In this document: one piece after another, positions 1-32,896 of the stretch
How the letters are laid out: each line of letters opens with the position of its first letter
Numbering within the stretch: the first letter of the stretch is position 1
Assembly: GCA_024400505.1 (NCBI GenBank)
Contig: JAKSMP010000025.1
Coordinates: forward strand, 1 to 32,896
Source: Bacteroidales bacterium
Lineage (GTDB): Bacteria; Bacteroidota; Bacteroidia; Bacteroidales; P3
DNA length: 32,896 bases
Reading direction: 5' to 3'
Notes under the pieces: generated by a model
The model's database searches: none
Told to the model about the DNA's origin: nothing
What the model saw: only the letters and a program-made list of their open reading frames with translations
Program-made: the position numbers and the translations under genes

Positions 1-612
1 GTCTATATGTCTTATTTGCGTACATACAAATGTTGTCAACTGCCCGCAATATGCGAAGGAATAGACACCAAGAACCGCATCTGATGCTCCCATATCAACT
101 AATTGTAGTGAGTCGCAAGAATAGAAAGCGAAATATCCGATACTCTCAACACCGCCTCCGAAAATGACACGTTTCAGCCGCTGGCAATAGGAAGCACCCT
201 CCAGCTCTATAATTCTGGTTGCAGAGGGAAACACAAACGACTGAAAACTAGAACCTTGAAAAGCGTACCGATGTACAGACTCAACAGCAGCCCCAATATG
301 GATGGAATCGGCAGTCAAGTCCCAAAACGCATATTCGCCAATACAAGTGGCAGCGTCGCTCAACCAAACGACATCAAAATCATCTCTGTATTGATGCCAA
401 GGAGCCGGAGTGTCCATATCATAGTCGCGCATTTTGCCTGAACCTGTGATAGTTAATACTCTCGTGGAAGTGTTGATTTGCCACATTAAGTTCGTGCTGT
501 CCACTTTGGGGTAGGCTACAGGCCTGCCACAAGTGCCCGAATACACCGTACAATAGACCGTGACGGGGAATAGCAACAAAAGAAGGATTGCAATGAATAA
601 TTTTTTTCTCAT
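1..612 (-). CDS. BspA-like leucine-rich-repeat secreted protein (C-terminus cut by window edge)
   Basis: An open frame of 204 codons runs from ATG at 612 to the window edge without a stop, so the C-terminus is missing. The N-terminus is a Sec signal peptide: MRKKLF followed by a run of Ile/Leu. It is followed by the start module seen in BspA-type proteins: a CGRPV segment, then LTITGSGKMRDYD and a PWHQY motif, which resemble the usual 'GTLTISGTGAMxDY...PW' prologue. After that come LRR_5-like units with spaced IGEYAF, VHRYAF, ESIGYFAF and GVYSFAY motifs. Family members are surface or secreted proteins often linked to adhesion. That is family knowledge; the target here is unknown. The gene is preceded by a Bacteroidota-type promoter about 255 bases upstream. 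There is no clear lipobox, because the residue before the candidate Cys is Tyr. Full length and cell-surface anchoring lie outside the window. Confidence 0.8.
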   Translation of the reverse strand, partial: MRKKLFIAILLLLLFPVTVYCTVYSGTCGRPVAYPKVDSTNLMWQINTSTRVLTITGSGKMRDYDMDTPAPWHQYRDDFDVVWLSDAATCIGEYAFWDLTADSIHIGAAVESVHRYAFQGSSFQSFVFPSATRIIELEGASYCQRLKRVIFGGGVESIGYFAFYSCDSLQLVDMGASDAVLGVYSFAYCGQLTTFVCTQIRHID

Positions 613-772
613 ATATACAAAATCAGGAGTTTTACTATTATTTGACACCAACACGCATTCTCATATACCGACGGCGTTAGCAATTATCACATAACTAGTT
701 ACTTTTTTTTTTAAAAAAACATATTCACATTTAGCAACGCTTTAGGAGGGTTCTATAAATTCATTTTTTGAC

Positions 773-807
773 CTAAAGGTGGCTAGAACCAATTATTCCA
801 CCTTTAG
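773..807. repeat. Perfect 10-bp inverted repeat in the leader of the BspA-like gene
   Basis: CTAAAGGTGG at 773-782 is matched by its exact reverse complement CCACCTTTAG at 798-807, with a 15-base loop. It lies between the promoter at 867-899 and the start codon at 612, so the transcript of the BspA-like gene would carry it. It is followed by a T-rich stretch only on the plus strand. It may be a regulatory hairpin, an operator or a terminator for plus-strand transcription; nothing distinguishes these. Confidence 0.4.
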
Positions 808-866
808 TTTCTTTATTTCTTTTACAGCCCACTAAACAGATAAGTTATGAGGACTGATTTCGGTTG

Positions 867-899
867 CAAAGTTACACTTTTTTCCCTATTTAAAACAAA
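867..899 (-). promoter_or_regulatory. Bacteroidota-type promoter for the BspA-like gene
   Basis: Read on the minus strand, TTTG (896-899) is followed 21 bases later by TAACTTTG (867-874), which fits the -33/-7 consensus TTTG...TAnnTTTG. It implies a 5' leader of about 250 bases before ATG at 612. Confidence 0.6.
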
Positions 900-1302
900 A
901 AATCAGACCAAAAATTCCAACAAATTTCATGGGGGGGGGTGATTATCAATTAGTTAAAATCAGCTCAATCCTTATGTAATCTGATTCTGCCAAGATATTC
1001 TTATACTTACAAATATTCAAAATAGGAATAAAAAACATCTCTTGGGTCTGACTATGGCTTTTAAAATGATAAGTCTTTTCCACCAACCGTTCAAATTATT
1101 CACAACAATTCCTGAGATGTACAACACAATATTACACACCCACACATTTCCACTTCCAGTCATTCTCCATTCTGCCCATTAACAACCTGAGTAACACTAG
1201 AACTTTACCGAAGCGACACTGGAGAAGCGATACAAAATGATATAAGAACCGGCATGGCACACAAACACAGACAAAATGTTCCATTTCACCTCTTTCAGTA
1301 TC
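900..1302. other. Gene-free stretch
   Basis: I see no supportable gene here on either strand. The only marked feature is a run of nine G at 931-939. The rest is AT-rich sequence with frequent stops in all frames. Confidence 0.6.
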
Positions 1303-1352
1303 GAGGGAAAAAACAAAAAGATGGATTACCGTAATACAGATAATCCATCTTT
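1303..1352 (-). terminator. Intrinsic terminator of the tRNA-Ser gene
   Basis: AAAGATGGATTA (1317-1328 on the plus strand) and TAATCCATCTTT (1341-1352) form a perfect 12-bp stem. On the minus strand this is followed by a T-rich tail (1303-1316). It lies nine bases beyond the 3' end of the tRNA. Confidence 0.8.
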
Positions 1353-1360
1353 ACATTTCG

Positions 1361-1448
1361 CGGAGAGACAGGGATTCGAACCCTGGGACCCCCAGAGGAG
1401 GTCAACGGTTTTCGAGACCGCCCCGATCGACCACTCCGGCATCTCTCC
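1361..1448 (-). tRNA. tRNA-Ser (anticodon CGA)
   Basis: The minus strand folds as an 88-base class II tRNA. The 7-bp acceptor stem pairs GGAGAGA with TCTCTCC and leaves a discriminator G. The anticodon loop is CTCGAAA, giving anticodon CGA for UCG codons. A long variable arm and the T-arm with GGTTCGAATCC follow. The long variable arm and anticodon both fit serine. CCA is not encoded. It has its own promoter at 1496-1525 and terminator at 1303-1352, so it appears to be a single-gene unit. Confidence 0.96.
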
Positions 1449-1495
1449 TTGATTTCCAAAGACTAACAGCATTTGCTCTTGGTCAATTCGTTTTG

Positions 1496-1525
1496 CAAAG
1501 ATACGACTTTTTTTTGAATAACCAA
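1496..1525 (-). promoter_or_regulatory. Promoter of tRNA-Ser
   Basis: On the minus strand TTG (1523-1525) is followed after 19 bases by TATCTTTG (1496-1503). This is the canonical Bacteroidota -33/-7 pair, placed about 47 bases upstream of the mature tRNA 5' end. Confidence 0.75.
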
Positions 1526-1580
1526 AAGTTTTTTTGAGGCACAACTCTCCTATGCCTCAATTGCTGAGCCTGAGGATATC

Positions 1581-2297
1581 TTAGAACTCAACCACTGGGC
1601 CGGTGGGGCTGTTCTTGAATTGGTTGTAACGTTCTTTTGAAAACTTATAAAGCGTGGCGGGTCTGCTCTGAATACCTGTGCGCTTGAGGCCTGTTGGAAC
1701 CACAATGTTAACACTTTCGGAGACCATCTTTTTTTGGAAATTGCGACGATCAAAGGTAGTTTGCAATATAATTTCATAAATGCGCTGAAGCTCAGTCATG
1801 GTGAACTGCTCGTTGAGAAAATCAAAAGCGATGGGACGGAAATAAATCTGAGTCTTCATCCATTCTTTTGCCTTTTCAAATATCTGCGCATGGCCTAAGC
1901 CTAACTGAAGGGTCTGAGGATCGTCGATGTCAAACCAACGGAGCTCGCTAAAACTGCTGCCTTCAGCCACTGATACATCACATTTGCGCATGGGATAAAG
2001 ATAAGCCACTGATACCACTGCGCCACGAGTATCACGAGCGGCAGAATAGTCGGAGAAAAGTTGATAGAGTGTGTTGGGCGTAATGCCAGAAATTTTCTCC
2101 ACGAACACCTTCATGGCAGACTGCTCAAGCGAGGTGTCTTTCCCCATTTTAAAGATTCTACCGGGCAACACAAATTCATCTTTGGAGGGTTCTTCGGCAC
2201 GTTTGCCCAACAATACATGAAGTTTGTTGTCATCATATCCCAATATTACGATATCGGTGGCAACTGCAGGACTTGGATATTGCTTAAATTCGCTCAT
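1581..2297 (-). CDS. Nudix-domain / winged-helix transcriptional regulator (NrtR/AraR-like)
   Basis: This 238-residue protein has an N-terminal Nudix fold (about residues 10-150) and a C-terminal winged helix (about 160-235). The helix carries a FDRRNFQKKM segment and a late RPATLYKF motif, both typical of NrtR-type regulators. The Nudix box is degenerate: the core that should read R-E-x-x-E-E reads K-V-F-V-E-K, so most metal-binding glutamates are lost and hydrolysis is unlikely. Members of this family sense ADP-ribose-type or sugar ligands through the dead Nudix domain and bind DNA through the winged helix; Bacteroides AraR is one example. It is the last gene of the minus-strand operon, nine bases after the permease gene. 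The ligand and target genes are not evident. Annotation pipelines would often call it a Nudix hydrolase. Confidence 0.85.
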   Translation of the reverse strand: MSEFKQYPSPAVATDIVILGYDDNKLHVLLGKRAEEPSKDEFVLPGRIFKMGKDTSLEQSAMKVFVEKISGITPNTLYQLFSDYSAARDTRGAVVSVAYLYPMRKCDVSVAEGSSFSELRWFDIDDPQTLQLGLGHAQIFEKAKEWMKTQIYFRPIAFDFLNEQFTMTELQRIYEIILQTTFDRRNFQKKMVSESVNIVVPTGLKRTGIQSRPATLYKFSKERYNQFKNSPTGPVVEF

Positions 2298-2306
2298 AGT
2301 ATTTGT

Positions 2307-3386
2307 TTAATGTATTCTCACCCTAGGGTCAAGAAGACCATAGAGTATATCAGTTAATATATTAATTATTATCAAAAGAACGCAGATGAAAAGGATTGAA
2401 CCCATGACAACGGGAAAATCATATTTTTCTAATCCATCTACGATAACGATTCCCATCCCTTTCCAGTCAAAGACGTATTCCACAAATACAGCACCTGCTA
2501 GCAGACCTGCCAACCAACCCGAAGCCGAAGTGACAACGGGGTTCATGGCATTGCGCAAAGCATGGTGGACCACCACTTGCCTATAAGGCAGTCCTTTGGC
2601 ACGTGCGGTGCGGATATAGTCTTGCGAGAGGGCTTCGAGCATGCTGTTTTTGGTCAGCTGGGTGAGCGTGGCCAAGGGGCGTATGCCGAGCGTGATGGCT
2701 GGGAGGATAAGATTCTTTAGGTCGAGATATTCGCCTGTGCCATAGTCGTCAACGGTGTAGAGATTGCCAAACATGTTGAGGTGGGTGAAGTCTGCCAACA
2801 CATAGGCAAAAAACCAGGCAATGAGTATAGCGGCAAAGAATGAAGGCAACGACATACCCAAAGTGGAAATGACAAGAGTGAGACGATCGATGAATGTGTC
2901 CTTGTGGAGGGCTGAAATGACCCCGAACGTCACACCCAAAATCAGCGCAAAGCCGAGTGCTACCACAGCCAATAAGGCCGTCTGCGGGAAAGCAGAAGTG
3001 ATGATCTCTGATACTTTGCGTTTGGACTGGTAACTACGGCGCAAATAGGGCCACTTGATCACCACCGACACTTCGCCCAACTTCGCCAGCTGGGTATAAG
3101 GAGCATATTTGTCGGGGGCGAGATAAAAGTAGTTTCTAGGGTCGGAATTGTTGTGGAGCGAAATGGGGAGCAGGTCGTTGATGTAATTGAGATATTGCAG
3201 CGTAACGGGTTTATCGCGCCCCAAATCGCGGTTGATGATCTCTATACTCTCGGCATCGGCTCTTTGGCCCAGCATCATGCGGGCTGGGTCGCCAGGCAGG
3301 ATGTTGAAAAGGAAGAACACCAGCGTGACCACCCCCAGCAGCACCAGGAGTCCATACATAAGCCGTTTGAGCGTATAGTTCAGCAA
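2307..3386 (-). CDS. ABC transporter permease, OppB/DppB type
   Basis: This 359-residue inner-membrane protein has an N-terminal membrane segment (about 8-30) followed by the family motif NILPGDPARMMLG. A periplasmic loop of about 100 residues follows, then five more hydrophobic segments (about 134-160, 168-198, 226-245, 290-305 and 328-350). The cytoplasmic EAA loop EALSQDYIRTARAKGLP (251-267) docks the ATPase. This is the architecture of the B-type permease of oligopeptide/dipeptide/nickel importers. Normally the gene sits beside a C-type permease, a binding protein and ATPases, but none is present here. It lies between tsaB and the Nudix-type regulator in a housekeeping operon. The partner subunits must be elsewhere, and the substrate cannot be inferred. 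Confidence 0.9.
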   Translation of the reverse strand: MLNYTLKRLMYGLLVLLGVVTLVFFLFNILPGDPARMMLGQRADAESIEIINRDLGRDKPVTLQYLNYINDLLPISLHNNSDPRNYFYLAPDKYAPYTQLAKLGEVSVVIKWPYLRRSYQSKRKVSEIITSAFPQTALLAVVALGFALILGVTFGVISALHKDTFIDRLTLVISTLGMSLPSFFAAILIAWFFAYVLADFTHLNMFGNLYTVDDYGTGEYLDLKNLILPAITLGIRPLATLTQLTKNSMLEALSQDYIRTARAKGLPYRQVVVHHALRNAMNPVVTSASGWLAGLLAGAVFVEYVFDWKGMGIVIVDGLEKYDFPVVMGSILFICVLLIIINILTDILYGLLDPRVRIH

Positions 3387-3437
3387 AGTATGATGCTTGT
3401 TTTAATCGTGTTTATTGTTAATATTCCATGCTTGCAT

Positions 3438-4124
3438 TTATCTCAAACCACGAACCACAGATTTCTTGGCCACAAAATCCTTGAGGTAGTAAGGCTCGAA
3501 ATACGCCACATCTTCAACTTGCTGGTTGGCAAGCTTGCTAATGGCCACAGGCAACATGCCCGATGCCGAGATAAGGAAATCATCAGCATAGCGAGCATGG
3601 GGATGAGCACCCAAAAGGGGGCGCGTCTTCTCTGCTCCATCTCCCAGAAAAACCACCTCATCGCGGTCCAAATACTGGTCATAGATGCCCGCCTCAATGA
3701 TATCAGCCTGCACAGCTCGCACCTCACCGTTACGCGAGTAGAAAGCAGTATAACATTCCATGCGACGTGCGTCAATCATGGGACACACCAAGCCGTTGTA
3801 TTGAGGGTTTGCGGCATAATACTGCGCTGCCATGCCTTGGAGGGTGGGCACAGCAAGCAGTGGAATGCCCAGCGCATAACAAAACCCTTTGGCAGAGCTC
3901 ACGCCAATGCGCAGCCCAGTATAACTACCTGGTCCACTGCTCACACACACAGCTTGCAGCTGGCTTGGCAGCACCTGACATTCGTCAAGCAGATGCTTGA
4001 CAAACACCGACAGCTTCGAGGAATGGGCATTGGGTTCAGCCGAATGCAACTCGGCAAGTATTTTTCCTTCGTGGGCCAATGCCACAGAGCACACGGGGGT
4101 GGCAGTTTCTATCAACAGGAGCAT
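3438..4124 (-). CDS. tsaB: tRNA threonylcarbamoyladenosine biosynthesis protein TsaB
   Basis: This 228-residue ASKHA-fold protein begins with the family signature LLLIETATPVCSVAL and has SSGPGSYTGLRIGVSSAKG at about 62-80. Both are diagnostic of TsaB (YeaZ). TsaB acts as the scaffold that dimerises with TsaD in making the t6A37 modification of ANN-decoding tRNAs; that is known from the family. Its length matches the usual 220-235 residues. It sits 40 bases after the LolA-like gene and 51 bases before the permease gene, in the same direction. The end is read as the stop at 3438. Confidence 0.95.
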   Translation of the reverse strand: MLLLIETATPVCSVALAHEGKILAELHSAEPNAHSSKLSVFVKHLLDECQVLPSQLQAVCVSSGPGSYTGLRIGVSSAKGFCYALGIPLLAVPTLQGMAAQYYAANPQYNGLVCPMIDARRMECYTAFYSRNGEVRAVQADIIEAGIYDQYLDRDEVVFLGDGAEKTRPLLGAHPHARYADDFLISASGMLPVAISKLANQQVEDVAYFEPYYLKDFVAKKSVVRGLR

Positions 4125-4164
4125 GGTTGCAACTATTTATGGAATTAATATCACGCTACAATCT

Positions 4165-4812
4165 CTATCTCATATCCACCACTTCCACCTTGGGGTGCGA
4201 CTTGGTATCGAAAGCAAAATCTGTATCCAAGGCTTGAGCGTTCTTGAAATTGGTGATGGTGTATTCGCCACGAGAAGAGTCATAGTTGTGCTGCTCCATT
4301 TTTTTGAGCACAAGTGTCTTGCCATTGATGAAAAGGCGCACTTTGTGGAATGTATTGCTACGATAAGGCTGCAGGTCGATGATAACGGTGCCATCGTCTT
4401 CCTCGCGGATAAACTTGGCACGAAACGACTTTTGATAGTTGGCCAAGAGTTTTGCGGGGTTGGTCAGGTCATCATCGGACGTGGTCAGGTTGTTGACAAC
4501 CACTTCGTTGGCTGGGCGGTTGTATTGCCACACCGATTTGCCGTCGCAATAAATCTCCAAATCGCCGGCCTTCACACGATAGCGTGGCGCGCTATAAAGC
4601 ACTTCGGCTTTCTGGCGGAAAGTTTCTTTCTTGTTGGCATCAAGGTTGACCACCGAAACGGAGAAACTTACGGTGCCGTTCATCTTGGCGGCAGCTTTTT
4701 TCAAGAAAGCATTGGCACCCTCATCCACAGCGCCTTTGTCGGTGTGAGTGAGCTGAGCCATGGCAGAAATACAGGCAATCGAGAGCAGCAGGATGGTGAA
4801 TAACTTTTTCAT
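4165..4812 (-). CDS. LolA-like periplasmic lipoprotein carrier
   Basis: This 215-residue protein has a clear signal peptide: MKKLFTILLLS, with cleavage after AMA at about residue 19. The mature part is LolA-like. An early amphipathic helix with FLKKAAAKM is followed by strands such as QKAEVLYSAPRYRVKAGDLEIYC split by turns, the DGKSVWQYNRPANEV segment, and ITNFKNAQALDTDFAF near the end. LolA-type proteins ferry lipoproteins across the periplasm to the outer membrane. Bacteroidota carry several divergent copies whose exact clients are not always known. The gene is 25 bases after folE and 40 bases before tsaB, and probably shares their transcript. I do not assign a symbol because LolA and LolA-like paralogues cannot be separated here. 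Confidence 0.82.
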   Translation of the reverse strand: MKKLFTILLLSIACISAMAQLTHTDKGAVDEGANAFLKKAAAKMNGTVSFSVSVVNLDANKKETFRQKAEVLYSAPRYRVKAGDLEIYCDGKSVWQYNRPANEVVVNNLTTSDDDLTNPAKLLANYQKSFRAKFIREEDDGTVIIDLQPYRSNTFHKVRLFINGKTLVLKKMEQHNYDSSRGEYTITNFKNAQALDTDFAFDTKSHPKVEVVDMR

Positions 4813-4837
4813 TAATAGTCGGGTATTAGATGGGTTA

Positions 4838-5449
4838 TTAGTGGAGATTGACTCCTATAATATGCATAAATTCTTCGCGGGTTTTGGGGTCGTTCATAAA
4901 TGCGCCCGTAAAATCGCTAGTGGTGGTGATGGCATTCTGTTTCTGCACACCGCGCATAGACATGCACATGTGCTGTGCCTCTATCACCACAGCCACACCC
5001 AGAGGATCCAAAGTTTTCTGAATGCAGTCTTTGATTTCGCGGGTGAGGCGTTCCTGCACCTGCAAGCGGCGGGCATAAGCATCCACAATGCGAGGTATCT
5101 TGCTCAGCCCCACTATGGTGCCGTTGGGGATATAGGCCACATGGGCTTTGCCCACAAAAGGCATCATGTGATGTTCGCACATAGAATACACCTCAATATC
5201 TTTGACCACCACCATCTGTTTGTAATCTTCGTGGAACAAGGCGGAGCGCAGTATCGACTCGGGGTCCAGGTCGTATCCGTTGGTAACAAACAGCATGGCT
5301 TTGGCAATGCGCTCAGGCGATTTGAGCAATCCTTCGCGTTCGGGGTCTTCGCCCAACAGCGAGAGAATGGCCTTGTAATGCTCTGCCAACTTGGCCACAC
5401 ACTCTTGGTCGTATTGATCTATCTTGAGATAACCTTCGTTCATAATCAA
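4838..5449 (-). CDS. folE: GTP cyclohydrolase I (FolE)
   Basis: This 203-residue protein converts GTP to 7,8-dihydroneopterin triphosphate, the first step of tetrahydrofolate synthesis and also a source for queuosine-type precursors. The zinc ligands are visible: Cys91 and His94 in the motif [12 protein letters not shown], and Cys162 in HMCMSMRGV. Their 71-residue spacing equals that of E. coli FolE (Cys110/Cys181). The signature [20 protein letters not shown] is present at 114-133. Two ATGs six bases apart (5449 and 5443) could start it; the second gives MNEGYLKID. It lies 15 bases after the rlmI-like gene, which implies co-transcription. Confidence 0.96.
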
Positions 5450-5464
5450 AGTATAATTATAGTA

Positions 5465-6652
5465 TTATTCAATATATAATAGCAACCCTTTCAGGTATTC
5501 GCCCTCGGGATGGTAGATACTAACGGGGTGATCCATGGCGTGGGGCAGCTGACGCACAATGCGCACCTTGCGATGAGCGTTGGCAGCGGCCGTAAAGCAC
5601 ATGGTTTGGAAATCGTCGCGGCTCACGGCCTGCGAGCAGCTGAATGTCAGCAGCAATCCGCCGGGGCGAATCTTTTCCATAGCTTTTTGGTTGATATTGC
5701 GATAACCCTTCAGCCCCTGCTGCAATGAGCGGTGGTTCTTGGCAAAAGCTGGCGGATCCAAGATAATCACGTCAAACTGGTCATCCACCTTGTCCAGATA
5801 TTGCAATACATCGGCCACCACACCCTGATGGGGGGCATTTTGTCCAAAGTTGAGCTCCACATTGCGGTTGCACAGAGCAATGGCTTTTTTGCTGATATCC
5901 ACCGTCTCCACATAGGCAGCCCCTCCGCGCAATGCACCCAGGCTGAAACCACCCGTATAGCCAAAACAGTTCAGCACTTTGCAGCCCTTGGCAATCGAGC
6001 CCACCAGATGGCGGTTCTCGCGCTGATCCACAAAGAATCCAGTCTTCTGTCCTTCATAGAAATTGATAAGCAGTCGGTTGCCATCCTCGCATATCTCCCA
6101 CTCTGCCGGTTCCTCACCCCATATATATCCATCTTCTACCCCACCGCCGGGTATGGTGGTGGAGCTTTTGTCAAACACCGATTTCAGATCCAATTCCTCA
6201 GCAAAAAGCTGAGCCAGCAAGGGGAATGTGCGATGCATTCCCACGCTGTGGGCCTGCAACACCAGCACACCATTGTAATAATCGGCCACCAAACCGGGCA
6301 GGAAATCGCCCTCGGCATGCACAAGCCTAAAAACATTAGTGCCCGGCAAGTCAAAGAACCCCAGTCGCCTACGATATGCAACAGCTTGCTGCACACGTTC
6401 GCGCCAAAAATCGGGATGTTGTTGAGGATCGACGTTGGGCGAATCAAAGCTGAGCACCTTGCACACGATGCTCTCGTCTTGGAAATGGCCAGCAGCAAGC
6501 CACTGTCCGTCAGCGCCAATCACATCTACGATATCTCCCTCCTGGGGCTTTCCCACACGCTTGCGCACAGCACCGGAGAAAATCCAAGGGTGGCGACGAA
6601 GGACAGACTTTTCCTTGCCAGGGGCCAATATTAGTTGGGGACGAGTGTTCAT
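5465..6652 (-). CDS. rlmI: Class I rRNA methyltransferase, RlmI-like (PUA + methyltransferase)
   Basis: This 395-residue protein has an N-terminal PUA domain (about 5-75), an RlmI-like middle region, and a C-terminal Rossmann methyltransferase. The SAM-binding motif LNCFGYTGGFS is at about 227-237. The substrate-side motif LDPPAFAK is at 298-305, and FSCSQ is at 337-341, with Cys339 as the likely catalytic or accessory cysteine. RlmI makes m5C1962 in 23S rRNA; this family assignment is solid, but the exact target base in this organism is inferred. It is the first gene of the six-gene minus-strand operon, with a TAnnTTTG promoter 23 bases before its ATG. Confidence 0.9.
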   Translation of the reverse strand: MNTRPQLILAPGKEKSVLRRHPWIFSGAVRKRVGKPQEGDIVDVIGADGQWLAAGHFQDESIVCKVLSFDSPNVDPQQHPDFWRERVQQAVAYRRRLGFFDLPGTNVFRLVHAEGDFLPGLVADYYNGVLVLQAHSVGMHRTFPLLAQLFAEELDLKSVFDKSSTTIPGGGVEDGYIWGEEPAEWEICEDGNRLLINFYEGQKTGFFVDQRENRHLVGSIAKGCKVLNCFGYTGGFSLGALRGGAAYVETVDISKKAIALCNRNVELNFGQNAPHQGVVADVLQYLDKVDDQFDVIILDPPAFAKNHRSLQQGLKGYRNINQKAMEKIRPGGLLLTFSCSQAVSRDDFQTMCFTAAANAHRKVRIVRQLPHAMDHPVSIYHPEGEYLKGLLLYIE

Positions 6653-6674
6653 TTCATCTTATTCTATTAAAATG

Positions 6675-6682
6675 CAAAAATA
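6675..6682 (-). promoter_or_regulatory. Promoter -7 element of the rlmI-folE-lolA-tsaB-oppB-nudix operon
   Basis: On the minus strand TATTTTTG lies 22 bases before the ATG at 6652, matching TAnnTTTG. I cannot find a good TTG at -33. Intergenic gaps after it are only 9-51 bases, so one transcript for the six genes is likely. Confidence 0.55.
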
Positions 6683-6885
6683 CACATTTTTTTTGATATA
6701 GTATCCTTTTGAGCCAATAAATTGCATCCCACAGCACAAATATCCATGCAACTCAACCTATTAACATATCACCAAAATTACACCATACCACTTGCTTCAA
6801 CTTTATTTTTCTAAACCACAAGCAGCATTATATTGTCAAGAAGAAACTCCTCAACAAATAAATAATGCAAACTCAACACTTATCC

Positions 6886-7815
6886 TCATTCCCCCCCAAT
6901 CTCGCCCACACGATAGATGCCGTTGCGTGCAAAAGCGTGAGCGCCCGATGCGGAGAGCGTACGCCCCACCACCTGGTTGTTGGCATCATAGGCGGCAATA
7001 GTGAGGTTGGTATATGTCGTTGGCCAGCAAGCCACATAATAGTTAGTGCCGGCAGCCAGGTTGCCAGTTTTTGCGCGGAAAGTGACCACGTGGGCCGAAT
7101 CCACGTCAAATACACTAGCAGACGATGTCAGATCAGCCTCGCCATTATTAAGGCATGAGCAGTAGGCAGCGCCCACCAACCTTCCGTGGTTGGCATCGGG
7201 GGTGGCGGCTCGGTCGGCTGTCACTTTCACATAAGCCACCTGAGTGGTGCAGCTGCTAGCAATTGCAAACTGCAAGAATGACACACAATTGTGGTAGAAG
7301 AAGTTGACCTAGTTGCTCTCGTTTGCCTTCTGTGCATGCGACACCATCACCAGTGTGCGGGGATCATAGCCGCTGGCATTGGCATATTGATTGGATGGCA
7401 ACTGAACACGGAAAGGACGGCCATTTGTATTAAACAACGCAAAAGAGGTGCCACCGCCATTAGGCACATTGGCTTTGAGCAATGCCGAATGAGGATAGAC
7501 GCTCATAAAATAGGTTTGAGTGGCAAACACATCGTGGTGTGGCGTGGCATCCGAATGATTGTTCTTTACAAAATAGGCTTTATTGCCCTCCAGTCGATGG
7601 ACAGTGAATGGACCACCTTGGGGATTGGTTCCATAGCAGGTCACCCACAGTTCATCATTCTCCTGCCATGTCTGCTCGCCGCTGGCAGTATTGAGCTCCA
7701 CCTTGGCGGTGCTCGCCTCCAGCACACCCGAGAAAACCAATTCTTTACTCTCCTTGCTGCAAGCCGCCAACACGGCCACGGCAGCCAATCCTATAACAAT
7801 GCTTCTTAATTTCAT
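6886..7815 (-). pseudogene. Fimbrillin-family (Mfa-like) lipoprotein gene interrupted by an in-frame TAG
   Basis: Two stretches in one frame make a single protein of about 309 codons. The first (7815 to 7312) begins with a lipoprotein signal, MKLRSIVIGLAAVAVLAAC, with the lipid Cys at residue 19. It continues with the fimbrillin-like ELNTASGEQTWQENDELWV and YFMSVYPHSA segments. A TAG at 7309-7311 interrupts it. Reading on in the same frame gives VNFFYHNCVSFLQFAI, which is exactly the 'nVxFxhxcafLqF' strand expected next in fimbrillins, and the frame ends at 6886 after NGIYRVGEIGGE. No frameshift is needed. So the gene is either freshly inactivated by one nonsense change or the TAG is a sequencing error. 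Fimbrillin-like proteins are surface lipoproteins or pilus subunits. A small gene precedes it 20 bases upstream. Confidence 0.8.
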
Positions 7816-7835
7816 GATAATGGGATGTTTGTGGA

Positions 7836-8042
7836 TTATTGGAAAATATTGGTGGCATCGATATGTGAGAATGTCTCCAATGATCGGTCACCAGCATTCT
7901 GGTCGTTGACCAACATAAACATGTCATCGTGCGAGCAAATCTTTTCGGGACCGCTGCCAGCAAAACCGCGCTCAATGCGGAACGACACCACCTTTACCTG
8001 TGGCGCCACATACCATTTGTTGTTTACTTTTTGCTTATACAT
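7836..8042 (-). CDS. Small conserved-type Bacteroidota protein upstream of fimbrillin-like gene
   Basis: This 68-residue protein starts at the ATG at 8042. Its N-terminal half reads KWYVAPQVKVVSFRIERGFAGSG. It fits the recurring Bacteroidota pattern 'Y-x-x-P-x-V-x-V-x-x-F-x-x-E-x-G-F-x-x-S' of short proteins encoded next to fimbrillin-like and other surface lipoprotein genes. It has no signal peptide or membrane segment. It lies 20 bases before the fimbrillin-like start, so the two were probably translated from one message. The function is unknown; a role as an assembly partner or leader for the neighbouring lipoprotein is only a guess from position. Confidence 0.7.
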   Translation of the reverse strand: MYKQKVNNKWYVAPQVKVVSFRIERGFAGSGPEKICSHDDMFMLVNDQNAGDRSLETFSHIDATNIFQ

Positions 8043-8096
8043 TATTATTTATTCGGATTAACGTTTCACCCATCAGTATTATTGCCTTGCGGGACA

Positions 8097-8126
8097 GAAA
8101 AAAGCCCCAACCAGGCGGCTGGAGCT
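8097..8126 (-). terminator. Intrinsic terminator after the ADP-ribosylglycohydrolase gene
   Basis: On the minus strand AGCTCCAGCC and GGTTGGGGCT pair over 10 bp, including two G-T pairs, around a GCCT loop. A run of T (8097-8103) follows. It lies 20 bases beyond the stop at 8147. Confidence 0.85.
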
Positions 8127-8146
8127 TGTATGGCAATCCCTGCCCA

Positions 8147-8980
8147 TCAATGGCAACAGAGGGGCAAACGATAGACACTGGCGGCGGCAAAACGCACCAT
8201 CAGTTGGCGAAATTGCCGGGGCATCCTCACCCACGCCTGGACGGCAATGGACTCGGGCACACCACCATAGTAAGCCTCGGCCATCGGGGCGGCTATGGCA
8301 CAGAGGGTGTCGGTGTCGCCTCCCAGCGACACACCCAGGCGTATGCACGACTCAAAGTCGGTGCTATCCAAGAATGCGGCAAAAGCCTGTGGCACGGTCT
8401 CTTGGCAAGTCTCGTTGAATCGATAAGTGGGACGTATGTCGTCGCAATGGAGCGATAGGTCGTAGCCATAAGTCCGTTCCACATATCGCATTATCTCGTC
8501 CTTGGTGGCGCCCTGACGGGCCATAAAGATGGCTGCTGCCGTGGCCTGAGCGCCCTTCACTCCTTCGGGGTGGTTGTGGGTGATAATGGCAGACTGCTCT
8601 GCCCAATACTCGGTCTCGGCCAGCGAGTCGAAAAACCATCCACAAGAGCTCACCCGCATCGCCGACCCATTGCCAAAGCTGTTGTATGGCACTCGGCTTT
8701 GGCCGCCATTCTTGTGCAGCCTTTCGGGTTCAAAAAGCCAGCAGCGGAACCTTCCACCATAGCCGGCATTGGGAAACCCCTGCCCATACTCCACCATAAT
8801 ACGCTCCAAGTCTTTCTGCGAGCGGCTCGGTCCCAGCAGCAGCCATTCTGCTACAGCCATGGTCATCACAGAATCGTCAGTGATGGTGCTGCGTGATTGA
8901 AACAAAGGAAATTGCGTGGTTTTGATGTTGTTGAATTCATAAACGGAGCCAATGGTGTCTCCTGTAATTGCGCCTAACAT
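8147..8980 (-). CDS. ADP-ribosylglycohydrolase family protein (DraG-like)
   Basis: This 277-residue protein begins MLGAITGDTIGSVYEF, the usual DraG-family start. It has the two metal-binding segments: ITDDSVMT (about 33-40) and the late SLGGDTDTLCAIAAPMAEAYYG. The TDDS and GGDTDT Asp/Thr residues hold the two Mg ions that cleave ADP-ribose from arginine or other acceptors. The enzyme is predicted to be cytosolic, with no signal peptide. The gene is 58 bases after a VWA protein gene that carries a macro-like C-terminal domain, and both seem to be read from the promoter at 10101-10130. This pairing suggests a role in ADP-ribose or ADP-ribosylation turnover. The substrate is unknown. Confidence 0.93.
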   Translation of the reverse strand: MLGAITGDTIGSVYEFNNIKTTQFPLFQSRSTITDDSVMTMAVAEWLLLGPSRSQKDLERIMVEYGQGFPNAGYGGRFRCWLFEPERLHKNGGQSRVPYNSFGNGSAMRVSSCGWFFDSLAETEYWAEQSAIITHNHPEGVKGAQATAAAIFMARQGATKDEIMRYVERTYGYDLSLHCDDIRPTYRFNETCQETVPQAFAAFLDSTDFESCIRLGVSLGGDTDTLCAIAAPMAEAYYGGVPESIAVQAWVRMPRQFRQLMVRFAAASVYRLPLCCH

Positions 8981-9038
8981 AATTTTATTTGATTTTAAGA
9001 TTTTTATATTAAAAGTTCGGGGCGAGGGCTGCAGCCTA

Positions 9039-10073
9039 CTACCTGCTACCTCCTACCTGAAACTGCTTGGGCAAGATGACGTTGGGAGCGTGCTTCACGG
9101 CTGCAAACATGGGTGCCACCTCGCGGGGCGTGTAGCCAGCATGGCCACATCCAATAGGTGTCACCTTGAACAGCATCTCGGGATGATTGAGAGCAAACTG
9201 GCAGAATCGGGCCACAGCTTGCGCCATCTCGTTTTTGCTCACCCCCACAGTGGGTATGGCATACGACTGACCCTGCAACCCTTCGGCCTGACCAAAAATG
9301 GCTCCATGGTGCGCCAAAGCCTCCATGGCTGCACCTCCGTTGTGCTGTCCACGGCGGTTGCTGCCAAATACAAATATCTCCACCTGCTCAGGCTCGTAGA
9401 AAGTTTCATTCATATTGCGCATACGCATCACCTGCTCCTCACGCGAGATATAGGGGTCGGTTTCCATCATCTCGTTGATGCGAGAGAAATGGCGCATCCG
9501 GGCATGCACCTCCATGTCGAAACCAGCTTCCATCCCCACCTCGGTGTGCTCAAACTCCTGCACGTTGTTGATGTTCATACTGCTAGCCGCGGACTCCACA
9601 TCGTGGTCAGCCCCCATATAAGCAAAAGTCCAGCCCAGCGAACGATAGTGGGCAATCATATCGGCCACCTGCTTGCCCGTGTAATGATGCGAAGCGTTTT
9701 CCATGCCATCGGTGATAATAGTCACCACCACCGTGCTCTGCTCGCCCAAAGACACAGCGGCCACTTTCTCCAACGACGATCCCACAGCGTCATACAGCGG
9801 CGTGGAGCAGCAAGGACTGTATTGGTTTGACCGCAAGTCGGTCACACTATCGATGGGCACAGCCTCATACACATCGCGCTGCTCGCAACCGCAAAACAAA
9901 CGCAGAGTGACCAAATGCTCCTGCGTGGCAGCAAATTGCTGCTGCGCATGGCGGATGGCAGCCAGCGTCTCGTTCACACCGCCCACGGCAGCCTGCTGAA
10001 TAGAACACATCGAACCACTCTTGTCAAGGATAATGACATTGTAAACTTTCATTTTAGATTGCAACTGTTTCAT
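9039..10073 (-). CDS. VWA-domain protein fused to a macro-like (A1S_2505-type) domain
   Basis: This protein is 344 residues from the ATG at 10073. A second ATG at 10052, starting MKVYNVIILDKSGS, is equally possible. An open frame upstream of 10073 passes through the promoter, so longer starts are unlikely. The N-terminal von Willebrand A domain (about 8-200) has the complete MIDAS motif D17-K-S19-G-S21 and a TDG motif (IITDGMENA). The C-terminal domain (about 230-340) starts FVFGSNRRGQHNGGAAMEALAHHGAI... and continues to YAIPTVG and IGCGHAGY. It matches my recollection of the macro-like domain of uncharacterised phage and bacterial proteins thought to bind ADP-ribose-type ligands. It is encoded upstream of an ADP-ribosylglycohydrolase. 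A sensor or chaperone-like role in an NAD/ADP-ribose response is inference. Confidence 0.82.
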   Translation of the reverse strand: MKQLQSKMKVYNVIILDKSGSMCSIQQAAVGGVNETLAAIRHAQQQFAATQEHLVTLRLFCGCEQRDVYEAVPIDSVTDLRSNQYSPCCSTPLYDAVGSSLEKVAAVSLGEQSTVVVTIITDGMENASHHYTGKQVADMIAHYRSLGWTFAYMGADHDVESAASSMNINNVQEFEHTEVGMEAGFDMEVHARMRHFSRINEMMETDPYISREEQVMRMRNMNETFYEPEQVEIFVFGSNRRGQHNGGAAMEALAHHGAIFGQAEGLQGQSYAIPTVGVSKNEMAQAVARFCQFALNHPEMLFKVTPIGCGHAGYTPREVAPMFAAVKHAPNVILPKQFQVGGSR

Positions 10074-10100
10074 AGCAAAAAATCTTATGTTTTTCAGACG

Positions 10101-10130
10101 CAAAATTACAAACAAATTTTGAATTACAAA
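10101..10130 (-). promoter_or_regulatory. Promoter of the VWA / ADP-ribosylglycohydrolase unit
   Basis: On the minus strand TTTG (10127-10130) is followed after 18 bases by TAATTTTG (10101-10108). This predicts transcription to begin near 10095, just before the ATG codons at 10073 and 10052, and rules out longer starts. Confidence 0.6.
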
Positions 10131-10462
10131 ATATTTTTTGGTAAAAATTACATAGATACAATACAACTCATTATATTTCAGCACAAAGAATAATAAAAAA
10201 TATTTCACCTAATGAGTTTCCTAGCATACAAACGTAAGCAAATAGAAGTCCAATTTATCGTATTTTGAACAAATATAAACACGCAATAAGTCCCACCGCG
10301 AAAGTTCCACTAGCACTCGCCTGCCGCAAACTCGCTATCAATCATGCTGGTTACCTCAAGCCAACAACCCTCAAAAAGCCTATCACATCCAATGCCAAAC
10401 CATATAATTTTACCTCTATTGCAATTTGCAGACAATTGAAAATCTGCATATTGAAAAAACTT
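10131..10462. other. Gene-free stretch between divergent promoters
   Basis: This segment separates the minus-strand VWA promoter from the plus-strand HU promoter. I see no coding frame with a plausible protein, no hairpin of note and no repeat. Confidence 0.6.
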
Positions 10463-10494
10463 TTTGCGTATTTGCCGAAAATATCGTAAATTTG
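10463..10494 (+). promoter_or_regulatory. Promoter of the HU gene
   Basis: TTTG at 10463-10466 and TAAATTTG at 10487-10494 are 20 bases apart, a close match to the Bacteroidota consensus. The ATG of the HU gene follows 30 bases later. Confidence 0.75.
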
Positions 10495-10524
10495 CAATTT
10501 CAAATATAGAACAATTTATAGATT

Positions 10525-10797
10525 ATGACTAAAGCAGACATCGTTAACGAAATTGCCAGAAAAACCGGCATCGAGAAAATTGCAATCCAGGCAACCATCG
10601 AAGAATTCATGGAAGTGGTCAAGGGCAGCATGGCCAAAGGCGAAAACGTATATCTTCGCGGCTTTGGCACATTCGATATCGTCAGAAGAGCCGAGAAAAC
10701 TGCCCGCAACATCAGCAAGGGCACTTCAGTGATCGTTCCCGCTCACAACATCCCCCATTTCAAACCCTGCCCCGAATTCAAAGAGGCTGTGAAGTAA
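10525..10797 (+). CDS. HU-family DNA-binding protein
   Basis: At 90 residues this has the normal HU length. The start MTKADIVNEIARKTGI is followed by the helical dimer core. The signature VYLRGFGTFDIVRRAEKTAR (43-62) leads into the DNA-embracing beta arm, which contains NISKGTSVIVPAHN. The ending PHFKPCPEFKEAVK is standard. HU is a homodimeric nucleoid protein that bends DNA without sequence specificity. This is a single-gene unit with its own promoter (10463-10494) and terminator (10831-10870). Bacteroidota carry several HU/IHF paralogues, so no symbol is given. Confidence 0.95.
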   Translation: MTKADIVNEIARKTGIEKIAIQATIEEFMEVVKGSMAKGENVYLRGFGTFDIVRRAEKTARNISKGTSVIVPAHNIPHFKPCPEFKEAVK

Positions 10798-10830
10798 CAA
10801 TTCTCTCATCACAAGTAATTTGTCAAAAAA

Positions 10831-10870
10831 AATCCTCACCGCGCTTCCGTTGCTCGGTGGGGATTTTTAT
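10831..10870 (+). terminator. Intrinsic terminator of the HU gene
   Basis: AATCCTCACCG (10831-10841) pairs with CGGTGGGGATT (10855-10865) through 11 bp with one G-T pair, and a T-rich tail follows. It begins 33 bases after the stop codon. Confidence 0.85.
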
Positions 10871-11138
10871 TTATTGGTTAGCCCCGCCTTCGGGGCATTC
10901 ACTTCCCTGCACAAGTGGAAGAAATGTTTTTGTCGAAACACACACCGACCAGCCCGCTCGGAGAGGGGGACGAGGCGGCAGCCATCCACTTGTATTTATA
11001 TATCGTATTTATAGAACCCACCTATATTGTATGTCACTTGTCGCCAAGGTGGTTCAACAGCATAAGGCAACAATCCCCCGCCACAAATTTGTTGGCGAGG
11101 GATTGGCTTGGGAAGCAGAGTAACAGTCCCATGTCAAA

Positions 11139-11217
11139 AACCATATATCTGACGGCGAGCAACCCCATACTTCCCCACGAGGAACCATATATCTGACGGT
11201 CATGAACCATATATCTG
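11139..11217. repeat. Direct repeats of a 17-bp motif
   Basis: AACCATATATCTGACGG occurs exactly at 11139-11155 and 11183-11199, and its first 13 bases recur at 11205-11217. A looser copy (CCCCATATCTC) follows near 11250. The spacing is irregular (44, then 22 bases). The function is unknown. Confidence 0.7.
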
Positions 11218-11372
11218 CTGAAAAAATTGCCCGCTCTTTTTTGAGCAGAACCCCATATCTCTCGAAATCATCTGACTTGAAAATGTTAGACAAGTTTTTC
11301 TCATTATATGCGGCAATGCAACATTCAACAAATTTTTAACATATACAAAACGTCACCAAAGGCATGACAGTT

Positions 11373-11409
11373 GTATGGTGGCTGTATAGTGGCCGTATGG
11401 TAGCTGTAT
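11373..11409. repeat. 11-bp tandem repeat, 3.4 copies
   Basis: GTATGGTGGCT, GTATAGTGGCC, GTATGGTAGCT and a final GTAT stand head to tail just beyond the 3' end of the small lipoprotein gene. Each copy differs from the next by one to three bases. Confidence 0.7.
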
Positions 11410-11432
11410 CAAATCAGCATATATAAAATCTG

Positions 11433-11822
11433 TCATTTACTATACCAATAACGATTTCTAACTTCCTTGTCATATTTGCCAGTGTCTATGATTGGCTCTT
11501 TATTCAACTGTATATTTCCTGTAAGTTTATTAATAGTATAGACACTAGTATCGCGAGAATAGTAACCTGGGGTACATGTGGCTACTATAATTGTATCATT
11601 ATATCGTACCCTTATAACAATATCGTCACATTCTCCGATAGGCAATACAATTCTCCGATTAGGATTTTGACAAATGCCTTGTGGATAATCTTGAACATAA
11701 AAGTAACCATTACCCAAATCCACATCACTTCCCATCCTTATTCCAATACAAGATGACATTAATAGCAAAAGCATTGAGATGAGGCCCCAACGGCCATTTC
11801 TGATTGATCTTTGCTGTTCCAT
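11433..11822 (-). CDS. Small lipoprotein, DUF3997-like
   Basis: Taken from the ATG at 11822 the protein has 129 residues. Upstream in-frame ATGs at 11852 and 11843 are possible, but 11822 gives the cleanest lipoprotein signal. It has RNGRWGLISMLLLLMSSC with the lipobox LMSSC. The mature part starts IGIRMGSDVDLGNGYFYVQDYPQGI and later has DDIVIRVRYNDTIIVATC and VYTINKLTG. This resembles the short DUF3997-type lipoproteins in which a 'DLGNxYYL' segment follows the lipid Cys; that is recollection, and the similarity is modest. It stands alone with a promoter at 11912-11919. The function is unknown. Confidence 0.7.
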   Translation of the reverse strand: MEQQRSIRNGRWGLISMLLLLMSSCIGIRMGSDVDLGNGYFYVQDYPQGICQNPNRRIVLPIGECDDIVIRVRYNDTIIVATCTPGYYSRDTSVYTINKLTGNIQLNKEPIIDTGKYDKEVRNRYWYSK

Positions 11823-11911
11823 ATATGCTGATTTTAAATCCATGATTATCATTTATCCCTGTCCTCAAACGTTCAAAGAGGATTAAGGTAGGCCCAAAAA
11901 TAAAAGAAATG

Positions 11912-11919
11912 CAAAGATA
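11912..11919 (-). promoter_or_regulatory. Promoter -7 element of the small lipoprotein gene
   Basis: On the minus strand TATCTTTG is followed by the ATG codons 60-90 bases downstream. No convincing TTG lies at -33. Confidence 0.5.
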
Positions 11920-11949
11920 CAAACTTTTTCTTACATATAAATATTATTC

Positions 11950-12470
11950 TATAAATTAAATTTGGGGTTTATGGGGGAATCATCACGTTGCATCGGATTC
12001 GGTTGCACCGGATTGGCAATCCGATACTTCTTATTATTAGGATTTTAAATCAGCTAGACCATATTCCTTTACTTTATTGATTATTCATCACTTTTAGTAA
12101 GCTGCACCGGATATAAACCCTACACAGCAGCATCGACCTGAACATACATAGGGGCCAATCTACCCCATTTATCAGCAACCGCTTTCAGCGCGACAGGTAT
12201 AGTGAATAGTCAAATATTTTGCGGGTGGGCATTATATTTTTTTAGGGTAGGGGTCGGAGGTATTTTTGGGTAGGGTAAAATGCATTTTTGGGTAAGGGTA
12301 AAATAGTTTTTTGGGTAGGGTAAAAAATTCGATTGGGCAATGGTGCTGGAGATGAGAATCGCAAGAAAGCAATTTTTAGAAGTTAGCACAACAAAGTTTT
12401 TGCATTGTCACATGATAGAAAGGGACAAAATAAAGCGGTGAAAAACAGATAAAAAATGGATGATGAAAAT
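11950..12470. other. Gene-free stretch upstream of the riboswitch
   Basis: No gene is supportable. The segment contains a small imperfect hairpin of ATCGGATT and AATCCGAT (about 11992-12027) and the G-rich repeat block listed at 12237-12327. Confidence 0.55.
12237..12327. repeat. G-rich imperfect tandem repeats (TTTTTGGGTAGGGTAAAAT type)
   Basis: Three units of about 22-24 bases built on TTTTTGGGTAGGGTAAAA follow each other (from about 12263, 12284 and 12307), preceded by a degenerate TTTTAGGGTAGGGG. Each unit has two GGG tracts, so the plus strand could form G-quadruplexes. It lies about 150 bases upstream of the riboswitch promoter. Confidence 0.7.
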
Positions 12471-12478
12471 ATTTTTTG

Positions 12479-12508
12479 TTGCTGATTGAAAAAAATGTTG
12501 TATTTTTG
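12479..12508 (+). promoter_or_regulatory. Promoter of the cobalamin-riboswitch transcript
   Basis: TTG at 12479-12481 is followed after 19 bases by TATTTTTG at 12501-12508, so transcription would begin around 12515, at the first base of the riboswitch. Confidence 0.7.
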
Positions 12509-12515
12509 CAGCCGA

Positions 12516-12692
12516 TTTGGTCATCGCTTAGGCGATGTGAAAAGGGAATCAGGTGAGAATCCTGAACAGTCCCGCTGCTGTGAATCCTAATTGAAAGCCG
12601 CAGCCTCCAAGAATGAAAGCCACTGCACGGCGCCATAGTCGTGTGGGAAGGCGGAGGCAGCGAAGGATGAGTCAGAAGACCTGCCAAGTCGT
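12516..12692 (+). promoter_or_regulatory. Cobalamin (adenosylcobalamin-type) riboswitch
   Basis: The conserved core is easy to see. A CATCGC/GCGATG helix is followed by AAAGGGAATCAGGTGAGAATCCTGAACAGTCCCGCTGCTGTGA (12541 on), which is the family's GGGAA...GGTGaaAaTCC...CaG-CCCGC-CTGT box. Farther on come AGCCACTG (12618 on), GTGTGGGAAGG and finally GAGTCAGAAGACCTGCC, the closing B12-box strand. These are diagnostic of the cobalamin riboswitch, which usually represses cobalamin uptake or synthesis genes when the vitamin is plentiful. About 205 bases separate it from the next start codon, so the expression platform lies in 12693-12897. I could not identify whether it acts on transcription or translation. 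Confidence 0.93.
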
Positions 12693-12897
12693 TCATTTCA
12701 TAGTCCTCGAGGAAAGGAATATTGGAAGAGAAAGATTAATCATGGCTGGTCGAAAGCAGACTGCTGTGCTGAGGTGCAACAAAACAAAGGGTCTGCAAAG
12801 GATCTGGTCGCCCAATCTTCCGTGTATTTTCTTTTAATCGAGCACTTGATTTGAGCAAAATTGAGTTGATTAATATTTGTAATTTTGATAAAAAAGT
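12693..12897 (+). other. Leader between riboswitch aptamer and first gene
   Basis: This holds the likely expression platform. A CAGCAC / GCAGTCTGC-type short helix is possible near 12757-12775, and a CCTCGAGG palindrome is at 12705-12712. There is no obvious terminator, so translational control is possible. No open frame of note occurs. Confidence 0.4.
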
Positions 12898-14856
12898 ATG
12901 ATTAAAAGATTAACACTTCTCTGTTTGGGCATGGCCATGATGATTGGCTCAATGGCCCAGAACAACAACGCCCTCTACGGCAACAAGGACAAGGCTGCCG
13001 AAGGTATCTACAAACGTATCCTCAACAACGGCAAGGAGGTGACTTTCACCGCCGACGATGTGCAATTCTGGTGCGGCACTGGCAGCAACCAAGCTGTGAT
13101 TGTGGTGGGTTGGGACGACGCCACCGACCCTCAGGCCATCGGCTGGGGTGTGCGCTGGAACGGTCCTGTGGTGGCCATCGACTTGATTGACTCCATTGCC
13201 ACCTACGACTCCCGCTTCTCCTATCAGTTTGGCGGCGGCCTGATTTCCAACGTGGAATTTTCGGACAACGGCGAAACCCTCACCAGCGAATATAACTGGT
13301 GGTGCTACTACATCAACGGCGACTGGGCCAGCGGCTATGGCGCACAAGATGTGGAAGATGGCGACTATCTGGAACTGAGCGGCGACTGCTCTTGGGAATT
13401 CACCACCGCCACCCCCGCAGTGGATCCCAACGCTGTGATTGACACCACTCCCACCATTCCCGATGCAACCATCGCACACGCCGACATCCTGCACTGGGTG
13501 GGCATGGGCGAGAACGAGGTGGTGATTGCCGTCAACTGGAACGCCCCCGACACCTGCTTGGCATGGGGTGTTCGTTTCGGCGCTGACACCATCACACTGA
13601 AGGACGCTATGGACTCCATCATGTGCAAAGACTACCGTTTCAAATACGTCCCCGGCGATTGGGGTATTGACGAAATCATTTTCAACGACTACCAGGGCAC
13701 CCACTACTCACTGACCGATGTGGAGAACTTCAACTACTGGTGGTGCAACTACAACGGCGCAGCAGCTGATTATGCCTATGACGAGCAGCAGCTGGTGAAC
13801 GGCGACCAGGTGAAATGGGGCGACCCCACCTGCGGCATAGTGATTGACACCATGTGGGGCTATCCCTCTGAGATTGTGTGGACCAAAGAGGTGAGCGCTG
13901 TGCCCGCCCTCGTATCGGGTCCCTTCTGCGGCGCAGCCGAAACCGAAGGCAGCACCGCCATCCACTATTCCGACACCCTTTTCAAGGGCTGGGCATCGGG
14001 CTGCGAGCTTAACCTGGGCCGCACCGACATTGCCGACCCCGACGCAGCTATCGTCTCCTACGGCTCGGCCAACGACGCTATTGGCGCTGTGGTGGAAGGC
14101 AACTTGGCTGTGGTGAGCCTGGGCGATGGTGGCTCGGCTACCCTCACCTTTGACTATCCCATCACCAACGGCGAGGGCTACGACTTTGCCGTATTCGAAA
14201 ACTCTTTCAACGACACTTTCCTGGAACTCGCATTTGTTGAAGTGAGCACCGACGGCGAACACTTCGTGCGTTTCCCCTCCACCTCTCTCACCTCCAGCTG
14301 CCACGGCGTGGGCGGTTCCGGCGGCATCAACCCCACCTACATCGATGGCTTGGCTGGCAAGTATCGCACCGGCTACGGCACCCCATTCGATCTGGAACAG
14401 CTGCGCGACAGCGCCAATATCGATATCGACAGCATCATGTTCGTGCGCATCGTTGACGTGGTTGGCTCTATCGACGCCGAATTTGCCACCTACGACTCTT
14501 GGGGCAACATGGTGGTGGACCCCTACCCCACCGGCAGCTACAGCAGCGGTTTCGACCTGGACGGCGTGGGCGTGATCAACTGGAAATACACCGAACCCAA
14601 CATCGAGCCCGAAGGCATCGACAATGTTGTGGCACAGCAGATAAGTCTGTATCCCAACCCCGCTCAGGCTGAGGTAACTTGCACCGTGAGCATGGACGGC
14701 GAGCACGTGATGAATATCTTCGACATGACTGGCCGCCAGCTGATGCACACCACTTTCCAAGGCACCCATACCACCATCAATGTGGCAGCATTGAGTTCCG
14801 GCATCTACATGGTGCGCATCGACGGACAGGCTCATCGCTTGGTGATCAAGAAATAA
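12898..14856 (+). CDS. T9SS-exported surface protein with tandem Trp/Cys domains, under cobalamin riboswitch
   Basis: This 652-residue protein has a signal peptide (1-20, cut after SMA). Two homologous domains follow (about 47-170 and 190-318). Each has a 'W-x-G-x-G-x-N-x-x-V-I-x-V-x-W' strand (FWCGTGSNQAVIVVGW; HWVGMGENEVVIAVNW), a WGVR motif, and a late WWC (YNWWCYY; YWWCNY). A third domain (about 335-565) contains SYGSANDAIG, VVSLGDGGSATLTFDYPI, FAVFENSFND and VEVSTDGEHFVRFPS, which I recall from uncharacterised surface proteins of cobalamin loci. The C-terminus (about 580-652) is a type IX secretion sorting domain: LYPNPAQ, then MTGRQLMH and SSGIYMVRI. It is probably secreted or attached at the cell surface. 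Cobalamin or corrinoid capture is inferred from the riboswitch alone. Confidence 0.9.
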   Translation: MIKRLTLLCLGMAMMIGSMAQNNNALYGNKDKAAEGIYKRILNNGKEVTFTADDVQFWCGTGSNQAVIVVGWDDATDPQAIGWGVRWNGPVVAIDLIDSIATYDSRFSYQFGGGLISNVEFSDNGETLTSEYNWWCYYINGDWASGYGAQDVEDGDYLELSGDCSWEFTTATPAVDPNAVIDTTPTIPDATIAHADILHWVGMGENEVVIAVNWNAPDTCLAWGVRFGADTITLKDAMDSIMCKDYRFKYVPGDWGIDEIIFNDYQGTHYSLTDVENFNYWWCNYNGAAADYAYDEQQLVNGDQVKWGDPTCGIVIDTMWGYPSEIVWTKEVSAVPALVSGPFCGAAETEGSTAIHYSDTLFKGWASGCELNLGRTDIADPDAAIVSYGSANDAIGAVVEGNLAVVSLGDGGSATLTFDYPITNGEGYDFAVFENSFNDTFLELAFVEVSTDGEHFVRFPSTSLTSSCHGVGGSGGINPTYIDGLAGKYRTGYGTPFDLEQLRDSANIDIDSIMFVRIVDVVGSIDAEFATYDSWGNMVVDPYPTGSYSSGFDLDGVGVINWKYTEPNIEPEGIDNVVAQQISLYPNPAQAEVTCTVSMDGEHVMNIFDMTGRQLMHTTFQGTHTTINVAALSSGIYMVRIDGQAHRLVIKK

Positions 14857-14901
14857 AATTCGACTGTCTTTCATTATCATTATTTATTACCATTACGCAA
14901 G

Positions 14902-14932
14902 AGCCGTCTCCCCGTGAGGCGGCTTTTTTTTT
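14902..14932 (+). terminator. Intrinsic terminator after the T9SS protein gene
   Basis: AGCCGTCTC pairs with GAGGCGGCT (9 bp, one G-T pair) around a CCCGT loop, followed by nine T. It lies 46 bases after the stop. The next lipoprotein gene has no visible promoter of its own, so some read-through is likely. Confidence 0.85.
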
Positions 14933-15003
14933 CGTAGCTGAGATATACTATAAATGGCTTTTTGCCGTTATGAAAATTCAATTTAAACAAAAATAGCAAT
15001 ATT

Positions 15004-15948
15004 ATGACCCAAAACATTCTGAAAAAGAGTTTCGCACTCTTCGCATGCATTGCGCTGACAGCTGCCATGATGGTGGGCTGCAAAAAGGACGACACCCAAC
15101 CCATCATCCCCGACACCAACGACTCCACCGTCACCCCCACCCTGCCCGAGACCGAAGGCTATGTGATTTATGGCGATGACTCCGTGAGCATGGAATACAT
15201 CATCCTGGAAGACCTGGGCGGCATGTTCATCCTGAACGCTCAGCTGACCAACGGCGACCAGTTTGGTGCCATCACAGCTGCCAACCCCATCGACGCTGGC
15301 GAGATGCAATTTACCGATATCATGACCATACTGATGGGCGGCGACGGCGCTTATGCCAGCTACACCATGAGCAACGACGACTACGACGATATGGTGTCCG
15401 GCACCCTGGTGGCCAGAACCATCAAAGACCAGAACGAAGTGGTGGTGGAAGGCACCACCGAGGGCGGCAAGAGCCTGAAGCTTTATTTCAAAGGCCAGAT
15501 TGTGAACCTCACCCAGCCCACCGGCACCGGCAACATCGCTTTCGGCGGCAAGAACTACCCCGTGGAGTTGGCAACCGTGATGAAATCATCGGGTGTGTAT
15601 GAGTATTACATCTGCGACTTGGCCATGTACAACACCATGAGCATCTTTGTCAACAGCCCCATGACCACCAACACCACCTACAACTTCACCACCGACGAGA
15701 ACGCTATCTTCAGCAACAACAGCCTGGCTGTGGGCGACCTGGCCATCATGGAGGCTAGCGGCGAAGACATGGTAGTGGAATCGATGGTGACTGGCGGCAC
15801 CGTGACCACCACCGTCAACGGCAACCAACTCACCCTGAATGTGAGCGGCACCACCACCGCTGGCGAGTTCACCCTCACCTACACCGGCACTACCTATGCT
15901 GGCTATATGAACAAAATGGCCAAGAGAATGGCCAAGATGCGCAAATAA
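15004..15948 (+). CDS. Surface lipoprotein, paralogue 1 of 3 in the cobalamin-riboswitch cluster
   Basis: The protein has 314 residues. The lipoprotein signal ends in the lipobox MVGC with lipid Cys26. The mature start CKKDD fits the Bacteroidota surface-export signal (Lys followed by two acidic residues). It shares landmarks with the two following proteins: PIIPDT, then YVIYGDDSVSMEYI (compare IYGDDTLTIDQV and NYGSDSLSLATA), and a middle motif 'Y-x-G-x-[I/V]-x-x-[L/I]-[T/S]...GTGNIAFGGKNYPVEL'. The rest looks like beta-strand-rich sequence with many Thr, Gly and Asp. I do not recognise a named domain. The ending KMAKRMAKMRK is basic. It lies 148 bases after the T9SS protein gene. A partner role with that protein is inference. 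Confidence 0.85.
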   Translation: MTQNILKKSFALFACIALTAAMMVGCKKDDTQPIIPDTNDSTVTPTLPETEGYVIYGDDSVSMEYIILEDLGGMFILNAQLTNGDQFGAITAANPIDAGEMQFTDIMTILMGGDGAYASYTMSNDDYDDMVSGTLVARTIKDQNEVVVEGTTEGGKSLKLYFKGQIVNLTQPTGTGNIAFGGKNYPVELATVMKSSGVYEYYICDLAMYNTMSIFVNSPMTTNTTYNFTTDENAIFSNNSLAVGDLAIMEASGEDMVVESMVTGGTVTTTVNGNQLTLNVSGTTTAGEFTLTYTGTTYAGYMNKMAKRMAKMRK

Positions 15949-15971
15949 ATAACCACTTGAACAACCCTCTG

Positions 15972-16012
15972 GCAGTCGGCGCAAGCAAAAGCTTGGGCCG
16001 ACTGCTTTTTTG
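15972..16012 (+). terminator. Intrinsic terminator after lipoprotein 1
   Basis: GCAGTCGGC-GCAAGC (15972-15986) pairs with GCTTG-GGCCGACTGC (15991-16005) with one mismatch, around an AAAA loop, and is followed by T6. It lies 24 bases after the stop. Confidence 0.88.
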
Positions 16013-16046
16013 TGAAGCGCAACAATAAATAAACCATTTCTCCGTT

Positions 16047-16910
16047 ATGGAAAACATTATGCGCAACAACAAATTATTATCCATCATCGCCTGTGCCGCC
16101 CTGGCAGCTCTTTGCTGCATCGGCTGCGGCAAAGAAGAGGAGCCCATTGTGCCCGTGGTGCCCGACTCCACCGACAACCCCTTCACCCCCGCCGAGAGCA
16201 ACCACTACAACTATGGCAGCGACTCGCTCAGCTTGGCCACCGCCGCCCTCACCAACTACCAAGGCACCTACACCTATACCTTCACCACCGACGACTATCA
16301 TGGCATCGACATCATCGTGTCCACCCCAAGCGAAGGCACTTTTGAGCTGACAGGCAACACTTCGGCCATGCTCATTGATGGATATGACTACCTGCCCATC
16401 GTGGGCACATACAGCTGCCACCGTGTGGGGCAGAACTATGAATTCACCATCGACGGCACCTGCCAAGGCAAGGCGCTGCGGATGTATTACTATGGACCGC
16501 TTTACGACCTCTCCACCCCTTGCGGCGAAGGCAACCTGAACATCGATGGCCGCTCTTTGCAGCTGGATGTGCACTACAGCCACAACTTGGTGGACATCTA
16601 CGAATATGTGATTGCCGACACCATGGGCAATCTGGCCGTGTCCATCTACACGCTGAAACACCTGGAGGACAAGTCCTACGCCATCACCTCCGACGAAAGC
16701 CGACTGGAGACCGAGGATGCCGTGATACTCTACAGCGAGGTGGAGAACAGCGGACGCACCATCATGGGCACCGCCGTCTCAGGCACACTCAGCATCCAGC
16801 ATGCTGGCAACGACTACGACATCACTTTCAGCGGGCAACTCTTTGACGAGGTGGGCGAAAGAATCATCCCCTTCAACGGCACCTACCGTGGTCAACGTAT
16901 CGACTTTTAA
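16047..16910 (+). CDS. Surface lipoprotein, paralogue 2 of 3 in the cobalamin-riboswitch cluster
   Basis: The protein has 287 residues from the ATG at 16047. The in-frame ATG at 16059 gives a shorter, equally good signal peptide. The lipobox CIGC places the lipid Cys at residue 27, followed by GKEEE, an acidic surface-export signal. It shares NYGSDSLSLATA and the 'YYYGPLYDLSTP' - 'GEGNLNIDGRSLQLDV' core with the other two paralogues. It is rich in Tyr, Asp and Thr and predicted to be all-beta. No named domain was recognised. It lies 33 bases before the third paralogue with no terminator between, so these two are surely co-transcribed. Confidence 0.85.
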   Translation: MENIMRNNKLLSIIACAALAALCCIGCGKEEEPIVPVVPDSTDNPFTPAESNHYNYGSDSLSLATAALTNYQGTYTYTFTTDDYHGIDIIVSTPSEGTFELTGNTSAMLIDGYDYLPIVGTYSCHRVGQNYEFTIDGTCQGKALRMYYYGPLYDLSTPCGEGNLNIDGRSLQLDVHYSHNLVDIYEYVIADTMGNLAVSIYTLKHLEDKSYAITSDESRLETEDAVILYSEVENSGRTIMGTAVSGTLSIQHAGNDYDITFSGQLFDEVGERIIPFNGTYRGQRIDF

Positions 16911-16943
16911 TCAACGAATTAATAACAAAAACATTCAATAATT

Positions 16944-17840
16944 ATGACAACAAAAGTATTCAGCCACAAAACCGCTGCCGCCTTCATGGCATGTGCGTTC
17001 ATGGCCCTGATGGCCGTGGGTTGCAAGAAAGACAATGTGGAGCCCATCATCCCCGACACACACGACACCACCCCCGAGCAGGAGCCAAACTTCTTTATCT
17101 ATGGCGACGACACCCTCACCATCGACCAGGTGACCCGCAAGTTTGACAACAACTACGGCATGCACACCACCACCATCGAGCTGACCAACGGCGACCAGTT
17201 CAACATCAGCAGCATCAAGATTCCCGATGGCGACTTCCTGTTCACCAATCTCAACCAGTTCTACACCTCGCCCGACTCAGTGTTGGGTGCTTATCACCAG
17301 CGGAATCAAGACAACTACCTCTGGCAGGGCACTTTCTCCGCCCATTATCTGTTCAACACCGTGGTACTCGACATCCAAGGCATCACCTACGACCAAAAAG
17401 TGGTATCCGTCCACTATAACGGTCCCGTCACCGATATCAGCGACCAAATGGGCACTGGCACCCTGGATTTCGGCGGCCGCACCTACCGCATGAACCTCTA
17501 CTACTGCCTCAATCGCAACAACTTCTGCAACATCACCTTCACCAACACCGCCATGGATTTTAACATCAAAATCCAGAGCCGCAACGATTTCCTGAACGGC
17601 AAGGTTTATACCATCTCCGACAATGAAACCGACATTGCCAACGGCAACGCTATAGGCATGACCATCACCGCCAAGACCGACAACGGCCCCGTGACCGCCA
17701 CTGCCACTTCGGGCGCTCTCAGCTACATCATCAACAATAACGGCACCGTGACGATCAACTACAACGGTTCAACCTCCCAAGGACAATTCTCTGGCAACTA
17801 CAGCGGAGAGGTTGTCTCCATCGTACTTTTCAATAAGTAA
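16944..17840 (+). CDS. Surface lipoprotein, paralogue 3 of 3 in the cobalamin-riboswitch cluster
   Basis: The protein has 298 residues. The lipobox AVGC places the lipid Cys at residue 27, followed by KKDN. PIIPDTHDTT and FIYGDDTLTIDQV align directly with paralogue 1 (PIIPDTNDST; VIYGDDSVSMEYI). ELTNGDQFNISS matches its QLTNGDQFGAIT, and HYNGPVTDISDQMGTGTLDF matches the shared core. The C-terminal third has FSGNYSGEVVSIVLFNK. Paralogues 1 and 3 are closer to each other than to 2 by these landmarks. It is the last gene before a strong terminator at 17872. The role is unknown. Confidence 0.85.
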   Translation: MTTKVFSHKTAAAFMACAFMALMAVGCKKDNVEPIIPDTHDTTPEQEPNFFIYGDDTLTIDQVTRKFDNNYGMHTTTIELTNGDQFNISSIKIPDGDFLFTNLNQFYTSPDSVLGAYHQRNQDNYLWQGTFSAHYLFNTVVLDIQGITYDQKVVSVHYNGPVTDISDQMGTGTLDFGGRTYRMNLYYCLNRNNFCNITFTNTAMDFNIKIQSRNDFLNGKVYTISDNETDIANGNAIGMTITAKTDNGPVTATATSGALSYIINNNGTVTINYNGSTSQGQFSGNYSGEVVSIVLFNK

Positions 17841-17871
17841 ATTCCCCTCAGCTGCAAAAGCTGATTCCATC

Positions 17872-17917
17872 AGCCCAGAAAGGCAAGAAGCAATGCTTCC
17901 CTTTCTGGGCTTTTTTG
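17872..17917 (+). terminator. Intrinsic terminator closing the lipoprotein cluster
   Basis: AGCCCAGAAAGG pairs with CCTTTCTGGGCT (12 bp), with a further AAG...CTT-type inner stem, and is followed by T6. It begins 32 bases after the last stop. Confidence 0.9.
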
Positions 17918-17972
17918 GTTAATGGCAGTTTGGTGTAAGGCCACAAAAAACATATTATAGAAATAAATTTCG

Positions 17973-17980
17973 TATCTTTG
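17973..17980 (+). promoter_or_regulatory. Promoter -7 element of the sppA operon
   Basis: TATCTTTG followed by C is an exact Bacteroidota -7 box, placed 40 bases before the sppA ATG. No clear TTG lies at -33. Genes from sppA to prmA follow in the same direction with short gaps. Confidence 0.65.
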
Positions 17981-18020
17981 CATTTTTATTATTGTACGAC
18001 AAATATATTGCTAAAATACT

Positions 18021-19814
18021 ATGGATTCCGCATCTAACAAACCTCAGACCCCCAAGCCGCTAGGCTTCGGACAGACCATGTTGGCCTCTGCCGTAGGCGT
18101 TATCATTGCATTTGTGGTGCTCAATGTGCTCACCATCATCATGGCTTTGAGCATGATGTCAACAGCCCTCAGCTCCCAATCCGATGTACCCGTCATCAGC
18201 GGCAACAACCTGGCCATCGAGCTGGACCTCACCCAGTCGGTGAACGAACGTACCCCCAGCCAATTGAGCTCTCTCTTTGGTCAAGGCGAAGGCACCAGCC
18301 TGGAGCAGCTCATCACCGCCATCGAAAATGCAGCCCTCGATGATCGTGTCAACGCCCTCTACCTCCACCTGGGAGGCAGCAACCTCAGCTGGGCACAAGC
18401 CGAAGAGTTGCAGCTGGCCCTTGCCCGCTTCAACGATGTATCGGCCAAACCCATCATCGCCTGGGGCGAGAGCATGACCCAACCCGAATACTTCCTCAGC
18501 ACCTCCGCCGACCGAATCGGCCTTCACCCTTCTGGCACCGTAGATTTCCGAGGCATCGGTGGCGAGGTGATTTTCTATAAAGGCCTCTTGGACAAACTGG
18601 GTGTGCACATGGAGCTCATCCGCCCCACCTCTTGTGCCTATAAGAGTGCCGGCGAGGTATATACCCGCACCAACATGAGCGACGCCAACCGCGAACAAGT
18701 GCGCTCCTACATCTCCAGCATCTGGGACTACGCCCTGCAGGTGATTGCCCAAAACCGCGACATCACTCCCGAGCATCTCAACACCTATGCCGACAACCTC
18801 ACCGGCCACATGCCCGACCAAGCTGTGGCTGCCCACCTCATCGACACCCTCTGCTTTGCGCAGGATATCAAGCAAATGCTCCGCTCCCACTTTGGCGCCA
18901 CCAAGATTGTCAAGGCCAACAAATATGCCAAGGCATGCGTGGCTCCCAAGGGCAAGAACATCGCCATCATCTATGCCGAGGGCGATGTGGTGCCCGGTTC
19001 GGGCGATGGTACTCGCACCGCAGTCTATGGCGATGATGTGGTAAAAGCCCTCAACGACGCAACCAAGGACAAGAGCGTCCATGCCATCATCCTGCGAGTC
19101 AACTCGCCCGGCGGCGCAGTCACCGCCTCCGAGGCCATGACCTACGCCGTGCGTTGTGCCAAGGAGAAGAAACCCGTTATCGTGTCCATGAGCGGCATGG
19201 CAGCCAGCGCAGGATATGAGATCAGCTGCTTCGCCACCAAGATTGTGGCCCATCCCACCACCCTCACGGGCAGCATCGGCGTGTTTGCCACCATTCCCGA
19301 AGTGGGCACCCTCCTCCGTCAGAAACTGGGCATCACCACCGACACCGTCATGACCAACCGCAATAGCACAGGCATTTCTGCTCTCCGCCCCCTCTCCAAA
19401 GATGCTCGAGAGGTGATGCAGCGCGGTGTGGAAGATTTTTATATTACCTTCACCCAGCGTGTGGCCGACGGCCGCGGACTCACCCGCACTTATGTTGACA
19501 GCATTGCCCGCGGTCGTGTGTGGACTGGCTTGCAGGCCAAGCAGATTGGACTAGTGGACACCCTGGGCGGACTTTCTCTCGCCTTCGAGCTGGCAGCCAA
19601 GGAAGCAAAGCTCAACCCCAAAGAGTGCCGCCTCAAAGCATTCCCCGCCGAGAAAGGCCTCTTGGATCAACTCTTTGAGCAGGTAAACTCCGACAAGGAA
19701 GAGGAAATCAAAGCCCGCATCAACGCCGTCATCCCCTTCTATAGTGAGTTGTGCAACTGGTCCACCATGGAGCCTCTCCAAGCCCGACTCCCCTTCATCA
19801 TGAACATTGAATAA
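18021..19814 (+). CDS. sppA: Signal peptide peptidase SppA, 67K type
   Basis: This 597-residue protein is anchored by one N-terminal membrane segment (about 20-45) and has two tandem SppA/ClpP-fold halves. The catalytic lysine is Lys208 in CAYKSAGEVY in the first half, close to Lys209 of the E. coli enzyme. The catalytic serine is Ser396 in SGMAASAGYEIS in the second half, preceded by VNSPGGAVTASEAM at 360-373. SppA degrades cleaved signal peptides in the membrane; that is family knowledge. The length matches the long form. The stop at 19814 is 19 bases before the likely topB start. Confidence 0.95.
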   Translation: MDSASNKPQTPKPLGFGQTMLASAVGVIIAFVVLNVLTIIMALSMMSTALSSQSDVPVISGNNLAIELDLTQSVNERTPSQLSSLFGQGEGTSLEQLITAIENAALDDRVNALYLHLGGSNLSWAQAEELQLALARFNDVSAKPIIAWGESMTQPEYFLSTSADRIGLHPSGTVDFRGIGGEVIFYKGLLDKLGVHMELIRPTSCAYKSAGEVYTRTNMSDANREQVRSYISSIWDYALQVIAQNRDITPEHLNTYADNLTGHMPDQAVAAHLIDTLCFAQDIKQMLRSHFGATKIVKANKYAKACVAPKGKNIAIIYAEGDVVPGSGDGTRTAVYGDDVVKALNDATKDKSVHAIILRVNSPGGAVTASEAMTYAVRCAKEKKPVIVSMSGMAASAGYEISCFATKIVAHPTTLTGSIGVFATIPEVGTLLRQKLGITTDTVMTNRNSTGISALRPLSKDAREVMQRGVEDFYITFTQRVADGRGLTRTYVDSIARGRVWTGLQAKQIGLVDTLGGLSLAFELAAKEAKLNPKECRLKAFPAEKGLLDQLFEQVNSDKEEEIKARINAVIPFYSELCNWSTMEPLQARLPFIMNIE

Positions 19815-19833
19815 TGAGTCCACGCTTCACCCC

Positions 19834-21741
19834 ATGATAGTCTGTATAGCAGAAAAACCCTCCGTCGGACGCGACATTGCCCGCATCATCGGTGCCAATG
19901 TGGCGCACGACGGCTACATGGAGGGCAACGGTTACCAAGTCACCTGGACTTTCGGCCACCTCTGCACCCTCAAAGAGCCCCACGACTACACCCCCTGGTG
20001 GAAACAATGGGACTATGAAAACCTGCCCATGATTCCCCCCCGGTTCGGCATCAAGCTGATCGAGAACGAGGGCTACCAGAAACAATTTGCCACCATCCAA
20101 CGCCTCATGCTTGCCGCCGACGAGATCATCAACTGCGGCGATGCCGGCCAAGAGGGTGAACTCATCCAGCGTTGGGTGATACAGAAAGCACAAGCCAAAT
20201 GCCCGGTCAAGCGGCTGTGGATCTCATCCATGACCGATGAAGCCATCCGCGAAGGCTTTGCCAACCTCAAACAGCAAGACGAATACCAGTCGCTCTACGA
20301 GGCTGGCCTCTGCCGCGCCATCGGCGACTGGCTGCTGGGCATGAACGCCACCCGACTCTACACCCTCAAATACCGCCAGGCCAACCGCCAGGTGCTCTCC
20401 ATCGGCCGAGTGCAGACCCCCACCCTGGCCATGATTGTCAACCGCCAGCTCGAAATCCAGCATTTCAAGCCCGAGCAATACTGGGTCCTCTCCACCATCT
20501 ATCGCAACACCCTCTTCACCCTCAAGCAGAAAGAGAAAGACGACGAGGAAGAAGGCTCCGCCAACGCCAAAGGCCGCATCACCAACGAAGAGGAAGGCCG
20601 CCGCGCCTTGGAGAGCATCCGCAACCGCGATTTCGAGGTGACCGGCGTCACCCAGAAAGCCGGCAACGAGGCCCCCCCGCGCCTCTTCGACCTCACCAGC
20701 CTGCAGGTGGAGTGCAACAAAAAATTCTCCTTCTCAGCCGACGACACCCTCAAATACATCCAAAGCCTCTACGAGAAGAAATTCACCACCTATCCCCGTG
20801 TGGACACCACCTTCCTCTCCGACGACATCTACCCCAAGTGCCCCACCATCCTCCAGGGGCTGCTCCCCTATGCTCCCCTCATCCAGCCACTCATGGGCAC
20901 CAAGCTCAAGAAGAGCAAGAAAGTGTTCGACTCCTCCAAGGTCACCGACCACCATGCCATCATCCCCACCGGCATGAACCCCGCCAACGGCGACATGACC
21001 CTCAACGAAAAGAAAGTCTTCGACCTCATCGCCCGCCGCTTCATCGCCGTCTTTTATCCCGACTGCAAATACTCCACCACCACCGTCACCGGCAAAGTGG
21101 AGACCGAGGAAACCACCGCCACCGGCAAAACCAAGAAAGGCAAGCTGGAGTTCAAAGCCACTGGCAAGCAAATCCTGGATCAAGGCTGGCGCAGCGTCTT
21201 TGCCTGGGGCCACGCCACCAAAGAGGTGGCCACCGACGACGAAGGCAACCGCAAAGACGATGAAGAGAAAACCCTGCCCGCTTTCCAGAAAGGCGAACGC
21301 GGCCCCCACACCCCCACCCTGGCCGAGAAATGGACCCAGCCGCCCAAGCCCTATACCGAGGCTACACTCCTGCGCGCCATGGAAACTGCCGGCAAGAGCG
21401 TGTCCGACGAGGAGCTGCGCGATGCCCTCAAAGCCAACGGCATCGGCCGCCCCTCCACCCGTGCCGCCATCATCGAAACGCTCTACAAGCGCAACTATAT
21501 CCGCAAAGAGCGCAAAAGCCTCATCGCCACCGACACCGGCATCAGCCTCATCGCCACCATCCACAACGAGCTCCTCAAGAGTGCCGAACTCACCGGCCAA
21601 TGGGAGAAAAAACTGCGCGAGATTGAGGCCCATCAATACAATGCCCAGCAATTCATCTACGAGCTCAAGCAGATGGTCGTTCAGCTGGTGCAGCAAGTAA
21701 AGATGGACCCCGCCCGCCCCAATATCACCCCTAACGTCTAG
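19834..21741 (+). CDS. topB: DNA topoisomerase III (type IA)
   Basis: The protein has 635 residues from the ATG at 19834, which gives MIVCIAEKPSVGRDIA, the standard start of this family. An earlier in-frame ATG at 19807 would overlap sppA and is less likely. The Toprim domain (1-150) has the acidic cluster CGDAGQEGEL at 101-110. The classic second Asp of D-x-D-x-E is a Gly here, a variant I recall from other Bacteroidota copies. LSIGRVQTPTLAMI (188-201) and the active-site region FTTYPRVDTTFL, with Tyr320 as nucleophile, are intact. It relaxes negatively supercoiled DNA and resolves intermediates. No zinc fingers are seen at the C-terminus. It is co-directional with sppA and truA. Confidence 0.93.
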   Translation: MIVCIAEKPSVGRDIARIIGANVAHDGYMEGNGYQVTWTFGHLCTLKEPHDYTPWWKQWDYENLPMIPPRFGIKLIENEGYQKQFATIQRLMLAADEIINCGDAGQEGELIQRWVIQKAQAKCPVKRLWISSMTDEAIREGFANLKQQDEYQSLYEAGLCRAIGDWLLGMNATRLYTLKYRQANRQVLSIGRVQTPTLAMIVNRQLEIQHFKPEQYWVLSTIYRNTLFTLKQKEKDDEEEGSANAKGRITNEEEGRRALESIRNRDFEVTGVTQKAGNEAPPRLFDLTSLQVECNKKFSFSADDTLKYIQSLYEKKFTTYPRVDTTFLSDDIYPKCPTILQGLLPYAPLIQPLMGTKLKKSKKVFDSSKVTDHHAIIPTGMNPANGDMTLNEKKVFDLIARRFIAVFYPDCKYSTTTVTGKVETEETTATGKTKKGKLEFKATGKQILDQGWRSVFAWGHATKEVATDDEGNRKDDEEKTLPAFQKGERGPHTPTLAEKWTQPPKPYTEATLLRAMETAGKSVSDEELRDALKANGIGRPSTRAAIIETLYKRNYIRKERKSLIATDTGISLIATIHNELLKSAELTGQWEKKLREIEAHQYNAQQFIYELKQMVVQLVQQVKMDPARPNITPNV

Positions 21742-21751
21742 CACATATCCT

Positions 21752-22522
21752 ATGAGATACTTTATACATCTTGCCTACAACGGCGCCAACTACAACGGCT
21801 ACCAAACCCAGCCCGGGCTGCCCACCGTGCAGGAAACCATCGAGAAAGCCCTCTCCACCCTCCTGCGCCAGCCCGTGGCCATAGTGGGCTGCGGCCGCAC
21901 CGACACCGGCGTCCACGCCAGCGACTACTACGCCCATTTCACCCTGCCCGAAACCGACACCTTCGACGGCAAGATCGACTGCCAGCAGCTGGTCTTCAAG
22001 CTCAACAGCTTCCTCCCTGCCGACCTCGCCATCTTCGACATCTTTCCCGTCCGCCCCAATGCCCATGCCCGCTTCGACGCCACCGCCCGCACCTATCAGT
22101 ATCATGTCAGCGACCGTCGCCTCCCCTTCAAGCAAGGGCTCTACAGCCGCATCTACTACCGCCCCGACCTCGACCTCATGAACCAAGGGGCACAAATACT
22201 CTTGGAGTACGAAGACTTCACCTCCTTTGCCAAACTCCACACCGATGTCAAAACCAACATCTGCCACCTCTCCCTCGCCCATTGGCAGCAAGAGGGCGAC
22301 GAATACATCTTCACCATCCGCAGCAACCGCTTCCTCCGCAACATGGTTCGCTCCGTCACGGGCACCCTCCTCGACGTTGGTCGCGGCAAACTCACCCTCG
22401 ACGGACTCCGCCAGATAGTGGAACGCAAGAACCGCTGCGCCGCCGGCGTGTCCATGCCCCCCCAGGGCCTATTCCTCACCCAAGTAGAATACAACTTTGA
22501 TCAATTAAAAATTAAGAATTAA
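21752..22522 (+). CDS. truA: tRNA pseudouridine(38-40) synthase TruA
   Basis: This 256-residue protein contains the catalytic motif GCGRTDTGVHAS with nucleophile Asp51. It also has RFDATARTYQYHV at about 110-122, FTSFAKLHT, and RNMVRSVTGTLLDVGRGK at about 197-214. All are standard TruA landmarks. It isomerises uridines 38-40 in the anticodon arm of many tRNAs. It starts 10 bases after the topB stop, in the same direction. Confidence 0.96.
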   Translation: MRYFIHLAYNGANYNGYQTQPGLPTVQETIEKALSTLLRQPVAIVGCGRTDTGVHASDYYAHFTLPETDTFDGKIDCQQLVFKLNSFLPADLAIFDIFPVRPNAHARFDATARTYQYHVSDRRLPFKQGLYSRIYYRPDLDLMNQGAQILLEYEDFTSFAKLHTDVKTNICHLSLAHWQQEGDEYIFTIRSNRFLRNMVRSVTGTLLDVGRGKLTLDGLRQIVERKNRCAAGVSMPPQGLFLTQVEYNFDQLKIKN

Positions 22523-22594
22523 TAATCTAGAACCTCTAGATAACCTATCACCTCTAACAATTCTAGCCCCCCTAGAAAATAAACTCACCCCAAA
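22523..22594 (+). other. Short spacer with clustered CTAG motifs
   Basis: Four CTAG tetramers occur within 72 bases between truA and prmA. No terminator and no TAnnTTTG box is visible, so prmA is probably read from upstream. Its meaning is unknown. Confidence 0.4.
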
Positions 22595-23443
22595 ATGAAA
22601 TACATCGAAGTAACCATCACCCTTTCCCAAACCGATCCCGCCAGCGACATCCTCATCGACCTCCTGGGCAACGAAGGCCCCTACGACAGCTTTGTCGAGA
22701 CCCCCGACGGACTCAAAGCCTATGTGCCTGCCGACAATTTCGACGAGCAATGGCTCCAGCAGCAACTGCTCGAAGTGGCCGACTTCTGCCAAGCAACCTA
22801 CACCTTCGAAGCCATGCCCGACAAAAACTGGAACGAAGAGTGGGAGAAACAGCACAAACCCGTGCTGGTGGAGGCCGACAACGGCAAACGCCTTTGGGTG
22901 CGCGCCCCCTTCCACGAACATCGCACCGATGTCGATTGGGAACTCGAAATCGAACCCAAGATGTCCTTTGGCACCGCCCACCATCAAACCACCTACATGA
23001 TGCTCTCCTACCTTAGCGAGCTGCCCGTCCAAGGGCTCAAAGTGCTCGACATGGGATGCGGCACCGCCGTGCTGGCACTCCTGGCCAAAGTGCGCGGAGC
23101 CAGCTATGTCGAGGGTATCGACATCGACGAGTGGGCCTACAACAACGCCATGGAAAACGCCGAGCGCAACAACGCCCAGCTCACCATCCGCATAGGCGAT
23201 GCCAGCCTCTTGGGCGACACCCAGTTCGACCTCATCATCGCCAACATCAACCGCAACATCCTCCTCAACGACATGGCAGCCTACGTCGGCGTGCTCAATC
23301 CCGGCGGCACCCTGCTGCTGAGCGGATTCTACGAGAGCGATGTGCCCGCCCTCCAAGCCCACGCCCTCAACCTAGGCCTCCAGCTCCAAGAGACCAAGGT
23401 GCGCCAAACCTGGGCCGCCCTCCGCTTTGTCAAGACCGCATAA
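22595..23443 (+). CDS. prmA: Ribosomal protein L11 methyltransferase PrmA
   Basis: At 282 residues it has the normal PrmA length. An N-terminal L11-recognition domain (1-100, with MPDKNWNEEWEKQHKP at 74-89) is followed by the SAM-binding domain. That domain has FGTAHHQTTYMML (about 128-140), the glycine motif VLDMGCGTAVLALLA and the catalytic IIANINRNILL. PrmA trimethylates several Lys and the N-terminus of ribosomal protein L11. The gene ends the sppA-topB-truA-prmA run and is closed by a hairpin terminator at 23465. Confidence 0.95.
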   Translation: MKYIEVTITLSQTDPASDILIDLLGNEGPYDSFVETPDGLKAYVPADNFDEQWLQQQLLEVADFCQATYTFEAMPDKNWNEEWEKQHKPVLVEADNGKRLWVRAPFHEHRTDVDWELEIEPKMSFGTAHHQTTYMMLSYLSELPVQGLKVLDMGCGTAVLALLAKVRGASYVEGIDIDEWAYNNAMENAERNNAQLTIRIGDASLLGDTQFDLIIANINRNILLNDMAAYVGVLNPGGTLLLSGFYESDVPALQAHALNLGLQLQETKVRQTWAALRFVKTA

Positions 23444-23464
23444 AGTCACATTTCCATAACACAC

Positions 23465-23496
23465 AAAACGCCCCTAGCATCCTAGGGGCGTTTTCT
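23465..23496. terminator. Bidirectional intrinsic terminator between prmA and the defence operon
   Basis: AAAACGCCCCTAG pairs with CTAGGGGCGTTTT over 13 bp with a 4-base loop. It has T-rich tails on both strands, so it can end prmA transcription on the plus strand and the defence operon on the minus strand. Confidence 0.88.
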
Positions 23497-23625
23497 TTTA
23501 TCACCATGCTTCCTGCCGCACATTCCTGAGCACATGATTCTGGGCAACCACAGCATAGATACATTGCTGTGGACATTACGGTAAAAACTGGACATCCATT
23601 CTTCTTCAATAAATAGCCATATATT

Positions 23626-23805
23626 CTACAACGTCGCGAGACAAGAGAGAGTATGCATGATGCCATAATGCTGTCCGCAAATCACCAAAGCACTATACCT
23701 ACTAAGATACCTTTCGGCTTGAGCATCAGTAAGGTTATAGTGTTGGGTAAAATCTGCCTCCAAAGCCAACCATCTAGCAAATTGTTTTTCAAACACATCG
23801 CACAT
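23626..23805 (-). CDS. Possible 59-residue protein at the end of the defence operon
   Basis: A frame from ATG at 23805 to TAG at 23626 gives 59 residues that begin MCDVFEKQFARWLALEADFT and include YNLTDAQAERYLSRYSALV and CGQHYGIMHTLS. The composition is protein-like (charged helices, no low complexity), and no longer frame with similar quality overlaps it. It starts 40 bases after the specificity gene stop, in the same direction, so it may be a fourth gene of the operon or a remnant of a larger gene. I do not recognise a family. Confidence 0.45.
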   Translation of the reverse strand: MCDVFEKQFARWLALEADFTQHYNLTDAQAERYLSRYSALVICGQHYGIMHTLSCLATL

Positions 23806-23844
23806 AACTTATGAACATCGACAGAGACTGAACGCTCAGCTAGT

Positions 23845-25197
23845 TCAGAGATCTCCCAAAATCATTCTTTCGACTTCCTTATTTGCTTCATTCAGGATTT
23901 TTTCACCTTCGTTAACCAGAGATTTTGCAAGTAGCCTAGTTTCTGATATTTTATCAACTATTTCAATTTGTTTTGCAATTGGGATGTCTGGTATTTTCAA
24001 TCCTCTAATATTTGAGGCATAAATATGTGGTTGTGCTGCACCAGTTTGTAGCTGATAAATGTATTCTTGCTGTAATCTCAACACCTCATACAGATATTTT
24101 GTCAAGAAACGTGACTTATCTTTTGAGAATACCACATTACAATCTGTTGCAAAAATTGGATTATCGTGATACCAAACATATCCAGAATATGCACCAGAAG
24201 CACTCACAGTAATTACGTCTCCACCAAAATTTCCAACATTGTGTCTTCCTGCAGGAGTTTTGCCTCCAGCAATAATAGGAATGTTCCCAGGTATCGCTTT
24301 GTCACTTGTCATTGCTGTGCCTTTCTTTATATAGGCTACTTCATTCAACGCAACATTATCAAAGACATTGCTATAAGGATGGCACTTTGCCACTCGTGTA
24401 TATTCTGGATCAAATCTGTCACCTAAATATCTTTTATTGAACTTAAAAAGCCTATATTCCAATTCATTTCCTATTTTGGGGGATATCATATATAGCTCAG
24501 CAAACAGATACTCATCAATTCCTTTCAATAGATTTTGAGATTCTTCATATTTTTGTTTTTTCTTAACAATTGCCTCATCTATTGTAGAAAAATCTATTCC
24601 TTCAATAATTGGAATGTTCTTTATAGATGGATAATCCAAAGCAGGTCTCGTTCCCCCTGTAGAATGACGAGATGCTATTCTTTCAATAATATTGAGGTTG
24701 AGATATCTCGAAAGATACTTACTAATCTCGACATTCCCTGTTTTTATTACAACCATATGTTGATTAGTATTTCCAACAAAACCATCGGGAGCCACTGAAG
24801 CAATTGCCATTCTGCCAACACCTGTTATCTTTACTAGCAAATCACCTCCATTGACCTGGCTCCTTGAAAGCATTCCATCGTGAGTTTCCTTATTTATATA
24901 CAGGCAATCTGTCAATGATAAGGAACCATCAGCATTGAGATTTTGAACCCTCAAAAAAGGAATTCCAGTTTTTGCATCGGCATAATATTTATCACCATCT
25001 GCCTTCTTTGGGGTCGCTCCACCCGATACAGAAAGGGCAAAATCCCCTAGTTTCCTGGATGATTTTCCCCTTACTTTTTTTTCCAGGTTTGTTATTTCTG
25101 GTAGATAAAAGTTGGGCTCAAGTCTTCCTTCAATCTCTGATCGATTGACAACAAAAATCTTTTCCTCACTACTATCGACTGGAATATGGTTACTCAT
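23845..25197 (-). CDS. hsdS: Type I / BcgI-like restriction-modification specificity subunit (S)
   Basis: This 450-residue protein has two target-recognition domains. TRD1 (about 48-200) contains the GGATPKKADGDKYY and IPFLRVQNLN segments, NTNQHMVVIK, and a TGGTRPALDYPSIKNIPI ending. TRD2 (about 283-405) has IKKGTAMTSD, NIPIIAGGKTPAG, VSASGAYSGYV, and a GAAQPHIYASNIRGLKIP ending. Each is followed by a conserved helix (about 205-235 and 406-450). Two 'R-L/F-x-P-x-[FY]' segments, GRLEPNFYLPEI and DRFDPEYTRVA, precede the TRDs, as in BcgI-type S proteins. It determines the bipartite DNA site. Its ATG overlaps the preceding gene's stop by 4 bases (25194-25197), a mark of translational coupling. 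Confidence 0.92.
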   Translation of the reverse strand: MSNHIPVDSSEEKIFVVNRSEIEGRLEPNFYLPEITNLEKKVRGKSSRKLGDFALSVSGGATPKKADGDKYYADAKTGIPFLRVQNLNADGSLSLTDCLYINKETHDGMLSRSQVNGGDLLVKITGVGRMAIASVAPDGFVGNTNQHMVVIKTGNVEISKYLSRYLNLNIIERIASRHSTGGTRPALDYPSIKNIPIIEGIDFSTIDEAIVKKKQKYEESQNLLKGIDEYLFAELYMISPKIGNELEYRLFKFNKRYLGDRFDPEYTRVAKCHPYSNVFDNVALNEVAYIKKGTAMTSDKAIPGNIPIIAGGKTPAGRHNVGNFGGDVITVSASGAYSGYVWYHDNPIFATDCNVVFSKDKSRFLTKYLYEVLRLQQEYIYQLQTGAAQPHIYASNIRGLKIPDIPIAKQIEIVDKISETRLLAKSLVNEGEKILNEANKEVERMILGDL

Positions 25198-26714
25198 TCT
25201 TTTCTTTTTATAAGTCCGTAATTCTTTTCGAGTATCTCTAGAATGTTATCTTCAATCACTTTTGAAAGTGATGTTGACCTACAATTGTCGTCGTATTCGT
25301 GATATGTGTCATTTTGATAGTCAGATTTTGGATTTTCACTACCACTTTTTTTAACCAATATTACTTGTTTGTCTTCCAGAGCTCTTGCCCACCCCATCTC
25401 ATATGAAACATTCGCATTATTCTCAGAAATATCAGCAAAGACTATTTTTGCCTTTTTTATTTTATTAATGATGTCCTGAATTTGATCCTGAGTTCCACCC
25501 TTTGCGCACATTATTGGAAAAAGCTCAATGTTGACATTGTATTTCTTTGCGATATTTTTAATCGTATTATCATATATAGAATTGTAATCAGCGACAATAT
25601 CAGGATTTCCTTTAAAAAATGGCATAGCCACAAATACTTTTATCTCTTGAGAGGATATTTTGTCATACAAACTAATTAAACTTTCTGCGCTTACATCATC
25701 GGACACTTCGAAAATATGGTTGTTTAATATCCAATTTTTGAAGCCACAGAATCTTTCAGTCCCTTGTAAATGATACCACAAAAAGGAAATTAATAATCCG
25801 ATGCTTTTATGAGTCAATAATACAGGAGTTTCATTGTATAATGTATTAAGAGCTTGCATGGATTCAATTATCTTATCAACAGTTGAATCTGATATCTCTT
25901 TTTGTATTGCTATTCTCTTAAATACCTCATTATAAAATGTTCTATAGTTATCATCAATTACACGCTTCAAATTTGAGAAAATGCTAGGATTAACCGATGA
26001 TATCATCTTACGTGTATAAATGGGGTATTCTCCTTCAAAAATATCAAATAATTCTTCGTTTGGGAAATTATCAGAATCATCAATCATTACACGTAAATTC
26101 TCCTCTGAAGTAAGAGGAATGGTTTTTGTGTTGATATTATGGAAGAATACTTTTGTAGCTTTGTCAAAATTTTTTTCGTCATGATTATCTTTTACTTTCA
26201 TCTCGTTCATGTCATAATATTCTGTGCCTAACAATAAACAAAATGGGATAACCATTCTTTTAACCTTCTCGTTAGATGATTCCTCTGCAGAATTAAGTCT
26301 GTGATTGCCATCAATTCTATGCAATTGTTTACCCTGACTTTCATCTAGCGTTAACTCAGCAATTGTCACTTCTTTAGAAGATCCTTTTGAAAAAGTGACC
26401 TTCTTCAAATCAATCTTTGTACTATCATTTTTTAAGTTAGATTTATAATTTTTCCCATTCGCCAATTTTATTAACGGTTCATCTTCTCCGGGTTTCCCTT
26501 TTAGCGCATATTTTATTTTGTAACTTAATATTACTTCTGGGAAAAATAGGTACGTCTGTGTTTCAAGGAAATCGCTAATATCGCTTCTGTCAAGCAACCC
26601 CCGTTGGTAAGAATAATCAGCCTTAGAGATATTAGCTAACTCTTTGATGTTAGCAAATCCCCTTATGCACAATTGTCCATTTAATGAATTATCTAAAATA
26701 CCTGTCAGTTTCAT
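25194..26714 (-). CDS. DGQHR/DndB-like protein fused to a nucleoside-deoxyribosyltransferase (TIR-like) domain
   Basis: This 506-residue protein carries an N-terminal DGQHR-type (DndB/ParB-like) domain (about 1-260). The motif is LHRIDGNHRLNSAE (131-144), a DGNHR variant of the usual DGQHR, followed by the family-type FFHNINTKTIPLT (190-202). A helical linker is followed by a C-terminal domain (about 358-460) of the nucleoside 2-deoxyribosyltransferase/TIR-like superfamily. That part reads VFVAMPFF, YNSIYDNTI, ADISENNANVSYEMGWA with Glu439 in the expected catalytic position, and QVILVKK. It lies between the fused nuclease-methyltransferase and the specificity gene, with 4-base overlaps on both sides (26711-26714 and 25194-25197). 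An NAD- or nucleotide-cleaving effector triggered by DNA sensing is inferred, not shown. The gene is AT-rich. Confidence 0.85.
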   Translation of the reverse strand: MKLTGILDNSLNGQLCIRGFANIKELANISKADYSYQRGLLDRSDISDFLETQTYLFFPEVILSYKIKYALKGKPGEDEPLIKLANGKNYKSNLKNDSTKIDLKKVTFSKGSSKEVTIAELTLDESQGKQLHRIDGNHRLNSAEESSNEKVKRMVIPFCLLLGTEYYDMNEMKVKDNHDEKNFDKATKVFFHNINTKTIPLTSEENLRVMIDDSDNFPNEELFDIFEGEYPIYTRKMISSVNPSIFSNLKRVIDDNYRTFYNEVFKRIAIQKEISDSTVDKIIESMQALNTLYNETPVLLTHKSIGLLISFLWYHLQGTERFCGFKNWILNNHIFEVSDDVSAESLISLYDKISSQEIKVFVAMPFFKGNPDIVADYNSIYDNTIKNIAKKYNVNIELFPIMCAKGGTQDQIQDIINKIKKAKIVFADISENNANVSYEMGWARALEDKQVILVKKSGSENPKSDYQNDTYHEYDDNCRSTSLSKVIEDNILEILEKNYGLIKRKE

Positions 26715-28900
26715 AATTTTTCGTCTTTAATAAAATCCTTTAATCTTTTTCCAATTTCAATTAATTCATTTACTCCAGTTTCTTTGCCCGTAGCATCATA
26801 TCCAATGTCCTCGGCAATAGCCATAAAAACTGGATAATCGATTAGTTGGGCCGCCTTCTGACTGGCATAATCAGAAGATAAGATGTCTCTACCCTCTCCC
26901 TCCCATTCAGCATATTCCTCTTTAATTTGTTCTGACAGTAACTTGTATTCTTCCGTTTTTCTAGCATCACTTATTGTGATTCCTTGTGCTTCTTTAATTG
27001 ATTTTGCTTTATCATCCAATTTCTTTTTATTGGCAGCTTTCATTATTTTGGAAAGATTAAAGAAGTCCATTTGCTTAAGAAGAGATTCTTTAATTCTTTG
27101 CTTTGTAGCGACTATGTCATCAGTCTCTTTTTTGCTCCATTTTTTCAAGAACAGCACTGAGGTTTTTACCCCAGCGCCATTAGCTGTAAATGCTGTTTGG
27201 GGCAAACTGACAACAGCCACTATTCGGAACCATTCTTCAATTTGATCTCTTACGAATTGCAAACTTGTGTTGGTCAGAATTCCATCTGGCAAAATTATCG
27301 CAAGAAAACCGCCTTCCTTCAAAAACTTATAATCTTGTTCAATAAAAAGTATCTCGGTGTTCATGCTATCCCGATAGGAAATTTTTCCACTTGGTGGCTT
27401 CATCCAATCTTGGTCTTTCTGTCCTAAATGATATTCTTTCAAGTATGCTTTTTCCGTTTGTCTAACTGAGCTTCCAAAAGGTGGATTGGTAATAATAAAA
27501 TCAAATGTTCCATATTTGAAACCAGCATTGTGCGTACGTTCAAATATTTCCTCATCAGAGATAAGTCCATCAGAAGTAATGACATTGGTATGGCCATCAT
27601 CGTGGATAATCATATTCATTTTGGCTGTACGAGAAATCTGCTCGCTGATTTCAATACCATAGAGATTGTTGGATGCAAATTCGTGCCAAAAATCTTTCCA
27701 CCTCATTCTTTCGTCTAGGTCGGTCTCGTAGTTCTCAAATGTGCGTGATGCCTCTTTGCGCACTTTGTCTAAAGCATACAGCAAAAAACCGCCACTGCCA
27801 CATGATGTATCCAAAACTTTTGAGTTTTTTTTGATCGGCAGTACATCAACGATAAACTCTACTACTGGACGAGGCGTAAAATACTGACCAAAACTACCAC
27901 GAAAAAATGAGTTCATAAAAGTCTCAAATGCACGCCCTTTACTATCTAAATCAGTTTTTCCTAGGTTAATGCCTTGTAGGTAACTGACAACTGTTCTGAT
28001 TTTCTCAGGAGTGAGACGAATGTTATCGCGAAATACTTCAGCATCTTGTTGCCTACCTTCTTCGTAGAGGTTCTTAACCCTTTTGTATAAATCGTCGTTT
28101 TCAAGTAGTCTTCTTTTATTATCATCCTTTTCAACTTCTTTAGAAATGGTGATAACTTGGAAATCGTAGGGTTTACCTTTTTTTCGTGGTTTCTTCTCGT
28201 CCCATATCTTACAAAAAATAAGCTTATCTAACTCGTCAAATGCTTCGGAAGGATTCAGCTGTCCACCGGCCCAAAGTGCCTCATGTGCTTGTTTAAAGCA
28301 TCGAGTAAGTTCATCACGACCAATGACGGCCAAATCAAAAAATTTCTGTTTGCCACTAGTTCGGTTATATTCATCCGCCTTATATACATATTTATAGGAT
28401 GCAACTTCAGCAACACCAAATTGAGGAATATCGGACAAGCGCTCCCTTGAAGTACTGTTTTTGTCAACCCTCAAATAGTCAGACTTGATGCCAGATGTCA
28501 CCCATACGAACTTTATATCCCCAGGTAATGCATATGCATAGCTGTAAGCCTGCTCAATAGCCTGTTGATACTCCGCCTCACTTACCTCTTGACGCTTACA
28601 CTCAACAAGGATGTACGGTTTTGTACAATTATCGTCAGCATAGACAACAATGTCGGCCACTTTCACCTCTCGACCCATGGTAACAGGAACATACATTTTG
28701 ATCCTACTCGCTGGATAATGGTAGTCCACAACTAGGCGAACGAATGTCTCGGTTTGAACCTTTACCTCTGGATGGTCAAAAATACGTGGATTATCTGAAA
28801 TTGAATACTTGATTCTTGACTTGTTTTCATCAAGTAAAAACAAACCTTTATCAAGACCAATTTTTATATAGTCTTTGACTTTTTCTAATGTATTACTCAT
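26711..28900 (-). CDS. Fused nuclease - N6-adenine DNA methyltransferase (BcgI-A/type I-like)
   Basis: This 729-residue protein has an N-terminal PD-(D/E)XK nuclease domain of HsdR_N type (about 1-205). Its motif is VADIVVY (Asp83) followed by ILVECKRQE (Glu100, Lys102). The methyltransferase follows: helical HsdM_N (about 210-320), then FGQYFTPRPVVEF (337-349), the SAM motif LDTSCGSGGFLLYA (363-376), and the adenine-N6 motif TNPPFGSSV (471-479). A charged helical tail (about 600-729) may bind the S subunit. One chain can thus cut and methylate, like BcgI-A/type IIG enzymes, and no HsdR translocase is encoded nearby. It is the first gene of the operon, with ATG at 28900 preceded by a 300-base leader. 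Confidence 0.88.
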   Translation of the reverse strand: MSNTLEKVKDYIKIGLDKGLFLLDENKSRIKYSISDNPRIFDHPEVKVQTETFVRLVVDYHYPASRIKMYVPVTMGREVKVADIVVYADDNCTKPYILVECKRQEVSEAEYQQAIEQAYSYAYALPGDIKFVWVTSGIKSDYLRVDKNSTSRERLSDIPQFGVAEVASYKYVYKADEYNRTSGKQKFFDLAVIGRDELTRCFKQAHEALWAGGQLNPSEAFDELDKLIFCKIWDEKKPRKKGKPYDFQVITISKEVEKDDNKRRLLENDDLYKRVKNLYEEGRQQDAEVFRDNIRLTPEKIRTVVSYLQGINLGKTDLDSKGRAFETFMNSFFRGSFGQYFTPRPVVEFIVDVLPIKKNSKVLDTSCGSGGFLLYALDKVRKEASRTFENYETDLDERMRWKDFWHEFASNNLYGIEISEQISRTAKMNMIIHDDGHTNVITSDGLISDEEIFERTHNAGFKYGTFDFIITNPPFGSSVRQTEKAYLKEYHLGQKDQDWMKPPSGKISYRDSMNTEILFIEQDYKFLKEGGFLAIILPDGILTNTSLQFVRDQIEEWFRIVAVVSLPQTAFTANGAGVKTSVLFLKKWSKKETDDIVATKQRIKESLLKQMDFFNLSKIMKAANKKKLDDKAKSIKEAQGITISDARKTEEYKLLSEQIKEEYAEWEGEGRDILSSDYASQKAAQLIDYPVFMAIAEDIGYDATGKETGVNELIEIGKRLKDFIKDEKL

Positions 28901-28948
28901 ACATAATCTGCGCTATGTTGTGCGATGGCTACTTATCTTCGAATGGGG

Positions 28949-29093
28949 GCGGGTCAGGGAATCAAAAACCGCAGGACACCAAAAAAGCGTAGGTTTCGCT
29001 TATCGGCATCCTGGGTATTTGGCCTGACCCGCTCTCTCTGATAAGTTCAGCCTACGCTACAGCGCAGGCGTTCGGAACTTATTCTGAGAGAGC
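28949..29093 (-). ncRNA. Structured leader RNA of the defence operon (possible attenuator)
   Basis: Two compound hairpins lie between the promoter (29226-29257) and the ATG at 28900. Hairpin 1 (29031-29093) pairs GCTCTCTC with GAGAGAGC and GAACTTAT with ATAAGTTC, around an inner GCC-GCGCT/AGCG-GGC helix. Hairpin 2 (28949-29032) pairs GCGGGTCAGG with CCTGACCCGC exactly. Inside it is an 8-bp AGGATGCC/GGTGTCCT helix, then an AAGCG/CGCTT mini-hairpin followed by six T. AGCGTAGG in hairpin 1 is an exact complement of CCTACGCT in hairpin 2, so the two folds can exclude each other. It may be a switch, an attenuator, or an independent RNA. The strand is inferred from the promoter. Confidence 0.55.
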
Positions 29094-29225
29094 TAATCTT
29101 CAAACGGCCAAATTTTAGGATTGCCTCGAATAAATAGCAAACGCTATGTTAATAATATGTTATATAATTATTTTCTTTTCTTTGTTGTTGCTTTAAGTGC
29201 TAGTTATACAATCTGTTTGAGGTTG

Positions 29226-29257
29226 CAAAGATACATTTTTTTTCTGAATAATACAAA
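29226..29257 (-). promoter_or_regulatory. Promoter of the defence operon
   Basis: On the minus strand TTTG (29254-29257) is followed after 20 bases by TATCTTTG (29226-29233), the best consensus match in this part. Transcription would start near 29219, giving a leader of about 320 bases. Confidence 0.75.
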
Positions 29258-29640
29258 ATTTTGATTCGAGATAGGTATTAGGGGATGGGTAGCAGGTGGT
29301 AGGAAATTGGTGGGGCGGAAGGATGCGAAGGGATGTTTTGCAGCGTTGCTTAGGGCTGGGGCTGGACGTAAGTAACGACCGGGGCTGGGCTTAACTTAGG
29401 ACTGCGATGGGTCTTAAGTTAAGGCTGCGGGCAGTCTTAACTTAGGGCTAAGGTGGGGCTTAACTTAGGCCGGATGAAAGCTATGCTTTAGGGCAGCTAA
29501 GGCATAGGTTTGGCTGCGACGAAGCAATGCTTTGGGGTCCTGGATGCAATGTTGGGGACGGCGGCTTGGGGGAAAACGAGGGGCAAGAAGGGGCGAATTG
29601 TGCGGGGACGAGAACCGTATTTTGGGTCTGGATTGTGGCA
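29258..29640. other. Gene-free, G-rich stretch between divergent promoters
   Basis: No credible gene. The stretch is G-rich on the plus strand and includes the repeats at 29388-29469. The open frames are low in complexity and lack a start context. Confidence 0.55.
29388..29469. repeat. Imperfect repeats of a TTAACTTAGG motif
   Basis: GGCTTAACTTAGG (29388-29400), GTCTTAAGTTAAGG (29411-29424), AGTCTTAACTTAGGG (29433-29447) and GGCTTAACTTAGG (29457-29469) are spaced about 22-24 bases apart. Cores such as CTTAAGTTAAG are nearly palindromic. A weaker copy may lie near 29376. They sit 180-280 bases upstream of the SulP promoter. Confidence 0.65.
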
Positions 29641-29645
29641 TATTA

Positions 29646-29675
29646 TTGGTTTGTTATTTTTTTTTCGTATCTTTG
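29646..29675 (+). promoter_or_regulatory. Promoter of the SulP gene
   Basis: TTG at 29646-29648 is followed after 19 bases by TATCTTTG at 29668-29675 and a C. The ATG of the transporter follows 59 bases downstream. Confidence 0.7.
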
Positions 29676-29734
29676 CACCTTGCTTTTTGTTATGAATTAT
29701 TAATATAATTTATTTAGATACAATATAGTAAAAT

Positions 29735-31480
29735 ATGAAATTTATCGAAACCAACAACATCAAAGGCGACCTTTTCGGCGGTATCACTGCCGGTATCGTT
29801 GCTTTGCCCTTGGCTCTTGCCTTCGGTATCCAGGCTTTTGGTGGCGTGAACGACCCTTCGGCAGCCTCTATGGGTGCGCTGGCCGGCCTTGTGGGCGCCA
29901 CTATGCTAGGCTTTTTTGCTGCTCTCTTTGGCGGCACCCACTCCCAGATTAGCGGCCCCACTGGCCCTATGACTGTGGTGACTGCTACCCTTGTGGCTGG
30001 CGTGTGGGCCAGCAGCAATGGCAACATTTCTTCGGTCCTCATCAGCATGGCTTTGGCTGGCTTGTTCTGCGGCCTTTTCCAGATTTTGTTTGGCGTGGTG
30101 AAGATTGGCAAGTATGTCCGCTATATCCCCTACCCTGTTTTGTCGGGCTTTATGAGCGGTATCGGCATCATCATCATCTTGCAGCAGCTTTATCCCTTGG
30201 TGGGCTTGAAGGGCACCGGCACCATGATTGACTTGGTGGTGGGCATTCCCGCAGCTGTGTCGGCCGGCATTTCGGTGCCCGCCCTGTTGCTGGGCCTTGG
30301 CACTATTGTCATCATTGAGATATTCCCCAAGATCACTACCAAGGTGCCCGCTACGCTTGTGGCCCTTATCGTGATGACTGTTGTTTCGCTTTTCTGCCAC
30401 TTGGACGACAAGCTGATTATTGGCGACATCCCCAGCGGATTGCCTCTGCCTTTCTTCCTGAAAGGGGGCATGGACATGGCCAGCATCAATTGGCTTGATG
30501 TGCTGAAGGCTTCGCTCATCCCCGGCCTCACTTTGGCAGGCTTGGGCTCTATCGACACTTTGCTCACCTCGGTGGTGGCCGACAATATCACCAAAACCAA
30601 GCACAACTCCAACCAGGAGCTGATTGGCCAGGGTATTGGCAATGCTGTGGCTGGTCTTTTCTGCGGACTGCCCGGCGCTGGTGCTACCATGCGTACGGTG
30701 GTGAATGTGAAGAGCGGCGGCCGCACCCAGATTTCGGGTATGGTGCACGCTTTGCTGCTGATTGCCATCCTCTTGGGATTGGGCAGCGTGGTGAAGTATG
30801 TTCCCCTCTCGGTGTTGGCCGGTATCCTGATCACCGTGGGTTGGGGCATTATCGATTTCAAGGGTTTCAAAGACCTTTTCAAGATTCCCAGAGCCGACGC
30901 TGTGGTGCTGGTGGTGGTGCTGTTCATCACTGTGTTTGTTGACCTGCTCACCGCTGTGGGCATTGGCATGGTGATTGCTTGCGTGCTGTTTATGAAGCGT
31001 GCTTCGGACTTGGTGGAAGGCGGCTACAGCTCGGAGAGTTTTGAGCAAGACCAGAACCGCCACAAGGGTTTGCCCGCTCCCGCTCAGGCCAATTTCGACA
31101 AGACTGTGGCATGGGAAGATGAGGGCGGCCTCACCGACGAGATGCGCCAGCACATCTATGTGCAGCGCTTGAATGGTCCTATATTCTTTGGCTCTATCAC
31201 CAAATTCAAGGAGGTGATGGAAGATGTGCCAGAAGATGCCAAGGTGGTTATCCTCCGCATGAAGCTGGTGAGTTTCATGGACCAGTCGGGCTTGTATGCT
31301 ATGGAAACTGCCATCAAGGATTTGCAGGATCGCGGCATCATGGTGCTGATGACCATCATCCAGCCTCAGCCCCTCTATATGCTCACCACCCTCAACCTGA
31401 TACCCAGCGTGGTGCCCGAGGAGCATACTTTCAAGACCTTCGAAGAGTGCACCGACTATTTGAAGACTATAAAATTCTAA
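29735..31480 (+). CDS. SulP-family inorganic anion transporter with STAS domain
   Basis: This 581-residue inner-membrane protein has a long run of hydrophobic segments from about residue 13 to 430. They include the SulP signature region GGTHSQISGPTGPMTVV (about 66-82) and the LAGLGSIDTLLTSVVADNIT segment (about 266-285). A cytosolic STAS domain follows (about 468-581) with the switch motif SFMDQSGL, Asp516 and Ser518. SulP proteins carry sulfate, bicarbonate, chloride or dicarboxylates; the substrate cannot be told here. Its promoter is at 29646-29675. A yebC-type gene follows 52 bases later in the same direction. Confidence 0.93.
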   Translation: MKFIETNNIKGDLFGGITAGIVALPLALAFGIQAFGGVNDPSAASMGALAGLVGATMLGFFAALFGGTHSQISGPTGPMTVVTATLVAGVWASSNGNISSVLISMALAGLFCGLFQILFGVVKIGKYVRYIPYPVLSGFMSGIGIIIILQQLYPLVGLKGTGTMIDLVVGIPAAVSAGISVPALLLGLGTIVIIEIFPKITTKVPATLVALIVMTVVSLFCHLDDKLIIGDIPSGLPLPFFLKGGMDMASINWLDVLKASLIPGLTLAGLGSIDTLLTSVVADNITKTKHNSNQELIGQGIGNAVAGLFCGLPGAGATMRTVVNVKSGGRTQISGMVHALLLIAILLGLGSVVKYVPLSVLAGILITVGWGIIDFKGFKDLFKIPRADAVVLVVVLFITVFVDLLTAVGIGMVIACVLFMKRASDLVEGGYSSESFEQDQNRHKGLPAPAQANFDKTVAWEDEGGLTDEMRQHIYVQRLNGPIFFGSITKFKEVMEDVPEDAKVVILRMKLVSFMDQSGLYAMETAIKDLQDRGIMVLMTIIQPQPLYMLTTLNLIPSVVPEEHTFKTFEECTDYLKTIKF

Positions 31481-31532
31481 TAAAGAGATAATCAAAGAAT
31501 TACGAATTATTAATTTTTAAACACACATATAT

Positions 31533-32243
31533 ATGGGTCGCGCATTTGAATACCGCAAAGCCAGAAAATTGAAACGTTGGGGTCACATGGCCCGCACATT
31601 CACCAAGATTGGTAAGGAAATCGAGATGGCAGTACTTGCTTCCGGTCCCGATCCTTCGAGCAACCTCCGTCTGCGCCTGCTGATGGCCACCGCCAAAAGT
31701 GAGAGCATGCCCAAGGAGAACGTGGAACGCGCCATCAAGCGCGCCACCGAAAAGGACAAGAGCGCTTATAAAGAGGTGGTTTACGACGGCAAGGGGCCTC
31801 ACGGCACCGTTTTCGTGGTGGAGACTGCTACCGACAACCCCACCCGCACCGTGGCCAACATCCGCGCCGCTTTTGTTCGCGGCAAGGGCGAGTTGGGCAC
31901 CATGGGCATGAACGACTTCTTGTTTGAGCGCAAATGCTCTTTCGTAGTGGCTATGAAGGAAGGTGTGGATATGGACGAGCTGGAGCTGGAGTTGATTGAC
32001 TTCGACATCGACGAGGTGTTCCTCGACGAGGGCGAGATCAACATCTTCGCCGACTTCAAGAACTATGGTCCTATCACCAAGTATCTTGAGGATAACGGAT
32101 TTGAGATTAAGTCATTCAAATTTGAGCGTATCCCCATGACCATGCGCGAACTCACTCCTGAGCAGCAGGAAGATGTGAACGGCCTGATCGAGCGCCTTGA
32201 AGCCGATGACGACGTGGTGAACGTATTCCACAACATGGCATAA
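31533..32243 (+). CDS. yebC: YebC/PmpR-family protein
   Basis: This 236-residue protein begins MGRAFEYRKARKLKRWGHMA. It has the family's FTKIGKEIEMAVLASGPDPSSNLRLR block (about 25-50) and NVERAIKRATEKDKS, then a beta-rich C-terminal half with GPHGTVFVVETATDNPTRT. The length and domain layout match YebC. Family members act as DNA-binding regulators or help relieve ribosome stalling on proline-rich stretches; this gene does not let me choose. No separate promoter was seen in the 52-base gap after the SulP gene. Confidence 0.93.
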   Translation: MGRAFEYRKARKLKRWGHMARTFTKIGKEIEMAVLASGPDPSSNLRLRLLMATAKSESMPKENVERAIKRATEKDKSAYKEVVYDGKGPHGTVFVVETATDNPTRTVANIRAAFVRGKGELGTMGMNDFLFERKCSFVVAMKEGVDMDELELELIDFDIDEVFLDEGEINIFADFKNYGPITKYLEDNGFEIKSFKFERIPMTMRELTPEQQEDVNGLIERLEADDDVVNVFHNMA

Positions 32244-32265
32244 TTGATTCCACCCGAATGAATAG

Positions 32266-32296
32266 AGCGGTGGCCCAAAGGCCACCGCTTTTATTT
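32266..32296 (+). terminator. Intrinsic terminator after the yebC-type gene
   Basis: AGCGGTGGCC pairs exactly with GGCCACCGCT (10 bp) around a CAAA loop, followed by a T-rich tail. It begins 23 bases after the stop. Confidence 0.88.
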
Positions 32297-32325
32297 ACTG
32301 GAAGGAAGGTTATAGATATGACAAC

Positions 32326-32580
32326 ATGCCAATATATTTAATTATCATCAATGTTATCAGCGGCATATTCTTTGCCCTTGACAAACGCTATGCCCGCAAG
32401 AAGCATCGCCGCATACCCGAAGCGGTGCTGCACCTTTTTGAATTGCTTGGCGGTGTATTCATCAACTTGGTGCTGATGTACACCATTCGCCACAAGAACA
32501 AGAAATTTGCATATTACTGGCTCACCTACCTCATTCTGCTGATATGGATTGGGGGTGGAATAGCTATTAGTCGTTTGTGA
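32326..32580 (+). CDS. DUF1294-family small membrane protein
   Basis: This 84-residue protein starts at the ATG at 32326. It has a first membrane segment (about 2-18), then the family motif DKRYARKKHRRIPEAVLHLFELLGG split across residues 19-43. A second membrane segment (about 43-54) follows, then RHKNKKFAYYW and a last hydrophobic segment (about 65-82). The 'DKR...RIPE...GG...RHKTKK' pattern is that of DUF1294 proteins of unknown function. An ATG seven bases earlier is in another frame and soon stops. It lies between two terminators, so it needs its own weak promoter or read-through from yebC. Confidence 0.85.
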   Translation: MPIYLIIINVISGIFFALDKRYARKKHRRIPEAVLHLFELLGGVFINLVLMYTIRHKNKKFAYYWLTYLILLIWIGGGIAISRL

Positions 32581-32614
32581 AAGGACGGCAACATGCCACC
32601 TTCACTCTCAACAC

Positions 32615-32649
32615 AAAAAAAGCCTCGCTACAGTAGCGAGGTTTTTTTT
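32615..32649. terminator. Bidirectional terminator between DUF1294 gene and the minus-strand gene
   Basis: CCTCGCTA (32623-32630) pairs with TAGCGAGG (32634-32641) around a CAG loop, with A and T runs on both sides, so it can end transcription from both directions. Confidence 0.88.
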
Positions 32650-32663
32650 ATGTGATGAACAGC

Positions 32664-32896
32664 TTATTTTCTAGCACGTTTGGAGGCAGCGGGAATCTGG
32701 CTGCCGTCGAACACCTCGTCGCCAACCAGGACGTTACCGAGGGTGCAGTTGTAGGTGATGTTGTTGCCCTTGATGGGAGACTGGCTCCAGTCATAGACCC
32801 ATACATCGTCCTGCCATTCGCCGGGGAGGGATATATTAAGGCCGTAGCCGGAACCGTTGAGGCTTACGTTCTCGAGATTGATGGTGCCGTCCCAAT
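32664..32896 (-). CDS. C-terminal 76 residues of an unrecognised, probably exported protein
   Basis: A minus-strand frame is open from the window edge to a stop at 32664; the N-terminus lies outside. The visible part reads WDGTINLENVSLNGSGYGLN, then LPGEWQDDVWVYDWSQ, and later GNNITYNCTLGNVLVG. It ends with the basic tail ASKRARK. Asn, Gly and Thr are frequent and strands alternate, as in exported beta-rich proteins, but there is no domain I can name. It does not end with a T9SS sorting motif. Its terminator is at 32615-32649. Confidence 0.7.
   Translation of the reverse strand, partial: WDGTINLENVSLNGSGYGLNISLPGEWQDDVWVYDWSQSPIKGNNITYNCTLGNVLVGDEVFDGSQIPAASKRARK

Follow-up and report, generated by a model that had tools for sequence, protein, structure and literature searches.

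Background

The Type IIB restriction-modification (R-M) systems BcgI and BsaXI, of a type that cuts on both sides of its site, have a subunit in which nuclease and methyltransferase are fused, together with a separate S subunit; BsaXI is described as RM plus S in the cited part of one report (PMC9159934). PrrC of EcoprrI is presented, in the portion of the source used here, as a latent anticodon nuclease residing in a Type IC locus (PMC12707154). A third point of comparison is the group of DGQHR/DndB/DpdB/GmrS (ParB-Srx-like) proteins, and an excerpt of PMC4619093 lists QR, DGQHR and FxxxN as landmarks of the DGQHR domain.

We studied a window of 32,896 nucleotides (the whole stretch of DNA analysed) from a Bacteroidales bacterium, which carries a three-gene R-M operon. 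In its gene make-up it resembles BcgI and BsaXI, and it differs from them in having a third gene, X. As in PrrC-EcoprrI, a gene of toxic effector type is embedded in an R-M locus, and at five other loci X stands in Type I-like operons (see below); X, however, would combine TIR/deoxyribosyltransferase-like and DGQHR-like domains instead, and no anticodon nuclease domain appeared among its listed Pfam matches. With the DGQHR group X has in common the QR, DGxHR and FxxxN landmarks and matches at the family level, but it differs by N in place of the central Q, by the TIR/deoxyribosyltransferase-like fusion and by its setting among S-type R-M genes. CAP12/Pycsar-type TIR proteins and nucleoside deoxyribosyltransferases, to which the X family has weak matches, have an NVxxE.G-type motif with an invariant Glu that is also found in X; Pycsar-type TIR effectors carry a cyclic-nucleotide receptor domain, whereas the partner domain in X is DGQHR-like. 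MADS, a system of more than three genes, was rejected as an assignment: RM has a match to the MAD2 model and S to MAD5, but at 290.1 bits (cut-off 720) and 59.9 bits (cut-off 400), respectively, and only three genes are present here.

Gene organization and genomic setting

Three ORFs in the minus strand were confirmed, at positions 28900-26711 (RM, 729 aa), 26714-25194 (X, 506 aa) and 25197-23845 (S, 450 aa). Neighbouring ORFs overlap by 4 nt (26711-26714 between RM and X, 25194-25197 between X and S), as an earlier note made from the sequence alone had stated. The operon sits, as an A+T-rich insert, between two genes that we take, from ORF reading alone, to be prmA and sulP: its G+C content is 33-40%, as compared with 50-59% in the left flank and 47-55% in the right one, and in two genomes of the same genus prmA and sulP are only 95 and 101 nt apart. 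The interval that holds the insert in the window spans positions 23444 to 29734 (no strand assigned). We propose that the operon was acquired horizontally. A reading through the ORF list found no HsdR-sized or HsdR-like ORF between positions 21500 and 31500.

The restriction-methylation subunit RM was identified by Pfam searches, a PDB match and conservation in 65 homologs. Its N-terminus is a PD-(D/E)xK nuclease with residues D83, E100 and K102 (HSDR_N_2, 1.5e-17) and its methyltransferase part is of the N6-adenine type, with motifs DTSCGSGGFL and NPPF (N6_Mtase, 5e-38). Nuclease and N6-adenine methyltransferase lie on one polypeptide, as in Type IIB systems, and the best PDB match was the Type IIB protein RM.BsaXI (8w0p, E 2.8e-46). 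Each of the three nuclease residues was kept in 62 of the 65 aligned RM proteins (the other three are gapped at D83; at E100, and likewise at K102, two are gapped and one has another residue), and NPPF was present in all 65. The DNA specificity subunit S matched Methylase_S (2e-21) in two stretches; a separate S with two target-recognition stretches and the lack of a separate HsdR are again Type IIB traits. The matches to HSDR_N_2, N6_Mtase, Methylase_S and RM.BsaXI bear out the proposal of a BcgI-like nuclease/methyltransferase with its S subunit, and the residues that had been singled out in RM, as well as Glu439 of X (63/63 homologs), turned out to be conserved. We infer that RM and S would jointly place adenine methylation on host sites and cleave DNA that lacks this modification.

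Domains and motifs of X

Family matches and motif conservation pointed to a DGQHR-like domain at about residues 1-215 of X and a TIR/deoxyribosyltransferase-like domain at about 355-506; that the middle part is helical is a guess. These domains could not be read from the window sequence alone, since it passes no curated cut-off: its best Pfam match scored 14.1 bits where the cut-off is 28.8, both domains fell below their curated cut-offs, and no NCBIfam match was found up to E 1. BLAST of X against the PDB gave no match under E 0.3. Among 63 aligned homologs, on the other hand, the invariant residues were Q37, R38, D135-R139, F191, N195, W328, N435, V436 and E439. The QR pair and the FxxxN motif occurred in all 63 proteins, and the pentapeptide was DGNHR in 63/63 and DGQHR in none, a count that includes 17 members carrying only the other scan pattern.

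Domain models were counted over these 63 members at E<=0.1. DGQHR TIGR03187 matched 55 of them (best 2.6e-16), with a best score of 51.8 bits (cut-off 58.85) among the 8 members listed; the N-terminal domain would be a relative of the TIGR03187/PF14072 DGQHR domain and is not filed as a member. For the C-terminal domain, the PADLOC TIR effector model matched 59 members (best 1e-12), Nuc_deoxyrib_tr PF05014 matched 28 and PF10137 nine. The X profile had a weak match in the PDB to the nucleoside deoxyribosyltransferase 2a0k (E 0.0098), plus two weaker ones, and this weak match aligned NVxxE with the Glu of AFEVG in 2a0k; the Glu of this motif in X is presumably catalytic. Searches of 61 relatives with PF10137, PF05014 and TIGR03187 returned too few members for profile-profile comparison. 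The family thus supports a diverged DGQHR/DndB-like domain joined to a TIR/deoxyribosyltransferase-like domain, so the fusion proposed earlier from the single sequence holds for the family, with DGNHR as its motif.

The same domains admit other functions. DpdB matched 20 of the 63 members and GmrSD_N five (E<=0.1), which would agree with an action of X on DNA bases, by exchange or removal, that modifies host DNA or excises hypermodified phage bases that block restriction. In the cited section of PMC12839542, DpdB is a ParB-like ATPase that helps dPreQ0 insertion. The version with host DNA would have its analogy in the aid that DpdB gives to the transglycosylase DpdA. Deoxyribosyltransferases, moreover, act on 2'-deoxyribosides. 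We nevertheless consider this function distinctly improbable, because the C-terminal library model that matches most members is the TIR effector and because, to our knowledge, the enzymes that have this fold act on small molecules. Similarity to DGQHR/DndB, along with the close packing of X with R-M genes, would also suit an R-M regulator, DndB being described as an ATP-dependent negative regulator in the parts cited of two reports (PMC10853773, PMC12707154). The DGQHR domain would then sense ATP/NTP or bind operon DNA, the C-terminus would sense NAD or a nucleotide, and restriction or expression would be tuned. Invariance of the catalytic-type Glu with its N and V in 63/63 goes beyond what a sensor needs, and such a regulator seems unlikely to us (see also below).

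Distribution of X and linkage to R-M genes

A first protein-only scan of genome contigs for X gave no match; a 5-row X profile run on genome contigs led to 71 loci, and 81 X loci were gathered, of which 77 were kept. R-M genes were on the strand of X in 75 of these 77, the other two being cut by contig ends, and the loci came from many phyla, as named in the sequence records. The association that the earlier note had suggested to search for was recovered, with a gene order of either RM-X-S or RM-S-X. X overlapped RM or S in 54 of 74 loci (by longest-ORF starts, the fused Leisingera relic left out) and was more than 100 nt away in eight. In five Bacillota loci X stood at the end of a Type I-like operon; one of them, L105, was called Type I-like by Pfam (HsdM_N/N6_Mtase, Methylase_S and HSDR_N/EcoR124_C), and the remaining four were assigned from their profile matches, the sizes of their genes and similarity. 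Distances between X proteins correlated weakly with those between RM (Spearman 0.26, 59 loci) or S proteins (0.15), so there is no tight co-evolution. This weak X-RM correlation, and the fact that defence genes cluster, would be in line with an unrelated defence gene that shares the island by chance. That idea is largely refuted by the common strand, the overlaps with RM or S and the many phyla, and we give it hardly any credence.

Some copies were incomplete. In L040 an X-like protein that lacks the TIR/deoxyribosyltransferase domain adjoins S and a split RM, and L095, L109 and L111 carry X in broken or cut form. Plasmids yielded one relic of X, on a Leisingera plasmid, in which RM is fused in frame to X, with the end of RM and the start of X missing, and a second plasmid had a short match to the X C-terminus; RM was found in two plasmid records. 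X had one match in viral contigs and none at E<=1e-5 in the phage collection.

RM relatives and the slot after S

A close RM was found in 11 of 344 genomes of the order. X adjoined it in three (window included) and was not seen in the stretch covered in seven; one was uncalled. The X-RM link is hence one-way, and RM-S probably works without X, as judged from these relatives. The absence of the middle gene from most related operons had been named beforehand as an outcome that would refute the three-gene defence operon: viewed from RM such absence is what we observed, whereas viewed from X the R-M genes are nearly always there. The near-constant R-M linkage of X, together with its rarity beside RM, makes X an optional add-on and not a core subunit. 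That X could be a decoy, scaffold or stability factor of the RM-S complex, its enzymatic domains spent, would be compatible with its occurrence with S-type R-M genes in free gene order. We regard this as very improbable, given that its active-site-type residues are invariant in 63/63 and that most close RM operons showed no X, so the complex probably does not need it.

Two X-less relatives had other genes of defence type after S: a TIR_2 protein in L171 (1.3e-12) and, behind a 206-aa ORF, a KwaB-like gene in L151 (1.3e-20). The slot after S is, by these matches, exchangeable, and such occupants speak against the regulator considered above. The swapped gene order, the occurrence of X in Type I-like operons, this slot and the structured leader described below are additions to the earlier note.

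X as a putative guard

On homology, context and the invariant catalytic-type Glu, the best-supported reading is that X most likely serves as a back-up effector in a role like that of PrrC, with a presumed activity. Restriction with a built-in back-up effector, as suggested earlier, is retained in this form, X being an optional part of it. In full, we propose, with slightly better than even confidence, that the operon encodes a Type IIB-like R-M system gained by horizontal transfer, in which X would be a portable guard with a sensor-triggered TIR/deoxyribosyltransferase-like effector. R-M systems with an S subunit, both Type IIB-like and Type I, would have recruited X as an add-on. The N-terminal DGQHR/ParB-Srx-like domain of X, a probable sensor of nucleotide or DNA state, is inferred to dock on the R-M complex or on the DNA of this complex. 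Should restriction fail, be inhibited or encounter DNA beyond clearing, the sensor would switch on the C-terminal domain, and Glu439 would cleave an N-glycosidic bond, in NAD+ or the nucleotide pool, so that the cell or the phage is stopped and protection would result. Activation upon inhibition of the restriction enzyme is what marks a PrrC-type guard. If X is such a guard, one sensor-effector protein is plugged into two R-M classes across many phyla, the principle by which it senses must hold for S-subunit R-M complexes in general, and the PrrC idea, a special case until then, would become a common design.

Leader RNA and promoter

Covariation, folding and homologous copies revealed a structured leader RNA at positions 28972..29162 of the minus strand, which ends some 70 nt ahead of the RM start codon. 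The RNA covaries strongly and comprises a long covarying hairpin (P1-P5) and, on its 5' side, a AGCGTTTGCT element; folding of positions 28901-29170 gave z = -9.6. Copies of the leader were present in 104 of the 168 related genomes. Of the 51 best copies that were examined, 35 are followed by a gene that matches DNA-methyltransferase or restriction families, and a terminator-like hairpin often stands between leader and gene. Among the downstream proteins compared with the PDB, L293 and L267 matched N6 methyltransferases, and L284, L253 and L282 had no match. A Bacteroidetes-type -7 promoter element, TATCTTTG, lies upstream of the leader at 29226..29233 (minus strand), named on the Bacteroidetes -7 consensus, TAnnTTTG; of 49 leader copies, 33 have this consensus in the 110 nt upstream of them, vs 1.4 expected from block shuffles.

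Rfam at gathering thresholds found nothing at the leader, its two matches in the window, to a cobalamin riboswitch and to a tRNA, lying elsewhere; on the leader stretch the best E-values were 0.4 and 3.1, both far under gathering, and 18 loci with leader copies gave three tRNAs and one match under gathering (CrcZ, E 0.12, opposite strand). As a control, the 41 leader-model loci under 95 bits (L299-L339) were judged by eye from the starts of their first ORFs: six had no usable ORF, L302 was clearly an R-M gene, and L316 and L313 (1.9 kb away) were possible ones. So few R-M genes behind these copies indicate that only the high-scoring leader clade is linked to R-M.

The leader RNA is a candidate regulator of the operon, which is one more point against that role for X, and it may be the more novel part of the two. 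A wider proposal, tentative and somewhat doubtful as a whole, would be that X founds an undescribed class of R-M guards (DGNHR sensor plus TIR/deoxyribosyltransferase-type effector) common to Type IIB-like and Type I systems across phyla and, in addition, that in Bacteroidales such operons and many unrelated R-M genes run from a new cis-regulatory RNA class. This RNA would attenuate transcription, its closing helix P1 forming in competition with a terminator that immediately precedes the methyltransferase or restriction gene, giving riboswitch-like or protein-bound control of R-M dose. C-proteins are one route by which R-M systems balance methylation and cutting. An attenuating leader would be a different route and a new answer to how a newly acquired R-M system keeps this balance, in a host group where R-M genes move often. 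The pattern of the 5' element, searched in viral contigs, returned 58 stretches.

Organization of the operon

Three minus-strand genes make up the operon: RM, encoding a nuclease-N6-adenine methyltransferase (28900-26711, 729 aa), the middle gene X (26714-25194, 506 aa) and S, encoding the specificity subunit (25197-23845, 450 aa). RM/X and X/S overlap by 4 nt each, which bears out the three overlapping genes described in the earlier note. RM combined an HSDR_N_2 nuclease domain with an N6 methyltransferase domain, S contained two Methylase_S stretches, and the top PDB match of RM was RM.BsaXI (E 2.8e-46), so the nuclease-methyltransferase and S subunit proposed there also hold. Among 65 aligned RM proteins the NPPF motif was present in all, D83 in 62 (gap in the remaining three) and E100 and K102 in 62 each (two gapped, one with another residue). 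These domains, the RM.BsaXI match and the conserved residues suggest that, as far as sequence can tell, RM and S are an intact Type IIB-like R-M pair.

The G+C content was 33-40% in the operon, 50-59% in the left flank and 47-55% in the right flank. The sulP locus was compared with 29 others of the same genus, with flanks of up to 1.5 kb (truA, prmA and sulP being our own reading of the ORFs): the prmA-sulP distance was 95 and 101 nt in L124 and L128 versus 6.3 kb in the window, L134 had truA beside sulP, with prmA matched more weakly on the opposite strand, and the rest had no prmA within the examined stretch. The operon was probably acquired as an insert at this site.

The X family

Since neither domain of the window X protein by itself reaches a curated cut-off, homologs were gathered. 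A scan of the genome contig collection with the single protein gave no homologs; a five-row profile gave 71 loci there, from 167 pattern-matching stretches, and a single locus in the viral contig collection, from 131 such stretches. The alignment comprised 63 proteins from the 78 X loci at that stage, with 15 loci omitted: duplicates or near-duplicates, contig-cut copies, a relic on a Leisingera plasmid, the broken L095, L109 and L111, and L040 for want of the C-terminal domain. At E<=0.1, the DGQHR model TIGR03187 matched 55 of the 63 (best 2.6e-16), DpdB 20, DndB 16, Nuc_deoxyrib_tr 28 (best 5.4e-8), CAP12-PCTIR_TIR nine, GmrSD_N five and the PADLOC TIR effector model 59 (best 1e-12). Where coordinates were given, DGQHR matches were N-terminal and deoxyribosyltransferase matches C-terminal. 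The claimed fusion of a DGQHR-type with a deoxyribosyltransferase-like domain is thus supported at the family level by the TIGR03187 and Nuc_deoxyrib_tr matches.

The DGQHR domain landmarks (PMC4619093) are QR, DGQHR and FxxxN; all three were found in 63/63 proteins, the middle one reading DGNHR in every case. The scan patterns required a DGNHR or FHNIN stretch, so these motifs were partly selected for; the 17 members with the FHNIN pattern and without the DGNHR scan pattern still read DGNHR. Residues Q37, R38, E60, N435, V436 and E439, none of them part of the selection, were likewise invariant (63/63), and E439 aligned to a Glu of the solved deoxyribosyltransferase 2a0k in a weak profile match (E 0.0098). 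At L040 (106-4693), an X-like protein keeps the N-terminal domain and has no TIR/DRT domain; it adjoins S and an RM split into two ORFs.

Linkage of X to R-M genes

RM, S and X were positioned by profile, and X was present in 81 loci. L040, L107, L109 and L111, where X is short, cut or degraded, were left out of the tally; RM and S matches adjoin X in all four. The order in the 77 tallied loci (four contigs counted twice: L039/L042, L038/L080, L053/L173 and L058/L172) was RM-S-X in 43, RM-X-S in 24, M-S-X in four and S-X in two; the remainder were L102 with RM and S fused, the Leisingera relic, and L086 and L098 with X at a contig end. R-M genes and X shared one strand throughout (75/77 with R-M genes, two at contig ends). 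Excluding the relic, X overlapped an RM or S match in 54/74 loci, 50 of these by <=30 nt, an upper bound because longest-ORF starts were used. In eight of the 74, X lay >100 nt away: L055, L056, L059 and five Type I-like loci, in which hsdR stands between S and X. L105 is a full Type I operon (hsdM-hsdS-hsdR-X, by Pfam). Judged by profile match, gene size and similarity, L082, L088, L092 and L104 appear to be of the same type; L082 is truncated short of hsdM.

Of the 75 loci linked to R-M, L112 is the most unusual: its S match belongs to an ORF with sigma-70 domains; on this viral contig (2135-10584) X adjoins the sigma-70/Methylase_S ORF, an RdRP-like (PF05183) protein and a Mrr_cat nuclease gene. 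In the Leisingera plasmid (L007, 5957-8200) RM is joined in frame, directly after the NPPF motif, to the remainder of X, a deletion relic implying that the operon occurred in Alphaproteobacteria. At L045 (9521-11673) a partial S gene in inverted orientation lies behind S, an arrangement known from phase-variable specificity loci.

Counting from RM gave another picture. A close RM (E<=1e-100) was found in 11/344 genomes of the order, with X beside it in three (the window, G1053 and G1030). In seven X was not seen in the examined stretch, some contigs ending soon past the operon (e.g. G1104), and G919, cut within S, was counted neither way. At E<=1e-60, RM occurred in 8/395 genomes of the phylum; X was present in the window, G270 and G125, absent from G197 and three distant relatives (G356, G090 and G449), and G228 was cut. 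Among 398 genomes of the phylum of L106, a single non-seed match passed E<=1e-80, that in G463, where X is present. Counted from X the linkage to R-M genes is 75/77, and counted from close RM it is 3/11, which tells against the earlier note, where absence of the middle gene from most related operons was to refute the proposal. X thus accompanies R-M, and R-M systems frequently lack X.

Other genes can occupy the position behind S. In G1104, which belongs to the same family as the window, this is a gene for a TIR_2 protein, and in G935 one for a protein whose GHKL-ATPase matches are sub-threshold; in G197 a 206-aa ORF that matches no Pfam family follows S, and a KwaB-like gene comes next. In G919 RM and S are separated by a gene for a Bro-N protein. 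Others of the seven genomes in which X was not seen (e.g. G1146 and G930) had no such gene at this position. X and RM distances correlated weakly (Spearman 0.26, 59 loci), as expected of a swapped gene. Locus L171 (9736-11132), from a same-family genome, shows RM-S, a TIR_2-domain protein and an ORF cut by the contig end; L151 (9075-10702) shows RM-S, the 206-aa ORF and a KwaB-like gene at the place of X, possibly a Kiwa pair.

Proposed role of X

The best reading is that X would be a guard of the R-M system: RM-S would restrict and modify DNA while X watches and, upon failed restriction, would destroy NAD+ or nucleotides via E439. In its favour are the linkage to two R-M classes, the occurrence of TIR_2 and KwaB-like genes at the same position elsewhere, the catalytic-type residues that never vary, and PrrC as a precedent (PMC12707154). 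The rival readings are that X is a DNA-base enzyme or a regulator; for ParB-family DndB, PMC10853773 gives both a regulatory role and a nucleotide-degrading back-up as proposals. With X read as a guard, we file the operon as R-M with a linked back-up effector, a kind already known; a partial literature search, weak evidence in itself, found no paper describing the set RM-X-S.

A structured leader RNA upstream of RM

Rfam placed a cobalamin riboswitch (12501-12702, plus strand) and a tRNA gene (1361-1448, minus strand) in the window, and gave no match to the structured leader 5' of RM (28901-29240, minus strand; copies in L250-L298 and L046), of which 28901-29170 folds with z -9.6. Related sequences lie 5' of a C5 methyltransferase gene (Pfam) in the same genome and 5' of RM in the X operon L046. 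A model from these three sequences, with 37 pairs (both-side changes in 12), matched 104/168 related genomes (E<=1e-3), with <=15 candidates scored per genome and strict filters. We examined 51 copies, namely L046 and the 50 listed matches scoring >=95 bits, three pairs being >90% alike. The leader is strongly covarying: in an alignment that had been fitted to the model, 94.5% of cells paired versus 74.2% when shuffled, double changes occurred in 31/37 pairs, and the number of cells with both sides changed was 412, versus 121 shuffled and at most 68 when slid. Free folding of the alignment gave nearly the same helices. Among 41 sources searched, mostly X and RM loci, the full leader was found only in the window, in the further copy of the same genome and in L046, with a trace in L175; the leader thus goes with the host group rather than with X.

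In 48/51 copies an ORF of >=60 aa on the same strand began at -60 to +300 nt, some of these being spurious. Genes of DNA-methyltransferase or restriction families lay directly downstream of 35/51, in about nine kinds, as assigned by our matching of sequence clusters to Pfam counts (E<=1e-5), not by a per-member table: C5 (2), D12 (3), EcoRI-type (3), N4/N6 (3), Type III Mod-like (6), Type I/IIG-like (5, window included), ResIII (3), Mrr_cat_2/ResIII (3) and an MmeI-methyltransferase-like cluster (7, by Pfam count and methyltransferase motif I). L267 and L293 were confirmed against PDB, and L284 was assigned because it resembles the window RM and carries an NPPF-type motif. The other 16 copies had no such assignment, and R-M genes were rare downstream of 41 weaker copies.

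A terminator-like hairpin with a T-run was found in 48/51 copies by a loose rule, overlapping the 3' strand of the closing helix P1 in 36/51, and by a stricter rule in 37/51 versus 20/1020 block shuffles; the hairpin of the window is short and lies clear of P1. A -7 type element lay upstream of 33/49 copies (1.4 expected). The leader is possibly a new attenuator class, and possibly more novel than the operon itself; no paper describing such a leader was found in a partial and hence weakly informative literature search, which included passages of PMC8040213 and PMC2864571. In L265, L291 and L292, and in the weaker L323 and L328, the leader precedes not R-M genes but small HTH-type genes (67-97 aa), identified as HTH_26 by Pfam in two cases and by eye in the others.
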